Source: Enterobacter ludwigii (GTDB lineage: Bacteria > Pseudomonadota > Gammaproteobacteria > Enterobacterales > Enterobacteriaceae). From it: DNA of 64,000 bases. The DNA is taken from contig NZ_CP017279.1 in NCBI RefSeq assembly GCF_001750725.1, positions 3,596,001 through 3,660,000 on the forward strand. The letters are read 5' to 3'. The notes under the pieces were generated by a model. It was not told the origin of the DNA. It did not search any database and saw only the letters and a program-made list of their open reading frames with translations. How positions within the stretch are numbered: the stretch's first letter is position 1; each line of letters opens with the position of its first letter. Below are positions 1 through 64,000 of this stretch, in pieces. The translations under genes were made by a program, and so were the position numbers.

Positions 1-1543
1 ACGTGATGCGCCTGGCGTTGCGCTTGTCTTCAAGCACCAGCGTACCGGCCTCCAGCGTCAGTCGATAAACCGTATTCTCTATCGCCTCTCCTTTCGCGGC
101 GCAGGTCCTGGCAAACGGAGCCGGCGTGTCTTTTAGGTTGACGGTGATATAGCCCACCGGCGGCAGGAGAGGCGTCTGCAGAACAACATGCCAGCGGAAA
201 TAAGGCGGAAGGTGCGTTTCGCGTTCACCCTCACAGGTGAGGGAGATGGCCGTTCCTCCGGGTAACGTCTCGCATTCCAGAACGTCGAAGGGCAGCGGCT
301 GGCCCTGATACGTCAGGGTGATATTGTCGGCCCGACTGTACAGGGTGGTGTGGATCACGCAGCGGGTCGGGGTGGCCAGCGGGTTGAAAATGAGCAGGTC
401 CCCCTCCTGACAGCATGCGGCGGCCAGTGACTTCACCACCAGATTCCACAGGCTGTGACAAAGCTGCTCTGTCTGCTCGAGTCGATGAAGAATGTCGCGG
501 TTAGTGGCATCGCTGTTGCAGCCGCCCATGGAGTCGTGGGCATGGCTTCGCAGAAGCTTCTTCCAGAGGGTGTCCACAATCGGGAGCGTGACCGGAATGC
601 CCTGATGACGCGCCATGGCGATGGTGGGCTCCAGCTGTCGCAGGATGAACTGCTCGATGTCGGCATTTTTCTTTTTGATATCGTAACGCACAGACCCGAT
701 CGTTTTGTGAATGCGGGTGTAGCGCGGCGATTTCAGCTCACCTTCCCATAACGCCAGCTGTTCCCGTTTTGTGCGCAGCAGATCGACGTACTGCTCCAGC
801 GAGCTGAGAACGTAACGGTCCTTCGTGGGAGAGTGCGCGCTGGCAGCCTGCAGGATATGCGGCAGCGCCGGGTCGATGCTGACCTGATCGCCGCCGCAGG
901 GCAGGAGCAGGTCGTCAATCTGCGACCGTGAACGCAGCAGATCCACCATCGGGTAGATCTTGCCGTGCAGATGGCTGGCCTCCGCGCGCATATTCTTGGC
1001 CGCACCATACCCCAGCGCCATTGCACAGGCGATGATGGTTGCACCTGACGGCGCGCGCCAGAGAAACTGGCTGTTTTTGGCCTGAGTGTCGTGGTCGACA
1101 CCGCGCCAGAAAACGATATTATCGATATTGCAGCCCTGCAAAATCGTGGGCATCTGCGCGTTATGCCCAAAGGTATCCGGCAGATAACCGACCTGCATGG
1201 CATGCCCCAGCGCCCGAGCGGCGAAGATACCGTACTTGAGGTTGCGGATAATCGATTCGCCGTGAACGTTGTAGGTATCCGTCTGGGTGAACCACGGCCC
1301 GACAAACACGCTTTTCTCCCTGACCAGTTTTTCCAGCCGGGGCCGGTAATCGGGATTGATGGCGAGAAAGTCATCCACCACCGCCATCTGCCCGTCAAGG
1401 TGATAGCACTGCCAGGCCGGATCCTGCTCCAGCGTCTCGATGACCTCCGCAAAGTTGTATGACGCCAGCACCATGCTGTCCTGGCGGGTGAAATACCACT
1501 CCTGATCCCAGTGGGTATGGGCTATGACGTGGATCTGGCTCAT
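1..1543 (-). CDS. GH38 alpha-mannosidase (MngB-like), C-terminus cut by the window edge
   Basis: The frame opens with ATG at 1543 and stays open to base 1, so about 514 codons are visible and the 3' end lies outside. The N-terminus has the GH38 metal motif HWDQEWY near residue 10, the nucleophile segment LPDTFGHN, and further on HDSMGGCNSD, a typical metal-binding block. E. coli MngB (alpha-mannosidase acting on mannosyl-D-glycerate, often as the 6-phosphate) shares this organisation and is about 877 residues. No signal peptide is seen, so a cytoplasmic enzyme is expected. It sits 10 bases after a fructose-type PTS permease, which implies hydrolysis of a phosphorylated mannoside imported by that permease. 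Mannosylglycerate is only one candidate substrate. AGGAG lies just upstream of the start. Confidence 0.85.
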   Translation of the reverse strand, partial: MSQIHVIAHTHWDQEWYFTRQDSMVLASYNFAEVIETLEQDPAWQCYHLDGQMAVVDDFLAINPDYRPRLEKLVREKSVFVGPWFTQTDTYNVHGESIIRNLKYGIFAARALGHAMQVGYLPDTFGHNAQMPTILQGCNIDNIVFWRGVDHDTQAKNSQFLWRAPSGATIIACAMALGYGAAKNMRAEASHLHGKIYPMVDLLRSRSQIDDLLLPCGGDQVSIDPALPHILQAASAHSPTKDRYVLSSLEQYVDLLRTKREQLALWEGELKSPRYTRIHKTIGSVRYDIKKKNADIEQFILRQLEPTIAMARHQGIPVTLPIVDTLWKKLLRSHAHDSMGGCNSDATNRDILHRLEQTEQLCHSLWNLVVKSLAAACCQEGDLLIFNPLATPTRCVIHTTLYSRADNITLTYQGQPLPFDVLECETLPGGTAISLTCEGERETHLPPYFRWHVVLQTPLLPPVGYITVNLKDTPAPFARTCAAKGEAIENTVYRLTLEAGTLVLEDKRNARRIT

Positions 1544-1553
1544 TGCGCTCTCC

Positions 1554-2951
1554 TTATCTGGCGTTCTTTGGGCTGAGATAAAGCACGCCCAGGGCGCAAA
1601 TCAGTGCGCCAATAAAGACGCTTGCCAGGTACCCGACCACATTGGTCGCCAGCGGCCAGCCCCAGATAGCCGGAAGGGGCAACGTCTGCTTCACGCCGAG
1701 GGCAATCGCCACCAGCGCACCCGCGACGGCTCCTGTCATGAACACGGGGATCAGGCGTGGGTTTTTCAGGATGAACGGGATAGCGCCTTCTGAAATACCG
1801 ATAAAGCCCAGCAATAACGAAGTGCTGCCAACGGTTTTCTCTTCACGGCTGAACACATCCGGCAGGCCAAAACGCCCATTGAGGAACGCGGCGAGGCCTA
1901 CCCCAATAGAAGGAATCACGATGGAGAGCTCGCGGGCGGTTAAATCAAAAGTCTCGCTCATGCCGTTCAGGCCGAGCGCGACCGATCCTGCCGCCTTGTT
2001 GACCGGGCCGCCGAGATCGAACGCGGTACCCGCGGCGATCATGGCCGAATAGAAGCCGCGTCCGGTATCACCCGCCGAGGTAAAAAAGACCACCATCAGC
2101 TGGTTAAGCGAACCAAAAATCGGGTTGATCAGATATTCCATTACCATCACCAGCGTAATACCGGTGATCAGCGGAACGACCAACATGGTTTTAAGGGTAG
2201 TAAGCTGCTGTCGGACGTGAATTGCATCATTCAGCCAGCGCACCAGATAGCCGACAAAAAAGCCGATGCCAATTGCGCCGAAAAAGCCGGAGGGCATAAA
2301 GCCTTCAATATCAAAGAAGCGTTTGTAGACCTCATCTGACATGATGCCGCCGATCAGTCCGGGGATCAGCGCCGGTTTACCGGCAATGGAAAAGGCCAGG
2401 TACATCGCAAAGACCGGATACATGAACTTGATGGTCATAAAGCCCATTTTATCCAGCACGCTGAACGGCGAATGCTCAATGTTTATAAACTGCCCGGTAA
2501 TTTTGGCCGTCGCCATCATCAGGCCGCCCATTACCACGACCGGTAACATATAGCTGATGGCCGCCATGATATGGCCGATAAAAATCTGGTAAGCCGAACG
2601 CTGAATGGCGTCTTCGTCCGCCACAGTGGTGACGTTTTTCTGCATGGCCAGCGCCTGACGCAGGTAGCGGTCGGTATTTTTAATCAGCTCTTGCGTGCGG
2701 ATCTGAAGGTGAGGAACGTGTTCAAAACGTTCTGCATCCTGAATGGGAATGTCGGTTGCAAGAATAATGGCCGTGGCGGAGGCAATATCCTGTTTCGTTA
2801 ATCTGTTTTTTACGCCGTCGCTGCCCTGCGTTTCGACCTTGACCTCAATATTATGCTCTTTTGCCCATGCAATAATTTTACTTGCCGCCATAAACGTGTG
2901 CGCGATCCCTGTAGGACAAGCCGTTACAGCGATAATTTTTTGATTCATCAT
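1554..2951 (-). CDS. PTS fructose-family EIIBC permease
   Basis: This 465-residue protein has an N-terminal EIIB domain with the phosphorylation cysteine C12 in the motif TACPTGIAHT, then a multi-span EIIC domain with GG(P/A)-rich segments typical of the fructose/mannitol group. It imports and phosphorylates a sugar across the inner membrane. No EIIA domain is fused, unlike E. coli MngA (EIIABC), so EIIA must be encoded elsewhere, perhaps beyond the left edge. Two consecutive ATG codons mark the start. The gene is 10 bases upstream of the GH38 mannosidase, so both are probably one operon. It is divergent from an RpiR-type regulator across a 179-base intergenic region. Confidence 0.88.
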   Translation of the reverse strand: MMNQKIIAVTACPTGIAHTFMAASKIIAWAKEHNIEVKVETQGSDGVKNRLTKQDIASATAIILATDIPIQDAERFEHVPHLQIRTQELIKNTDRYLRQALAMQKNVTTVADEDAIQRSAYQIFIGHIMAAISYMLPVVVMGGLMMATAKITGQFINIEHSPFSVLDKMGFMTIKFMYPVFAMYLAFSIAGKPALIPGLIGGIMSDEVYKRFFDIEGFMPSGFFGAIGIGFFVGYLVRWLNDAIHVRQQLTTLKTMLVVPLITGITLVMVMEYLINPIFGSLNQLMVVFFTSAGDTGRGFYSAMIAAGTAFDLGGPVNKAAGSVALGLNGMSETFDLTARELSIVIPSIGVGLAAFLNGRFGLPDVFSREEKTVGSTSLLLGFIGISEGAIPFILKNPRLIPVFMTGAVAGALVAIALGVKQTLPLPAIWGWPLATNVVGYLASVFIGALICALGVLYLSPKNAR

Positions 2952-3032
2952 TGTAATAATTCCCTGGGTGTGAAAATAGCGAAAGTATAAAGAGAACTTA
3001 AAACAGTGTTTAAGGTTTGCTAATACTAATTA

Positions 3033-3049
3033 CGTATCGTCATACGCTA
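3033..3049. promoter_or_regulatory. Candidate RpiR-type operator between EIIBC and its regulator
   Basis: In the 179-base divergent intergenic region, CGTAT and ATACG form a short inverted repeat around CGTC (3033-3046). On the minus strand the block TAGCGTAT (3042-3049) recurs exactly upstream of the porin gene (4626-4633). A motif shared by two promoters next to a dedicated regulator suggests its operator. This is inference only. Confidence 0.35.
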
Positions 3050-3130
3050 TGTTGCAATATGTGAAGCGCCTTCCAGAGACTATTTCGCTATTCTGCTAAT
3101 ATCATGTTGGGTTTTAACAGGACGTAATAA

Positions 3131-3790
3131 ATGAATTCATTTCAGGGAAGTGAACGGTTGATATTTGAATACATTCAGCACCACGCACGCAATATTTCTG
3201 ATATATCGGCAAAAGAGATTGCGCGTGATACTTTTACGACAACCACCTCGGTTAATCGTGTCTGTAAGAAAATGGGCTATAAAAGTTATACCGAGCTTCG
3301 CTATCGGTTTTTACGCGACCATTTTACGTCTGTCCCTGCCGAGCCTGCGATGGGGCCGCAGGCAGACGATATCGTGGTGGACGTGTCCCGGTTACTGACC
3401 CATTCCAGCCATATCTATTTATATGCACGCGGGGCATCTATCACCAGCCTCAACTACCTGTCGCGTTTTTTGTCACTGGCGAGCCTGCCGCACCTGATTC
3501 TGAATGATATGCACCAGTTGACCCGGGTATCGAAGGGCACGCTGGTGTTGATCAGTAAATCCGGGGAGACGCAGTCGCTGATAGAAATGGCGCGTAACGC
3601 GCTGCGTAAGGGGCTAAAGATTATTGCGATTACCCGTCAGGGTTCGACGCTGGCCGGGCTTTCTACGCTGTGCTGGCCGTTGTCGATTGATATGAATGCC
3701 GTCTCGTTATATCAGCGAGAGGGGCAGCTGGACCTGTTAAGCGCCGTCGATCGTATCGGCTGCAGGCTTCTGCAGCACGATACGGAGTAG
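3131..3790 (+). CDS. RpiR/MurR-family transcriptional regulator
   Basis: A 219-residue protein. Residues 1-75 form the RpiR helix-turn-helix domain (SAKEIARDTF, TTTTSVNRVCKKMGYKSYTE). Residues 85-200 resemble an SIS sugar-phosphate-binding domain, with the typical segment LISKSGETQSLIEMAR. The family binds a phosphosugar and switches sugar catabolic genes. At 219 residues it is shorter than most relatives (about 280): the N-terminal domain is close to minimal and the SIS domain is short. It is divergent from the PTS-mannosidase genes and convergent with the porin gene (8-base gap), so it probably controls both. Confidence 0.85.
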   Translation: MNSFQGSERLIFEYIQHHARNISDISAKEIARDTFTTTTSVNRVCKKMGYKSYTELRYRFLRDHFTSVPAEPAMGPQADDIVVDVSRLLTHSSHIYLYARGASITSLNYLSRFLSLASLPHLILNDMHQLTRVSKGTLVLISKSGETQSLIEMARNALRKGLKIIAITRQGSTLAGLSTLCWPLSIDMNAVSLYQREGQLDLLSAVDRIGCRLLQHDTE

Positions 3791-3798
3791 GCAGGCCG

Positions 3799-4545
3799 TC
3801 AGAGCTGTTTCACGATACCCAGACGAATGGCGTAATCATTTTCATGATTGCCATCCTGAGTGAGGTAGGTTTTATCCAGCGACACCAGTTCGACGTAAGG
3901 CGTCCAGCCGTCGTCGAGCTTGTAGTTGAACGCTACGGTGTGCTCCCAGTAGGTATCATCCCCGGTTCCCTGATCGACATTATCCTGCCAGCGGAAGCGC
4001 GGGTTATAGGACATGCCGAATTTCCCGATGTTGTACGCGAACCACAGGTCGAACTGGTGTGATTCGCGGCGGGTGTAGCCGCTGCCGTCCAGGCGTTTGT
4101 CGCTGTGCGCATCGTTAACGGTGTTATAGCGGTAGCGGGCAGACAGGTTCAGGCCGTTATCGAATGCTTTCCAGCCCTGGATGAAGGGGCGGTAATGCGT
4201 ATTGCTGGCGGTAAAGACGGTCACCATCCCTGGTGCGATGGCGAACCCATTTCCCAGATCAAAACGCCAGCGCGTTTCGATTTCCTGTGCTGCCTCCGTT
4301 AATCCTTTTTCGTCCGGATTATATCGGTCGGTATCACCAAAGAACGTATCGTTATGGTTTTGCGCCGCTTCGACGGAGAAGTAAAAACCGTTATCAGCCT
4401 GATGCATCACTTTAATACGTGAATCATTTACGTCTGAGCGCGTATTATGACCAAAGCGAAGATCGACGGAGGTATTTCCGCACCATCCCTGGGTACTTAA
4501 TAATAATGCGCTAATACATGTTGCTTTAATAATTGTCTTTTTCAT
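3799..4545 (-). CDS. KdgM/OmpL-family outer-membrane porin
   Basis: A 248-residue protein with a signal peptide of about 22 residues (MKK start, hydrophobic core ISALLLS) followed by a beta-rich chain with alternating aromatic residues and a final strand ending in aromatic/hydrophobic residues. The mature start, with VDLRFGHN and repeated short strands, resembles KdgM and OmpL/YshA, narrow 12-strand channels for oligosaccharides. It would pass the glycoside substrate of the neighbouring PTS-mannosidase system through the outer membrane. The gene converges on the RpiR regulator. An inverted repeat upstream (4624-4640) may be its operator. Substrate cannot be read from sequence. Confidence 0.8.
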   Translation of the reverse strand: MKKTIIKATCISALLLSTQGWCGNTSVDLRFGHNTRSDVNDSRIKVMHQADNGFYFSVEAAQNHNDTFFGDTDRYNPDEKGLTEAAQEIETRWRFDLGNGFAIAPGMVTVFTASNTHYRPFIQGWKAFDNGLNLSARYRYNTVNDAHSDKRLDGSGYTRRESHQFDLWFAYNIGKFGMSYNPRFRWQDNVDQGTGDDTYWEHTVAFNYKLDDGWTPYVELVSLDKTYLTQDGNHENDYAIRLGIVKQL

Positions 4546-4623
4546 AATGTCCTGCCGAGGTTATTTAAATGGCAGGGCTATTCTTATTTTGGCACACCGT
4601 GAAGTAAAAGTTATCGTCGTACA

Positions 4624-4640
4624 TTTAGCGTATCGCTAAA
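4624..4640. promoter_or_regulatory. Perfect inverted repeat upstream of the porin gene
   Basis: TTTAGCG-TAT-CGCTAAA is a perfect 7-base inverted repeat about 80 bases upstream of the porin start. It contains TAGCGTAT, also found upstream of the PTS gene. It is a candidate operator for the RpiR-type regulator. Confidence 0.4.
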
Positions 4641-4641
4641 C

Positions 4642-4674
4642 ATAAAAAAAGAGATACAGCAGGCTGTATCTCTT
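4642..4674 (-). terminator. Intrinsic terminator of the treBC operon
   Basis: A 12-base inverted repeat (4649-4660 with 4663-4674) lies 6 bases after the treC stop. On the minus strand it is followed by a run of seven T, which fits an intrinsic terminator. Confidence 0.85.
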
Positions 4675-4679
4675 GAGGG

Positions 4680-6335
4680 TTATTCCTGTATCCACCAGAT
4701 GGCTTCAAACGGGCGCAACAGCAGGTTGTCGGGCTGAGGGGGAGCATCCGCATAGTTGCTCAGTGCGACCCGCCAGGCTCCCTGTACTGACGCGGGAACC
4801 CATTGCTGGCGCTCACGGCTCAGGTTTGCCACCACCATCAGCGTCTGGCCCTGCGACCGCCGGCGATAGCACCACAGGGAAGGGTGGTCAGGCAGCAGAT
4901 CTTCATAATCTCCCCACGTCAGCACCGGCAGGGTTTTGCGCAGGCGAATCAGCGTCTGGTAGGTGTAAAACACAGAATCAGTATCGTCCAGTGCCGCACG
5001 GGCATTGACCGTCTCGTAGTTGTCGCAAACGCCAATCCACGGCTCACCCTCGGTAAAGCCCGCACTGTGTGTGGCATCCCACTGCATTGGCGTGCGGCCA
5101 TTATCGCGGGATTTACTCGCCAGAATAGCCAGCAATTCTTCAGGGGCGCGACCGTTGGCCCGCAGTTCAGCGAACATATTAAGGCTTTCAACGTCGCGGT
5201 AATCGGTTATACGGCTGAAGTGCGGGTTGGTCATACCCAGCTCTTCGCCCTGATAAATATACGGGGTGCCCTGCATTCCGTGCAGCACCATACCGAGCAT
5301 TTTCGCGGCGTGGGGACGGTACTCCCCTTCATCGCCAAAGCGCGACACAATGCGCGGCTGATCGTGGTTACACCAGAACAGCGCGTTCCAGGCTTTGTTG
5401 TGCATGCCCTGCTGCCAGTGGCGGAAGAGGGTTTTCAGCGCCACGAAGTCCGGCCTGGCCAGGGTCCACTTTTCGCCGCCGGGGTAATCCACTTTCAGGT
5501 GGTGGAAGTTGAAGGTCATCGACAGCTCGCGCCCGTCGAGAGAGGCGTATTGCTGACAGTTTTCCAGCGAGGTCGACGACATCTCGCCTACCGTCATCAG
5601 GTTTCGCGGGGTAAAGACGTCGCGGCTCATCTCCTGAAGATACTCATGAATGCGCGGTCCGTCGGTATAGAAGCGACGGCCATCGCCCACGGCGTCATCC
5701 GGGAAATCCTGGTCTTTGGAAATCAGGTTAATCACATCGAGGCGTAAACCGTCCACGCCACGGTCGGCCCAGAACTCGCACACCTTTTTCAGTTCGGCGC
5801 GCACCTGCGGGTTTTCCCAGTTGAGGTCCGCCTGCTCGGGGGCGAACAGGTGCAGATAGTACTGCTCGCTCTCGGCGTGCCAGCGCCAGGCGTTGCCGCC
5901 AAATTTGGAGCGCCAGTTATTGGGCAGTTGTTCCGGCGTACCGTCGCGCCAGATGTAGAACTGGCGATACGGGCTCTCTTTATTCAGCGATTCCCGGAAC
6001 CAGGCGTGCTGCGTTGAGGTGTGATTGAACACCATATCCAGCACGATACGAATGCCGCGTTGATGGGCCTGCGCGACCAGCTCGTCAAAATCATCCAGCG
6101 TGCCGTAGGCCGGGTCGATGGCGGTGTAATTCGCCACGTCGTATCCGTTATCTACCTGCGGGGAAATATAAAACGGCGTCAGCCAGATGGCGTCGATGCC
6201 GAGGGTTTGCAGGTAGTCCAGCCGCTGCGTGACGCCGCGTAAATCGCCGGTGCCGCTGCCCGTCGTGTCCTGAAAACTTTTTGGATAGATCTGGTAGATA
6301 ACGCCGTTCTGCCACCAGTGAGGAAGGGTATTCAT
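4680..6335 (-). CDS. treC: Trehalose-6-phosphate hydrolase
   Basis: Cytoplasmic GH13 enzyme that splits trehalose 6-phosphate into glucose and glucose 6-phosphate. The 551-residue chain matches E. coli TreC in length and remembered sequence. Catalytic residues are visible: nucleophile D200 in GLRLDVIN, acid/base E251 in TVGEMSS, and D325 in CNHDQPR. The start chosen is ATG at 6335. An upstream in-frame ATG at 6350 is less likely because the Shine-Dalgarno AGGA lies between them, 8 bases before 6335. The gene follows treB by 51 bases in the same operon and ends in a strong terminator. Confidence 0.97.
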   Translation of the reverse strand: MNTLPHWWQNGVIYQIYPKSFQDTTGSGTGDLRGVTQRLDYLQTLGIDAIWLTPFYISPQVDNGYDVANYTAIDPAYGTLDDFDELVAQAHQRGIRIVLDMVFNHTSTQHAWFRESLNKESPYRQFYIWRDGTPEQLPNNWRSKFGGNAWRWHAESEQYYLHLFAPEQADLNWENPQVRAELKKVCEFWADRGVDGLRLDVINLISKDQDFPDDAVGDGRRFYTDGPRIHEYLQEMSRDVFTPRNLMTVGEMSSTSLENCQQYASLDGRELSMTFNFHHLKVDYPGGEKWTLARPDFVALKTLFRHWQQGMHNKAWNALFWCNHDQPRIVSRFGDEGEYRPHAAKMLGMVLHGMQGTPYIYQGEELGMTNPHFSRITDYRDVESLNMFAELRANGRAPEELLAILASKSRDNGRTPMQWDATHSAGFTEGEPWIGVCDNYETVNARAALDDTDSVFYTYQTLIRLRKTLPVLTWGDYEDLLPDHPSLWCYRRRSQGQTLMVVANLSRERQQWVPASVQGAWRVALSNYADAPPQPDNLLLRPFEAIWWIQE

Positions 6336-6386
6336 AATGCGTTCCTGCAAATGCGAAGGGGCGCAACTGCGCCCCGAAAGATGAAG

Positions 6387-7808
6387 TTAAACAATCTGCA
6401 GCGCGCCCTGACGGTACTTACGCTGGTAAACCACGGTGGTGAGAGCCATTGGAACGACAATCGCGATGACCATCGCCAGGGAAAACACCTGCCAGAAAGC
6501 GGGCTGGATGGAGAGAATACCAGGCAGACCGCCGACACCGATCCCGTTCGCCATCACACCGTACAGACCGCATACCAGGCCTGCCAGACCGGAGCCGATC
6601 ATCGCGCACAGCATCGGGAAGCGGTATTTCAGGTTGATACCGTACATCGCCGGTTCGGTGACGCCGAGGTAGGCGGAGATGGCGGCCGGAACAGAAATCT
6701 CACGCTCGTTATGCTTGCGGCTGACCAGGATAATGCCCGTGACCGCCGAGGCCTGCGCAATGTTAGACAGCGCGATGATAGGCCAGACCGGCGTACCGCC
6801 CAGGCTCTGAATCATCTGCATATCAATCGCCAGCGTGGTCTGGTGCACGCCGGTGATCACCAGCGGGGCGTACAGGAAGCCAAACAGCATGGCACCAATC
6901 GGCGCGAAGCTGCCGGTCATCAGGTGACGTACCGCGAAGGCAACGCCGTCGCCAATCATGCGGCCAAACGGACCGATAAACGCATGGGCAAGGAAGACGG
7001 CCAGAATAAGGGAGCAGACCGGCACCACCACCAGATAGAGGTAATCCGGTACGATGCGTTTCAGGCGCGTTTCAATAAAGCCCAGCGTCAGACCGGCCAG
7101 CAAGGCTGGGATCACCTGCGCCTGATAGCCCACTTTCGCGATGGTGAACAGACCGAAGTTCCACACCTCAGGCACCTGCTGACCAAGTAAGTAAGCGTTC
7201 ATTAACTGTGGAGAGACCAGCGTGACGCCCAGCACGATACCCAGAATCGGCGTGCCGCCCATTTTGCGCACCGCTGACCAGCAAATCCCGACCGGCAGAT
7301 AGAAGAAGATCGCTTCGCCAATCAGCCACAGGAAGTCGTAAACGGTTTTCAGCGCCGGGTACATCTGCGCCAGGGTTTTGCCGTCGCTCATCGGCACATC
7401 ACCGATAACGTTGCGGAAGCCCAGAATCAGACCCCCGCTGATCAGCGCCGGGAGCAGCGGGAAGAAAATCTCCGCGAAGTGGGAAATTAACTGCTCGTGC
7501 CATTTCATATTCTGGCGTGCAGCTTTCTTGGCTTGCTCTTTGTCGGCTGAACTGTGCCCGGTTGTCGCCAGCAGAGCCTGATAGTAATCGCCCACTTCGG
7601 TACCGATGACGACCTGGAACTGACCGGCGTTGGTGAAGCAGCCTTTAACCATGGAAAGCGCTTCAATGGCTTTCGGATCGGCTTTGGCCGGATCGTTCAG
7701 CACGAAGCGCAGGCGGGTAATGCAATGGCTGACGGTCGCGATATTTTCACGGCCGCCTACCAGGACAATCAACTGGTCGATATCTTCTTGTTTGACTTTA
7801 CTCATCAT
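6387..7808 (-). CDS. treB: PTS trehalose-specific EIIBC
   Basis: A 473-residue permease that imports trehalose and phosphorylates it to trehalose 6-phosphate. The EIIB domain carries C29 in SHCITRLRF, the signature of the glucose/sucrose/trehalose group. The rest is the membrane EIIC domain. As in E. coli the protein starts MMSK and has no EIIA domain. Phosphate is known to come from EIIA-Glc (Crr). treC follows downstream. A palindromic operator lies about 75 bases upstream of the start, and treR precedes on the same strand. Confidence 0.97.
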   Translation of the reverse strand: MMSKVKQEDIDQLIVLVGGRENIATVSHCITRLRFVLNDPAKADPKAIEALSMVKGCFTNAGQFQVVIGTEVGDYYQALLATTGHSSADKEQAKKAARQNMKWHEQLISHFAEIFFPLLPALISGGLILGFRNVIGDVPMSDGKTLAQMYPALKTVYDFLWLIGEAIFFYLPVGICWSAVRKMGGTPILGIVLGVTLVSPQLMNAYLLGQQVPEVWNFGLFTIAKVGYQAQVIPALLAGLTLGFIETRLKRIVPDYLYLVVVPVCSLILAVFLAHAFIGPFGRMIGDGVAFAVRHLMTGSFAPIGAMLFGFLYAPLVITGVHQTTLAIDMQMIQSLGGTPVWPIIALSNIAQASAVTGIILVSRKHNEREISVPAAISAYLGVTEPAMYGINLKYRFPMLCAMIGSGLAGLVCGLYGVMANGIGVGGLPGILSIQPAFWQVFSLAMVIAIVVPMALTTVVYQRKYRQGALQIV

Positions 7809-7882
7809 GAAACCTCATGACCGATGGTGAGGGGGGTAATGACCTGAGCGCAAGCCTACTCCTTCAGCGTGACGGCGAAAAT

Positions 7883-7894
7883 GGGAACGTTCCC
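7883..7894. promoter_or_regulatory. TreR operator upstream of treB
   Basis: GGGAACGTTCCC is a perfect 12-base palindrome with a central CG, the form used by LacI/GalR regulators. It lies between treR and treB, about 75 bases before the treB start. Assignment to TreR is inferred from position. Confidence 0.75.
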
Positions 7895-7933
7895 GAAATT
7901 GGGCGAAGATCACAATAAACTGATAAACGAGGG

Positions 7934-8881
7934 TTATGAAAGGTGGGCAGGAATCACGATCTGACGCGGCTCAGCACGTCCGTTAATTTGCTCGATCAGC
8001 TGTGCAGCGGCCTGCCTGCCTGACTCGGCGTAGCCCGGATCGACGGTGATAATCTCCGGGTGCAGAAACTTCATCAGCGGCGTACTGCCTACGCTCGCGA
8101 TCTGCAGTCCCTCTATGCGTTGCTCCTGAAGATATTTACTCGCGCCCAGCGCCAGGGTATCGGTGGCGCATACCAGCGCCGTGGTCTGCGGGGTCAGCAC
8201 GCTGGCGACCTGCTCGTAGCCCTGTTTCATTCCCAGACCCGGCAGAGACGCGACGGCGGAAAGGTTGTGCTGTTTACAGAAGGTCAGGTAGGCCTCGTGA
8301 CGCCGTTTGCCGGTGGTAACGTCCGCATGCGGTACGCCGAGGTAGCTGATATGGCGATGGCCTTTATCGTACAGACGCTGCATCAGGGTAATAATCGCCC
8401 CCTCATCGTCGTAACAGACGGAGGCAAAACCGTGGGCATCGCGCGCCAGCATCACCATCGACGCCTGCCAGGGCTTCAGCATCTCCTCTTTGATGCCGGT
8501 AAAACCGAACAGCACCACGCCGTCAATGTTGCGCCGCTGGAGCATACCCAGATGCTCTTCAACCAGCTGCGTGGAGAACTGGCTCTCCATCATGATTGGG
8601 TCGTAGCCCTGCTCATAAAAGGCGGGCAGCATGGTCTGAACGGCGAGGTTCTCGGACAGGGAATCCAGACGCGAGACGATAATGGCAACCACTTTGTCAC
8701 TTTGCCCGCGCATGGCGCGCGCAGAGCGGGAAGGGGAAAAACCGTGCTGATTCATTACCGCCTCGACGCGCTCGCGGGTGCGTTCGCTGACACCGCTCTC
8801 ATTGTTGAGCACACGCGATACGGTGGATTTCCCCACGCCGCTTAAACGCGCGATGTCTTTTATCGTAAGGCGGTTCTGCAT
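7934..8881 (-). CDS. treR: Trehalose operon repressor
   Basis: A 315-residue LacI/GalR-family repressor. Residues 1-60 hold the DNA-binding domain (LTIKDIARLSGVGKSTVSRVLN) with the hinge helix segment. The remainder is a periplasmic-binding-protein-like ligand domain. In E. coli TreR binds trehalose 6-phosphate as inducer and represses treBC. The gene lies directly upstream of treB on the same strand, with 125 bases between them that include a palindromic operator. It is divergent from the mgtA leader. Confidence 0.95.
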   Translation of the reverse strand: MQNRLTIKDIARLSGVGKSTVSRVLNNESGVSERTRERVEAVMNQHGFSPSRSARAMRGQSDKVVAIIVSRLDSLSENLAVQTMLPAFYEQGYDPIMMESQFSTQLVEEHLGMLQRRNIDGVVLFGFTGIKEEMLKPWQASMVMLARDAHGFASVCYDDEGAIITLMQRLYDKGHRHISYLGVPHADVTTGKRRHEAYLTFCKQHNLSAVASLPGLGMKQGYEQVASVLTPQTTALVCATDTLALGASKYLQEQRIEGLQIASVGSTPLMKFLHPEIITVDPGYAESGRQAAAQLIEQINGRAEPRQIVIPAHLS

Positions 8882-8958
8882 GCTGTATTCCCTGTAACAA
8901 TGACAACGTGGTCAGTAGAGCCTAATGCTATAGCGTGTTTTCGCTATGGGCAAAGTCT

Positions 8959-8993
8959 GGTTTACGTTCGGTTTATTTGCGGGGGAGTATAAT
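8959..8993 (+). promoter_or_regulatory. PhoP box and -10 element of the mgtA promoter
   Basis: GGTTTA-CGTTC-GGTTTA (8959-8975) is a perfect direct-repeat PhoP box with the canonical 5-base spacer. TATAAT (8988-8993) follows 12 bases later. This places the mgtA transcript start near 9000 and predicts induction by PhoQ-PhoP in low Mg2+. Confidence 0.92.
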
Positions 8994-9075
8994 ACCGCCC
9001 GAATCGCCGCAAACGGTACGGTTAAATCCTTATACTGCGCGGCGGCACCCTACTTTTTTACTTACCGGAGGTGAC

Positions 9076-9129
9076 ATGGATCCCGATCCCACGCTTCTCC
9101 TGAACGGGAGCGTTCTTTCTTTCCGGTAA
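9076..9129 (+). CDS. mgtL: mgtA leader peptide MgtL
   Basis: A 17-codon reading frame, MDPDPTLLLNGSVLSFR, with GGAGGTG just before its ATG. It has the length and position of the E. coli/Salmonella leader peptide, which begins MEPDPT. The acidic-proline start (here D2-P3-D4-P5) is the element known to destabilise translating ribosomes when Mg2+ is low. In the known system this couples translation of the leader to Rho-dependent termination before mgtA. This copy has only two prolines because the later ones are lost. Confidence 0.88.
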   Translation: MDPDPTLLLNGSVLSFR

Positions 9130-9141
9130 GCCAGCCTTTGT

Positions 9142-9167
9142 GCTGTCTCACCGGTATGTGAGGCAGC
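9142..9167 (+). promoter_or_regulatory. mgtA 5' leader stem-loop
   Basis: GCTGTCTCAC pairs with GTGAGGCAGC around CGGTAT, with one G-U pair. It lies just after mgtL, where the known mgtA leader forms its Mg2+-responsive stem-loop B. The whole leader runs from about 9000 to 9273. Confidence 0.7.
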
Positions 9168-9273
9168 AACGTCCTGCACGTTCCTGCTTAAAACATTAAG
9201 TGCCTGTCAGGTACGGCCTTGCCACGCCTGCAGGAAATACTGTGTCCGCGTTTGCGGGCGCGGGGGAATGACT

Positions 9274-11982
9274 ATGTTTAAAAATATCACCCGGCAGCTG
9301 CAGGCGATGCTGAGCCGCCACCTGCCACATCGTCTTGTTCAGCGCGACCCGCTGCCAAATGCCAAAAATATGGCCTCTGCAGCGATCCCTGCTTCCCTGA
9401 GCCAACGCTGCCTGAACGTGGCGGCGATGGATGAAAACGAAGTCTGGCGTGCCTTTGGCGGGCATCCGGAGGGGCTGAACGCGGCGGAAGTGGAAAAAAT
9501 CCGTGCCGTACATGGCGATAACCAAATTCCGGCGCAAAAACCGGCGCCGTGGTGGATGCATCTGTGGACCTGCTACCGTAACCCGTTCAACCTGCTGCTG
9601 ACCGTGCTTGGCATTATCTCCTATGCCACCGAAGATCTGTTTGCCGCCGGGGTTATCGCCCTGATGGTGGGGATCTCCACGCTGCTGAACTTTATTCAGG
9701 AGGCCCGCTCTACCCGCGCGGCAGACGCCCTGAAAGCGATGGTAAGCAACACCGCAACCGTCTCGCGCGTCATTAACGATCTCGGGGAGAACGCCTGGGT
9801 TGAGCTGCCCATCGACCAGCTGGTGCCGGGCGATCTGGTGAAGCTGGCGGCCGGCGACATGATCCCGGCGGATTTACGTATTCTTCAGGCGCGGGATCTG
9901 TTCGTGGCGCAGGCCTCGCTGACCGGCGAATCTCTGCCGGTGGAAAAAGTGGCGCGCACCCGCGACCCGCAGCAGATGAACCCGCTCGAGTGTGACACCC
10001 TCTGCTTTATGGGCACTACGGTGGTCAGCGGCACGGCGCAGGCAATGGTCATCGCTACCGCCGGCAACACCTGGTTTGGACAGCTGGCCGGGCGCGTGAG
10101 CGAGCAGGAGAGCGAACCGAATGCCTTCCAGAAGGGGATTGGCCGCGTCAGCATGCTGCTGATCCGCTTTATGATGGTGATGACGCCGATTGTGCTGCTG
10201 ATCAACGGCTATACCAAGGGCGACTGGTGGGAAGCGGCGCTGTTTGCGCTCTCCGTCGCCGTGGGGTTAACGCCTGAAATGCTGCCGATGATTGTCACCT
10301 CCACGCTGGCGCGCGGGGCGGTCAAACTGTCAAAACAGAAAGTGATCGTCAAACACCTGGATGCCATTCAAAACTTTGGTGCGATGGACATTCTCTGCAC
10401 CGATAAAACCGGCACGCTGACCCAGGACAAAATTGTGCTGGAGAACCACACCGATATCGCCGGCAAAACCAGCGATCGCGTGCTGCACAGCGCCTGGCTG
10501 AACAGCCACTACCAGACCGGGCTGAAAAACCTGCTCGACGTCGCCGTGCTCGAAGGCGTGGATGAAGAATCTGCCCGCACGCTCTCCGGGCGCTGGCAGA
10601 AAGTGGATGAGATCCCGTTCGACTTCGAGCGCCGCCGCATGTCGGTGGTGGTGAGCGAGCATCCGGACGTGCATCAGCTGATCTGCAAAGGCGCATTGCA
10701 GGAGATCCTCAATGTCTCAACCCAGGTGCGCTATAACGGCGACATTGTGCCGCTGGATGAAACCATGCTGCGCCGTATCAAGCGCGTCACCGATAACCTG
10801 AACCGTCAGGGGCTGCGCGTGGTGGCGGTGGCAAGCAAATTCCTGCCTGCACGCGAAGGGGACTATCAGCGTATCGACGAATCCGATCTGATCCTCGAGG
10901 GTTATATCGCATTCCTCGATCCGCCGAAAGAGACCACCGCGCCTGCGCTGAAAGCGTTAAAGGCCAGCGGCATCACCGTGAAAATCCTTACCGGCGACAG
11001 CGAGCTGGTGGCCGCCAAAGTGTGTCATGAAGTGGGGCTGGATGCGGGTGACGTCGTTGTGGGAAGTGATATTGAGCCCCTCTCCGATGATGCGCTGGCG
11101 ACGCTTGCGCAGCGCACCACGCTGTTCGCCCGGCTGACACCCATGCACAAGGAGCGCATTGTCACCCTGCTGCGCCGGGAAGGGCATGTGGTGGGCTTTA
11201 TGGGCGACGGCATTAACGATGCGCCCGCCCTGCGTGCGGCGGATATTGGTATCTCCGTAGACGGTGCGGTGGACATTGCCCGTGAAGCGGCAGATATCAT
11301 TCTGCTGGAAAAGAGCCTGATGGTGCTGGAGGAGGGCGTTATCGAGGGACGTCGTACCTTCGCCAACATGCTGAAGTACATCAAGATGACCGCCAGTTCC
11401 AACTTCGGTAACGTTTTCAGCGTGCTGGTGGCGAGTGCGTTTCTGCCGTTCCTGCCGATGCTGCCGCTGCACCTGCTGATCCAGAACCTGATGTACGATG
11501 TCTCTCAGGTCGCCATCCCGTTTGATAACGTGGACGACGAGCAGATCCAGAAGCCGCAGCGCTGGAACCCGTCCGATCTGGGGCGCTTTATGCTGTTCTT
11601 TGGCCCGATCAGCTCCATCTTCGACATTCTGACCTTCTGCCTGATGTGGTTTGTATTCCATGCCAACACGCCGGAACACCAGACGCTGTTCCAGTCCGGC
11701 TGGTTCGTGGTAGGGCTGCTGTCGCAAACGCTGATTGTGCATATGATCCGTACGCGTCGCATTCCGTTCATCCAGAGCCGGGCCGCGTGGCCGCTGATTG
11801 TCATGACCGGCATCGTGATGGCGCTCGGCATTGCACTGCCGTTCTCGCCGCTGGCCAGCTACCTCCAGCTGCAGGCGCTGCCGCTGAGCTACTTCCCGTG
11901 GCTGGTGGCGATCCTCGCGGGCTATATGGTGCTGACGCAGATGGTCAAAGGCTTCTATAGCCGTCGGTATGGGTGGCAGTGA
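9274..11982 (+). CDS. mgtA: P-type Mg2+-importing ATPase
   Basis: A 902-residue inner-membrane P3-type ATPase that imports Mg2+. Landmarks are TGES (about 217-220), the phosphorylated aspartate D377 in DKTGT, and GDGIND near 644-649, with ten predicted membrane spans. The protein is nearly collinear with E. coli MgtA. ATG at 9274 is preferred over ATG at 9268: the run GGGGG is 7 bases before 9274 but only one base before 9268, and the E. coli protein also starts MFK. Control is by PhoP, the mgtL leader and the leader stem-loops upstream. Confidence 0.97.
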   Translation: MFKNITRQLQAMLSRHLPHRLVQRDPLPNAKNMASAAIPASLSQRCLNVAAMDENEVWRAFGGHPEGLNAAEVEKIRAVHGDNQIPAQKPAPWWMHLWTCYRNPFNLLLTVLGIISYATEDLFAAGVIALMVGISTLLNFIQEARSTRAADALKAMVSNTATVSRVINDLGENAWVELPIDQLVPGDLVKLAAGDMIPADLRILQARDLFVAQASLTGESLPVEKVARTRDPQQMNPLECDTLCFMGTTVVSGTAQAMVIATAGNTWFGQLAGRVSEQESEPNAFQKGIGRVSMLLIRFMMVMTPIVLLINGYTKGDWWEAALFALSVAVGLTPEMLPMIVTSTLARGAVKLSKQKVIVKHLDAIQNFGAMDILCTDKTGTLTQDKIVLENHTDIAGKTSDRVLHSAWLNSHYQTGLKNLLDVAVLEGVDEESARTLSGRWQKVDEIPFDFERRRMSVVVSEHPDVHQLICKGALQEILNVSTQVRYNGDIVPLDETMLRRIKRVTDNLNRQGLRVVAVASKFLPAREGDYQRIDESDLILEGYIAFLDPPKETTAPALKALKASGITVKILTGDSELVAAKVCHEVGLDAGDVVVGSDIEPLSDDALATLAQRTTLFARLTPMHKERIVTLLRREGHVVGFMGDGINDAPALRAADIGISVDGAVDIAREAADIILLEKSLMVLEEGVIEGRRTFANMLKYIKMTASSNFGNVFSVLVASAFLPFLPMLPLHLLIQNLMYDVSQVAIPFDNVDDEQIQKPQRWNPSDLGRFMLFFGPISSIFDILTFCLMWFVFHANTPEHQTLFQSGWFVVGLLSQTLIVHMIRTRRIPFIQSRAAWPLIVMTGIVMALGIALPFSPLASYLQLQALPLSYFPWLVAILAGYMVLTQMVKGFYSRRYGWQ

Positions 11983-11988
11983 TTTCCC

Positions 11989-12011
11989 CCCTCTCCCGGC
12001 ACGGGAGAGGG
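11989..12011. repeat. Palindrome CCCTCTCCCG...CGGGAGAGGG after mgtA
   Basis: A perfect 10-base inverted repeat around GCA begins 7 bases after the mgtA stop. Related palindromes occur at 23097-23117 and 30368-30390, so this is a small dispersed intergenic repeat family. It may also act as the mgtA terminator. Confidence 0.7.
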
Positions 12012-12131
12012 TACGTTTCCTCCCAAATTCAACAACCTGTGATCTCCGTCAGCGCATTCGCTTGACGACAAAATGAGCGCATGTTAACTGAATGTTTTGC
12101 CTTTATTTGGCCCGTCAGATAAGGAACATTC

Positions 12132-14516
12132 ATGTTACGGTACAGTCTCTTAACCGCCGGGCTGATGCTCGGCGCGTCAGCGTTTGCCGCTCCGGCAGGC
12201 GACCTTCCCCTGATGCCCTGGCCTGCGAAGGTTGAACGTCCAACGACGCAGGGCGCACTGGTACTCAACAACACCCTTTCCGTCAGCGTTACCGGAGATG
12301 ACCTCGGCGACGCGGTCAACCGTCTGCGCCAGCGCATCGCCCTGCAAACCGGCTGGACGCTACAGCCGCAGGTCGTTAAACCGGACAAGCCCACTATCCG
12401 CATTGCCATTACCAAAAAAGTGAAGCCGCAGCCGCTGCCAGACAGCGATGAGCGCTATACGCTCACGGTCGATGCCAGTGGCGTGGATATCACTGCCAAC
12501 ACCCGTTTTGGCGCGCTGCGCGCCATGGAAACCCTGCTGCAGCTGATACAAAACGGGGCGGAAAACACCTCTCTGCCGTGGGTCACTATTGAGGATTCCC
12601 CCCGCTTCCCGTGGCGTGGGCTGCTGCTTGACTCGGCACGACACTTTATCCCGCTGCCGGATATCAAACGGCAGATTGACGGTATGGCGGCGGCAAAACT
12701 CAACGTGCTGCACTGGCACTTGACCGACGATCAGGGCTGGCGCTTCAGCTCGACACGCTATCCAAAGCTCACGCAGCTCGCCAGCGACGGGCTGTTTTAC
12801 ACGCCGGAACAGATGCGCGACGTTGTGCGCTATGCCACCGAACGCGGCATCCGCGTGGTGCCGGAGATCGACATGCCGGGCCACGCCTCGGCGATTGCCG
12901 TGGCCTACCCGGAACTGATGAGCGCGCCGGGACCGTATGAGATGGCGCGCCACTGGGGCGTGCTGAAACCGGTCCTGGATCCGACAAAAGCGGCGACCTA
13001 TCAGTTTGCGGAGGCGATGGTCAGTGAACTGGCGGCGATCTTCCCCGATCCGTATCTGCATATCGGTGGCGATGAGGTGGATGACACCCAGTGGAAAGCG
13101 AACGCCGCCATTCAGCAGTTTATGCGCGACAACACACTGGCAGACAGCCACGCCCTACAGGCCTATTTCAACCGCAAGCTGGAAAATATCCTCGAAAAAC
13201 ACCACCGGCAGATGGTGGGCTGGGATGAGATTGCTCATCCTGATCTGCCAAAAAGCATCTTGATCCAGTCCTGGCAGGGCCAGGACGCGCTGGGGCAGGT
13301 GGCGCAAAATGGCTATAAAGGCATTCTCTCGACCGGCTTTTACCTCGATCAGCCCCAGTCCACCGCCTATCACTACCGCAATGAAATTGTGCCGCAGGGG
13401 TTAAACGGCGAGGATGTGATTGGCGACACCGACAGCGCTCAAAGCTGGTCATTCACCATGCCGCGTCTGAAAGGCAAGCCGGTGGAGGGGAGCTTCACCC
13501 TGGTGAAAGGGGATTCCGGCTGGCGTGGATTTATTGATTTCGCCGGGAAATCCCGTCGTGCGGTACAGGATATTGCGTGGCGCGACGACAATCAGGTGAC
13601 GTTTACCGTCGATACCTGGATGGGCGAAACGCGTCCGGTGGTGTCGGTGGACAACGATAAGCTGAGCGGCTATTTCCTGGTGGGCAATGCCCGCTATCCC
13701 ATTGACGGCAAGCGCCTGGACGATATCCCCAAAGGCATCCCGCCGGTGGTACCGGACGCCGCTCATCAGGTGAATCTGCTCGGCGGGGAAGCCGCGCTGT
13801 GGGCGGAAAACGTGGTCGCACCGGTGCTGGATATCCGCCTGTGGCCGCGCACCTTTGCGGTGGCGGAGCGGTTATGGTCCGCGCAGGACGTTAACGATGT
13901 CGACAATATGTACACCCGCCTGCTGGCGATGGACAGCTGGTCGACGGTCTCGGTCGGGCTGCAGCAGCATACTCAGCAGCAGGTGCAGTTCACGCGCCTG
14001 GCGAATAACGCCGATACCCTTCCGCTGCAAATCCTCGCGCAGGCAATCGAGCCGGCGCAGTATTACACCCGTCAGCACCTTAAGTTCCAGGCCGGAAATT
14101 ACCATCAGTTCGAACCGCTCAACCGGTTTGCGGATGCGCTCAACGCCGAAAGTGCCACGGTGCGCCAGATGAACAAATGGGCTGACCGCCTGGTCAGCGA
14201 CGCGGAAGACACGGAAAGCGCCGACGCGCTGCGCCACGTCTTCAACCGCTGGCAAAGCAACACCAGCGATGCGCTGGCATTAAGTGAAAACAGCTACGCA
14301 CTGAAGGCGATTAAACCGGTCATTCAGGAGGTGGATAAGCTGGCCTCGATTGGCCTGCGGCTGACGGATCTGGTGGCGCGTCAGGGGACGCTGGATGATA
14401 ACGAGATTGCCTCTATTCAGGGCGAGTTGGATAACGCGGCGAAAATACAGGATGAAGTGGTGATTGCGGCGGTGTATCCGCTGGAAACGCTGCTACGGGC
14501 GACGCGGAATCAGTAG
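12132..14516 (+). CDS. Secreted GH20 beta-N-acetylhexosaminidase
   Basis: A 794-residue enzyme with a signal peptide of about 19 residues (cleavage after AFA). A GH20b-type N-terminal domain (about 25-150) precedes a GH20 catalytic barrel, with the catalytic pair D314-E315 in HIGGDEVDD and substrate-binding segments HWHLTDDQGW and PEIDMPGH. It should remove terminal N-acetyl-hexosamine from chitobiose or glycans, in the periplasm or outside. A further C-terminal region (about 630-794) looks helical. The gene stands alone, facing ridA. E. coli lacks it at this place. Relatives are known beside ridA in Enterobacter and Klebsiella. Confidence 0.88.
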   Translation: MLRYSLLTAGLMLGASAFAAPAGDLPLMPWPAKVERPTTQGALVLNNTLSVSVTGDDLGDAVNRLRQRIALQTGWTLQPQVVKPDKPTIRIAITKKVKPQPLPDSDERYTLTVDASGVDITANTRFGALRAMETLLQLIQNGAENTSLPWVTIEDSPRFPWRGLLLDSARHFIPLPDIKRQIDGMAAAKLNVLHWHLTDDQGWRFSSTRYPKLTQLASDGLFYTPEQMRDVVRYATERGIRVVPEIDMPGHASAIAVAYPELMSAPGPYEMARHWGVLKPVLDPTKAATYQFAEAMVSELAAIFPDPYLHIGGDEVDDTQWKANAAIQQFMRDNTLADSHALQAYFNRKLENILEKHHRQMVGWDEIAHPDLPKSILIQSWQGQDALGQVAQNGYKGILSTGFYLDQPQSTAYHYRNEIVPQGLNGEDVIGDTDSAQSWSFTMPRLKGKPVEGSFTLVKGDSGWRGFIDFAGKSRRAVQDIAWRDDNQVTFTVDTWMGETRPVVSVDNDKLSGYFLVGNARYPIDGKRLDDIPKGIPPVVPDAAHQVNLLGGEAALWAENVVAPVLDIRLWPRTFAVAERLWSAQDVNDVDNMYTRLLAMDSWSTVSVGLQQHTQQQVQFTRLANNADTLPLQILAQAIEPAQYYTRQHLKFQAGNYHQFEPLNRFADALNAESATVRQMNKWADRLVSDAEDTESADALRHVFNRWQSNTSDALALSENSYALKAIKPVIQEVDKLASIGLRLTDLVARQGTLDDNEIASIQGELDNAAKIQDEVVIAAVYPLETLLRATRNQ

Positions 14517-14521
14517 CAAAA

Positions 14522-14549
14522 CGCCCGGTAGCGCGTTGCCTGCCGGGCG
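14522..14549. repeat. REP-like hairpin between the GH20 gene and ridA
   Basis: CGCCCGG (14522-14528) pairs with CCGGGCG (14543-14549) with further pairing inside. It lies in the 65-base convergent gap and resembles an enterobacterial REP element. It may serve as a bidirectional terminator. Confidence 0.6.
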
Positions 14550-14581
14550 CAAAGGCAGCCTCGGCTGCCCCTGGCTGAAAC

Positions 14582-14968
14582 TTAGCGACGTACGGCGATC
14601 GCTTCGATTTCAATTTTCACGTCTTTAGGCAGACGCGCAACTTCCACACAGGAGCGTGCAGGGAAAGTGGCGTTGTGCTCAGTGAAGAACGCTTCGTACG
14701 TGGCGTTAACGGTCGCGAAATCGTTCAGATCTTTCACGAACACAGTGGTTTTCACGATGTCGCCCACTTTCAGACCCGCAGACTCCACGATAGCCTGTAC
14801 GTTTTCCAGCGACTGACGCGCCTGCGCCGCCACGTCTTCTGGCACTTCACCCGTTTTTGGGTTCACCGGGATCTGGCCAGAGGTAATAATCATGCTACCC
14901 AGATCAACGCCCTGAACGTATGGGCCGATAGCCGCTGGTGCATTTTCCGTCGCGAGTACTTTGGTCAT
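14582..14968 (-). CDS. ridA: 2-iminobutanoate/2-iminopropanoate deaminase
   Basis: A 128-residue Rid/YER057c/UK114 protein. It hydrolyses reactive enamine/imine intermediates released by PLP enzymes such as threonine dehydratase, protecting other PLP enzymes. The family signature is clear (ENAPAAIGPYVQ at the start and the conserved arginine in ARSCVEVARLP near residue 105). An upstream in-frame extension exists to 15094, but ATG at 14968 (MTKVLATENAP) gives exactly the normal family length and is preceded by a GGAGA-type site. It follows pyrI by 74 bases, as in E. coli. Confidence 0.96.
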   Translation of the reverse strand: MTKVLATENAPAAIGPYVQGVDLGSMIITSGQIPVNPKTGEVPEDVAAQARQSLENVQAIVESAGLKVGDIVKTTVFVKDLNDFATVNATYEAFFTEHNATFPARSCVEVARLPKDVKIEIEAIAVRR

Positions 14969-15042
14969 GATTTCTCCAGAATAACAGCTGATTAAATGTT
15001 CCCGGCCATTATAGGGAGGCCGGGATCCTTTACCAACCTCAA

Positions 15043-15504
15043 TTAGTTGGCCAGCACCACATAATGAGAAAACTCTTTTTCGCAGTATTTGCATTTGAGT
15101 GCGATGTCATCGGCACGTTTTTTCACTGCAAAACTGGACGAAACCGGCTCAGCATGACTGATGCAGTTGCTGTTCGGGCAGACCAGCACATTTTCAATGC
15201 GATCCGGCAGATTAGGACGGGATTTACCGACCACTTCGTACTCGTCGATGCGGTTCACGGTGGCATCCGGCGCGTACAGAGAGAGCTGGTTAACCTGCTC
15301 GTCGGTCAGGAAAGTGTTTTCAATCTTGATCAGGTCTTTGCGGCCCATTTCACCCGACGGCAGGTTCAGGCCGATGGTGATGCGCTGGTCGGTTTCGGTC
15401 AGCTTGAACAGCGTCAGCAGCTTAAAGCCGATCTGGGCAGGGATGTGGTCAATCACGGTGCCACGTTTGATGGCTTCAACCTGGAGTTTGTTATCGTGTG
15501 TCAT
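15043..15504 (-). CDS. pyrI: Aspartate carbamoyltransferase regulatory chain
   Basis: A 153-residue regulatory subunit of ATCase that binds CTP/ATP and feeds back on pyrimidine synthesis. Four zinc cysteines are visible near the C-terminus in VCPNSNC and CKYCEKEF. The start at 15504 (MTHDNKLQ) is preferred over the in-frame ATG two codons upstream: AGGGG lies 8 bases from 15504 but only 2 from the other, and 153 residues is the E. coli length. It follows pyrB by 12 bases in the pyrLBI operon. Confidence 0.96.
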
Positions 15505-15516
15505 TGTCATTTCCCC

Positions 15517-16449
15517 TTACAGAGCCAATTCGCGATTCAGAACCAGTGCCAGTAACGCCTGGCGGGCGAAGATGCCGTTTCCGGCCTGCTGGAAGTACCA
15601 GGCGTGCGGCGTTTTATCCACGTCGGTGGTGATCTCATCGATACGTGGCAGCGGGTGCAGCACCTTCATATTCTCGCGTGCGCCGTCGAGGTCGCTGGCG
15701 CGCAGCACAAACTGTGCCTTCACGTTGGCGTATTCAGACGGATCCAGACGCTCTTTTTGCACGCGGGTCATATACAGAATATCAACGTTGCCCATCACCT
15801 CTTCGATGCTGGCATGCAGACTCCACGGGATCCCTTTTTCGTCCAGCATGTCGAGGATGTACTGCGGCATTGCCAGCGCGTCCGGCGCGATGAAGAAGAA
15901 GTGGTTGCCGTTAAATTTCGCCAGCGCCTGGGTCAGCGAGTGAACGGTGCGGCCATATTTCAGGTCACCCACCATGGCGATGTTCAGGTTTTCCAGACGG
16001 CCCTGCGTTTCCTGAATGGTGAACAGATCCAGCAGGGTCTGCGTCGGATGCTGGTTGGCCCCGTCTCCGGCGTTCAGCACCGGAATACCGCCGGAAAATT
16101 CGGTCGCCAGACGCGCCGCGCCTTCCTGCGGGTGGCGCATCACAATCGCGTCAACGTAGGTACTGATAACTGAAATGGTATCCGCCAGCGTTTCGCCTTT
16201 TTTACCCAGCGAGGTGTTGCTGCTGTCTGAAAACCCCACCACGCTCGCGCCGAGGCGGTGCATGGAGGTTTCGAAGGAGAGGCGGGTGCGGGTCGACGCT
16301 TCGAAGAAGCAGCTCGCAATCACCTTGTGCTTCAGCAGTTCCGGTTGCGGATTTGCCTTCAGTTTTGCCGCGGTTTCCAGAACCAGTTCCAGCTCTTCGC
16401 GGCTGAGGTCGTTTATGGAAATGATGTGTTTTTGATAAAGCGGATTCAT
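15517..16449 (-). CDS. pyrB: Aspartate carbamoyltransferase catalytic chain
   Basis: A 310-residue catalytic chain that joins carbamoyl phosphate and aspartate, the committed step of pyrimidine synthesis. The carbamoyl-phosphate motif STRTRLSFE (about 53-61), [10 protein letters not shown] and the HPLPR loop are all present. It works as trimers bridged by PyrI dimers, whose gene follows. Transcription passes the pyrL attenuator directly upstream. Confidence 0.97.
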
Positions 16450-16470
16450 GTTTATCTCCTGACGCCGGGC

Positions 16471-16497
16471 AAAAAAAAGCCCCTCAAATGAGGGGCT
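16471..16497 (-). terminator. pyrBI attenuator
   Basis: GCCCCTC/GAGGGGC forms a GC-rich stem followed on the minus strand by eight T. It overlaps the end of pyrL and precedes pyrB by about 20 bases. By known precedent, ribosomes translating pyrL close behind a UTP-starved polymerase block this hairpin and let transcription continue. Confidence 0.95.
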
Positions 16498-16588
16498 CTG
16501 GGAATAGATTGTGCAACGGGAAGAAAAACGGCAGGCCAGCGTCTGATTTCAGACGCGGTAAGACGTTATGTCGTACACGCTTGACCAT
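16484..16588 (-). CDS. pyrL: pyrBI operon leader peptide PyrL
   Basis: A 34-residue leader, [18 protein letters not shown] then [11 protein letters not shown]. It resembles E. coli PyrL (44 residues) in the central [15 protein letters not shown] segment. The frame ends inside the attenuator stem. The U-rich stretch encoding FFF is where polymerase pauses in the known mechanism. A longer in-frame extension upstream exists but lacks support from the E. coli peptide. Confidence 0.9.
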
Positions 16589-16688
16589 GCTTCCTCCCGG
16601 CAAATTGTCGGGCATTATACGCAGCTCGATTTTCGGATCAAGGGGTTTAATGCACACTTTACTCAATGCAAACGGTTCTTTATGAATA

Positions 16689-17177
16689 TTAATTCGTTCT
16701 GAGTAAATAATTAATTTGTTTATGCACCAGCGCAGTACGCTTCACCACCCGGGGAGCGACCCAGACGATACTGCTTCCGGCAACCACACCTAAAATTTCC
16801 GGTAACTGGTGATAATCCAGAATTCGCGCCACCGCACGGCCATATCCGGCCACGGTATGAACAAGGATAAATTCGCTATTATGCTCCACGCTCACCACCA
16901 TTTCGGAAACGGTACGCGCGGCATCGGGGGCAGGGCGCAACTGAGGATTCAACGAATAAATCTTTAGCCCTTTGGCATTTCGAATTTTTATGACACCGAG
17001 CAATTTCAGCAGACGCGAAACGGTCGACTGGCTGATGCTGTCAAACCCTCTCTCCTGCAAATCGCGGCGGATTTCTTCCTGGGAGAGATAACTCTTTTCG
17101 GCGATCAGCTGCTGGCACACCGTTAGCTGCAGTTGTTCTCTGGGAGAGCAGTCTTCGTAATCCATCATATTTCCCAT
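16689..17177 (-). CDS. ArgR-family arginine repressor paralogue of the arc locus
   Basis: A protein of about 162 residues with the ArgR winged-helix domain (SQEEIRRDLQERGFDSISQSTVSRLLKLLG) and the C-terminal arginine-binding/hexamerisation domain (GVVAGSSIVWVAP). The motif SQSTVSR corresponds to the DNA-contact motif of E. coli ArgR, but the rest is clearly divergent, so it is a second ArgR rather than the housekeeping copy. The start is uncertain among ATG codons at 17192, 17177, 17168 and 17165. 17177 has GGGAA 6 bases before it. It follows the transporter and arc genes, and probably regulates them in response to arginine. Confidence 0.85.
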   Translation of the reverse strand: MGNMMDYEDCSPREQLQLTVCQQLIAEKSYLSQEEIRRDLQERGFDSISQSTVSRLLKLLGVIKIRNAKGLKIYSLNPQLRPAPDAARTVSEMVVSVEHNSEFILVHTVAGYGRAVARILDYHQLPEILGVVAGSSIVWVAPRVVKRTALVHKQINYLLRTN

Positions 17178-17215
17178 ATCAGTTCCCGACATAACCGGTG
17201 GCACCGCACCGGTCC

Positions 17216-17246
17216 GTAGGCCGGACAGGCGCAGTGCCAGCCGGCA
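17216..17246. repeat. REP element between the transporter and the ArgR paralogue
   Basis: GTAGGCCGGACAGGCG followed by GTGCCAGCCGGCA is a typical enterobacterial REP hairpin (GCCGG arms). It overlaps the region just after the transporter stop at 17249 and may stabilise the upstream arc mRNA. Confidence 0.7.
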
Positions 17247-17248
17247 AA

Positions 17249-18652
17249 TTACAACAAGGCACCCAGGCTTAACGCCACCATAATCACCACCGTCAGGATC
17301 GCCAGCAGCGGCGCAACCCATTTCAGGTAACGCACGTAAGGCACACGGGCAATCGCCAGACCGCCCATCACAACCGCTGAGGTCGGAGTGACCAGGTTAA
17401 CGATGCCGGAGGCCGACTGGTAAGCCGTAACCACCAGGTCGCGGTTGACGTTAGCGAAATCAGCAAGGGGTGCCATGATCGGCATCGTCAGAACGGCCAG
17501 GCCGGACGAAGAAGGCACAAGAAACGACAGCACGACCTCAAGCCAGTACATCACGTTGATAAACGCCACCGTGGACAACCCGCTGACCAGCCCTTCCGCG
17601 CTGTGCAAAATGGTGTGGGTAATCATGCCCTTATCCATAATGACTACGATACCGCGCGCAATGCCGATAATCAGCGCGACGCCCAGCAAATCTCGCGCGC
17701 CGTTGATAAACGTCGAGGTCAGCTCCTCTTCGCTCATGCGGGCAATCAGCCCGACGATAATGGCGCTGGCCAAAAATACCGCCGAGATCTCCGCCATCCA
17801 CCAGCCCAGCACCGCTACGCCGTAGATCATCACCGCGAAGGCGAGGGCGAAGATCAGCAGAATGATTTTGCGCACCGGGGTAAATTCCAGCGACTGCTCG
17901 CCTTTATTGCCGAGGAAGTGGGCGAGGTTCTCTTCCTGCTTGTCTGCGACGATAGAGCATGACGGATCCAGCCGCACTTTACGGGCATAGCGCATCACCC
18001 ATGCCACGCAAATGATCCAGCCGATCACCAGCAGCGCCACGCGCAGGGCGATACCGTTGGTAAACGGGATCCCGGCGGCGTTAGCGGCGATCACCGTGGC
18101 AAACGGGTTGATGGTGGAGCCGAGCGTGCCGATCCCCGCCCCGAGCAGCACGGTGGATGCGGCGACAACCGGATCGAAACGGGCGGCCAGCATTACCGGG
18201 ACCAGCAGGGTATAGAAGGGCAGGGACTCTTCGGCCATGCCGTAAATGGTGCCGCCAGCCGCGAACAGCGCCATCAGGATCGGGATCATCCACTCTTCAC
18301 GTCCGCGAAGGCGGGTGGTTACGCGCTCGATCCCGGCGTCGATCGCCCCGGTTTTGGTGACGATCCCGAGAAATCCCCCGATGATCAGGATAAACAGCGC
18401 GACGTCGATCGCCCCGGCCTGGCCGGAAACGGGATCGTACAGCCCGGCAATGGGGGCCATCAGTACGGAAACCAGCCCCTGCGGATGCGCCGCCACGTGC
18501 GCGTACGTTCCGGCAATCGGCACTTCTTTACCGAGGGTTTCATTCATTGCCATCTGATACTGGCCGGCAGGCACGACCCAGCTCAGTGCCGCCACAACGG
18601 CAATCAGAAAAAAGAGAATGGTGTAAGCGGAGGGAAACTTGAACTTGCCCAT
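17249..18652 (-). CDS. YfcC-family transporter of the arc operon (putative arginine/ornithine exchange)
   Basis: A 467-residue membrane protein with about 11-12 predicted spans and conserved segments such as GTIYGMAEESLPFY, NPFATVIAANAAG and VTPTSAVVMGGLA typical of the YfcC/C4-dicarboxylate anaerobic carrier-like group. It lies 46 bases after arcB. In arc operons this position is usually filled by an arginine-ornithine antiporter, so that role is inferred. The start at 18652 (MGKFKFPSAYT) has AGGAGA upstream. A 37-codon in-frame extension overlapping arcB is rejected. Confidence 0.85.
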   Translation of the reverse strand: MGKFKFPSAYTILFFLIAVVAALSWVVPAGQYQMAMNETLGKEVPIAGTYAHVAAHPQGLVSVLMAPIAGLYDPVSGQAGAIDVALFILIIGGFLGIVTKTGAIDAGIERVTTRLRGREEWMIPILMALFAAGGTIYGMAEESLPFYTLLVPVMLAARFDPVVAASTVLLGAGIGTLGSTINPFATVIAANAAGIPFTNGIALRVALLVIGWIICVAWVMRYARKVRLDPSCSIVADKQEENLAHFLGNKGEQSLEFTPVRKIILLIFALAFAVMIYGVAVLGWWMAEISAVFLASAIIVGLIARMSEEELTSTFINGARDLLGVALIIGIARGIVVIMDKGMITHTILHSAEGLVSGLSTVAFINVMYWLEVVLSFLVPSSSGLAVLTMPIMAPLADFANVNRDLVVTAYQSASGIVNLVTPTSAVVMGGLAIARVPYVRYLKWVAPLLAILTVVIMVALSLGALL

Positions 18653-18698
18653 GATGTTCTCCTGTACCCGGCGCACCCCGTGGCGCGCCGGGCGGTGA

Positions 18699-19703
18699 TT
18701 AGTCGCCGAGTGTCGCCACCATGACCGCTTTAATGGTGTGCATGCGGTTCTCTGCTTCGTCAAAGACGATTGAGTTCGGTGATTCGAAGACCTCTTCCGT
18801 CACCTCCAGCCCTTTCAGACCGTAGGCCATCTCGATTTCACGGCCGACTTTGGTGTGTTCGTTGTGGAACGCCGGCAGGCAGTGCATGAACTTGACGTTC
18901 GGGTTGCCGGTGGCTTTCATCACCTGGGCGTTAATCTGGTAAGGCTTCATCAGGCTGACGCGCTCGGCCCAGGCCTCTTTCGGCTCGCCCATCGAGACCC
19001 ACACGTCGGTGTAGAGGAAATCGGCACCGTGTACGCCTTCCTCCACGTCGTCGGTGAGCGTGATGCGTGCGCCGGTCTCTTTGGCGATGGCGCGGCACTG
19101 CTCAACCAGCCCGGCTTCCGGCCAGAACGATTTCGGTGCGACGAGGCGGATATCCATCCCCATTTTGGCGGCACCGACCATCAGGGAGTTGCCCATGTTG
19201 TTCCGCGCGTCGCCAAGGTAGGCAAAGCTCAGATCCGGCAGGGTTTTGCCCGGAGCATGCTCCAGCATGGTCATCAGGTCGGCGAGGATCTGCGTGGGGT
19301 GAAACTCGTCGGTCAGGCCGTTCCACACCGGCACGCCCGCATACTCGCCCAGCTCTTCCACGATGGCCTGGCCGTAGCCGCGATACTCGATGCCGTCGTA
19401 CATCCGCCCCAGCACGCGGGCGGTGTCTTTCATCGACTCCTTGTGGCCAATCTGCGAGCCGCTTGGGCCGAGGTAGGTCACCTGTGCGCCCTGGTCAAAG
19501 GCTCCGACTTCAAAGGCGCAGCGGGTGCGCGTGGACGTTTTTTCAAAAATCAGGGCGATGTTTTTCCCGACCAGGGTTTGTTTTTCACGTCCGGCTTTTT
19601 TGGCGGCTTTGAGTTCGATGGCCAGGTCGATCAGGTACTGGATTTCTGCCGGGGTGTAGTCCAGCAGTTTGAGGAAATTACGGTTTTTCAGATTGATGGT
19701 CAT
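18699..19703 (-). CDS. arcB: Catabolic ornithine carbamoyltransferase
   Basis: A 334-residue OTCase. Carbamoyl-phosphate motif [16 protein letters not shown], and the ornithine motif [11 protein letters not shown] are present. In the deiminase pathway it runs backwards: citrulline plus phosphate gives ornithine and carbamoyl phosphate, which ArcC turns into ATP. It is distinct from the anabolic ArgI copy at 30419-31423, which has [11 protein letters not shown]. The catabolic role is inferred from its place between arcC and the transporter. ATG at 19703 is chosen. The frame could extend to 19760 but that part covers an intergenic repeat. Confidence 0.93.
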
Positions 19704-19737
19704 TGGGTCGTCCCTTTTAAAATGGTGTTGTCTGGTG

Positions 19738-19783
19738 CCCTCACCCCGACCCTCGCCCACAGGGAGAGAGGGAAGGTGAGGGG
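19738..19783. repeat. Inverted repeat CCCTCACC...GGTGAGGG between arcC and arcB
   Basis: The arms (19738-19745 and 19776-19783) enclose a second pairing of CCCTC-type and GAGGG-type sequence. It fills most of the 90-base gap between arcC and arcB and resembles the other CCCTC/GAGGG palindromes in this window. Confidence 0.55.
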
Positions 19784-19793
19784 AAAATACGGT

Positions 19794-20705
19794 TCAGTGG
19801 CGAATCAACGTGCCTTTCTCGCCCGCCAGAATGTCTGCCCCGTCGGCCAGCGCGCCGATCCCGGCGATGCCGTTGCAGGCCTCGACAAACTCGCGGCAGG
19901 CGGCCACTTTTGGCCCCATCGAACCGGCGTCAAACTGCATGCCCCTGAGCAGTTCCGGCGTGACCTGTGCCAGCGGACGCTGGGTTGGTTTGCCCCAGTC
20001 GAGGTACACCGCGTCGGCATCGGTCAGGATCAGCAGGGCATCGGCTTCAATCTGGCGCGCCAGCAGGGCGGCAGAGAGGTCTTTGTCGATCACCGCTTCA
20101 ATGCCGTGATACCCATTGGCGTTTTCCACCACCGGCACGCCGCCGCCGCCGTTGCAGATCACCAGGTGATCGCGCTGTATCAGTGCCGTGATGGCGTCGC
20201 TCTCAACGATGCGTTTCGGCTGTGGAGAGGGAACCACCCGGCGGAAATAGCTGCCGTCGGCCTTGAACACCCAGCCTTTCTCCGCCTGCAGCGTGTTTGC
20301 CTGGGCTTCGCTGTAGACCGGGCCGATGTATTTGGTCGGGTTAGTAAATGCCGGATCGGCGGCGTCCACTTCCACCTGGGTGAGCAGGACGCTCACCTCA
20401 CGCTGGGGCAGGTTGTTTTTCAGCGCCTGCTGGAGCATGTAGCCGATCATTCCCTGACTTTCAGCGCCGAGGATGTCCAGCGGGTAGGGCGTGACTTTGT
20501 CGTACGCGCTGTTTTGCAGCGCCAGCAGCCCAACCTGCGGCCCGTTGCCGTGAACCAGTACCACGCGCCACTGTTCCGTCAGCCCGGCGATGGTGCGGGC
20601 CGCTAGCTCGATGTTCTGGCGCTGGATCTCCGCTTCCAGAGGCTCGCCGCGTTTCAGCAATGCGTTACCGCCAAGCGCCACAACCAGAGTGGGTTTTCGT
20701 TCCAT
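19794..20705 (-). CDS. arcC: Carbamate kinase
   Basis: A 303-residue amino-acid-kinase-family enzyme. It makes ATP from ADP and carbamoyl phosphate, the energy-yielding last step of arginine deimination. Visible signatures are VALGGNALL at the N-terminus, HGNGPQVG (about 51-58), NGGGGVPV and KDLSAALLA. It is 10 bases after arcA and precedes arcB. Confidence 0.96.
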   Translation of the reverse strand: MERKPTLVVALGGNALLKRGEPLEAEIQRQNIELAARTIAGLTEQWRVVLVHGNGPQVGLLALQNSAYDKVTPYPLDILGAESQGMIGYMLQQALKNNLPQREVSVLLTQVEVDAADPAFTNPTKYIGPVYSEAQANTLQAEKGWVFKADGSYFRRVVPSPQPKRIVESDAITALIQRDHLVICNGGGGVPVVENANGYHGIEAVIDKDLSAALLARQIEADALLILTDADAVYLDWGKPTQRPLAQVTPELLRGMQFDAGSMGPKVAACREFVEACNGIAGIGALADGADILAGEKGTLIRH

Positions 20706-20715
20706 GATGGCTCCT

Positions 20716-21936
20716 TTAAATTCCGTCGCGTTCCAGTGGGCAGCTCATGCAGCGCGCGCCGCCGCGGCCGCGTCCCAGTTCGTCACCCGGGATAGGCAGC
20801 ACGGTGATACCCGCTTTGTCATATTTCTCGTTGGTCCAGACGTTACGCTCGTAGCCAATCACCACGCCCGGGCGGATGGTCAGCACGTTATTCGCGTCAT
20901 TCCACTGTTCGCGTTCGGCTTCAAAGGCGTCGCCGCCGGTGGTGATCAGGCGTACCTGATTAATGCCGAGTGCTTTTTCAATGGCGTGCAGCAGATCCGT
21001 TTCCTGGGTGCGCAGCAGGCCACCGCGGCCGTCCGGGGTGAGCGTCCAGCACTGAGCGTCTTTGCGCACCACTTCCGGGTAGACGGAGAAGGTGTCCACG
21101 TCGATGTGGGTCATGACGGTATCGAGGTGCATGCAGGAGCGGTGTTTTGGCAGTTCCACAGCGATGACGCGCTCGGCCTGGCGGTGTTTGAAAAGGCTAT
21201 TGGCGAGGAACTCAACCCCCTGCGGCGTGGTGCGTTCAGACATGCCGATTAACACTGCGCCGCGGCCAATGACTAATACGTCACCGCCCTCTAACGTGGC
21301 GTGGTCGTAATTAATGTTTTCATCGCCGAAATACTTAATAAAATCGCCATCGGCAAACGCAGGGTGCCAGCGATATATGGCCCGGAGATTATTGGTTTCA
21401 CGCTGGCGGGCCGCTTTGGCCATCGGGTTAATTGACACGCCGTTATAAATCCAGCACGAGGTATCGCGGGTAAATAAATGGTTAGGCAGTGGCTTCATAA
21501 TAAAATCATTTGCCGTGTGGGTATCCACCACCATATTTTTAAAGGCCGCCGGAATTTCACCGTAGGTTAATCCGCCGCTTAATCTGCGTGCCAGTTCGCG
21601 GTGTGGCATATCTGCCAGCCAGCCGCGCACGTCGCCGGCAAAGGTTGGCCCGAGGCGATAGTCAGAGATTTGCGTCTCCAGCAGCCAGGTTTTGGCCTCC
21701 GCAATATCAAGCGTTTGCGTGAGAAGGTCGGTCAACAGCAGGACTTCCACACCCTGTTCGCGCAGGGTGTTAGCGAAGATGTCATGCTCTTCACCCGCCC
21801 GCTCAACCGAGAGCACATCATCGAATAGCAGCTCCTGGCAGTTCGATGGCGTTAAACGTTTCAGACTTAAATTTGGGCGGTGCAGCATAACGCTACGCAA
21901 TTGACCAATTTCAGAACCGACGTAATGCTTTTCCAT
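20716..21936 (-). CDS. arcA: Arginine deiminase
   Basis: A 406-residue enzyme that converts arginine to citrulline and ammonia, giving acid resistance and ATP under anaerobic conditions. The nucleophile is C396 in [11 protein letters not shown]. Other active-site segments are FTRDTSCW, the histidine in [11 protein letters not shown], and EGGDVLVIG. It is the first gene of the arc operon, with a 675-base upstream region that contains a CRP-like site. Confidence 0.96.
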
Positions 21937-23064
<1,128 letters not shown>

Positions 23065-23096
23065 GCCCTGTTAGCGTAAGAGAAGGGTGAAATGTT

Positions 23097-23117
23097 CCCT
23101 CTTCCGGTGGGAGAGGG
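23097..23117. repeat. Palindrome CCCTCTTCC-GGT-GGGAGAGGG
   Basis: A near-perfect inverted repeat in the gap after tabA, belonging to the same CCCTC/GAGGG family as 11989-12011 and 30368-30390. Confidence 0.6.
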
Positions 23118-23240
23118 TGAAAGCATCAGGCCGCAGCCCGTCATTATGTGATCCAGCTTATATTTTCCGCACTCCCTCATCGCCTCCCATTTACCTGCGC
23201 TTTTTCTGCGTCATAGTATGATCGTTAAATTAATGAACGC

Positions 23241-23259
23241 TGTTCTATAATGTAGAACA
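23241..23259. promoter_or_regulatory. Operator overlapping the yagE -10 box (probable XynR site)
   Basis: TGTTCTA-TAATG-TAGAACA is a perfect 7-base inverted repeat. The -10-like TATAAT (23246-23251) lies inside it, 32 bases before the yagE start. IclR-type repressors often bind such repeats. XynR is the only regulator encoded in this block. Confidence 0.7.
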
Positions 23260-23282
23260 AAATAATTCAGCAAGGAGATCTC

Positions 23283-24191
23283 ATGCCGCAGACCGCGTTG
23301 TTCACGGGAATCATTCCCCCTGTCTCCACCATCTTTACCGCCGATGGACAGCTTGATAAACACGGCACCGCCGCGTTGATCGACGACCTGATCGCCGCAG
23401 GCGTCGATGGCCTGTTCTTTTTGGGCAGCGGCGGCGAGTTCTCCCAGCTAAACGCCGAAGAGCGTAAAACCATTGCCCGGTTTGCTATCGATCATGTCGA
23501 TCGCCGGGTGCCGGTGCTGATTGGCACCGGTGGCACCAATGCCCGGGAAACCCTTGAACTGAGCCAGCATGCGCAGCAGGCCGGCGCCGACGGGATCGTG
23601 GTGATCAACCCGTACTACTGGAAAGTGTCCGAAGCGAATCTGATCCGCTATTTCGAACAGGTGGCAGACAGCGTCACGCTGCCGGTAATGCTGTATAACT
23701 TCCCGGCGCTGACCGGGCAGGATCTGACTCCGGCGCTGGTCAAAACCCTGGCCGACTCGCGGAGCAATATTGTCGGCATCAAAGACACGATCGATTCCGT
23801 CGCCCATCTGCGCAGCATGATCCACACCGTCAAATCTGCCCATCCGCACTTCACGGTGCTGTGCGGCTATGACGATCATCTGTTTAATACGTTGCTCCTG
23901 GGGGGCGATGGCGCGATCTCGGCCAGCGGTAACTTTGCTCCGCAGGTATCGGTGAATCTGCTGAAGGCCTGGCGTGACCAGGAGGTGGCGAAGGCGGCCG
24001 AATACCACCAGGTCCTGCTGCAAATACCGCAGATGTATCAGCTTGATACGCCGTTTGTGAACGTCATTAAAGAGGCGATTGTGCTGTGCGGCCGCCCGAT
24101 CTCCACGTACGTGCTGCCGCCCGCGTCACCACTGGATGAACCGCGTAAGGCGCAGCTGAAAACCCTGTTGCAACAGCTCAAGCTCTGCTGA
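23283..24191 (+). CDS. yagE: 2-dehydro-3-deoxy-aldonate aldolase YagE (DHDPS superfamily)
   Basis: A 302-residue (beta/alpha)8 aldolase, nearly identical in remembered sequence to E. coli K-12 YagE. It cleaves 2-keto-3-deoxy sugar acids, in E. coli 2-keto-3-deoxy-D-xylonate/gluconate, to pyruvate and an aldehyde. The Schiff-base lysine is about K167 in GIKDTIDS, the tyrosine lies in LYNFPA, and the carboxylate-binding motif is GTGGTN. It precedes the dehydratase yagF by 14 bases, so the pair performs dehydration then aldol cleavage. Confidence 0.95.
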
Positions 24192-24205
24192 GCCGGAAGA
24201 CGACG

Positions 24206-26173
24206 ATGACCATTGAGAAAATTTTTACCCCACAGGACGATGCGTTTTATGCCGTCATCACCCATGCGGCCGGGCCGCAGGGGGCACTGCCGCTGACCCC
24301 GCAAATGCTTATGGAATCCCCCAGCGGTAACCTGTTTGGTATGACGCAAAACGCCGGTATGGGCTGGGACGCCAACAAGCTGACCGGCAAAGAGGTGCTG
24401 ATTATCGGTACGCAGGGCGGTATTCGCGCCGGGGACGGGCGACCTGTTGCGCTGGGCTACCACACCGGGCACTGGGAGATTGGCATGCAGATGCAGGCGG
24501 CGGCGAAGGAGATCACCCGTAATGGTGGGATCCCGTTTGCGGCCTTCGTCAGCGATCCGTGCGACGGACGCTCTCAGGGCACCCACGGCATGTTCGACTC
24601 CTTGCCGTACCGTAATGACGCGGCGATCGTGTTTCGTCGTCTGATCCGCTCCCTGCCGACGCGGCGCGCGGTGATCGGCGTGGCAACCTGCGATAAAGGG
24701 CTGCCCGCGACCATGATTGCGCTGGCCTCCATGCATGATCTGCCAACCATTCTGGTGCCGGGTGGGGCGACGCTGCCGCCGACCGTGGGGGAAGACGCCG
24801 GAAAAGTGCAGACCATTGGTGCGCGTTTCGCTAACCATGAGCTGTCGCTGCAGGAGGCCGCTGAGCTGGGGTGCCGCGCCTGCGCATCACCCGGCGGCGG
24901 CTGTCAGTTTCTCGGCACCGCGGGAACGTCACAGGTGGTGGCCGAAGCGCTGGGTCTGGCGCTGCCGCACTCCGCGCTCGCCCCGTCCGGGCAGGCCGTG
25001 TGGCTGGAGATTGCCCGTCAGTCTGCGCGGGCGGTGAGCGAGCTGGATAACCGTGGGATCACGACCCGCGATATCCTGACCGACAAAGCCATTGAAAACG
25101 CCATGGTGCTTCACGCGGCGTTTGGCGGCTCCACCAACCTGCTGCTGCACATCCCGGCGATTGCCCATGCGGCGGGCTGCACCATTCCGGATGTGGCGCA
25201 CTGGACGCGCATCAACCGTAAGGTTCCGCGTCTGGTGAGCGTGCTGCCAAACGGCCCGGACTACCACCCGACGGTGCGTGCTTTCCTGGCGGGCGGCGTG
25301 CCGGAGGTGATGCTCCATCTGCGCAAGCTGGGGCTGCTGCATGAAGATGCCATGACCGTTACCGGCCAGACGGTCGGGGAGAACCTCGACTGGTGGGAAA
25401 ACTCAGCGCGTCGGGCGCGTTTTCGTCAGTGCCTGCGCGAGCAGGATGGCGTCGATCCGGATGACGTGATCCTGCCGCCTGAACGCGCCCACGCGAAAGG
25501 CCTGACCTCGACGGTCTGCTTCCCGACCGGCAATATCGCGCCCGAAGGGTCGGTGATCAAAGCCACGGCCATCGATCCGTCTGTTGTGGATGACGATGGC
25601 GTTTACCGCCATACCGGCCGGGTGCGGGTGTTTGTCTCTGAAGCGCAGGCCATCAAGGCCATCAAGCAGGAGGCAATCCAGCAGGGCGATATTATGGTGG
25701 TGATTGGCGGAGGCCCGTCCGGCACCGGCATGGAAGAGACCTACCAGCTAACCTCTGCGCTGAAACATATCTCGTGGGGCAAGACGGTATCGCTGATCAC
25801 CGATGCGCGCTTCTCGGGGGTATCAACCGGGGCGTGCTTCGGCCATGTGTCGCCGGAAGCGCTGGCAGGTGGCCCCATCGGCAAGCTGCGCGACAACGAT
25901 ATCATTGAGATCAGCGTCGACCGCCTGTCCTTAACGGGCAGCGTTAACTTTATCGGCACGGTGGAACAGCCGCTGACGCCGGACGAGGGGGCGCGCGTGC
26001 TGGCGTCGCGTCCGGTGCATCCTGACCTGCACGCCCATGCATTTTTACCGGACGATACCCGCCTGTGGGCGGCTCTGCAGTCGGTGAGCGGCGGCACCTG
26101 GAAAGGGTGTATTTATGACACCGATAAAATCATCGAGGTAATTAACGCCGGTAAAAAAGCGCTCGGTCTTTAA
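24206..26173 (+). CDS. yagF: D-xylonate dehydratase YagF (IlvD/Edd family)
   Basis: A 655-residue sugar-acid dehydratase of the IlvD/Edd family that forms 2-keto-3-deoxy acids. Cysteines for an Fe-S cluster are seen in [22 protein letters not shown] and [12 protein letters not shown]. It is close to E. coli YagF and its paralogue YjhG, both known as D-xylonate dehydratases. The product feeds YagE, encoded just upstream. The GTG-like context is absent: the ATG at 24206 has a GGAAG-type site. Confidence 0.95.
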
Positions 26174-26508
26174 TTATATTTCTGGCTCTTGTCGTCTACG
26201 GGAAATATTCCGCGGACGGCTTTTGCATGTCTGTTTTTTATTATTCTGAAAATAATGTAATTACATGAAAAACAAAGTCTTTAAATGATATCAGGATGTC
26301 GAGTGGCGTCACAAAAGCAAAATATCATAATTCAGAAATAAGATATGACCATTGTCGGTTAATTGAACACTTAATTACACTCTATTAACACGATGTTGTG
26401 AATTCAGCACACGAAATAAGGGTGTATTCCTGATGATGCACCGGGCATTTATTTGCCTGAATCAGGACCCTGGCGTTTGCACTGTTCCACGTACTGCCGT
26501 TGGGGGTA
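26174..26508. other. Regulatory gap between yagF and yagG
   Basis: These 335 bases hold no credible gene. They are AT-rich and include the palindrome TGTAATTACA. A CG-rich inverted pairing just after yagF could be a terminator. The gap suggests that yagGH has its own promoter. I did not find a second copy of the TGTTCTA-N5-TAGAACA operator here. Confidence 0.5.
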
Positions 26509-27891
26509 ATGATGCAATTAACCATGAAAGATAAAATTGGCTACGGGCTGGGTGACACCGCCTGCGGCTTTGTCTGGCAGGCCACCATGTTCCTGCTGGC
26601 CTATTTCTATACCGACGTGTTTGGCCTGTCGGCGGGCATTATGGGGACGCTGTTTTTAGTTTCCCGCGTGCTGGATGCCGTCACCGATCCGCTGATGGGG
26701 CTGCTGGTTGACCGCACCCGCACGCGTCACGGCCAGTTCCGCCCGTTCCTGCTGTGGGGCGCGATCCCGTTTGGGATTGTCTGCGTGCTGACCTTCTACA
26801 CGCCGGACTTCTCCGCGCAGGGTAAAATCATCTACGCCTGCATAACCTACATTCTGCTGACCCTGGTTTACACCTTCGTTAACGTCCCTTACTGCGCCAT
26901 GCCGGGCGTCATCACCGCTGACCCGAAAGAGCGCCACGCGCTGCAGTCCTGGCGCTTTTTTCTCGCGGCGGCGGGATCGCTGGCCATCAGTGGCATTGCG
27001 CTGCCGCTGGTGAGCATCATTGGTAAAGGCGATGAGCAGGTTGGCTATTTCGGCGCCATGTGCGTGCTGGGGCTGAGTGGCGTGGTTCTGCTCTACGTCT
27101 GCTTCTTCACCACCAAAGAGCGCTACACCTTTGAGGTGCAGCCGGGGTCGTCGGTGTCGAAAGACCTCAAACTTCTGTTTGGCAATACCCAGTGGCGCAT
27201 TATGTGTGCGTTCAAGATGATGGCGACCTGCTCCAACGTGGTCCGCGGCGGGGCGACGCTCTACTTCGTGAAATACGTCATGGATCACCCGGAGATGGCG
27301 ACGCAGTTTCTGCTTTACGGCAGCCTCGCCACCATGTTTGGTTCGCTCTGCTCATCCCGCCTGCTGGGGCGCTTTGACCGGGTGACCGCCTTCAAGTGGA
27401 TTATCGTGGCCTACTCCCTGATCAGCCTGCTGATTTTCTTCATCCCGGCCGAACATATCGCCCTGATTTTCGCCCTTAACATTCTGTTCCTGTTCGTCTT
27501 TAACACCACCACGCCTCTGCAGTGGCTGATGGCCTCTGACGTGGTGGATTACGAGGAGAGCCGCAGCGGTCGCCGCCTCGACGGGCTGGTGTTCTCCACC
27601 TATCTGTTCAGCCTGAAGATCGGTCTGGCGATTGGCGGCGCGGTGGTGGGCTGGATCCTGGCGTATGTGAACTACTCCGCCAGCAGCAGCGTGCAGCCGG
27701 TCGAAGTGCTGACCACCATTAAAATTCTGTTCTGCGTGGTGCCGGTGGTGCTCTACGTGGGCATGTTCATCATGCTGTCGTTCTACAAACTCACCGACGC
27801 CCGCGTGGCGGCCATCAGCCAGCAGCTGATTAAGCACCGTGCAACGCAGGGTGACGCCATGCCCGACGCTGCGACAGCCGCATCCCATTAA
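26509..27891 (+). CDS. yagG: GPH-family xyloside/oligosaccharide symporter YagG
   Basis: A 460-residue, 12-span transporter of the glycoside-pentoside-hexuronide:cation family, with the signature segments GYGLGDTACGFVW and DAVTDPLMGLLVDRTRTRHG. Length and start (MMQLTMKDK) match E. coli YagG. A TTG at 26500 in frame is rejected. It probably imports xylosides or xylo-oligosaccharides for the cytoplasmic xylosidase YagH, whose gene follows by 11 bases. Confidence 0.94.
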   Translation: MMQLTMKDKIGYGLGDTACGFVWQATMFLLAYFYTDVFGLSAGIMGTLFLVSRVLDAVTDPLMGLLVDRTRTRHGQFRPFLLWGAIPFGIVCVLTFYTPDFSAQGKIIYACITYILLTLVYTFVNVPYCAMPGVITADPKERHALQSWRFFLAAAGSLAISGIALPLVSIIGKGDEQVGYFGAMCVLGLSGVVLLYVCFFTTKERYTFEVQPGSSVSKDLKLLFGNTQWRIMCAFKMMATCSNVVRGGATLYFVKYVMDHPEMATQFLLYGSLATMFGSLCSSRLLGRFDRVTAFKWIIVAYSLISLLIFFIPAEHIALIFALNILFLFVFNTTTPLQWLMASDVVDYEESRSGRRLDGLVFSTYLFSLKIGLAIGGAVVGWILAYVNYSASSSVQPVEVLTTIKILFCVVPVVLYVGMFIMLSFYKLTDARVAAISQQLIKHRATQGDAMPDAATAASH

Positions 27892-27902
27892 CAGGAGGCA
27901 AC

Positions 27903-29522
27903 ATGACAACGATAACAAACCCGATCCTCACCGGCTTCAACCCGGATCCGTCCCTGTGCCGTCAGGGGGAGGATTACTACATCGCCACCTCGACGTTTGA
28001 ATGGTTTCCGGGCGTGCGCATCTACCACTCCCGCGACATGAAGAACTGGTCGCTGGTCAGCACGCCGCTGGACAGGGTGTCGATGCTGGACATGAAGGGC
28101 AACCCGGACTCCGGCGGCATCTGGGCGCCGTGCCTGAGCTACGCCGATGGCCAATTCTGGCTGCTGTACACCGACGTGAAAATTGTCGATTCGCCGTGGA
28201 AAAATGGCCGTAACTTCCTCGTCACTGCGCCCTCCATCGAGGGGCCGTGGAGCGAACCGATCCCGATGGGCAACGGAGGGTTTGACCCGTCGCTGTTCCA
28301 CGACGACGATGGCCGTAAATACTATCTCTACCGCCCGTGGGGGCCGCGCCATCACAGCAATCCGCATAACACCATCGTGATGCAGGAGTTTGACCCGCAG
28401 ACCGGCACCCTTTCGCCCGAGCGCAAAACCCTGTTTACCGGCACGCCGCTCTGCTACACCGAAGGGGCGCACCTTTATCGTAAAGAGGGCTGGTACTACC
28501 TGATGGTCGCCGAAGGCGGCACCAGCTATGAACACGCGGTGGTGGTGCTGCGCTCAAAAACGCTCGACGGGCCGTACGAATTGCATCCGGACGTGACGAT
28601 GATGACCAGCTGGCATCTGCCGGAGAACCCGCTGCAGAAGAGCGGCCACGGCTCGCTGCTGCAGACCCACACCGGGGAGTGGTATATGGCCTACCTCACC
28701 AGCCGACCGCTGCGCCTGCCGGGTATACCGCTGCTGGCCTCGGGCGGGCGCGGCTACTGCCCGCTGGGACGCGAGACCGGCATTGCGCGCATCGAATGGC
28801 GCGACGGCTGGCCGTACGTTGAAGGCGGCAAACACGCGCAGCTGACCGTCCCCGGCCCGCAGATAGCGGAGCAGCCCGCCGCCTCCCGGGACCGCTGGCG
28901 GGAGGATTTCGACGGCAGCACGCTTGACCCGGAGCTGCAGACCCTGCGCATTCCGTTCGACGACACCCTCGGCTCGCTCAGCGTGCGCCCGGGGTATTTG
29001 CGGCTTTACGGCAACGACTCGCTTAACTCGACCTTTACCCAGTCGACCGTGGCACGCCGCTGGCAGCACTTCGCCTTCCGGGCAGAGACGCGCATGCAGT
29101 TCTCGCCGGTTCACTTCCAGCAGAGCGCCGGGCTGACCTGCTACTACAACAGTAAAAACTGGAGCTACTGCTTTGTGGACTACGAGGAGGGGCAGGGCAG
29201 AACGATCAAAGTGATCCAGCTTGACCACAACGTGCCGTCGTGGCCGCTGCATGAACAGCCGATCCCGGTACCGGACAGCGCAGAGAGCATCTGGTTACGG
29301 GTTGACGTCGACACCCTGGTTTACCGCTACAGCTACTCGTTTGACGGTGAGGCGTGGCACACCGTGCCGGTGACGTATGAAGCGTGGAAACTGTCGGATG
29401 ACTACATCGGCGGCCGCGGCTTCTTTACCGGCGCGTTTGTCGGCCTGCACTGCGAAGACATCAGCGGTGACGGCTGCCACGCTGACTTTGATTACTTCAC
29501 CTACGAACCGGCCGCGAAATAG
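27903..29522 (+). CDS. yagH: GH43 beta-xylosidase YagH
   Basis: A 539-residue cytoplasmic GH43 enzyme. The five-bladed propeller occupies about 1-320, with the general base Asp in NPDPSLCRQGEDYY and the catalytic Glu in CYTEGAHLYR. A C-terminal beta-sandwich domain (about 330-539) is normal for this subfamily. It releases xylose from xylobiose and xylosides imported by YagG. It ends 4 bases before the convergent xynR stop. Remembered E. coli homologue: XynB/YagH at 536 residues. Confidence 0.94.
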   Translation: MTTITNPILTGFNPDPSLCRQGEDYYIATSTFEWFPGVRIYHSRDMKNWSLVSTPLDRVSMLDMKGNPDSGGIWAPCLSYADGQFWLLYTDVKIVDSPWKNGRNFLVTAPSIEGPWSEPIPMGNGGFDPSLFHDDDGRKYYLYRPWGPRHHSNPHNTIVMQEFDPQTGTLSPERKTLFTGTPLCYTEGAHLYRKEGWYYLMVAEGGTSYEHAVVVLRSKTLDGPYELHPDVTMMTSWHLPENPLQKSGHGSLLQTHTGEWYMAYLTSRPLRLPGIPLLASGGRGYCPLGRETGIARIEWRDGWPYVEGGKHAQLTVPGPQIAEQPAASRDRWREDFDGSTLDPELQTLRIPFDDTLGSLSVRPGYLRLYGNDSLNSTFTQSTVARRWQHFAFRAETRMQFSPVHFQQSAGLTCYYNSKNWSYCFVDYEEGQGRTIKVIQLDHNVPSWPLHEQPIPVPDSAESIWLRVDVDTLVYRYSYSFDGEAWHTVPVTYEAWKLSDDYIGGRGFFTGAFVGLHCEDISGDGCHADFDYFTYEPAAK

Positions 29523-29526
29523 CGGC

Positions 29527-30285
29527 TCAGGCCGGGTAACCCAGCGCGCGTGAGAGCTGGAGCCCGGCCTGCTGAAGCTGCTCGCGGAAGCTGGCCAGTT
29601 CGGCGTCATCCACCCGCGACGTCAGCGTCGACAGACTCAGGGCGGCAATCACGCGGGATTCATGGTTCCACACCGGTACCGCCACGCAGCGCACGCCCTG
29701 CTCGTTCTCTTCGCGGTCGAAGGCATAACCCTGCTCGCGGGTCTTGGCGAGGGCCTCCAGCAACGCGTCGCGGGAGGCAAGGGTGGAAGGGGTATAAGTG
29801 GTGTACTGATAGCCCTCAAGCAGGGCGTTCAGCTCGGCCTCGCCAAGCCAGGCAATCAACACCTTGCCGATGGCGGTGGCGTGAACCGGCAGCCGACGAC
29901 CAATGCGCGAATAGGCGATAGCCGCCAGCTTGCCTTCAATCTTCTCGATATAAACGCCTTCACGACCGTCCAGGATCCCCAGATGGGTGGTCTGCCCGGT
30001 ACGCTGCGACAGCTCCGTCAGCCAGCCTTTCGCCTTCTGGCGAATATCGATTGAGCCCACCACAAAATGGCCGCGCTCAACCAGCTTCATGCCGAGGCGA
30101 TATTTACCGTTTTCCGGATTCTGATCGATATAGCCGTGAAGCTGCAGGGTTTTCAGCAGCGAGTGGAGGGTACTTTTGCTCAGCCCCATCAGTTTGCTGA
30201 TGTCGGTGATCTTAAGCTCGGTGGCCTGCTCGTTAAACAGGTCGAGGATCTGCAACGCACGTTCAACAGACTGAATAATCGGCAT
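29527..30285 (-). CDS. xynR: IclR-family regulator XynR (YagI)
   Basis: A 252-residue IclR-type regulator with an N-terminal winged helix (LKITDISKLMGLSKSTLHSLLK, about 22-43) and a C-terminal GAF-like effector domain. It matches E. coli XynR, known to repress the yagEF and yagA genes. It is transcribed towards yagH and away from nothing: its own stop nearly touches yagH. The palindrome upstream of yagE is its likely target. Confidence 0.95.
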   Translation of the reverse strand: MPIIQSVERALQILDLFNEQATELKITDISKLMGLSKSTLHSLLKTLQLHGYIDQNPENGKYRLGMKLVERGHFVVGSIDIRQKAKGWLTELSQRTGQTTHLGILDGREGVYIEKIEGKLAAIAYSRIGRRLPVHATAIGKVLIAWLGEAELNALLEGYQYTTYTPSTLASRDALLEALAKTREQGYAFDREENEQGVRCVAVPVWNHESRVIAALSLSTLTSRVDDAELASFREQLQQAGLQLSRALGYPA

Positions 30286-30367
30286 AATGCTGGTATGTCC
30301 ACGCAGGAATTAAGGCGAAAACGTACCTTTTTCAGGCGGAAAAATCAATGAAGTGGCGCCGGTTTAC

Positions 30368-30390
30368 GCCCTCTCCCGGTGGAAGAGGGC
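30368..30390. repeat. Palindrome GCCCTCTCCC-GGT-GGAAGAGGGC
   Basis: Third copy of the CCCTCTCCC/GGGAGAGGG-type palindrome, in the gap between xynR and argI and followed by GGGGTGAGGGC. It lies just after the argI stop and could terminate it. Confidence 0.65.
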
Positions 30391-30418
30391 CGGGGTGAGG
30401 GCACAAGACTACAGAGGA

Positions 30419-31423
30419 TCACTCCCCAAGCGTTGCCACCATCACCGCCTTAATGGTATGCATCCGGTTTTCTGCCTGGTCAAACACAATGCTCGCCGCC
30501 GATTCAAACACCTCGTCCGTCACTTCCATTCCGCCGTGCAGATCGAACTCTTTCGCCATCTGCTTACCCAGCGTGGTCTGGTCGTCATGGAACGCCGGCA
30601 GACAGTGCAGGAACTTCACGCCCGGGTTACCGGTCAGCGCCATCATCTGCGCGTTCACCTGATACCCGCGCAACAGGGCAATCCGCTCGGCCCACTTCTC
30701 TTTGGCCTCGCCCATCGACACCCACACATCGGTATAGATGAAGTCCGCCCCTTTCACGCCGGCCGCGACCTCTTCCGTCAGGGTGATCTTCCCGCCATTC
30801 TTCTCCGCCAGCGCGCTGCACTCCGCCACCAGGCGCTCTTCCGGCCAGCAGGCTTTCGGTGCCACCAGACGCAGATCCAGCCCGGTTAACGCTGCCGCTT
30901 CCAGCATCGAGTTACCCATGTTGTTACGCGCATCGCCCGCATAAACCAGCGTCATCTCGTTAAACGCTTTGCCCGGCAGGTGCTCCTGCATGGTCAGCAG
31001 GTCCGCCAGCAATTGCGTTGGGTGGAACTCGTTGGTCAGCCCGTTCCACACCGGCACGCCCGCATACTGCGCCAGCGTTTCGACCACGTCCTGACCGTGA
31101 CCGCGATACTGAATGCCATCGTACATCCGCCCGAGTACCCGCGCGGTGTCCTTAATTGATTCTTTATGCCCAATCTGGCTGCCGCTCGGCCCTAAATACG
31201 TGACGCGCGCGCCCTGGTCAAATGCGGCAACTTCGAAAGAGCATCGTGTACGGGTTGAGTCTTTTTCGAAGATGAGCGCGATGTTTTTGCCAGTAAGCTT
31301 TTGTACTTCCTTACCCTTTTTTTTATCGGCTTTAAGCTGAGCGGCAAGGGTCAGCAGGGAATTGAGCTGTGCAGGGGTAAAATCGAGCAATTTCAGAAAG
31401 TGTTTCTTGTACAGATCAGACAT
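30419..31423 (-). CDS. argI: Anabolic ornithine carbamoyltransferase
   Basis: A 334-residue OTCase making citrulline in arginine synthesis. Motifs [16 protein letters not shown] and [11 protein letters not shown] are intact. ATG at 31423 (MSDLYKKHF) is chosen over the frame start at 31441. It is at the argI locus (next to rraB), yet several stretches ([25 protein letters not shown], ending TLGE) agree with E. coli K-12 ArgF as remembered rather than with K-12 ArgI. Tandem ARG boxes lie directly upstream, so ArgR repression is expected. Confidence 0.95.
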
Positions 31424-31450
31424 TTTATCCTCACATGGCAAACGCCACTT

Positions 31451-31489
31451 ATTGAATTAAAATTCACTTTATATGTCTAATTATTCATT
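31451..31489. promoter_or_regulatory. Tandem ARG boxes of argI
   Basis: ATTGAATTAAAATTCACT (31451-31468) and TATGTCTAATTATTCATT (31472-31489) are two 18-base ARG boxes separated by 3 bases, the spacing used by ArgR hexamers. Read on the minus strand they closely match the known argI/argF operator of E. coli. Confidence 0.92.
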
Positions 31490-31587
31490 TGCAACCCCGT
31501 TTCACAAATCTTTCCAACAAAGGTGGAGGCAAACCCGTCCGTGTGTGAAAATAGAAGTATCTGCCGCACTTTAAAGAGGAATGAGCC

Positions 31588-32013
31588 ATGGCAAACCCGG
31601 AACACCTGGAAGAGCAACGCGAAGAGACGCGCCTGATTATCGAAGAACTGCTGGAAGACGGTAGCGATCCGGACGCGCTGTACACCATCGAGCACCATTT
31701 CTCTGCTGACGATTTCGACGCGCTGGAAAAACTGGCGGTAGAAGCTTTCAAACTGGGTTACGAAGTGACCGAGCCGGAAGAGCTGGAAGTGGAAGAGGGC
31801 GACACCGTCATCTGCTGCGATATTCTGAGCGAAGGTGCACTGAAAGCTGAACTGATCGACGCTCAGGTCGAACAGCTGATGAACCTGGCCGAGAAGTTTG
31901 AAGTGGAATACGACGGCTGGGGAACCTACTTCGAAGATCCGAACGGTGAAGACGGCGAAGAAGGCGACGACGAAGATTTCATCGACGAAGACGACGACGG
32001 CGTGCGTCACTAA
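31588..32013 (+). CDS. rraB: Regulator of ribonuclease activity B
   Basis: A 141-residue acidic protein that binds RNase E and inhibits or remodels the degradosome. The very acidic C-terminus ([18 protein letters not shown]) and the N-terminal [18 protein letters not shown] are characteristic. It is the conserved neighbour of argI, transcribed divergently, and is followed by a hairpin terminator before miaE. Confidence 0.96.
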
Positions 32014-32022
32014 GCGTTTCAG

Positions 32023-32047
32023 GCGGTGGCGCGTGCCACCGCTTTTT
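32023..32047 (+). terminator. Intrinsic terminator between rraB and miaE
   Basis: GCGGTGGC (32023-32030), loop GCGT, GCCACCGC (32035-32042) and five T. The whole structure fits in the 46-base gap, ending 12 bases before the miaE ATG, so it can attenuate rraB read-through into miaE. Confidence 0.85.
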
Positions 32048-32059
32048 CAAGGCAGAACC

Positions 32060-32818
32060 ATGGATTACCCGCAGATACTCGCCCCCGTTCTTACCTTCCT
32101 CCAGTGCCCGACCCCACCAGCATGGATTGATCACGCCCGCGACCCGGCGAACCTGCCGCTGCTGCTCACCGACCACATGGTGTGCGAGCTCAAGGCCGCC
32201 CAGACCGCGCTGCTGCTGGTGCGCAAATACGTCGCCGATGAAAGCGGTGCCGACGCGCTGCTCGACTGGCTCAGACCCTACGAAGCGTTCACCTTCCGCG
32301 AAGGCCCGGAACCGGATTTTGTGGCCCTGCACAAGCAGATTGGCAAAAGCGTCATGCCCAAAACCGACGACCCGTGGGGCCAGGCGCTTATCGACAGCAT
32401 GGTGCTGCTGATCAAAGAAGAGCTGCACCACTTCTGGCAGGTGCGCGAGGCGATGCTGGCGCGCGACATTCCGTACGTCAAAATCACCGCCAGCCGCTAC
32501 GCCAAAGGGATGCTGAAAGCGGTGCGCACGCACGAACCGCTGACGCTTATCGACAAGCTCATCTGCGGTGCCTACATCGAAGCCCGCTCCTGCGAGCGTT
32601 TCGCCGCGCTGGCCCCGTTCCTCGACGACGACCTGCAGAAGTTCTATCTCTCGCTGCTGCGCTCGGAAGCGCGCCACTATCAGGACTACCTGACGCTTGC
32701 CCAACAGGTGAGCGACGACGATATCTCACCGCGCATACAGCTTTTTGGCGAAATTGAAGCCACACTTATCTCGACACCGGACAATGAGTTTCGCTTTCAC
32801 AGCGGCGTGCCGGTGTAA
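32060..32818 (+). CDS. miaE: tRNA 2-methylthio-N6-isopentenyl adenosine hydroxylase
   Basis: A 252-residue diiron monooxygenase of the ferritin-like fold. It hydroxylates ms2i6A37 of tRNA to ms2io6A37, using oxygen. Iron-ligand motifs are visible: an early Glu in HMVCELKAAQ, EELHHF (ExxH), then EARSCERF and SEARHYQDY (second ExxH). The enzyme is known in Salmonella and absent from E. coli K-12. ATG at 32060 is chosen. The longer open frame overlapping rraB is not real. A terminator-like hairpin lies between its start and rraB. Confidence 0.93.
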   Translation: MDYPQILAPVLTFLQCPTPPAWIDHARDPANLPLLLTDHMVCELKAAQTALLLVRKYVADESGADALLDWLRPYEAFTFREGPEPDFVALHKQIGKSVMPKTDDPWGQALIDSMVLLIKEELHHFWQVREAMLARDIPYVKITASRYAKGMLKAVRTHEPLTLIDKLICGAYIEARSCERFAALAPFLDDDLQKFYLSLLRSEARHYQDYLTLAQQVSDDDISPRIQLFGEIEATLISTPDNEFRFHSGVPV

Positions 32819-32848
32819 ACCGGCATAGCGAAAAGAAAAGGATGCGAG

Positions 32849-33577
32849 ATGAATAAAACGTGGATCCGTATAGTCGTGGTGACTCTCCTGGCCGCCGTCG
32901 TGGCGTTCTGGGTCTACTTCGACAAACAACGCCAGCACACCCCCGACCAGCAGCTTGATACCACCCTCAACGCAATGCCCGCCTGGCAGGTGATCAAAGA
33001 GCAGGAGCCTGTGCTTCATCAGCGCATTCTTGACCAGATGGCGGCCCTGCAAAAAGCCGGCGAGCCGGAACAGAAGATTATCGACACCATCCAGCCGCAG
33101 ATCCTGCATCTGCAGATGTCGCGCCTGCAAAACGCGCCGGACGCTAACGTGGTGAACTATATGACGATCAACATGGAGCAGACCGCCGCCATTCAGAAGG
33201 TGAGCGACGACGCCTGTTTCCGTTTCCTCTACCCGGCGGTAAAAGGGGGCATCAACCCGATGCGCATGCTGGATAAAGACCTGATGACGCGGCGCATGCA
33301 GGCCGACGCCGACATGATGCGCGCGGCCTACGGCAAAAATCGCCACACCGTGACCCCGGAAGAACGCGAAGCCGCGGTGACGGATGTCCGCCCGATTATG
33401 AAAACGCTGGCCGATAAGTACGGCGAGGACATCCAGCTGCTGCAGATGCCGGAGAAGGCGGTGGGCAAAGAGAAGCTCTCCTGCGACATGGTGCAGGAGA
33501 TGTGGGCGAAGGTGCTGGCGCTGCCAGAGCAGAAGGCGGCAGGCGTGATTCGGCTGGCGGTTTCCGAGGTAGAATGA
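32849..33577 (+). CDS. Membrane-anchored protein of unknown function
   Basis: A 242-residue protein. Residues about 7-24 form one membrane segment after a short positive N-terminus, so an inner-membrane anchor with a periplasmic domain is likely. The rest is helical and charged, with a central DDACFRFLYPAVKGG and a single pair of cysteines (DDACFRF, EKLSCDMV) that could form a disulfide. It follows miaE by 30 bases with AAAGGA upstream, possibly in the same transcript. I do not recognise the family. Confidence 0.75.
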   Translation: MNKTWIRIVVVTLLAAVVAFWVYFDKQRQHTPDQQLDTTLNAMPAWQVIKEQEPVLHQRILDQMAALQKAGEPEQKIIDTIQPQILHLQMSRLQNAPDANVVNYMTINMEQTAAIQKVSDDACFRFLYPAVKGGINPMRMLDKDLMTRRMQADADMMRAAYGKNRHTVTPEEREAAVTDVRPIMKTLADKYGEDIQLLQMPEKAVGKEKLSCDMVQEMWAKVLALPEQKAAGVIRLAVSEVE

Positions 33578-33681
33578 CAGGGCGCTGGTTTTTTGGGCAC
33601 TTAGCGTAGGTTTAGCGCGTCGCCGCTTGCATGGCGGCGCGCGACAGGTATAATCCACAACGTTTCCGCATCCCCTTCAGT

Positions 33682-33766
33682 GCCGAAGTGGCGAAATCGG
33701 TAGACGCAGTTGATTCAAAATCAACCGTAGAAATACGTGCCGGTTCGAGTCCGGCCTTCGGCACCA
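33682..33766 (+). tRNA. leuX: tRNA-Leu (anticodon CAA), island integration site
   Basis: 85 bases beginning GCCGAAGTGGCGAAATCGG and ending with encoded CCA. The anticodon loop is TTCAAAA with anticodon CAA. A long variable arm is present and the T-loop is GGTTCGAGTCC. The sequence equals E. coli leuX as remembered. leuX is a known insertion site for genomic islands (for example KplE2 in K-12). A P4-type integrase starts 199 bases downstream, so the 3' end of the tRNA is the probable left attachment site. Confidence 0.97.
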
Positions 33767-33964
33767 TCGGAACATCAATAGACGTCAACGGACGTCTTTT
33801 TTTGTGCCCGAAATCCAGTATCCGCAAGGCTTTCCTCGCTTTTTCACTCAACCTAAGTCAACCTGATTCAATCTACATCAACTAACTGATGCGGGTACAA
33901 CTGCGGGTATATCGCGGTTCGATAATGTTTGTACCCACACAGAACCCTTGAAAGGATACTCATC

Positions 33965-35233
33965 ATGGCTCTGAGTGATGTGAAGGTTCGTTCGGCTAAG
34001 CCTGAAGCAAAAGCCTATAAACTGACTGACGGTGAAGGCATGGTTCTGCTGGTTCACCCTAACGGTTCTAAATACTGGCGGCTTCGTTATCGCTTTGGCG
34101 GTAAAGAGAAGATGCTGGCGCTGGGGAAATACCCTGAAGTCTCACTGGCGGATGCCAGGGCACGCCGGGATGAAGCCCGCAAACTATTAGCTAATGGCGT
34201 CGATCCTAGTGAGAACAAGAAAGCCGTTAAGGTAGAGCTGGAGCAAGAGGCGATAACGTTTGAAGTGGTCGCCAGAGACTGGCATGCCAGCAATCAAAAG
34301 TGGTCGGCATCGCATAGCGCTCGTGTATTGAAAAGCTTGGAAGACAATTTATTTGCTTCAGTTGGGAAGCGAAATATCAAAGATATTGGTACTCGTGACT
34401 TACTGGTCCCAATTAAAGCAGTGGAAAAGTCAGGACGCCTTGAAGTGGCTGCGCGTCTTCAACAGCGAACAACGGCAATAATGCGCTTTGCGGTACAGAA
34501 CGGCTTAATTGATTACAATCCTGCACAAGAGATCACTGGTGCGATCGCAACAGCTAAACGAAAGCATCGCGCTGCGCTAGATCTCAATCGCATTCCTGAG
34601 TTACTCCATCGCATTGATAACTACACCGGCAGACCATTAACGCGGTTAGCTGTGGATTTGACGTTACTGGTTTTCATCCGTTCGAGCGAGTTACGTTTTG
34701 CTCGCTGGACAGAAGTGGATTTTGAAACGGCTATGTGGACGATTCCGGGCGAGCGTGAGCCACTGGAAGGAGTTAAGCATTCTCAACGTGGTTCGAAGAT
34801 GCGTACTCCACATCTTGTTCCTTTGTCGCGACAAGCTCTCGCTATCTTGCAAAAGATCAAAAGCATGAGTGGAAACCGTGAGCTGATCTTTGTGGGCGAT
34901 CACGATCCGCGTAAACCTATGAGTGAAAACACGGTGAACAAGGCGCTGAGAGTGATGGGTTATGACACGAAAACGGAAGTATGTGGGCATGGTTTCAGGA
35001 CGATGGCGTGTAGCTCGTTGATCGAGTCGGGATTATGGTCGAGGGATGCGGTAGAGCGGCAGATGAGTCACCAAGAGCGTAGCTCTGTGCGAGCAGCTTA
35101 CATCCACAAGGCGGAGCATCTGGGAGAGCGCAGGTTAATGCTGCAGTGGTGGGCGGATTATCTGGATGCGAATCGGGAGAAGGGGATTACGCCGTTTGAC
35201 TATGCGAAAATTAATCGGGGTAATGGTGGATAA
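33965..35233 (+). CDS. P4-family tyrosine integrase
   Basis: A 422-residue tyrosine recombinase. The N-terminal arm (MALSDVKVRSAKPEAKAYKL) and the DUF4102-type domain precede the catalytic domain with R239 (IRSSELR), H342-x-x-R345 (HGFR), H369 (MSH) and the nucleophile Y379. All are intact, so the enzyme may be active. ATG at 33965 has AAGGA about 9 bases upstream. It starts within 200 bases of leuX, the usual arrangement for islands integrated in a tRNA gene. Confidence 0.93.
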   Translation: MALSDVKVRSAKPEAKAYKLTDGEGMVLLVHPNGSKYWRLRYRFGGKEKMLALGKYPEVSLADARARRDEARKLLANGVDPSENKKAVKVELEQEAITFEVVARDWHASNQKWSASHSARVLKSLEDNLFASVGKRNIKDIGTRDLLVPIKAVEKSGRLEVAARLQQRTTAIMRFAVQNGLIDYNPAQEITGAIATAKRKHRAALDLNRIPELLHRIDNYTGRPLTRLAVDLTLLVFIRSSELRFARWTEVDFETAMWTIPGEREPLEGVKHSQRGSKMRTPHLVPLSRQALAILQKIKSMSGNRELIFVGDHDPRKPMSENTVNKALRVMGYDTKTEVCGHGFRTMACSSLIESGLWSRDAVERQMSHQERSSVRAAYIHKAEHLGERRLMLQWWADYLDANREKGITPFDYAKINRGNGG

Positions 35234-35476
35234 ATAGTTGGGCTGAAGTGGGAAGCATCTCTGGTTGCAGCAATTGACTGCAATATATGTATTAGCTCAA
35301 ACTTAGCCTAACAACTTTATATGTTGAAACCAGTAAAACCTGACTGTCAGGTTTGTGTAAAAAACAGGAATACGGTATGCATGCTTACTTAGAGGGGCCT
35401 GAAGTAATAGGGAGCTCACAGCTTGTTGTGAGCTCAGCTTCGTATTCACGATATATGGTGTTTGTTAAGATTGCTA

Positions 35477-36319
35477 TTATTTTAGAGGCCATATCTTTCT
35501 GGTTTTTAAGAAACTATCGTCAACAGTGTAACTATAAAAATGTTCATTCAGACCAAAAAAACCTTCGATATTATATTTATAGCAAGCGATCTGAGAAAGC
35601 TCAGATAAAATTGTTGCAAGCCATCGAGCGATAGTTAGAGAATAGTATCTTCCCCACTTTTGTACGATAACGTTTTGGCCAGTACGTGTTGAGGAAGACT
35701 TAACATCTTGCATAATATTTCCGGTCTCATCTGTATGCAATACCATTGTAAAACGTGACATCATAGCATCGATTAATTCAGCATCCCCTTCAACACGTCT
35801 TTGAGCAGTTGTACCGTAATAATGTTTTTCTAGTATGCACTCAGCTACTTCTCCCCACCACTTGTTAATAGGTTCATCACTGGTTAAAGAGGGGTTACCT
35901 AATGAAGCAAAATTTGCATACCTACCTCTCCGAGCATCAGCAAATGAATCTAAACATTCAAGTATCTTGTGAGGAATTTTTCCTGTAGGCATTTTATATT
36001 CAAGTAATAGTTCCATTTTTTTGGAAATATTCTCAACCTCATTGGTCAAGTCGATTAGTTTGTGTCCAAATTTTCTCACAACTTTCTCATCAGGCATTCT
36101 TCCTTGGTTCTCAATAGCATAATGCGCAACCAATATTAACTTTGAAAGCCTTTCTAACCCAACTGAAAGTCCAAAGAACGCAGTGTAATATTCTCCCATC
36201 TTGTCAGCGTAATTGGCCCTACCTATAGCTGTTGCACCTGATCCAATGAGATTACAGACTAATGATGCTTCTCGGCCTAGAGCATGCCATTCAGGTACTT
36301 CCCATGGGTTTCTACTCAC
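35477..36319 (-). CDS. Unknown protein downstream of hsdR
   Basis: A 280-residue protein of no family I recognise. It is mostly helical (for example ADKMGEYYTAFFGLSVGLERLSKLILVAHYA) with no signal peptide or membrane segment. Its codon use is more A/T-rich than the hsd genes next to it. It lies 85 bases after the hsdR stop on the same strand. Such unknown proteins are common beside type I restriction genes in mobile islands. A defence role is possible but unproven. Confidence 0.7.
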   Translation of the reverse strand: MSRNPWEVPEWHALGREASLVCNLIGSGATAIGRANYADKMGEYYTAFFGLSVGLERLSKLILVAHYAIENQGRMPDEKVVRKFGHKLIDLTNEVENISKKMELLLEYKMPTGKIPHKILECLDSFADARRGRYANFASLGNPSLTSDEPINKWWGEVAECILEKHYYGTTAQRRVEGDAELIDAMMSRFTMVLHTDETGNIMQDVKSSSTRTGQNVIVQKWGRYYSLTIARWLATILSELSQIACYKYNIEGFFGLNEHFYSYTVDDSFLKTRKIWPLK

Positions 36320-36404
36320 TTTGCTATTTTCCTTTTATAATCAACTGAGATTTTTTTGAGACTAAAATTCACCGTAATCCTCGGCGGATAGAACTCATCA
36401 GTTG

Positions 36405-39400
36405 CTATACCGTCCAATGATTCGAGATAACCTCAGCCTGTTTTAAAATCAGCTCCACCGTACCCGGTGTTTTATCCGGCGGATACTTATATTTGCGTAG
36501 TGTCTGGCGCACCAGAATACGTAACCTCGCACGCACGCTTTCTCGTACCTGCCAGTCTACAGTTGTGGATTGACGCAATTTTAACGTGACTTCGATAGCC
36601 AGTTTCTTAAGGACATCATCACCCAGCTCTCGTACCGCGCTTTCGTTTTCCGCCAGTGCATCGTAGAACGCAATTTCGTCCGGGTTTAGCCCCAGCGCTT
36701 CATCACGCGCCATCGCTTCCTGGAACGCTTTCGCCATCTGGATAAGCTCTTCAATCACCTGCGCGGTTTCAATCGCCCGGTTATTGTATTTCAGCAAAAC
36801 GGCTTTCAGGCGGTCAGAGTATTTTTTCTGCTGCACCACGTTATTACCAGAACGAGCATGGATGCCGTCATTTAGCAGTTTTTCCAGCAGTTCCACCGCC
36901 AGATTACGCTGTGGCATTTCCCGCACTTCTTCCAGGAACTCATCCGACAGCAGCCCAATATTGGGTTTATCTAACCCCGCCAGAGCAAACACATCCTCAA
37001 CGCCGGTTGCAACAACGGCGTTATCGAGAATCTTGCTCAACAGGGAGTTTTTTTCTGACTGGCTAAATTTTGCCTTCGGATCAAGTTTGATAAGCCCCAC
37101 TCTGACGGCAGAAAGAAACGCGAACTCCTCCTGTAAGGGCTCAGCTTCATCAAGGGTGTTACAGAGCGACCAGGCTTTGCTCATCGCCAGTGAAACGTCG
37201 AGGTAGCGTTTTTTACCGTCATCCAGACCCAAAATGTAGTTCACGGCATCGCGTAAAAATGCTAATGGATCGCGAGAAAAGCCTTCGTAGCTAAAGCCGG
37301 GTTTTCCTGCTGAGGGTGCGAACATCCCATGAATGACATCGATTTTTTCCAACAGAATGGCTAAGGCTTCCCGCGCATCTACCGTGGTCTGCCCTTTCCC
37401 TTTCGAGTCAGTGTACGTTTTCAGAGCCTGCTTCAGCTCGTTGGCAATGCCAATGTAATCCACCACCAGCCCGCCGGGTTTATCCCGGAACACGCGGTTA
37501 ACGCGCGCAATGGCCTGCATCAGGTTATGGCCGCGCATCGGTTTATCGATATACATGGTGTGGCAACACGGCGCATCAAACCCGGTCAGCCACATATCGC
37601 GGACAATCACCAACTTCAGCGGATCGTTCAAATCTTTAAAACGGGCTTCAAGACGCTTTTTGGTCTGCTTGTTGTATATATGCGGCTGGAGATGGTCTTT
37701 ATCAGATGCCGAGCCCGTCATGATGACTTTGATGGCACCTTGTTCGACATCTGTACTGTGCCAGTCCGGACGGATTGCGACGATGGCATCATAGAGCTTC
37801 ACACAGATATCACGGCTCATGGCGACAATCATCGCTTTACCGTTCATGGCCGCGTTGCGCGTTTCAAAATGCTGAACCAGATCCGCAGCTACCTGTTTGA
37901 TACGTGGCTCAGATCCCACCAGTTTTTCCAGACGGCTCCAGTCACCTTTGGTTTTCTCTTGCTGGTCCGTCTCTTCATCTTCCACCAGCTCATCTACCTG
38001 GTCGGAGAGCGTTTCCAGTTCCTCATGATTCAGATCGAGTTTTGCCAGACGGGATTCGTAGTAGATAGGTACTGTCGCGCCATCATCCACCGCATCCTGA
38101 ATGTCGTATATCGAGACGTAATCACCGAACACGGCACGGGTATCTTTATCTTCCGAGGCAATCGGCGTGCCGGTAAAGCCCATAAACGACGCATTCGGCA
38201 GCGCATCGCGCATGTGCTTAGCGTAGCCGTATTTATAGGCGCCAGTTTGCCTGTCCAGCGTGGCGCTCAGGCCATACTGGCTACGGTGCGCTTCATCAGA
38301 AATCACCACGATATTGCTGCGTTGGTTGAGCGCCGGATGACTCTGCTCTCCGTCCAGCGGCGCAAACTTCTGCACGGTGGTAAAGATGATGCCGCCGGAT
38401 TCACGAGCATTAAGCAGCTCGCGCAATTCATCGCGATCGTTGGCCTGTAATGGCGTCTGCTTGAGTAAATCCTGTGCCTGGCAGAAGGTGGCGTATAACT
38501 GTCCGTCGAGATCGTTACGATCCGTCACCATCACAATCGTCGGGTTGTTCATCTCCGCCTGTTGCAGCAGTTTCCCGGCATAGCAGCACATGGAGATACT
38601 TTTGCCGGAACCCTGGGTATGCCAGACGACCCCCGCTTTTTTACTACCGGGCTGAATATTGCTGTGCAACGGCAGGTGTTTACCGGTCGAGGCCACAATC
38701 GTTGCCGTCACCGCTTCACGCACTGCATGGAACTGGTGATAGGCGGCAATCTTCTTAATCAACCGTTTGCCGTCATTCTCAAACAGGACAAAATAGCGGA
38801 TATAATCGAGCAATAATTCACGGTTAAAGAAGCCCTGCACCACAGTTTTAAGTTGCCAGTCAAACTGCGGTTTGTCGTTTTCGTTCGCCACGGTTTTCCA
38901 CGGCAGAAAGCGCTCTTCATCCGCCGTGAGAGAGCCAACGCGCGCGTTCTGCCCATCGCTCACCACCAGCGCTTCGTTGCAAATAAATAGATCGCTGAGT
39001 TCGTTTTTATAGGTCTGTAACTGGTTAAACGCCGCCCAGATATCGGCATTAGCATCAATGGGGCTTTTTAGTTCGATCACCGCCACCGGCAGGCCGTTGA
39101 TATAGCCAATGACATCCGGGCGACGTACCTGCTTTATTCCCTGAATGGCGACCTGGTTCACCACCATAAAGCGGTTGTTATCTGGATGGTTGAAATCCAT
39201 TAACAGCGCGTTATCGTGAATCACCTTGCCTTCATGCTTATATTCAACGGGTACGCCATTGAGCAGCAGGTGATGAAAGGCTTTATTGCTGACGACCAGA
39301 TCCGGGCTGTGCGCATGGGCGATACGCTGTATCACCTCTTCCAGCACGGAAACAGGGAGATGGGGGTTGATGGTTTGTAGCTGTTCCAGCATGACCGGGC

Positions 39401-39536
39401 GCAGAAACACATCGTGAAATGAGGCTCGTAACGGGTTATCACCATCCGGTGCGATATCCGGCCCGTGTAGCACATCCCAGCCCTGTTCAGCAAACCATTG
39501 CAGGCATTGCTGTTCTAAATCGTCTTCGCTTAGCAT
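36405..39536 (-). CDS. hsdR: Type I restriction enzyme, R subunit
   Basis: A 1,043-residue motor/nuclease subunit. The PD-(D/E)xK nuclease residues are D141, E155 and K157 ([19 protein letters not shown]). Helicase motifs follow: Walker A GSGKS (309-313), DEAH in [16 protein letters not shown], and QAIARVNRV. The enzyme translocates DNA and cuts unmodified foreign DNA far from the site. Its ATG overlaps the hsdS stop by one base (TGATG), so translation is coupled. All key motifs are intact. Confidence 0.96.
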
Positions 39537-40882
39537 CAGGCTTCCTCGCTGATTATTTGTTCTGCTTCCGGCAGGGTAATTTCACCCGAGAGAAGTTTGG
39601 GGAGAAGGGTGTCTCGGAGCGACTCTAGGCACATATTTTGAGCTAAATGAACACCAATCTGTTCGTAGATACTGGTTAGTATTTTCTCTAGTCTTTGCCA
39701 TAGCGCCGTTATAGGTGCCACAATAACCAACCTCATTATGTCTTTAGGATAAACATGAGGTTGGGCTGCACCTTGTTGCATATGGGTAATTTCTTTTTGT
39801 CTAGTTTTAAGTAAAGTATAAAAACAATATACAAATTGTGTTTGGGTTTTATTTATATATGAACAGTCCGAAGCCCAAATATCACAATGATATAAATTAA
39901 CAAAACCAGCATTGGCTCCTGAAGCGCTTATGGTTATTACAGGGCCAGTAACATTACATTTACTATGGTAGTAAGCTGGTGCCAAACCTCCAGCAACGAC
40001 AGGAATATCACCCTCCGCTATAGTTTTTTTTGTTATATTTTTTCCTTTCTTGGGTTCAAGGACTGCCCCTAGAGTTTCTGATACCCATCCCATCGGAATC
40101 TCCCCCAGCTCACTGTCCTGCATCGCTGATGGAAACAGCTCTGCCGTGGCTTTTAACTCGGCATATTGCTCAGGGTGTTCACGCTCAAAAACCACCAACG
40201 CATCAGAATCTTTCCCGGAAATCACCGTCATGGCGGCGAGCGTCGCGTCTTCCTGCGAACCACCCGCTTCCAGCACCGCGATTTTGGCTTTTATCGGTTC
40301 AAAATCGACAAACCAGCTTTTGAACAGGGCTTGTGCCATTTGTTCGAGGGTTTGGTTGATTTTTTTGTTGCTAATTATTTTAGCATCCAAAGAGGATAAA
40401 ATATTGCTAATTTTTTTCTGATGTTCAAGTTTGGGAGCATGAAACTCAATTCTTTCGAACAATGACTTTTTTAAAATTGGAGTTCTTGTCGCTGTTGCAC
40501 CGAGATTGAATATCTCCGTTCTTTTCTCACTAAGTGTATAGTATAAAAAATCCACATCAATCAAATCACCATTTGGAATAATTGTATTGATTTGTTGGTT
40601 TGTAACGGCTGTATTTCTGACAATTGCGGCCTTTCCCATTTGCCATCCAATGCAAGAAACAACTATCCCACATTCAAATTTCTGTTTTGCAAGTTTAGCT
40701 TCCCCCACATCAGATAAGGTTCTTTGGGTTAGTTCAATGTATTTGTTATCTCCCATATCTGTTGGGGTAACAAAGAGTACTTCACCACCAAAGTATTTAT
40801 CTAAGGTTCCAGGAGGCGTTTTCCCTGTAATAACTTTCTTTGACACGTCAGCGATAGTATATTTTTTCCACTCAAAACTCAT
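39536..40882 (-). CDS. hsdS: Type I restriction enzyme, specificity subunit
   Basis: A 448-residue S subunit with two target-recognition domains (about 1-160 and 240-400) separated by conserved helices ([34 protein letters not shown] near 165-200), and a matching C-terminal helix. The first and second recognition domains are much more A/T-rich than the central region and hsdM, as expected for exchangeable domains. The target sequence cannot be read from the protein. It overlaps hsdM by 11 bases. Confidence 0.94.
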
Positions 40883-42581
40883 AACCCAGCCCCCCCAGAT
40901 TCGCCTTAATCTGTGCTTCCAGGTTCGCGCTCTCTTCCAACTGATCTTTCAGTTGCGCCGTCAGTCGTGCCATCTTCTCGGCAAAGGGCTCATCATCTTC
41001 GTCCTGCTCGGCAGCACCGACATAGCGCCCTGGGGTCAGGACAAAGTCATTTTTCTTTATATCTTCCAGCGTTGCGGCGAAGCAGAATCCCGCTTCATCT
41101 TCATAGTCTTTATCCGTCTGCCATGCATGGAAGGTATCAGCAATTCTGGCGATATCCTCGCGGGTAAAGTCACGCAGCACGCGGTCTTTCATATAGCCAA
41201 TCTGACGCGCGTCGATAAACAACACTTCGCCTTTACGGTGTGCTTTGCCATTGCCACCGGATTTATCTTTGGTCAGGAACCAGATACAGGCAGGGATTTG
41301 GGTGTTGGTAAACAGTTGCCCAGGCAGCGCCACCATACATTCCACCAGATCCGCTTCAATCAGGTTGCGGCGGATTTCGCCTTCGTTGTTGGTGTTGGAA
41401 CTCATCGAACCGTTCGCCAGCAGCAGCGCCATCGAGCCTTTTGGCGTGAGGTGGTGGATCATGTGCTGCATCCACGCAAAGTTGGCGTTGCCCTGCGGCG
41501 GTGTTCCATATTTCCAGCGCACGTCTTTTTCCAGCTTCGCGTTCCACCACTCCTTCATGTTGAACGGCGGGTTTGCCATCACGAAGTCAGCGCGCAGATC
41601 CGGATGCTGATCGTCCAGCAGGGTATCGGCGTTTTTGCTGCCGAAGTTAAAGTCGATACCCCGGATCGCCATATTCATTGCCGCCAGCTTCCAGGTGGTC
41701 GGGTTCGACTCCTGGCCGTAAACAGAGATATTGCGCTTCTGCTCGGCGGCATTGTACTGCTTCTCGCCCGCGTGCTCTTCAATAAAGCGGTCGCTGGAAA
41801 CAAAGAACCCGCCGGAACCCATCGCCGGGTCATACACGCGCCCGTTGTAAGGTTGCAGCATTTCAACAATCAGGGTGACGATACTTTTTGGCGTGTAATA
41901 CTGGCCGCCCTGCTTACCTTCCGCCAGTGCGAACTGACCGAGGAAATATTCGTATACATGGCCAAGAATATCTTTGCTCTTTAAACTCAGCTTCTCACCG
42001 TTATATTCCGGGTTGCTGAAGTTGGCATCAGAGAAGGTGTTAATCAGCCCGGTCAGTACCTCATTGCCCAACTGGTACTGGCTAATGCGGTTCAGGATGC
42101 CTTTCAGTTTCGGGTTAGTTTTTTCGATTTCATCCAGCGCGTTGTCCACCAGCCAGGAGACGGAGCGCAGCTTCACATCCTGCCCGGTGGTTTCATCCAC
42201 CCACAGCACTGTACCGGTCGGCAAAATCGCTTTCGTTTTCAGCGTATCCCAGCGTGCGGCTTTCGGCACCCAGAAGATGTTCTTCTCGGTGTAGTAATCC
42301 TCGACTTCCAGTTCATCAACAATCGCCTGCGCGTAATCTTCGTCGGAGTCGTAATCATCGCGCGACATGGCGTAGATGTTGTCCGGGTTGCCGACATCGC
42401 GGAACAATGTGATCAGTTCTTGCTGGCGAGCCTCAAAAGCATCGGAGACATACTTCAGAAAGATAAGCCCTAACACTACATGCTTGTAGTTGGCGGCATC
42501 CATGTTGGCGCGCAGCTTGTCAGCCGCCTTCCAGAATTTGTTATCCAGCTCGTTTAGGAATAGCTGTTCAGCGTTGTTCAT
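40872..42581 (-). CDS. hsdM: Type I restriction enzyme, methyltransferase subunit
   Basis: A 569-residue N6-adenine methyltransferase. The helical N-terminal domain (NNAEQLFLNELDNKFWKAAD) is followed by SAM motif I (DPAMGSGGFFVS), and the catalytic NPPF motif in VMANPPFNMKEWW. It protects host DNA with HsdS and joins HsdR for cutting. It is the first gene of hsdM-hsdS-hsdR, with 231 bases upstream that hold no gene I can see. Confidence 0.96.
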   Translation of the reverse strand: MNNAEQLFLNELDNKFWKAADKLRANMDAANYKHVVLGLIFLKYVSDAFEARQQELITLFRDVGNPDNIYAMSRDDYDSDEDYAQAIVDELEVEDYYTEKNIFWVPKAARWDTLKTKAILPTGTVLWVDETTGQDVKLRSVSWLVDNALDEIEKTNPKLKGILNRISQYQLGNEVLTGLINTFSDANFSNPEYNGEKLSLKSKDILGHVYEYFLGQFALAEGKQGGQYYTPKSIVTLIVEMLQPYNGRVYDPAMGSGGFFVSSDRFIEEHAGEKQYNAAEQKRNISVYGQESNPTTWKLAAMNMAIRGIDFNFGSKNADTLLDDQHPDLRADFVMANPPFNMKEWWNAKLEKDVRWKYGTPPQGNANFAWMQHMIHHLTPKGSMALLLANGSMSSNTNNEGEIRRNLIEADLVECMVALPGQLFTNTQIPACIWFLTKDKSGGNGKAHRKGEVLFIDARQIGYMKDRVLRDFTREDIARIADTFHAWQTDKDYEDEAGFCFAATLEDIKKNDFVLTPGRYVGAAEQDEDDEPFAEKMARLTAQLKDQLEESANLEAQIKANLGGLGYEF

Positions 42582-42812
42582 GAAAATCCTCGGGGTAGTT
42601 CGTAGCGAAAAGCAGCCATGCTTTATCGCAAATTCAGTTTTGGAATGCAGTTCGCAAAATGATACCCGGAACGAAGGCGATTACAAACGACACGGCTTCA
42701 AGAAGTTTGCTTTTGCAGGGTAAAAAAGAGGAAACTAGATCACCGTCTCGCTTGCTTATTCTTAAAGAAATGGGACGTTGCCCGTCTGCAAGCCACTTAG
42801 AAAAGAACCCCC

Positions 42813-43646
42813 TCACTTCTGCAATCTATCTGTATTAATGTAAAGCATCTCGACTAGTTCTTTCGCATTTTGACTGTAGTGCAAGGCCCTATGGCAATTG
42901 GGACAAAGTGCAACGCAGTTGCTTGTGGTATCAGCACCTCCTGAAGATAGAGGTATCACGTGATGTACTTCCAGGTATGGGCTACCATCGTTTAAATAAA
43001 ACGGTGCCTTTGCACCACAGTTTTCACAAACACCCTTACTTTGCTGCAAGATCCAAGCTTTCACCGCAGGATCTCTAACATAGACCTTTTGAAGTCGCTC
43101 TACCGCGCCTGGTACTTTATATCCTTTGGGCTTACTCAGAGGTTTTTTTATTAATTTGCTAACTCTTGTATTCAGAACGTTCTCATCATCTGTAGGTTGC
43201 AAGAGATCTGATGATTCTCCATGTATTATTGGTTTCCAAAATTCGCCACTGTTGACTTTAGGAACACTTATCATTATTCGTTTGGTCCTGTTACCAGAAG
43301 GAACTTCTTTTCTACCTGTGCTACTGAAATGAGCTTGATAACTACACATTTCTTGGCGAATATCTCGAGGGCTATTACCTACTAGAGAAAAGTATTCACC
43401 TGGATGGATTTTTCTTTCAGCTATGGACGGCATATGCTTTCTAGCTGTCGATGAGGCAAGATATACAACGACATTATCTACATCGGAATTGATCAGTCGC
43501 TCAATGATACAATCGAGGGCAATATTGTAGTCTTTGTTTCTGTGTGCTGGTCCCCAAGACTCAAGGATTAGGCCATAAACCCCATCTTCTTCATCTACTG
43601 TGCACTCTGCGTTCAGTTCAGTACCGTTTTTATCAAAAACAAGCAT
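42813..43646 (-). CDS. HNH endonuclease
   Basis: A 277-residue protein with a C-terminal HNH nuclease (about 205-262): CENCG, then LEVHHVIPLSSGGADTTSNCVALCPNCHRALH, with two CxxC zinc pairs and the catalytic histidine HH. Residues 1-145 form an unrecognised domain that probably recognises DNA. Such fusions include type IV, modification-dependent enzymes. It lies between hsdM and the broken vsr gene, within a defence cluster, with 86 bases between it and vsr. Target is unknown. Confidence 0.85.
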   Translation of the reverse strand: MLVFDKNGTELNAECTVDEEDGVYGLILESWGPAHRNKDYNIALDCIIERLINSDVDNVVVYLASSTARKHMPSIAERKIHPGEYFSLVGNSPRDIRQEMCSYQAHFSSTGRKEVPSGNRTKRIMISVPKVNSGEFWKPIIHGESSDLLQPTDDENVLNTRVSKLIKKPLSKPKGYKVPGAVERLQKVYVRDPAVKAWILQQSKGVCENCGAKAPFYLNDGSPYLEVHHVIPLSSGGADTTSNCVALCPNCHRALHYSQNAKELVEMLYINTDRLQK

Positions 43647-43732
43647 TATAATGATCTTATGTGAGGGTTTTCTATAAAACTACTATCTATCTATATAAAT
43701 ACGCAACGTTTTATTAAAATTTGTCCGGTCCA

Positions 43733-44140
43733 TCATTCTTTTAAGAACGTTTTCATTTTTTCCAAAAGGATATCTGTTTCTTTAAGTTCGCACTCCCAAA
43801 CCACCAACTTCTGCCAACCCATTTCATGTAGTTTTGATAAATGCAAAGTATCTCTGACTTTGTTTTTCCCCAACCTAACAAACCAGTATTCCTGGTTTGA
43901 CTTTGGCATACGATTTCGCTGACATCCCTCATGACCATGTCAAAAACAGCCATGCACGAAGATAACTTTACGCTTTCCCCAAAACACTAAATCTGGCTTG
44001 CCCGGCAATCGCGGATCGCATAAACGATAACGAAATCCAGCATGATAGACGAGACGTCTAACGATTCTTTCTGAATTGCTATCTCTCCCCTTAACCTTGG
44101 ACATAACATAGCTTCGTTTAGCAGGAGAAACCGTATCCAT
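43733..44140 (-). pseudogene. vsr: Very-short-patch repair endonuclease, broken by an in-frame TGA
   Basis: The frame starts at ATG 44140 (MDTVSPAKRSYVMSKVKG) and reads through the Vsr core (LPGKPDLVFWGKRKVIFVHGCF) before a TGA at 43940-43942. It continues in the same frame as HGHEGCQRNRMPKSNQEYW and ends KMKTFLKE at 43733. The conserved Vsr motif is HGCFWH, so the stop replaces the tryptophan codon (TGG to TGA). About 135 codons in total. No cytosine methyltransferase (dcm-type) gene is next to it. The truncated part lacks most of the zinc and active-site region, so it should be inactive. Confidence 0.9.
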
Positions 44141-44175
44141 CGTAAACCTCGCTATGTTATGTCGTCGCTTAAATG

Positions 44176-44194
44176 CGCTTTCGCATCGAAAGCG
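44176..44194. repeat. 8-base perfect inverted repeat between vsr and the SIR2-like remnant
   Basis: CGCTTTCG-CAT-CGAAAGCG lies in the 80-base gap where the 5' part of the neighbouring gene is missing, so it may mark a recombination junction. Confidence 0.5.
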
Positions 44195-44216
44195 TCTTCG
44201 GCTAAAAACACCAGCC

Positions 44217-44978
44217 AGTAACAATACCCGTACCCATGAGGCGTACGTCCGGATACGTGAATGCCTTATTCAGGCTGTACGAGATGTGCATCCTGAGCAT
44301 GATGAAGTTGATGAACAACTGCCATATATTTACGAGTTTCTGAAAAGATTCAATAAGGTTATTTCGCTTAACTATGATCTGATCGTTTACTGGACAATGA
44401 CATATGGTTTAGATATCAACGATCATCATCGATTTAAGGACTGCTTTCTTGCCAGAGGTCGTTTTGAGCAGGATTGGCAACGGTTAAGAGGAATGCTTGG
44501 AAATGAACAATCTAACACGCTTGTTTTTTACCCACATGGCAGCCTCATATTGTGTCGAAATCGTATCGAACAGGAGAGTAAAATTCATATTCAGAATGCG
44601 GGCTTACTTGAATCGATTCTGAAACGTTGGCAAAGCGAGGAGGTCGTTCCGCTGTTTGTGAGCGAAGGAACGCATGAACAAAAAGTAAACTCTATTCAGA
44701 GCAGTTTCTATCTTTCAACGGTTTACCGGGAAGTTCTCGTCGAACAGTGTGAAAATCTTGTGATTCTAGGCTGGGGCATAGGCGAACATGATGTACATCT
44801 GCTAAAACGAATGGCTGGAGCGGGCATAAAGCGAGTCGCGGTATCCGTTTTCAGAAAAGACCAGGCGTATTGCAATAGAGCCAATCAATTAATCAAAGAT
44901 AATCTTGGGCAAAATATTCTGATAGAGTTTTTTGACAGTGAAAGTCCGAGCTGCTGGAATAAGCCACCCGAAATTTGA
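44217..44978 (+). pseudogene. 5'-truncated SIR2-like DUF4917-family gene
   Basis: The frame from about 44217 encodes 253 residues resembling the middle and end of DUF4917 (SIR2-like) proteins, with FNKVISLNYDLIVYW, FYPHGSLIL and the C-terminal LVILGWGIGEHDVHLLKRM. The N-terminal part with the nucleotide-binding glycine motif, usually about 80-100 residues, is absent. The residues before it read as chance translation from the vsr promoter region. No convincing start codon with a ribosome site is visible. I read it as a remnant joined to vsr by deletion. A functional short form is less likely. Confidence 0.65.
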
Positions 44979-45079
44979 TGCAGGGACCCTAACCCTAACT
45001 AGCAACGACGTAGCGACATGGCTAAAGTGGCGCGTTACTAGACTGTGTTCCTTATATAGATTTAAGTAGATTAAAATTA

Positions 45080-45274
45080 TTATTTTTCAACTGGATATTT
45101 CAAACATTCGTTATGAGCATCTCGACATGGAATAGGAGCTGATTTTGTAAGTATCCCACCTAACCGGACAAGCCACTCTTGTCCTACAGGGGCTGCTAAC
45201 GCATATACTTCAATAAGAGACTTACTCGTCAGGTTATTCTCAACAACAACTCTCTGACGTGGATTGCATAAGCA
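45080..45274 (-). pseudogene. Unidentified C-terminal gene fragment
   Basis: The minus-strand frame ends at TAA 45080-45082 and reads ..VVVENNLTSKSLIEVYALAAP then VGQEWLVRLGGILTKSAPIP. It has a clearly coding amino-acid composition, but no start codon and a stop just upstream. It looks like the tail of a lost gene. I do not recognise it. It overlaps the end of the VOC remnant in another frame. Confidence 0.4.
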
Positions 45275-45603
45275 CTATGGAATCCTTGCCCGTAATGCGG
45301 CCTGTGATCCGGCGCATCTTCATCCGCGCCTCCCAGACTAAGGGCAAGCGCATGCAACTGTCTGATATCTGATATGTCCAATAGAACGGGCGTTCAGCGC
45401 CGCCATCGTGCCATTACCAACCCCGGCGGGTTGTCTGTCAAAGGGCCTGCCGACGCACAATCCGATGGTATGATTTTCGCTGAACGTCCCCAAGATGCGC
45501 CTTCTTCATTCCGGCCTACCTTTGGATGTGCAAGCAATTCCATCAACGGATCGTAGAACGTGATGGCGCGTGGCAGATCGCCGGGCATAATGTAAGAAAA
45601 CAT
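45256..45603 (-). pseudogene. Decayed VOC-family gene, paralogue of the gene at 59378-59770
   Basis: The start MFSYIMPGDLPRAITFYDPLME and the following RNEEGASWG match the intact gene at 59770. A one-base loss near 45490 shifts the frame. The second frame continues as HTIGLCVGRPFDRQPAGVGNGTM, and a further shift gives LHALALSLGGADED and HYGQGFHSAYA. The last residues are replaced by unrelated sequence near 45256. It is a nonfunctional duplicate of the right-hand VOC gene. Confidence 0.85.
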
Positions 45604-45667
45604 CGTCTCTCCTTTATGGAATCAGGGGAGTGAAGATAGTCTGCCTAAATTATTAAGGCTTTGTTCT

Positions 45668-45919
45668 TCACTCGTCTGCTTTATGAGCCCAGGCGGGCAT
45701 TGCCGTCAGATAACGTTTTGAACGCTTCTGTGCTTCTTCCGGGCCGACTTTTTGCCAGGAATCAAGGAAGTTGGCTAAGCCTGATACCGCTTCTTCCCAG
45801 GGTTTAAGATTGCCGTTGCTGTCACAGCAGTACGCGCAATATTGATCGCTGGCACTGTGTGCATCGGGTGCAGACATCGGCATTCCGCAAGCCTGACAGA
45901 ACTTTTCATGTTGTGACAT
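45668..45919 (-). CDS. Small zinc-ribbon protein
   Basis: An 83-residue protein with CQACGMPM near residue 9 and CAYCCDSNG near 28, a probable zinc ribbon, followed by a helical part with LKPWEEAVSGLANFLDSW. Proteins of this type (putative zinc-ribbon, CGMPM motif) occur beside VOC genes in enterobacteria. Function is unknown. It lies between the VOC remnant and the methyltransferase terminator. Confidence 0.8.
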   Translation of the reverse strand: MSQHEKFCQACGMPMSAPDAHSASDQYCAYCCDSNGNLKPWEEAVSGLANFLDSWQKVGPEEAQKRSKRYLTAMPAWAHKADE

Positions 45920-46004
45920 ATGATGCTCCTTATGGTGACATCCTGGTTAATAAACATACACAATCTGTATTGTTCAGGTGATGCATCAGATCAAAGCAAA
46001 GGCG

Positions 46005-46040
46005 AAGCCCCGGTATCTCCAGTCAGAAATACCGGGGCTT
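46005..46040 (-). terminator. Terminator of the topAI-methyltransferase operon
   Basis: AAGCCCCGGTAT (46005-46016) pairs perfectly with ATACCGGGGCTT (46029-46040), 4 bases after the methyltransferase stop. The minus-strand tail (CGCCTTTGCTTTG) is only moderately T-rich, so it might act for both directions. Confidence 0.75.
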
Positions 46041-46044
46041 GTTG

Positions 46045-47685
46045 TTACCTGGCGATAAGCGCGAACACGCCCCAGCCAAAGTATTCCCGCGCGTACGTTA
46101 CGTGGCGTTTCGGCGAGATGTTTAGCTCGGCCCTGACTTCGGCGGCGAAGTCGTCGTCAGGATTAGCCTCCAGCCAGCGGCGCATGGTCAGCCATTTCGC
46201 GGCCTCATACCGGTCCCAGCCTTCCTGATCTGCCAGTACCATTTCCACCACGTCATAGCCGAGATCGTCGAACGCGCCGATAAGCCCCGGCAGCGTCAGG
46301 AAATCAGCCAGTGAGCTGACGCCACAGGCCTGCGCTATCTCGTCCGTTGCCGGAAGCTGACGCCAGTAGGGCTCACCGATGAGCATGATCCCGCCCGGTT
46401 TCAGGCTCTGCGCCAGCAGTTCGACCGTCCCGGCAAACCCACCGGAAATCCATGTCGCGCCGACGCAGGCTGCCACGTCACATTTTTCATTGGCGACGTA
46501 ACCGGCCGCATCATTATGAATAAAATGTACGCGTTCACTGACGCCGAGTTCTTCCGCGCGGCGTCTGGCCTGCGCGGTGAAGAGCGAACTCATGTCGATG
46601 CCAGTCCCCGTAATGCCATGATCCCGGGCCCAGGTGCAGAGCATCTCGCCCGAGCCGCTGCCGAGGTCCAGAATGCGGGTCTCCGGTTTTATGCGCAGCA
46701 CGCGGCCCAGCGTGGCGTACTTCTCTTCGGTGAACGGGTTGTGGATGCGGTGTTCGCTTTCACTGATGGTAAAAATACGTGGGATATCCAATGTGGAATT
46801 CCTTTTATTGCGTTGAGTATTAAGAGGAAGTTCCTCTGAGGTTTTTGCTTTTTCGGCCAGCAGAGCAAACAGCTTTCCTTCAAATGTCTCGCTGACTGGC
46901 CAGTCGTGGCTTTCAGGAGGAGGAAGCAGGGTAAAACCGACATTACCGAGCAGGCTGATGTACTCGTCATCGCGCCAGGCCGTCATCTGGCTGCCGAAAC
47001 GGGTGGTGTGACCGTTTGCTTCTATGGTCCAGAACTGCGTTGAGCTGGTCTGGGCTTCTTCATCCCAGCCATGTTCCGTCAGCAGCAGGTGAGGGACGCC
47101 CAGAAACAGCCCGTCCGGACAGCGTTGCCAGCTCGGTTCAGCCATTCCCTGACGTTTAACTTCCTCGAAAGTATGGACTTCAGTGAGCAGCCTGCCACCC
47201 GGCTCCAGCCACAGCGCGCAGCGGCTGACGAGTGAGCGCGCATCTGCCGTGCTGAACACATTCAGTTCCCCGAACGTCATCATGATGAAATCGAACGATT
47301 TATCTGGCCAATATGCGCGGATATCCTGCTGAACATAGTCGATGTTCAATCCGGCATTCTGCGCCTGCTGACGGGCCCAGCTCACGGATGCCGGTGAGAA
47401 ATCCACGCCGGTGCAGTGAAATCCGCGCTCCGCTAAGCGGTGGGTATAAAAACCGGGGCCGCAGCCGAGATCGAGGATATGTGCGCCAGGGGATAACTGG
47501 CTGGCGATCCACTCGACCTGCCGCTCAATGACCTCCTGCCTGCGGCTGGCCCAGTCGTGGTCCTGCGACAAATGGTTCGCCAGCATGCGCTGGCTGAAGG
47601 CCGGTTCGTCCCAGGGGATTTTGCTCTCCTCCGCTGACAGCCGGATGTGCCGGGAAGCGGAAATAAGGGTGCTGATATCCATCAT
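46045..47685 (-). CDS. Fused double SAM-dependent methyltransferase (N-terminal MTase plus YjhP)
   Basis: A 546-residue protein with two class I SAM-binding domains. The first (about 40-290) has motif I ILDLGCGPGFYTHRLA. The second (about 297-546) starts DIPRIFTISESEHRIHNPFTEEKY, has motif I ILDLGSGSGEMLCTWA, and matches E. coli YjhP (about 248 residues) almost throughout. In K-12 YjhP is a separate protein beside YjhQ and YjhX. Here the junction (LNTQRNKRNST) joins it to another methyltransferase. AAGGAG overlaps the end of topAI, and the start is at 47685 or the next ATG at 47682, so the two genes are translationally coupled. Substrate is unknown. Confidence 0.85.
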   Translation of the reverse strand: MMDISTLISASRHIRLSAEESKIPWDEPAFSQRMLANHLSQDHDWASRRQEVIERQVEWIASQLSPGAHILDLGCGPGFYTHRLAERGFHCTGVDFSPASVSWARQQAQNAGLNIDYVQQDIRAYWPDKSFDFIMMTFGELNVFSTADARSLVSRCALWLEPGGRLLTEVHTFEEVKRQGMAEPSWQRCPDGLFLGVPHLLLTEHGWDEEAQTSSTQFWTIEANGHTTRFGSQMTAWRDDEYISLLGNVGFTLLPPPESHDWPVSETFEGKLFALLAEKAKTSEELPLNTQRNKRNSTLDIPRIFTISESEHRIHNPFTEEKYATLGRVLRIKPETRILDLGSGSGEMLCTWARDHGITGTGIDMSSLFTAQARRRAEELGVSERVHFIHNDAAGYVANEKCDVAACVGATWISGGFAGTVELLAQSLKPGGIMLIGEPYWRQLPATDEIAQACGVSSLADFLTLPGLIGAFDDLGYDVVEMVLADQEGWDRYEAAKWLTMRRWLEANPDDDFAAEVRAELNISPKRHVTYAREYFGWGVFALIAR

Positions 47686-47692
47686 GCTCTCC

Positions 47693-47968
<276 letters not shown>

Positions 47969-48185
47969 TCATCATGTGCAAAACGTGCAAACACACCGCG
48001 GTGTCCGCATTCGATTTCGGCGCATTGATAATCAGTCCGGCCTGAAAAGGTCGGGAAGCTGATTATCGGATGATTACATTCTCCAGCATCAAAGCCTCGG
48101 GTTGAGTTGAAAGGTATTTACGGGGTGAATGATAACACCTAATTTTAGTAAGTGAATACCCAAGGATGAAAAGTGTGATCCCGAT

Positions 48186-48205
48186 GGGAGCCTGTCAGGG
48201 CTCCC
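48186..48205. terminator. Hairpin after the class II aldolase gene
   Basis: GGGAGCC pairs with GGCTCCC, 22 bases after the aldolase stop. The minus strand has only a weak T-rich tail, so this is a modest terminator candidate. Confidence 0.5.
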
Positions 48206-48226
48206 TTATTGAATCGCCTTGCCTTC

Positions 48227-49087
48227 TTAGCCGTAAAGCGCCGCCTTGCCGATGGAGGAGAATAAATCCATCTTCTGGATCACAATCTCTTTCGCTGCAT
48301 CCATTGGCTTAAGGTATAGAGCGTTAGGTTCATGACTTCCTGATTTCAGTTCTTCTTCCAGTGCAATATAGAATGCTTTTTTCATATCGCTGGAAATGTT
48401 GATTTTGCTGACACCGTGCTGGACAGATTCTGCCACCTCAGCATCTTTGTTACCTGAACCACCGTGCAGAACCAGAGGAATGCTCAGTCGCTGCTTAATG
48501 GCTTTCAGTCTCTCGATATCCAGTTTCGGCTGTTTTCCTGCCGGGTATAATCCGTGTGAGGTTCCAATCGCAACCGCTAGCGTGTCGACTCCTGTCTCTC
48601 TCACAAACTGTTCAGCCTGCTGTGGATCGGTATAAAGGATTTCAGCGTGTCCGCCTTCGCTGCTGCCCTCAGCCACACCTATCGTGCCGAGTTCCGCTTC
48701 AACAGATACGCCCGCAGCATGGGCCACTTCGGTAATATGGCGGGTGATCGCAATGTTTTCCTCAAATGGAAGGGCTGAGGCGTCGATCATGACAGATGTA
48801 TAGCCGGTGCGAATGGCCCGCATAACCTGTTCCAGTGTCTGCCCGTGGTCCAGATGGATGACGACGGGCACCGTTGCCTTAATCGCCAGTTCGCGAAGAT
48901 AGTAAATAAAATCATCCCCGGTAAATTCATGCTCATCAGGATGCACTTCAAGAATGACGGGTGAACGAAGTTTTTCTGCAACCTCAATGACGAGCCTGGC
49001 AAACTCGGCAGAGGCAATATTGAATGCGCCAACGCCAAATTTATTTTGCTGAGCTATGGATAAAACGTCTTTCATATTCATAAGCAT
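48227..49087 (-). CDS. Class II ketose-bisphosphate aldolase (GatY/KbaY-like)
   Basis: A 286-residue zinc-dependent aldolase. Metal and substrate motifs are VVIHLDHGQT, GTSHGLYP and LHGGSG. It cleaves a ketose 1,6- or 1-phosphate to dihydroxyacetone phosphate and an aldehyde. It is the last gene of the set regulator-EIIA-EIIBC-aldolase, 2 bases after EIIBC, so its substrate should be the imported phosphoketose. The exact sugar (tagatose, fructose or a deoxyketose) is not determined. AGGAG is 8 bases before ATG 49087. Confidence 0.9.
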   Translation of the reverse strand: MLMNMKDVLSIAQQNKFGVGAFNIASAEFARLVIEVAEKLRSPVILEVHPDEHEFTGDDFIYYLRELAIKATVPVVIHLDHGQTLEQVMRAIRTGYTSVMIDASALPFEENIAITRHITEVAHAAGVSVEAELGTIGVAEGSSEGGHAEILYTDPQQAEQFVRETGVDTLAVAIGTSHGLYPAGKQPKLDIERLKAIKQRLSIPLVLHGGSGNKDAEVAESVQHGVSKINISSDMKKAFYIALEEELKSGSHEPNALYLKPMDAAKEIVIQKMDLFSSIGKAALYG

Positions 49088-49089
49088 GG

Positions 49090-50496
49090 TTACATCTCCT
49101 GTACAGTTTCAGGGCTGTCTTTCTTAATAAAACGAAGAATAAGGGCCGTCAGTAATGCGCCTGCAGCAATAGCAGCGATATAGCTGACAACATGGGTGAT
49201 CACATTCGGAATAAACATGACAAATACGCCACCGTGCGGGGCTCTTGATGCACATCCCAGCGCCATAGAGAGGGCCCCTGCAAGCCCGGACCCTGCAACA
49301 ATGGCAGGGATGACACGTAGCGGATCAGCTACTGCGTAAGGGATTGCACCTTCCGTGATAAAAGACAGGCCAAGAACATAGGTGACTTTGCCGGTGTCTC
49401 TTTCCTGACGGGTAAACTTACGACCAAACAGCGTGGTGGCGAGCGCAATGCCTAACGGCGGTACCATGCCAGCAGCCATGCAGGCGGCAATCGGTTCATA
49501 GATACCTGTCGACATTAGGCCAATAGCAAACATACAGACGGTTTTATTCAGCGGTCCTCCCATGTCGAAGGCCACCATCATGCCTATCATAAGTCCCATG
49601 ATGGCTGCGTTGGTATTCCCGAGGTTCTGAAGAAATAAGGTTAGCGAGTCGAGAAGAAACTTAATGGGCTCGCCAATGACTAACACCATCAACGCACCGG
49701 TAATAAAAACGCTCAGTAACGGGACGATCAGTATCGGCTTCAGGCCTGCCACGGACTTAGGGAGATTGATATATTTCACAATCAGCAGCGTGATATATCC
49801 CGCCAGGAATCCGGCCAGTAGTGCTCCGAGAAATCCCGAACCCGTTTGTATCGCCATCATGCCGCCAACGGCCCCGGAAACCATGCCCATATTGCCGCTA
49901 ATTGATTTACTGATGCCAAGTGAAAGAATGGGCAGCATCAGGGCAAAAGCGGCACCCCCACCGATATCAGAAAGCATTTTTGCAACAGGGCTGAAATTTG
50001 GATCGCCAGGTGTTGCAGCGGTAATGCCAAATGAGAAACTCAGGGCAATCAGAATGCCACCGGCAACCACGAACGGAATCATCAAGTTAACGCCGGTAAT
50101 AAGATGAATATAAATCTGGGAAACGAGAGATTTATCCGTATCTTTTTGTGACTGCTTTTCCGAAATATCTGACGCAAGATACCGTTCAGGCTGTAATTTT
50201 CCAGAAACAATATCATCCAGTAACCCAGATGCATCTTTCGCTGCACGCGTTACCGAGACGCGGATAATGTTTTTATTATTAAAGCGCGAGAGATCAATAA
50301 CCTTATCAGCGGCGATTAAAACTACGTCCGCCTGCCTGATATCATCATCTGTAAAAATATACTCACTTTCAACAGCGCCATGCGTTTCAACAAGTAAGGG
50401 AATGCTTTTTTTACAGGCGTTCTTTTTGAGGTTTGCTTCAGCAAGGTATGTGTGTGCAACGCCAGTTGGACAGGCGGTAATTGCAATGATTTTCAT
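49090..50496 (-). CDS. PTS fructose-family EIIBC permease
   Basis: A 468-residue permease with EIIB cysteine C9 in ITACPTGVAHT and a long EIIC domain with GGPLNK near the middle, the fructose-family motif. It imports and phosphorylates a sugar with the separately encoded EIIA upstream (21-base gap) and passes it to the class II aldolase downstream. Its two domains are shared with the left-hand EIIBC, but the two systems are clearly different in sequence. Confidence 0.92.
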   Translation of the reverse strand: MKIIAITACPTGVAHTYLAEANLKKNACKKSIPLLVETHGAVESEYIFTDDDIRQADVVLIAADKVIDLSRFNNKNIIRVSVTRAAKDASGLLDDIVSGKLQPERYLASDISEKQSQKDTDKSLVSQIYIHLITGVNLMIPFVVAGGILIALSFSFGITAATPGDPNFSPVAKMLSDIGGGAAFALMLPILSLGISKSISGNMGMVSGAVGGMMAIQTGSGFLGALLAGFLAGYITLLIVKYINLPKSVAGLKPILIVPLLSVFITGALMVLVIGEPIKFLLDSLTLFLQNLGNTNAAIMGLMIGMMVAFDMGGPLNKTVCMFAIGLMSTGIYEPIAACMAAGMVPPLGIALATTLFGRKFTRQERDTGKVTYVLGLSFITEGAIPYAVADPLRVIPAIVAGSGLAGALSMALGCASRAPHGGVFVMFIPNVITHVVSYIAAIAAGALLTALILRFIKKDSPETVQEM

Positions 50497-50517
50497 TTTA
50501 TTCTCCTTGTAAGGATG

Positions 50518-50991
50518 CTACTCCCCGGTATTGCTGAGAATTAACCGGTACAGTTCCTCTTGTGAGCTGGCATTAAGTAATTTGTCGACGACGTCATCAT
50601 CTCCTAATGCAATTGATATACGGGCCAGCACTTTTATGTGTCCCGCTCCGCTGTCGACGTCTTTCACGGCAAACAGAATCACCAGTTTGACATCGGAACT
50701 ATCCATGGTTTCCCAGTCAACAGTCTCCTTTAGCCTGGCAACAGCAATTCTTGTTTCTTTAACCCACTGAGATTTTCCATGTGGAATAGCAATCTGATTT
50801 TCGAAACCCGTTGACCCCAGTGCTTCTCTTGCAAGCACGTCAGCGATAAAACCTTGTTTATTATCGATTACACCTTCTTCGCATAGCGACTGCGTCAGTT
50901 GCTCAATGACATCCATTTTACTGTTCGCCTGCATATCAGTTATCACGCAGGCTTTGCTTAATAGATCACTTAAAACAATTTTATCTAACAT
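50518..50991 (-). CDS. PTS EIIA, fructose/mannitol family
   Basis: A 157-residue EIIA-Fru/Mtl domain. The phosphorylation site is H71 in IAIPHGKS. It passes phosphate from HPr (or FPr) to the EIIB domain encoded next. Its ATG is one base after the stop of the regulator gene, with AGGAG inside that gene, so translation is coupled. Confidence 0.93.
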   Translation of the reverse strand: MLDKIVLSDLLSKACVITDMQANSKMDVIEQLTQSLCEEGVIDNKQGFIADVLAREALGSTGFENQIAIPHGKSQWVKETRIAVARLKETVDWETMDSSDVKLVILFAVKDVDSGAGHIKVLARISIALGDDDVVDKLLNASSQEELYRLILSNTGE

Positions 50992-50992
50992 G

Positions 50993-52498
50993 CTATTTCT
51001 CCTGAGAGTTGCGTTCGGTGAATAATGTTTCCGTCACGCGAATAATATCTTTTGCTGAAAAAAGAGCGGATACATATGCCACAGGGATCATCATTTCTTC
51101 TATCCTCACCGTTGAAATGATTAAGTCACATTTCTTTTCAGATAATGTTTTTTTAAGCCTGCTTCCAGGCACAATGTCGACAATCTCCCAGTCCGGGAAT
51201 GCTTTGGTGATCCGGCTATACAGAAGCTGCGATGTGCCGACTCCACTTGAACAGACAAGGATAATTTTTTTGTTCTCTTTAACCTTTTCTATTGCTGCCT
51301 GAATATAAACGCTTAAATAAGCAACTTCATCCTCTGAAGGGGGGTCGTGTTTATCATAGTTATTTATTTTTATAGTGGCGCTTCTGACAGCAGCGAAAAC
51401 ATCTGAGAGTTCTTTTTTTATTTCATCAAGAAGAGGGTTGTGAATAATTATCCGGTAAGTTAGTCGATTTAGCATCGGCTTAATATGCATGACCAGAGAG
51501 TTCAACAGTGTTTTGTCTGATATTAAATCACATTTAAGCGACTGAGAGATGTCACTTGTCAGATTTATGGCATAACTTACCGCCTCTTTATCCTGAAAAT
51601 CGTTATCTGGAAGGTTGGTTAAGGTCGTATCTTTTCCAGATGAAATCAGATACTGATAGATGTAGTTAATTTCAATCTCTGGAAAGGAAAATGTATACTT
51701 TCCCTCTAGCCATGATATTGCTTTAACTGCAACTTTCCATTCTTTATTATCATGAACTGGAACCTTCTCGTTATCGGTATGAGGATGACACTTCTCCATT
51801 CGTCTGATGGTGACCAGTAAATGTGAAAAAAGATTGGTGTAGTAAGGTTCACTGATTGCACATGCTAATTCATCTTCTATGAAGGTGATGAGGTTGATAC
51901 AGTTCGCGACGTTTTCTTTACCAAACTCTTTTATGAGTTGTACACGAGAAAATCTGTCGATTCGACTATCGGTCATCTGATAATTACATAATACGCTATG
52001 TGTTATGATCTCCTTGAGAGCCATGCGAATATCATAGTCATTACCTTCAACATACGTTCCCGTATGATTCTTTATCATCACAAGTGAAAAACTGCCCAGC
52101 CATTTATCAATTTTATTTAAATCCTCTACGATTGAGGAGCGGCTGATGAAATACTTGTCTGACAAAAAAGTAATGGATAATGGCGTGGGTGAGTGCGTCA
52201 GCAAATCAGTGATGATGCCAATGAGTCTTTTGCTTTTTAATATGTTAGCAACATGTTCGTCTGGAGATGTAACTGGCAAAGACACTATTTCACTTGCATC
52301 CAGCCTCATGCCCAGGCCAGGTCTGCAGAGTATGTGATTGCCTTTATCAGCGAAAAAGTCGTTGATAGCATCAACATCTCTTCTGAGCGTGCTCACTGAG
52401 ATATGAAGGATTTTCGCGGCCTGAGCCGTGCTTAGCCAACCATCTTCCTGAGCTAATTGATTTACCAGCGATATTTGTCTTTTGCTCAGCACTTTCAT
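50993..52498 (-). CDS. PRD-containing (BglG/MtlR-type) transcriptional regulator
   Basis: A 501-residue PTS-controlled regulator. An N-terminal HTH (STAQAAKILHISVSTLRRD, about 20-40), two PRD domains with phosphorylatable histidines (near FSHLLVTIRRME and LVMHIKPMLNR), and a C-terminal EIIB-Gat-like domain with C416 in VCSSGVGTSQ. The EIIA-like domain of MtlR is absent, so it is of the shorter type. It is the first gene of the operon with EIIA, EIIBC and aldolase and probably senses PTS phosphorylation to activate them. A 438-base gap precedes it. Confidence 0.9.
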   Translation of the reverse strand: MKVLSKRQISLVNQLAQEDGWLSTAQAAKILHISVSTLRRDVDAINDFFADKGNHILCRPGLGMRLDASEIVSLPVTSPDEHVANILKSKRLIGIITDLLTHSPTPLSITFLSDKYFISRSSIVEDLNKIDKWLGSFSLVMIKNHTGTYVEGNDYDIRMALKEIITHSVLCNYQMTDSRIDRFSRVQLIKEFGKENVANCINLITFIEDELACAISEPYYTNLFSHLLVTIRRMEKCHPHTDNEKVPVHDNKEWKVAVKAISWLEGKYTFSFPEIEINYIYQYLISSGKDTTLTNLPDNDFQDKEAVSYAINLTSDISQSLKCDLISDKTLLNSLVMHIKPMLNRLTYRIIIHNPLLDEIKKELSDVFAAVRSATIKINNYDKHDPPSEDEVAYLSVYIQAAIEKVKENKKIILVCSSGVGTSQLLYSRITKAFPDWEIVDIVPGSRLKKTLSEKKCDLIISTVRIEEMMIPVAYVSALFSAKDIIRVTETLFTERNSQEK

Positions 52499-52890
52499 TA
52501 TCCACTCCTTCGAAGAAATGTTGGCGCTTCAATGATGTTAGTTATAACGACTCTCATGATGCGAGGAAATACCATGAAATGAACGCATGTATACCATCAC
52601 AATGAACAGCTCGTTATTCGGGAGAGGCGTGATTATACGTGGGCGTTTGTAAGTTAATGTCCCTAAGAGAAAAGAACAGGGTAGTTAACTGGTTTAATGG
52701 ATGGGGATATTAATAGCGTGAGCTTGATGTTAATTCTATTTTCAAAAAAAACACAATTTGGAGACGAAGTTAAATGAGTCATATACAGAAAATTTCATAG
52801 CAAGATTTGTCTTTTGAAGTCATCTTTTTCTAAGGAATGCTCTGGTTGATATGTCATTCAGTTGAAGATTTTTCTGAAATGTTTAAAAAG
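52499..52890. other. AT-rich regulatory region between the two sugar modules
   Basis: No gene is supported here. The sequence is low in GC and includes poly-A and poly-T stretches. The upstream promoter of the PRD regulator operon must lie in it. I could not assign a clear -35/-10 pair or operator. Confidence 0.45.
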
Positions 52891-52920
52891 AAACAGAGGG
52901 CAGGGGATTGCCCTCTGTTT
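52891..52920 (-). terminator. Terminator of the EIIC operon
   Basis: AAACAGAGGGCA (52891-52902) pairs perfectly with TGCCCTCTGTTT (52909-52920) and is followed on the minus strand by CTTTTT. It lies 16 bases after the EIIC stop. Confidence 0.88.
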
Positions 52921-52936
52921 GTGTTGTGACTCTTAA

Positions 52937-54199
52937 TTAAGGCGCAGTACTGAAAAACTCCCCAAACTTCACTGCCAGCCAGCCAACCGGTGTGGTCGCC
53001 CCCCCGACAATATTGGTAATTTCAGACATTCCCTCCGGCACCGGAATGTTGGAGTTAACCGCCGCCTGAGTGTATTCCTTAGAAATGTCCGTTCCGACGT
53101 ACAAAATGCAGCTGACGATCAGCGTGCCGCTAATGAACATGCGGAACATATTGCGTTTACAGAATGGCGTGACCATCGCCAGCAGGAACATCAATGAAGC
53201 GAGGTCGACAAATGGCAGAACGCGGTTACCGGGCAGAATGATAGACAGCACTACGGCCATCGGGATCAACAGCAGTCCGGTGGCCAGGACTGAAGGTTCG
53301 CCAATCAATAACGCGGTATCCATGCCGATATAAAAGTCACGGTCAGGGAATTTGGCCTTCAATTTTGCTTCTGCGGCATCACGGACGATAAGCAATCCCT
53401 GCACCAGTATTTCAATCATTTTTGGCAACAGCAGCATCGCCGCGGAGACCTTGATTGCCAGCGAAACGGCAGCCGAAACGTCATACCCGGCAAGGAATGC
53501 CAGCAGCAATCCCAGTACGAAACCCAGCGTTAACGGCTCACCAAATACACCGAACTTTTTATTAATGCTTTCCGGATCAAAATTAATTTTATTGATAAGC
53601 GGAATCTTATCAATAATGTAATTACAGGCTATGCCAAAGGGGACGTAGGCTATACAGGTAAGGTGAGGGAAAGAAATCCCTTTTAGATTATAATTTTTTT
53701 GTAAATACGGGGCGGTTAAATCTGCTGCCAGTAACGTTAAGACAAAAATACCAAATGTTATGCCAACAGAAAGCCAGTAGTTACCGGTTCCGGCATACAC
53801 GACCGAGCCCATGATCAGGAATATCCAGTAGTTGAAGATATCGATATTCACCGTTTTGGTTAATTTGAGCAGTAGCATGGCCAGATTGATGACAATAAAA
53901 CCGACCACGACAGGCAGCATCAGCGGAGAGCCCCAGCCAATCGTTGAAGCGGTCGGCCACCCGGTGTCGACGACATTCAGTTGCAGGCCGATGCGCTCGA
54001 CCATTGCCTGTGATGCAGGGCCAATGTTCGTCAGCAGCAGGCCAATTACCAGGCCGACGCCTTCGAACCCAATACCGACCAGCATCCCCGCTTTAAATGC
54101 CGTACCGATTTTTACCCCAAAGCAAAGTGCGATAATAAAGAATATTACTGGCATCATGACTGATGCCCCCAGACTAATAATGCTGTTGATAATATCCAT
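52937..54199 (-). CDS. PTS galactitol-family EIIC permease (SgcC/GatC-like)
   Basis: A 420-residue membrane protein with about 10-12 spans, typical galactitol-family motifs (GVKIGTAFKAGMLVGIGFEG, GWGSPLMLP) and a length like GatC/SgcC. It needs partner EIIA and EIIB-Gat proteins. None is encoded within this operon, which is unusual. It is the last gene after the 2-hydroxyacid dehydrogenase (88-base gap), and ends in a strong terminator. Confidence 0.88.
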   Translation of the reverse strand: MDIINSIISLGASVMMPVIFFIIALCFGVKIGTAFKAGMLVGIGFEGVGLVIGLLLTNIGPASQAMVERIGLQLNVVDTGWPTASTIGWGSPLMLPVVVGFIVINLAMLLLKLTKTVNIDIFNYWIFLIMGSVVYAGTGNYWLSVGITFGIFVLTLLAADLTAPYLQKNYNLKGISFPHLTCIAYVPFGIACNYIIDKIPLINKINFDPESINKKFGVFGEPLTLGFVLGLLLAFLAGYDVSAAVSLAIKVSAAMLLLPKMIEILVQGLLIVRDAAEAKLKAKFPDRDFYIGMDTALLIGEPSVLATGLLLIPMAVVLSIILPGNRVLPFVDLASLMFLLAMVTPFCKRNMFRMFISGTLIVSCILYVGTDISKEYTQAAVNSNIPVPEGMSEITNIVGGATTPVGWLAVKFGEFFSTAP

Positions 54200-54287
54200 A
54201 ATGATTCCTTAACAAGGCGGCCGAATTGGGCGCGAGCGAAGCCGAGCCCAATGGGCTGTATAAAAACCTTAAAGGTCTTTTTTATAT

Positions 54288-55283
54288 TTAACTGAGTTTC
54301 TTCAGCAAGATCTCAGCAAATAGTTTGGGTGAATTACTGAAGGCGTCGAGCGTACTGCCCGCAATATGCGGGGTGATGGTGACGTTATTCAGTAAATAAA
54401 ACGCGCTGTCGTCAGGTAACGGCTCATCGTCGAAAGTATCCAGCGCCGCCCCCATGATTTTTCCGGTCTGTAGAGCGTCAATCAGATCGCGTTCATTGAT
54501 TAGCCCGGAGCGCGCGGTATTAACAATAATGGCGCTGCTTTTCATTAACCCGAAATGGTGTGCGTTGATCAGGTTTTCGGTTTCCGGCGTCATACGGGCA
54601 TGGAGTGAGACAACGTCAGCCCGTGTTACCAGCTCGTCAAGGGTATCGACTTTCTCATAGCGTTCGTGGCCGGAGACGTACTTATCATAAAAGATAATTT
54701 CCGTGCCGAAGGCGCTAAGAAAACCCGCGACGAGTTGAGCAATATGACCCAGGCCAACCAGACCGACAACCTTACCGCCAAGCTCTGGAATAGCCTGATG
54801 ATTCGGGCTGTCTTTACGCCAGAACTTATCGCGTAACGCATCATGAGAACGGGCAATATTGCGCATTTCGGCCAGCATCATCCCGACCGTAAATTCCGCC
54901 ACGCTGCGGGCATTGCGCCCCGGCGTGTTCATTACCTCAATTCCCCGGGCCAGTGCGACCTGCTGGTTGACGTTTTCAACGCCCCCTCGCAATACCCCGA
55001 TGTATTTGAGCTTTGGCAGTTTATCCAGCACTGCCGTATTGACCGGAGCAAACTGGGTTATCAGGATTTCAACGTCGTCAGCACCCTCGAGTAAGGCTGC
55101 GGGTAACGTAACCGCTTCTGCGCCTTCCTGCTCGACCCGCAGATTATCCTCCTGCAATTTTTCGATCGAATCATGCGACCATTCACGAACTTCAACGTCG
55201 ATACCTTTATCCCTGAGCGCATTAAGACCTGCTTCCATCATCGCTTTGTTGATAAAAAGATCGGCAATTGCCAGACATTTCAT
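54288..55283 (-). CDS. D-isomer-specific 2-hydroxyacid dehydrogenase
   Basis: A 331-residue NAD(P)-dependent dehydrogenase. The Rossmann motif GLVGLGHIA is at about 174-182. The catalytic triad R258 (NTARSG), E287 (TFDDEP) and H306 (ITPHIAGST) is complete. It reduces a 2-keto acid to a D-2-hydroxyacid or the reverse. It lies 16 bases after the SDR gene and upstream of EIIC. The natural substrate is not known. Confidence 0.93.
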   Translation of the reverse strand: MKCLAIADLFINKAMMEAGLNALRDKGIDVEVREWSHDSIEKLQEDNLRVEQEGAEAVTLPAALLEGADDVEILITQFAPVNTAVLDKLPKLKYIGVLRGGVENVNQQVALARGIEVMNTPGRNARSVAEFTVGMMLAEMRNIARSHDALRDKFWRKDSPNHQAIPELGGKVVGLVGLGHIAQLVAGFLSAFGTEIIFYDKYVSGHERYEKVDTLDELVTRADVVSLHARMTPETENLINAHHFGLMKSSAIIVNTARSGLINERDLIDALQTGKIMGAALDTFDDEPLPDDSAFYLLNNVTITPHIAGSTLDAFSNSPKLFAEILLKKLS

Positions 55284-55299
55284 AGTGATTCTCCATAGA

Positions 55300-56061
55300 T
55301 TAACGCATCAACATACCGCCGGTGACATCCACAGTTGCTCCCGTCATATAGCTGGTTTTAGGAGAAACCATGAAGACCCCGATGTCGGCAATTTCATTTG
55401 GCTGAGCTACCCGACCTACTGGAATCCGGCTGACGTAATAGGCTGGGTCCTGTTCAATATTTTTACGGATCATCGCGGTGTCCATAATCCCGACAGCGAT
55501 GTTGTTCACGTTGATATTTTGTTTTGCTACCTCTCTTGCCAGCGAGATAGAGAAAGCTACCAGGCCCGCTTTACTGGCCGCGTAATGGGCATGGCCGGTT
55601 GTGGATCCATGGAATGCAGCCTGTGAGGTAATATTCAAAATGCTGCCTGCCTGATCTTGTTGCAGGCAGTGATTCACAAACAATTGGCTTAAATGGAATA
55701 CCGCTTTCAGGTTCACATTCATTACCAAGTCCCAGTCTTGTGGGGTTATCTCGGCAACGTAACCACTGAGCCAGATACCGGCGTTATTGACCAGAATGTC
55801 GGCCTTTCCCATCTGCTCAATGCAGGCCGCAAAGAGATGCTCCCGGCTTTTCTCATCGGCAAGATCGGTTTTCACCGCAATAATTTTGACGTCAGTGGTG
55901 GATTTCACCTGTTCAATCAGTAATTCCGGGCACTCTTCATCACGCAGGTACGTGAAACAGATATTGACGCCTTCTTTAGCCAGGGAAAGGACAAATTCCC
56001 GGCCAAGCCCCGTGGCTCCACCGGTGACGATGGCTGTGCGGTGTTTCAGATTTAGATCCAT
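55300..56061 (-). CDS. Short-chain dehydrogenase/reductase
   Basis: A 253-residue classical SDR. Cofactor motif TGGATGLG at 13-20, NNAG at 92-95, catalytic S146, Y160 and K164 (YAASK). The fold suggests oxidation of a sugar alcohol or reduction of a keto-sugar. It lies 11 bases after the kinase gene and 16 bases before the dehydrogenase, so the polyol/keto-sugar is probably modified in the same pathway. Confidence 0.93.
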   Translation of the reverse strand: MDLNLKHRTAIVTGGATGLGREFVLSLAKEGVNICFTYLRDEECPELLIEQVKSTTDVKIIAVKTDLADEKSREHLFAACIEQMGKADILVNNAGIWLSGYVAEITPQDWDLVMNVNLKAVFHLSQLFVNHCLQQDQAGSILNITSQAAFHGSTTGHAHYAASKAGLVAFSISLAREVAKQNINVNNIAVGIMDTAMIRKNIEQDPAYYVSRIPVGRVAQPNEIADIGVFMVSPKTSYMTGATVDVTGGMLMR

Positions 56062-56072
56062 TCATTCCTCAC

Positions 56073-57611
56073 TTAATGCGTGATGTAGTTACTGCAGCTT
56101 TTCCATGGGGACTGCATTTCAGATAACAGGTTTTTGTAGAGCTGATATTTGTCCTGGTACACTTGCTGATGGGCCGGATTCGGCGTCACGGTACGCGCGA
56201 CGCGCACCATTTCATTGGACGCGGCGAAGACATCATCAAACCAGCCAATCATGACAGCGGCTGTCATTGCGGTTCCGAGTGTGCCGTGCTCTTTAACATC
56301 GACAATCTCAAGCGTGCACTGGAAGATATCGGCAAAGACCTGTAGCCAGACCGGCGAGTTGGTGACCCCCCCAGCAATTCGTATGGTGCGACTCAAATCC
56401 GGATTGATGTTTCGTAAACGTTCGGTGTGATAGAGATGGCTGAACGCCACACCTTCGTAAATCGCGCGCAGGAAATGCGCTTTTTTATGGAAACTGTTCA
56501 CCCCAATAAAGCCTGCTGAGGCATCGGGAATGGTGTTAGAGCCAAATACGAAAGGAAAGAACAGCAGATGGCTTTCTTCTGGCGTCGTGGATAAGACCAG
56601 CGAGTTACACAACTCATAGACGGAAGATCCCTGAGCAGCAGCGGTTTCCCGGTCGTTCTCCATGAAATTATTGATAAACCATTCAAGATTGCTGGCAGAG
56701 GTCGGGCTGGCTTCGGTTATCAGCCATTTACCGTCGATCGGGTAAATCGACGTCATAAACAGATCTTTGTCGATAACCGGATGGTCAGTCACATATTCAT
56801 TGATGCTCCAGGTTCCGGTGATGATAGCCAGCTTATTGAGGGTATTAATCCCGGAGGCGACAGACGAGGCGGAAATGTCGAACACGCCGCCAGAGACGGG
56901 GGTGCCTGCGCATAAGCCTGTCTGACGGGCGACTTCATCGGTTATCCGACCGCAGCAGTCCGTGGACAGTTTGACGGGGGGCAATTTCGCGCGCAGGTCA
57001 GCAAGCCCCCACCATGCCAGTAGTTCATCGTCATACTTGCGGTCACGTACGTTAATCAGGTTGGTCCCGGAGAGGTCAGTAAGCTCAAGATAAGCCTCTC
57101 CGGTCAGGTAGAAGCGGATCAGGTCTTTTACCATAAAAATGGTATGTGCTTTCTGCAGCACCTCCGGCTCGTTATCCTTCAGCCAAGCCAGCAGAGCAAT
57201 GGGTTGTCCGGCCCAGATTGACTGCATGGTTTTAGGCAGGATGTCGGTCAAAAACTCGGGTGAGTTTTGCCACTTTTCTACGTACTCTTTTGCCCGACTG
57301 TCGGTTGAGATAATGCCGTTGCGGACCGGGTTGCCAGCTTCATCTACCAGATACAAACCGTTCCCATGTCCGGTGACGGCGATTCCTTTGATTTTACTGG
57401 CGTCGATCCCTGATTGCTCAATCGCTTTTTTGATGACCTCGATGTTAGCCGCCCACAGCTCGGTAATATCGCGTTCGGTATGAAATTCCCTGGGTGTCAG
57501 CATCTGGGTGGATTTTGACGCGATAGAAACCACGCTGCCGTTGCGATCGTAGATAGCCGCCTTAGTGACTGTCCCGCCATTATCGATACCCATTACATAT
57601 TCATCTTTCAT
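56073..57611 (-). CDS. FGGY-family carbohydrate kinase
   Basis: A 512-residue kinase. The N-terminal phosphate motif is GIDNGGTVTKA (residues 8-18). A second ATPase domain begins near 260, and the segment GGVFDISASSVASG holds the catalytic Asp. Its relatives are xylulose, L-xylulose and AI-2 (LsrK) kinases. The substrate is not fixed here. ATG at 57611 has AAGGAG about 10 bases before it. A start at 57638 would overlap glpP. It follows the GlpP-like gene by 20 bases. Confidence 0.92.
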   Translation of the reverse strand: MKDEYVMGIDNGGTVTKAAIYDRNGSVVSIASKSTQMLTPREFHTERDITELWAANIEVIKKAIEQSGIDASKIKGIAVTGHGNGLYLVDEAGNPVRNGIISTDSRAKEYVEKWQNSPEFLTDILPKTMQSIWAGQPIALLAWLKDNEPEVLQKAHTIFMVKDLIRFYLTGEAYLELTDLSGTNLINVRDRKYDDELLAWWGLADLRAKLPPVKLSTDCCGRITDEVARQTGLCAGTPVSGGVFDISASSVASGINTLNKLAIITGTWSINEYVTDHPVIDKDLFMTSIYPIDGKWLITEASPTSASNLEWFINNFMENDRETAAAQGSSVYELCNSLVLSTTPEESHLLFFPFVFGSNTIPDASAGFIGVNSFHKKAHFLRAIYEGVAFSHLYHTERLRNINPDLSRTIRIAGGVTNSPVWLQVFADIFQCTLEIVDVKEHGTLGTAMTAAVMIGWFDDVFAASNEMVRVARTVTPNPAHQQVYQDKYQLYKNLLSEMQSPWKSCSNYITH

Positions 57612-57631
57612 TACCGTGGACTCCTTATTGG

Positions 57632-58183
57632 TTACCATAAACCCGGCTCGCTGGTGGTTATTCCTTTAAACCCGGCATGGAATATTTTATCTACAAGGTA
57701 TTTCCGCTTTACAAAGCCTCCGGCGATGAATATCACGTCAAAGCCATTTAAATTTCGGCTAATCAATTCCAGGCACTGGCAGGCATATTCAGCAGGTAAG
57801 ATTTCTATTGCATCCGGCGGGTTATGTTTAACGATGTCGATAGACTGATCCAGCGATCGAGAATCGATAAGTAACACCCGAAAAATAGTCAATAACCCCT
57901 CTTTTTTTGCATAGCGCAGGGCGGAGAGATTGGAAGAAATAACACCATCAACTTTATAATAACTTTTCAGTAAATTGATCCCAGCCTGATCGGGTTTAAA
58001 CCCGCCGAGTAACTCCAGATGGACCAGAACCTTCTTACCACTTTGATGACATTTGCCTATCAGTGATTGCAGATTGCCGATATTGGCCTCTGACAACAGA
58101 ACATATTCCGATGCACAGGATAATGCCTTGTCAAAATGCTTATACTTTCTAACTGAAGGAATGATGGTGTTATTTAAAAACAT
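57632..58183 (-). CDS. GlpP-family (glycerol-3-phosphate-responsive) antiterminator
   Basis: A 183-residue protein with the TIM-barrel-like GlpP fold: KKVLVHLELLGGF, VDGVISSNLSALRYAKKEG, FRVLLIDSRSLDQSI, PDAIEILPAEY and FIAGGFVKRK. In Bacillus, GlpP with glycerol 3-phosphate prevents termination in the glpD leader. The family is mainly Gram-positive, so its presence here is notable. It is the second gene of an operon whose leader holds a strong terminator (59011-59056), the natural target for such a protein. The ligand is not known. Confidence 0.88.
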   Translation of the reverse strand: MFLNNTIIPSVRKYKHFDKALSCASEYVLLSEANIGNLQSLIGKCHQSGKKVLVHLELLGGFKPDQAGINLLKSYYKVDGVISSNLSALRYAKKEGLLTIFRVLLIDSRSLDQSIDIVKHNPPDAIEILPAEYACQCLELISRNLNGFDVIFIAGGFVKRKYLVDKIFHAGFKGITTSEPGLW

Positions 58184-58197
58184 ATTAGTATCCGATG

Positions 58198-58989
58198 TTA
58201 TTTAGCCATATAGAGGCTGTATGCTTCTTCCGCAGAGGCATTTTCGTGGACGATAGCATTCAGGCCTGCGACCACTCTGTCTGGTCGCGGGTCCTGAGTG
58301 ATATTTCGACCCACTGCCACCCCTTTAGCCCCAACCTGCATACAGTGCAGAACAAACTTGAAGTAACCATCAATGCCGGTTTTTGGGCCCCCAAGTGCAA
58401 GGACGGGAACGCCTGCCGCTTCGACGATCAAGCGGTCTTCCGCTGTACCTGTAAAACGTGTTTTGATGACATCGGCCCCCAGTTCCACTGCGGCGCGAGC
58501 CGAGGCGGCGATAATTGCCGGGTTGTTCGAGTCGTCGCTGGTCACGGGGTAGCCATAGGGAAGTGATTCGACAATTAGCGGCACGTTCCAGCGGTCTGCG
58601 GCCTGTGCCAGTTGCATTGCCATGATGTGCGTTTTTTCTTCGTTGAAGGCACCCGGGAAGGTCATGCAGACGACACCTTCAGCGCCGACTTTTAATGCAT
58701 CTTCAACGGTAAACATCGGGGTAGTATCGGGAACGGTATTATCAAAAATACTGACTGTACTATCGACGCGTAATACAACAGGAACCGAATTTAATGGCTC
58801 ACGAAAATTTTTCAGCATGCCGTACGTGACCAACGCACAATCCAGCCCTTGCTCAACCAATGCCGGCAGTTGGTTTATCGTATTATCAATACCATTTGTT
58901 TTCGTGGAAAAATAGTAACCATCCAGCGCTAATGTCACTGATTTACCATCTTTTGCAAAAATCTTTGAGAGACGGCGTTCTTTAGACAT
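58198..58989 (-). CDS. Class I (DeoC/FbaB/LsrF-type) aldolase
   Basis: A 263-residue (beta/alpha)8 protein. Schiff-base lysine candidate K176 in ADVIKTRFTG, and phosphate-binding GGPKTG and GVAVGRNI. It resembles archaeal-type class I aldolases and LsrF, the thiolase of AI-2 breakdown. It is the first gene of the operon, with AAGGAG before the start and a hairpin terminator 20-70 bases upstream. The combination with an FGGY kinase recalls LsrF-LsrK. Confidence 0.92.
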   Translation of the reverse strand: MSKERRLSKIFAKDGKSVTLALDGYYFSTKTNGIDNTINQLPALVEQGLDCALVTYGMLKNFREPLNSVPVVLRVDSTVSIFDNTVPDTTPMFTVEDALKVGAEGVVCMTFPGAFNEEKTHIMAMQLAQAADRWNVPLIVESLPYGYPVTSDDSNNPAIIAASARAAVELGADVIKTRFTGTAEDRLIVEAAGVPVLALGGPKTGIDGYFKFVLHCMQVGAKGVAVGRNITQDPRPDRVVAGLNAIVHENASAEEAYSLYMAK

Positions 58990-59010
58990 TTATTTACTCC
59001 TTAACAAGAT

Positions 59011-59056
59011 AAAAAAACAAAAAAAGCCCTCAGAGACTCACGTCTCTGAGGGCTTT
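59011..59056 (-). terminator. Leader attenuator of the aldolase-GlpP-kinase operon
   Basis: A perfect 15-base stem (59023-59037 with 59042-59056), loop TCAC, and an AT-rich tail reading TTTTTTT on the minus strand. The tail ends about 20 bases before the aldolase start. No promoter fits between it and the gene, so transcripts must cross it. The operon encodes a GlpP-type antiterminator, which suggests regulated read-through. Confidence 0.88.
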
Positions 59057-59377
59057 CTATTCACATACCCTTGCGATAATGGTTCAGAAATCTAAATCAT
59101 TATCAGTTAATTTGTTTTGCAATTTGAGAGGGGTTTAAACTTTGTTTATATTTAAATCCGTTCTCTTGCGTGCTTAAATAACTAACATGCTCAGGATTAG
59201 CTTGTCTAGTTTGAGTGCCAAAATTGAGAAGCTGATCACGTCAATTTTTTATTTTTGTAAAAATCAACGGGGCAACGATTTTAAACAACCAGTTGAAATC
59301 GAACAATTAATGATTCTTTCGAAAGATCGCTAGTGGTTGAGACATTTTAGCCCTGCAGGTCTTCGATATCACATCCG

Positions 59378-59770
59378 TTACTCCACCAAATCGTAGAACA
59401 CAAACGCCAGTTTATTACCATCCGGATCGCGTACATAGGCACTATAGAACCCGTCACCGTACTGGGGGCGATATCCCGGCCCCCCTTCATTCGTACCGCC
59501 AAGCGACAGAGCGAGAGTGTGCGCCTGCTGTACCTGTTCTACGGACACAGCATTCAATGCCACCATGGTCCCATTACCCACGGACGCCGGTTGTTTATCA
59601 AATGGTCGGCCCACGCAAAGGCCAGTCGTGGTATTCGCACTAAATGTGCCCCAGGACGCGCCTTCTTCATTCCGGCCTGCCTTTGGATACCCAAGCAATT
59701 CCATCAACGGATCGTAGAATTGGATGGCGCGTGGCAGATCGCTAGTACCCAGCATCACGTAAGAAAACAT
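59378..59770 (-). CDS. VOC-superfamily (glyoxalase/bleomycin-resistance type) protein
   Basis: A 130-residue VOC protein: MFSYVMLGTSDLPRAIQFYD, then GDGFYSAYVRDPDGNKLAFV at the C-terminus. It may bind a metal and detoxify or sequester a small molecule. A broken copy lies at 45256-45603. It is the last gene of a five-gene unit, 24 bases after the MdtM-like efflux gene. A 388-base gap without genes follows downstream. Confidence 0.85.
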   Translation of the reverse strand: MFSYVMLGTSDLPRAIQFYDPLMELLGYPKAGRNEEGASWGTFSANTTTGLCVGRPFDKQPASVGNGTMVALNAVSVEQVQQAHTLALSLGGTNEGGPGYRPQYGDGFYSAYVRDPDGNKLAFVFYDLVE

Positions 59771-59794
59771 AACCCCTCCTTACTTACATTTGTA

Positions 59795-61051
59795 TTATTG
59801 TTCCTGACAGCCTGCCGGTGATACTGACTGGCTCTGATGCTGCCCACGTAGTTTAAGCAGGCGGGCAACTGATATGATGACGGCTATACCGGCCAGCAGC
59901 GCCGCGCCGTGGATAGCAATCCTGCCGCCGGCATGGAAGTAAACCCAGCGGGTTATTTCAATGCTAAGGGCAATTATGCCGAGCGCCAGAATATTTAGCG
60001 TGGCAGAAACGGTGCCCTTTGGCAGGTTATGAGAAAAGAGCGTGAAGCGAAACAGCACCGGATAGAGCAGTCCAATACCCAGGGCATAAAAGCTCGTTCC
60101 CAGTACTGACCATAGCCAGACGTGTGGCCATAGCAGATTGCCGACCAGCAAAGTCAGCAAGCCAGCAAGCTGTATCGGGACAGTCCCCCAGATAAAACGC
60201 GGTGAAGTCGGGTCTTTGATAAAATTCGCTACGATCGCACTGGCGATAATGATCCCACTAAACACGGGCACCTGTGTCCAGGCATAGGTTCCGGGAGACA
60301 TACCCCCGTGCTCAATCAGGATCACGGGTGAGAGCGCCACCCAGGTGATGATGGGCAGGTTGCCAAAAGCAACTGCCAGTGAGCCGGTCAGCACCAAGGG
60401 ATGGCGAAATGCCGCAATGAAATCTGACAGTACTTCACCCGGTTTGAATTCTCTTCCCTGAGATATAACTGTTTCCGGCATTTTGAGCAGTAGTAAAAAC
60501 CATGCTACCAGACCAAACACACCGATGATGGCAAAGAGCAGTTTCCAGTGAATGAACGCCATCAGCGCAGCGCCGGCCACAGGCCCGATAACTGGGGCGA
60601 GCAGAACAATAGAGGTCAGCGTAGCCATGATTCTGATGGAATCCATTTCACCAAACGCCTCCTGAATTGAGACGTAACCAACGGTTGAGATAAAACAGAT
60701 GCTGGTGCCCTGAATGAAGCGGGCGACGAAGTATTGTTCGATCGAGGTGACAAACAGCATGCTTAGACTGGCAAGGGCAAAGATCATTGCACCAGTGAGC
60801 AGGACAGGGCGGCGGCCAATCCGGTCGGAGAGTGGCCCCAGGAGCCACTGTAGCGCCAGTCCGCCTGCCATATACAAACTGACTGATGCTGGAGCCAGCG
60901 TCACATCCGCCTGTAGCTCATTTATAATGCTAATGACGCCCGGCTGAATAAGGTCCGTTGTCAGGTAGGCTGAAAAATCGTAGATGATCATCGCCAGTGG
61001 AAATAATAGAACGCTGCCATACCTGCTAAGGCGTCCCGAAAATGGCTTCAT
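59795..61051 (-). CDS. MFS multidrug efflux transporter of the MdfA/MdtM family
   Basis: A 418-residue, 12-span antiporter with the DHA1 motif [11 protein letters not shown] and the acidic residue in [16 protein letters not shown], placed like the essential Asp of MdfA. Segments [13 protein letters not shown] and [11 protein letters not shown] match E. coli MdtM more than MdfA as remembered. It exports drugs and cations using protons. The start at 61051 has GGAGA about 8 bases upstream. A TTG at 61093 overlapping the upstream gene is rejected. Confidence 0.9.
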
Positions 61052-61089
61052 AAACGGGTTCTCCGTTTTCTGTAATCCTTTGATTTTAA

Positions 61090-61665
61090 TCAACTCAGAT
61101 CGTGCAGTTCTTTATCCATCGCAGGAGTCAGTCTGAGATCAAGAAATTCTACCTCCAACCCCTGGCGTTGAGGTGTACAACACATGACGCCCGTTTTTAC
61201 TGGGCCCGTGGGAAAATGACATAAGCGAAGTAATGGCCAGTGCTGTCCATCTGAGGAATACTGCAATCGTAACGCATCTTTCTTACGGGTCAGACGCAGC
61301 CAGAATTCCTTCGGATCCCCAGGAAAGAGTCCTGTGGCCCAGTCCGAATTTCCCCGCGTGAGTACACTCCCGATTGCAGGTGCTCCATCGTTAAATTCGA
61401 TGCCAGCTTTGAGCCAGTGCTGTTCGTCAGAGAGCATCATAATTCCGGCCTGGTCATAGAGTGTGGTGAAGTCTGCGCGGATCCTGACCTGAAAAGTAAA
61501 ATCACCTGTTACATCAGTAGCGTAGATGTGGCCGGTAAAACGCTCAAACCCGTACCAGGTACGGCACCAGAAATCAGTATGCTCATCTGTGATTACCGAC
61601 AGGGCGTTATTTTCGTAGCACCATACGGCGGGCTCATTGATCCATTCAAACCTGCAACTCATCAT
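61090..61665 (-). CDS. DUF1349-family protein
   Basis: A 191-residue protein of the concanavalin-like DUF1349 family. Segments [36 protein letters not shown] and [16 protein letters not shown] are typical. A carbohydrate- or small-molecule-binding role is possible. It has no signal peptide. It is 37 bases after the GNAT gene and 38 before the efflux gene. Confidence 0.85.
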
Positions 61666-61702
61666 TGTTCTCCTGTCATGCGGAACGCAGCATAACGATA
61701 GT

Positions 61703-62521
61703 TTAAAATGTCAGTTCCATTTCAAACTGGCATAACGGTTCAGCCTGATAACCCGCCGCAGTAAATAATGGTGCCAGCGTTTCTGGGATCGCGGCTGATG
61801 TACCTATGCCAGGCCATCTGGCATTGATTTTCTTAAGCATTGTTTTAGCCCGTCCCTGGTAACGATACGCCGGTTCCACAAACAAACAGCGGAGCTGAGG
61901 TTGTCCCATGAACTCGGCGACAGCACACCATGCATGTTCGTTATCCCTGAGGATGTCGCAGGGAATAGACAAGAGCTGCAGGGGACTGGCCAGCCAGGGA
62001 AGATCATCATCTGGTGCAGACCAGACGGTATGCAGGAAGTCATCAACAGACTTGGATTCCATAGCCCCTGAAGATATTTCCAGTTGAGACTGTGGATCTC
62101 CCCGGTATTTGCACAGATGTCGGCGAACCTGAAAACCGAGCGCGTGATAGAGAGCGATGGCCCGGGTATTTTCGCGCATCACTTCCAGCCTCACGCTGGA
62201 AAACTTTTTCTCTTTTAAGGAGGTAAACAGAGGAGTAATCATCTGTTTTGCCAGTCCCTGGCTCCGGTACTCGGGTAACACACCAAATGCGGCCAGACGC
62301 GCTTTGTCCATTCTGCGGGTTACGATGGCTATTGCCGCCGGGTTATCATTGACCAGCCAGACAAACGAGTCTTCAAGACTGAGTCCTTCGGAAATGAAAC
62401 GTAAGGCAAATATTTCTGGTGGCAACGCAAACGGTGTCAATGATTCACTAAAGCTGTCTGCAAGAATACGGCTCAACTCCGTAATGCTGCATTCAAGGGC
62501 TGATACCGGAATAACGGTCAT
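61703..62521 (-). CDS. GNAT-family N-acetyltransferase
   Basis: A 272-residue acetyltransferase. Residues about 50-130 hold the GNAT core with the acetyl-CoA motif VLPEYRSQGLAKQM and ENTRAIALYHALGF. The second half (about 150-272) looks like another GNAT-like domain with PAYRYQGRAKTML. It would transfer acetyl groups to an amine of a drug, metabolite or protein. It is 61 bases after the VOC gene upstream. It is not an orthologue of YjhQ. Confidence 0.87.
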   Translation of the reverse strand: MTVIPVSALECSITELSRILADSFSESLTPFALPPEIFALRFISEGLSLEDSFVWLVNDNPAAIAIVTRRMDKARLAAFGVLPEYRSQGLAKQMITPLFTSLKEKKFSSVRLEVMRENTRAIALYHALGFQVRRHLCKYRGDPQSQLEISSGAMESKSVDDFLHTVWSAPDDDLPWLASPLQLLSIPCDILRDNEHAWCAVAEFMGQPQLRCLFVEPAYRYQGRAKTMLKKINARWPGIGTSAAIPETLAPLFTAAGYQAEPLCQFEMELTF

Positions 62522-62582
62522 AGATAAAGCTCTCCATTGCGGTTACCGGGAGCTACAGGGGGAAAATATGCTCCCTGTTTTC

Positions 62583-63017
62583 TCAGACAGTGAAGCTGAT
62601 TTCTACAGAGCGGGCACTGCGATCACCCTCACCATGGTAAACAGCTTCGATGTTGTTAGCGTCCGGATCCAGAACAAAAGCGGCATAGTATCCGGGATGA
62701 TAGGTTCGTTCGGCAGGTGCGCCGTTATCACGTCCGCCATGATTTAGTGCTGCATGGTAAAACGCGTTCACCGATTCACGGTCTGTGGCCTGAAAGGCCA
62801 GATGGTGCCGTCCTGTAGGCACCCCTCCAGACTCCGAACTTTTTACGGACGAAATGACCAGTTCGTCAGCCCAGATATAATCGTCATCGGTGATAACCAC
62901 GGGGATCTTAAGTTCCGCCAGAACAGCAGTGTAAAACGCTTTGCTTGCGTCAAAGTTGTTTACCACGAGCTGGATATGGTCGATAAGTCTGCCACGATGT
63001 AGCGTATAGTTATCCAT
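62583..63017 (-). CDS. VOC-superfamily protein
   Basis: A 144-residue VOC protein with LIDHIQLVVNNFDASKAFYT and the C-terminal YYAAFVLDPDANNIEAVYHG. It may bind a metal and act in drug or metabolite detoxification. It is the first gene of the unit VOC-GNAT-DUF1349-MFS-VOC on the minus strand, so the unit resembles a small detoxification or resistance operon. It is not a close relative of the VOC gene at 59378. Confidence 0.87.
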   Translation of the reverse strand: MDNYTLHRGRLIDHIQLVVNNFDASKAFYTAVLAELKIPVVITDDDYIWADELVISSVKSSESGGVPTGRHHLAFQATDRESVNAFYHAALNHGGRDNGAPAERTYHPGYYAAFVLDPDANNIEAVYHGEGDRSARSVEISFTV

Positions 63018-63187
63018 GGTTCATTTCCTTATTCAGATTCTGTCAGTCAGGTCTGTACCTGTGAAACTCAACAGATGCACAACTCTACGTTATGCTTGTG
63101 TTGTTGAAAAAAAGTACGTTAAGTTTTGTGCGCTGCACCCGACAGGTATCAGAAAATCATTCCAGATTTGGTCTTGTACAGGAATTG

Positions 63188-63337
63188 CTATTCGCTTATG
63201 ACCAGGCTCTCAATTGCCAGTTGAAAGATAAATAGCAGGGATGAGATAAGAGCAAGCCATTTTACGGGGCGTAGTTTACGTTCAGGTATAGAGAGCGTGT
63301 GGAGTATGGCATGACGCTTCATTTTATTTAGTGGCAT
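63188..63337 (-). CDS. Small one-span membrane peptide
   Basis: A 49-residue frame opens at ATG 63337 and ends TAG 63188. AGGAGG is 4 bases before the ATG. A basic N-terminus (PLNKMKRHAILHTL) is followed by one hydrophobic helix (WLALISSLLFIFQLAIESLV). I do not recognise the family. The good ribosome site and clear membrane helix support it as real. Confidence 0.5.
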   Translation of the reverse strand: MPLNKMKRHAILHTLSIPERKLRPVKWLALISSLLFIFQLAIESLVISE

Positions 63338-63976
63338 GCTGCCTCCTGAAAAAGAGCCGCCTGCTCAGGCTGCTAAACAATGAAAAAAGAATTATTCCAC
63401 AAACAGGGCACTTATGAGCAAGGTTAGTTGCCATGGAGCTAACGTAACGGTTAAGGCGGTAAGAACAAGCCACAAGCGGCTAAACGTTTTCCTTCCGAGT
63501 TGACAGTTTCCTGCTGGGGAGCTGTTCGTTTGTTAGCCAGAACAGGTTAACGAATAAAATCAGTATATCCATATTAAATAAATGGTTGTTTAGCGTTTAT
63601 TTAAATAATGCCATTCGAATAATACACACTCAAATAATAAACAATGTGGAACTATCCAGTACCGCTAATTGATAGGCGCTCATGAGAACTGGAGAGATAA
63701 TTGCTTCTGATGAGCCATAAATGCAATTACATCCCGGTCAGGGAATTCCCGGGTTTAAGTAGCGTGATTAACCACCATAAATATTGATTGAACTCATTTA
63801 CCCGATTAGCGCCATTTTGATAGTCTCGACTTATCTCGTTGACTATCTATAGGATTTTTGCGTTGGAAATCTTTTTTTAACCCACTGAAAAATATCTCTT
63901 AAATATTTTTCATACATAAAAATTTATGGTCCGTTCAGTACGGATCCGATTTTGTATGGGTTAAAAAAGGTACGTT
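63338..63976. other. Gene-poor A/T-rich stretch with a small inverted repeat
   Basis: No gene above about 30 codons with a convincing start is seen. A minus-strand frame at 63400-63520 reads as a hydrophobic peptide but has no start codon. TCCGT-TCAGT-ACGGA at 63930-63944 is an inverted repeat 33 bases before the next start and may be a regulatory site. Confidence 0.4.
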
Positions 63977-64000
63977 ATGAAAGTTACATGGACCGTCACG
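63977..64000 (+). CDS. Start of a gene cut by the window end (MKVTWTVT...)
   Basis: ATG at 63977 follows AAAAAAGG by 6 bases and eight codons are visible. The product cannot be identified. Confidence 0.45.

Follow-up and report, generated by a model that had tools for sequence, protein, structure and literature searches.

Here, we propose that the GlpP-family protein encoded in a six-gene sugar operon of Enterobacter ludwigii antiterminates the leader of its own operon through a short AGGGT/GCCCT hairpin, a mechanism that we regard as very likely. The operon lies in a contiguous stretch of 64,000 nucleotides that we call the window. The proposal draws on the terminator, the gene content, the conservation of a promoter-like region, a predicted helix that is mutually exclusive with the terminator, and the co-occurrence of a related RNA element with GlpP relatives at other loci, all read from sequence. 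A leader RNA would start at a promoter near 59172, which is probably CRP-dependent, and would by default stop at the terminator at 59056-59011. The GlpP-family protein would bind a ligand, presumably a phosphorylated intermediate made by the FGGY kinase or downstream of it, and in the ligand-bound state would bind and stabilize the hairpin AGGGT[ATGTGAATAGAAA]GCCCT. This hairpin would capture part of the terminator 5' arm ahead of transcription of the 3' arm, and because that part of the arm is then occupied, the polymerase would read on into the aldolase gene, the regulator's own gene and the remaining four. The original prediction of attenuation with a GlpP-family antiterminator is thereby largely supported: all 29 leader loci examined, which fall into 15 distinct forms, have the terminator along with the operon, the promoter-like region is conserved and a conserved candidate helix overlaps the terminator.

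The six genes are encoded on the minus strand behind one leader and are followed by a terminator-like site:

58198-58989, minus: DeoC/LacD-family class I aldolase, gene 1 (PF01791, 75.6 bits)
57632-58183, minus: GlpP-family antiterminator protein, gene 2 (PF04309, 156.4 bits; structure 3kts, E 7.5e-24)
56073-57638, minus: FGGY-family sugar kinase (PF00370 and PF02782)
55300-56061, minus: short-chain dehydrogenase, SDR (PF13561/PF00106)
54288-55283, minus: D-2-hydroxyacid dehydrogenase (PF02826/PF00389)
52937-54199, minus: galactitol-type EIIC, EIIC-GAT (PF03611, 241.5 bits)
52891-52920, minus: terminator-like site at the operon end (12 pairs in the terminator scan)

Pfam agrees with the gene set that had been claimed from the letters alone. 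The GlpP-family identity of the second gene is likewise upheld over the whole protein, with residues 7-183 aligning to positions 1-173 of the 173-position PF04309 profile far above the cut-off of 27 bits. EIIC is the only PTS component, EIIA and EIIB genes being absent from the operon, and none of the six operon proteins matches the CAT-PRD (BglG-type) families in Pfam. A PRD protein at 50993-52498, with HTH and PRD domains in Pfam, belongs to the next gene group. Operon and leader are also present in Klebsiella, Citrobacter, Erwinia, Entomohabitans and, rarely, in E. coli. At the protein level, Brenneria and Providencia have homologs with 71-73% identity. Among 392 drawn genomes the aldolase was found in five (G737 and G760 being merged as one genome by their coordinates), and all five also carry a GlpP homolog.

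The leader contains the following elements:

59225-59240, minus: CRP-like site CGTGATCAGCTTCTCA, at fixed spacing and conserved in 13 aligned leaders
59178-59208, minus: promoter-like region, TAGACA (59208-59203) and TTAGTTAT (59185-59178), conserved without gaps in 13 leaders
59126-59165, minus: leader hairpin 1 (fold, 12 pairs)
59075-59104, minus: leader hairpin 2 (fold, 13 pairs)
59049-59071, minus: candidate antiterminator AGGGT[ATGTGAATAGAAA]GCCCT, with pairing conserved in 14 leaders
59011-59056, minus: intrinsic terminator, stem 59056-59042/59037-59023 with a T-rich tract (sequence, terminator scan and fold)

The arms and loop of the terminator read AAAGCCCTCAGAGAC-GTGA-GTCTCTGAGGGCTTT and form the 15 perfect pairs that had been described, followed by a T-rich tract reaching 59011. 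The terminator scan scores this stem as 17 pairs, the strongest among nine terminator-like sites in 52500-60500, a number that is not in excess of shuffles (8.2, sd 3.0). The leader RNA from 59172 to 59010 folds at -54.7 kcal/mol against a shuffle mean of -27.2 (n=200, z -8.15), and no shuffle equals it. Across 14 leaders 98.7% of the terminator cells are paired; 11 of 16 pairs are invariant and one pair is changed on both sides in two leaders. Only 21 bases, AAGGAG among them, separate the T tract from the aldolase ATG (58989), so that a promoter cannot fit between, as had been argued before.

The promoter-like region would place the transcription start near 59172; its assignment rests on conservation since a simple sigma-70 scan does not list 59178-59208 in its output. 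At the CRP-like site the leader of an Erwinia MAG has an exact TGTGA-N6-TCACA. In the window alone, CRP-like matches with up to two mismatches have no significance (18 against 24.8 expected). Downstream, hairpin 1 is paired in 95.2% of cells over 14 leaders with five pairs changed on both sides, and hairpin 2 in 93.9% with one such pair. Although conserved, neither hairpin takes part in the proposed mechanism, which counts against it. Attenuation by a leader peptide was ruled out, the leader having no reading frame of note.

A search of the leaders for a conserved RNA element upstream of the terminator stem, which the original prediction had suggested, returned the AGGGT/GCCCT helix, a candidate that the prediction had not itself noticed, in addition to hairpins 1 and 2. 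Its 3' strand (59053-59049) falls inside the terminator 5' arm, and the two structures are thus expected to be mutually exclusive. The helix is paired in 70 of 70 cells in 14 leaders, and none of the 15 distinct leader forms lacks it. Its sequence is nearly invariant, and because it hardly varies it gains no support from covariation. We propose AGGGT[ATGTGAATAGAAA]GCCCT as the target of the GlpP-family protein, and we infer that the protein of the operon binds the leader RNA of the window.

The original prediction described the GlpP family as best known from Gram-positive bacteria, which overlooked the enterobacterial relatives: E. coli K-12 has the GlpP relative YgcP, and 5.5 kb away the divergent ygcW and yqcE leaders both carry an element of the form stem-[NGAGA..GAGA]-stem that overlaps the leader terminators, the candidate antiterminator stem in K-12 being AGTTACC/GGTAACT. 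This related element lies upstream of 25 of 26 ygcW homologs and 21 of 26 yqcE/ygcE homologs, and 43 of the 45 strict-motif matches in 504,516 bases fall within ygcW or yqcE/ygcE leader regions. In its helix four of seven pairs are changed on both sides, with 13 cells of this kind where shuffles give 3.2; further pair types number six, below shuffles (6.9). The covariance model R1, trained without the aldolase-operon elements, matched 25 of 198 enterobacterial genomes; 24 of these have a GlpP-family gene, which 28 of the 198 carry, and 10 of the 24 are outside the training set. At least 80% of the double leader region is matched in 4998 of the 5426 complete genomes of E. coli. The pair ygcW<>yqcE is among the CRP SELEX gene pairs (PMC3105977), and a tabulation of predicted binding sites lists both genes (PMC1794230). 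Neither PMC2965389 nor PMC7815308 names ygcW or yqcE in its main text, and the open-access literature searched gave no account of YgcP function.

In several glp-type leaders of Gram-positive bacteria, the same element likewise overlaps the terminator. The strict form is present in nine of ten examined leaders, which were picked after the motif had been seen in them, with stems of three to seven or more pairs. No clear element was seen in Planococcus L067, Enterococcus L068 (where two leaders have variant loops) and L102, Fusobacterium L096 and L101, Vescimonas L097 or Peptoclostridium L098, and by the strict rule the E. gilvus SDR leader lacks the element. Gram-positive GlpP loci without a clear element number six or more. 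A search with R1 of records from Listeria, Paenibacillus, Fusobacterium, Cytobacillus and Acetoanaerobium gave nothing in the first two, at E-value limits of 5 and 2, respectively. Fusobacterium gave a match at E 2.45, Cytobacillus one at 0.81, at the glpD leader, and Acetoanaerobium 0.008, at the training site itself, and 0.63. The open-access literature gave no match for GlpP together with 'ribonucleic antiterminator'; Glatz 1996 and 1998 and Stulke 2002, outside that scope, may print a target consensus.

The window element, with the loop GTGA/GAAA, shares the architecture of the elements in other GlpP-family leaders, yet it is missed both by R1 with filters off (20000-64000) and by the strict motif, which has no match in the window; R1 also finds no site in the genome of the window. 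A relaxed motif yields an element in 19 of 20,000 window shuffles, but it was drafted after the window form was known. We therefore devised a score trained on other loci, which ranks the AGGGT/GCCCT element first in each of the 10 leaders tested, and 47 of 1000 shuffles reach the value of the window. Outside the expected leaders the relaxed motif matched twice (L039 and L081). Since R1 misses the window element and the helix hardly varies, it is by inference that we take the element for a divergent relative of the stem-[NGAGA..GAGA]-stem element.

The failure of R1 at the window element leaves some room for GlpP-family antitermination that is real but acts on another target, either the terminator sequence itself, whose arms are nearly invariant, or hairpins 1 and 2, which are conserved and in the case of hairpin 1 covary. 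We consider this unlikely, though it is the rival to be taken most seriously, because conservation of the AGGGT strand and of the TGA and GAAA positions extends over sequence that belongs to neither hairpin, and the architecture agrees with the ygc and Gram-positive elements. The conserved and covarying hairpins could also belong to the aptamer of a ligand-binding riboswitch, with the GlpP-family protein acting elsewhere or not at all. This is improbable: Rfam 15 gives no match at gathering score over 52000-60200 (the top one, His_leader, has 31.5 against 49 bits) and returns sok alone on L048, L050, L051, L100 and L104, and the GlpP-family gene accompanies the operon wherever checked, in all five aldolase genomes.

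It is hardly credible that the terminator serves the upstream gene and that the operon promoter follows it. A same-strand VOC protein gene does end upstream, at 59378, but the T tract is followed by those 21 bases only, and the upstream genes differ where checked, from a VOC protein in E. coli SE11 to a zinc-ribbon protein in K. pneumoniae and a divergent nearest long ORF in K. spallanzanii, which assigns the terminator to the operon.

Antitermination by the GlpP-family protein through the AGGGT/GCCCT hairpin resembles the BglG/SacY/LicT systems with their RAT hairpins in that a protein-stabilized hairpin would exclude an overlapping terminator. However, the BglG/SacY/LicT regulators are CAT-PRD proteins unrelated to the GlpP family, and RAT hairpins have a different RNA consensus. 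The E. coli YgcP locus, whose link to the ygcW and yqcE-ygcE leaders is proposed here, also has FGGY kinase and SDR genes near a GlpP-family protein, as well as leader terminators with an overlapping short helix and a CRP site between ygcW and yqcE-ygcE. It differs in its two divergent leaders, the distant regulator gene, the canonical AGAGA..GAGAAA loop and the low identity of YgcP to the window protein (27%). In B. subtilis, transcription passes a leader terminator through the action of GlpP (PMC9604022), which is said to bind the antiterminator (PMC7430163). Its control of glpD, glpFK and glpTQ shares with the window a PF04309 protein, a leader terminator and an FGGY kinase target (PMC9604022, PMC7430163). 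In contrast, the window operon has aldolase, SDR, 2-hydroxyacid dehydrogenase and EIIC genes in place of glycerol genes and a CRP-like promoter region, and its GTGA/GAAA loop departs from the GAGA/GAGA of the Gram-positive leaders compared. The gene content suggests that the ligand is a phosphorylated compound other than glycerol-3-phosphate.

Evenly balanced, in our judgement, is a broader reading in which GlpP-family proteins would be general sugar-phosphate-sensing antiterminators that use one RNA element in Bacillota and Enterobacteriaceae, in which a GAGA-type loop of two parts is closed by a stem of variable sequence whose 3' strand is the terminator 5' arm. YgcP would then switch on the divergent ygcW and yqcE-ygcE operons in this way, and the window would hold a diverged copy that responds to a different phosphorylated compound. 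For a family of regulators associated chiefly with the glycerol genes of Bacillus, the analysis offers a candidate RNA target, and it suggests what the uncharacterised E. coli gene ygcP is likely to do and on which two leaders it would act. It may point to the compounds that the ygc and window operons use as substrates, and would add a portable protein-RNA antitermination pair.

The leader of the aldolase operon ends in a strong intrinsic terminator, whose 5' arm is shared with a candidate antiterminator helix. The features, in the order of transcription, are as follows.

59165-59126, minus strand: conserved leader hairpin 1
59104-59075, minus strand: conserved leader hairpin 2
59071-59049, minus strand: antiterminator candidate AGGGT[ATGTGAATAGAAA]GCCCT, between hairpin 2 and the terminator
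59056-59042 with 59037-59023, minus strand: perfect 15-bp stem of the intrinsic terminator, loop GTGA, T-rich tract to 59011
58989, minus strand: ATG of the class I aldolase gene, 21 bases after the T-rich tract

A perfect 15-bp terminator stem just before the aldolase gene had been proposed in the original prediction and was borne out. A terminator scan ranks it as the strongest terminator-like site of the region, while the number of such sites is by itself ordinary (9 versus 8.2 in shuffles). The leader RNA folds far more stably than shuffled versions (z -8.15). The six genes and their families also agree with the original prediction, and gene 2 is indeed of the GlpP family, being a PF04309 protein with a match (E 7.5e-24) to 3kts, the GlpP structure from Listeria. 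Aldolase, kinase and EIIC did not reach NCBIfam cut-offs and therefore the substrates of the operon cannot be named. No EIIA or EIIB partner of the EIIC was found within the operon. The adjoining gene group (49090-52498) encodes a PRD-type regulator with HTH domains and fructose-type EIIA and EIIBC; in none of the five loci checked for gene order does it adjoin the operon. The genes for the 2-hydroxyacid dehydrogenase and the EIIC stand 88 bases apart (54200-54287), and by eye this gap holds an apparent G+C-rich inverted repeat.

Of 5426 complete E. coli genomes, three carry at least 80% of the region (95.8-96.5% identity). In a draw of 392 genomes of the family, the aldolase search and the GlpP search each gave five genomes with close homologs. 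Within the genus to which the K. michiganensis locus belongs, 10 of 20 genomes have such homologs, and within that of the Erwinia aphidicola locus 4 of 37, G767 among them. Named loci are from Enterobacter sp. JUb54, Citrobacter amalonaticus, Klebsiella spallanzanii, grimontii, michiganensis and pneumoniae, Entomohabitans teleogrylli and three Erwinia. The six-gene order was checked by annotation in E. coli SE11, E. coli 19KM1766N and K. pneumoniae 176, and by ORF lists in K. spallanzanii and E. aphidicola, these five loci being the scope of the check. In L151/L152 (genome G767) and in Erwinia persicina (L042) the GlpP-family gene is split into two overlapping pieces in different frames, with the leader intact.

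As judged from sequence, the leader belongs to the operon. The upstream genes vary among the loci inspected (VOC protein, zinc-ribbon protein, divergent ORF) and the leader is kept. Across 13 aligned leaders the spacing of a CRP-like site, a -35-like and a -10-like stretch is free of gaps; the CRP-like site is not significant on the window sequence alone. For hairpins 1 and 2 and the terminator, 96.1% of cells are paired in 14 leaders and seven pairs are changed on both sides, a number reached by none of 500 shuffles, with at most five in slid versions. In the same number of leaders all 70 cells of the candidate helix are paired. Its 3' strand lies within the terminator 5' arm, so the two hairpins are mutually exclusive. 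The computed energy is -5.1 kcal/mol for the candidate alone versus -29.9 for the terminator, and hence the candidate could prevail only with assistance, or through being transcribed earlier than the complete terminator. Concerning the conserved RNA element sought in homologous leaders, 29 leader loci gave 15 distinct forms, and the helix is kept in all 15; covariation gives no support, being uninformative because the helix is nearly invariant, and the canonical model described below misses the window copy.

A canonical form of such an element is found in E. coli K-12, where the gene of the GlpP relative YgcP and the intergenic region of the divergent genes ygcW and yqcE are 5.5 kb apart. Each side of this region has a leader terminator with an element, AGTTACC[AGAGATAATGAGAAA]GGTAACT before ygcW and ATTACT[AGAGACCTGAGAAA]AGTAAT before yqcE, and a CRP-type site, TGTGATTACGATCACA, lies between the leaders. 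The ygcW<>yqcE pair appears in a published CRP SELEX list (PMC3105977). The intergenic region (L048:16275-16592) is matched over at least 80% in 4998 of 5426 E. coli genomes.

In a set of 26 ygc loci, that of K-12 and 25 from other genomes, the element precedes 25 of 26 ygcW and 21 of 26 yqcE/ygcE homologs. One miss, L072 (G155), lacks the stretch between the two terminators; its intergenic region (16460-16590) consists of a single palindromic terminator. In L070, a locus of the same genus, one terminator is nearly the exact inverted copy of the other, hence a deletion between terminators or an assembly collapse is possible in L072. Strict motif hits fall in target leader regions in 43 of 45 cases (504,516 bases, 27 such stretches), and the remaining two lack a T tract. 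In 25 elements, four of seven helix pairs are changed on both sides (reached by 4 of 500 shuffles), with 13 doubly changed cells versus 3.2 in shuffles (0 of 500 as high) and at most five in slid versions; further pair types show no excess (6 versus 6.9). One of these elements, from Acetoanaerobium, is shifted by two columns in the alignment and is counted as unpaired.

A covariance model, R1, trained without aldolase-operon elements, was searched in the same 198-genome draw as GlpP. At E<=0.05 it matches 25 genomes, 24 of them within the 28 GlpP-positive ones and 23 of these with two sites; at E<=0.001 the same 24 remain, with none of the 170 GlpP-negative genomes. The sole match without GlpP is G044 (E 0.024). 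Training sequences came from 14 of the 24 and from none of the other 10. In G148 and G195 sites and GlpP gene are on different contigs. The Fisher value of about 1e-25 is descriptive and not a probability, because genome relatedness is uncorrected. Of the four GlpP-positive genomes without a match, G000 and G027 have the aldolase-operon type alone, in G155 the leader region is collapsed, and the GlpP member of G074 is divergent (23% identity). The G074 genome has no R1 element, and the 19-kb stretch around its GlpP gene (L094) has no ygcP, ygcW, yqcE or ygcE homolog at E<=1e-20.

A short stem, two GA-rich loop halves and a 3' strand inside the terminator are shared by several leaders of Gram-positive bacteria that lie near or under GlpP genes.

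Cytobacillus glpF leader: TGTGA[AAGAGATTAAGAGAC]TCACG
Listeria leader, presumably that of glpF, some 1 kb upstream of glpK: TGTCA[GGAGAAGAGA]TGACA
Enterococcus MFS gene adjoining glpP: GTTACT[GGAGACCAGAGAGA]AGTAAC
Acetoanaerobium: ATGAC[AGGAGATGGGAGA]GTCGT
Cytobacillus glpD and two unannotated Paenibacillus leaders: shorter stems, 3-4 bp

In the other Gram-positive loci examined no clear element was seen.

In the window element the loop halves read GTGA and GAAA, against GAGA and GAGA at the other loci, and neither R1 nor the strict motif picks it up. When a score derived from other loci alone is applied to 10 of the 15 distinct aldolase leader forms, its best site is at the candidate helix in all 10; per leader, between 4 and 81 of 1000 shuffles do equally well, and 47 of 1000 for the window. 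Closest to canonical is the G027 form, GGGGT[CAGTGAAGAGAAA]GCCCT. The AGGGT/GCCCT helix is a reasonably likely, if not assured, choice as the exact antiterminator.

We found no report of GlpP-type antitermination in enterobacteria or of YgcP function in a mainly open literature, and no Rfam family for the element. The principle itself is already known from B. subtilis, where GlpP with glycerol-3-phosphate overrides a leader terminator (PMC9604022) and reportedly binds the antiterminator (PMC7430163). The aldolase operon of E. ludwigii is very probably antiterminated by its own GlpP-family protein.
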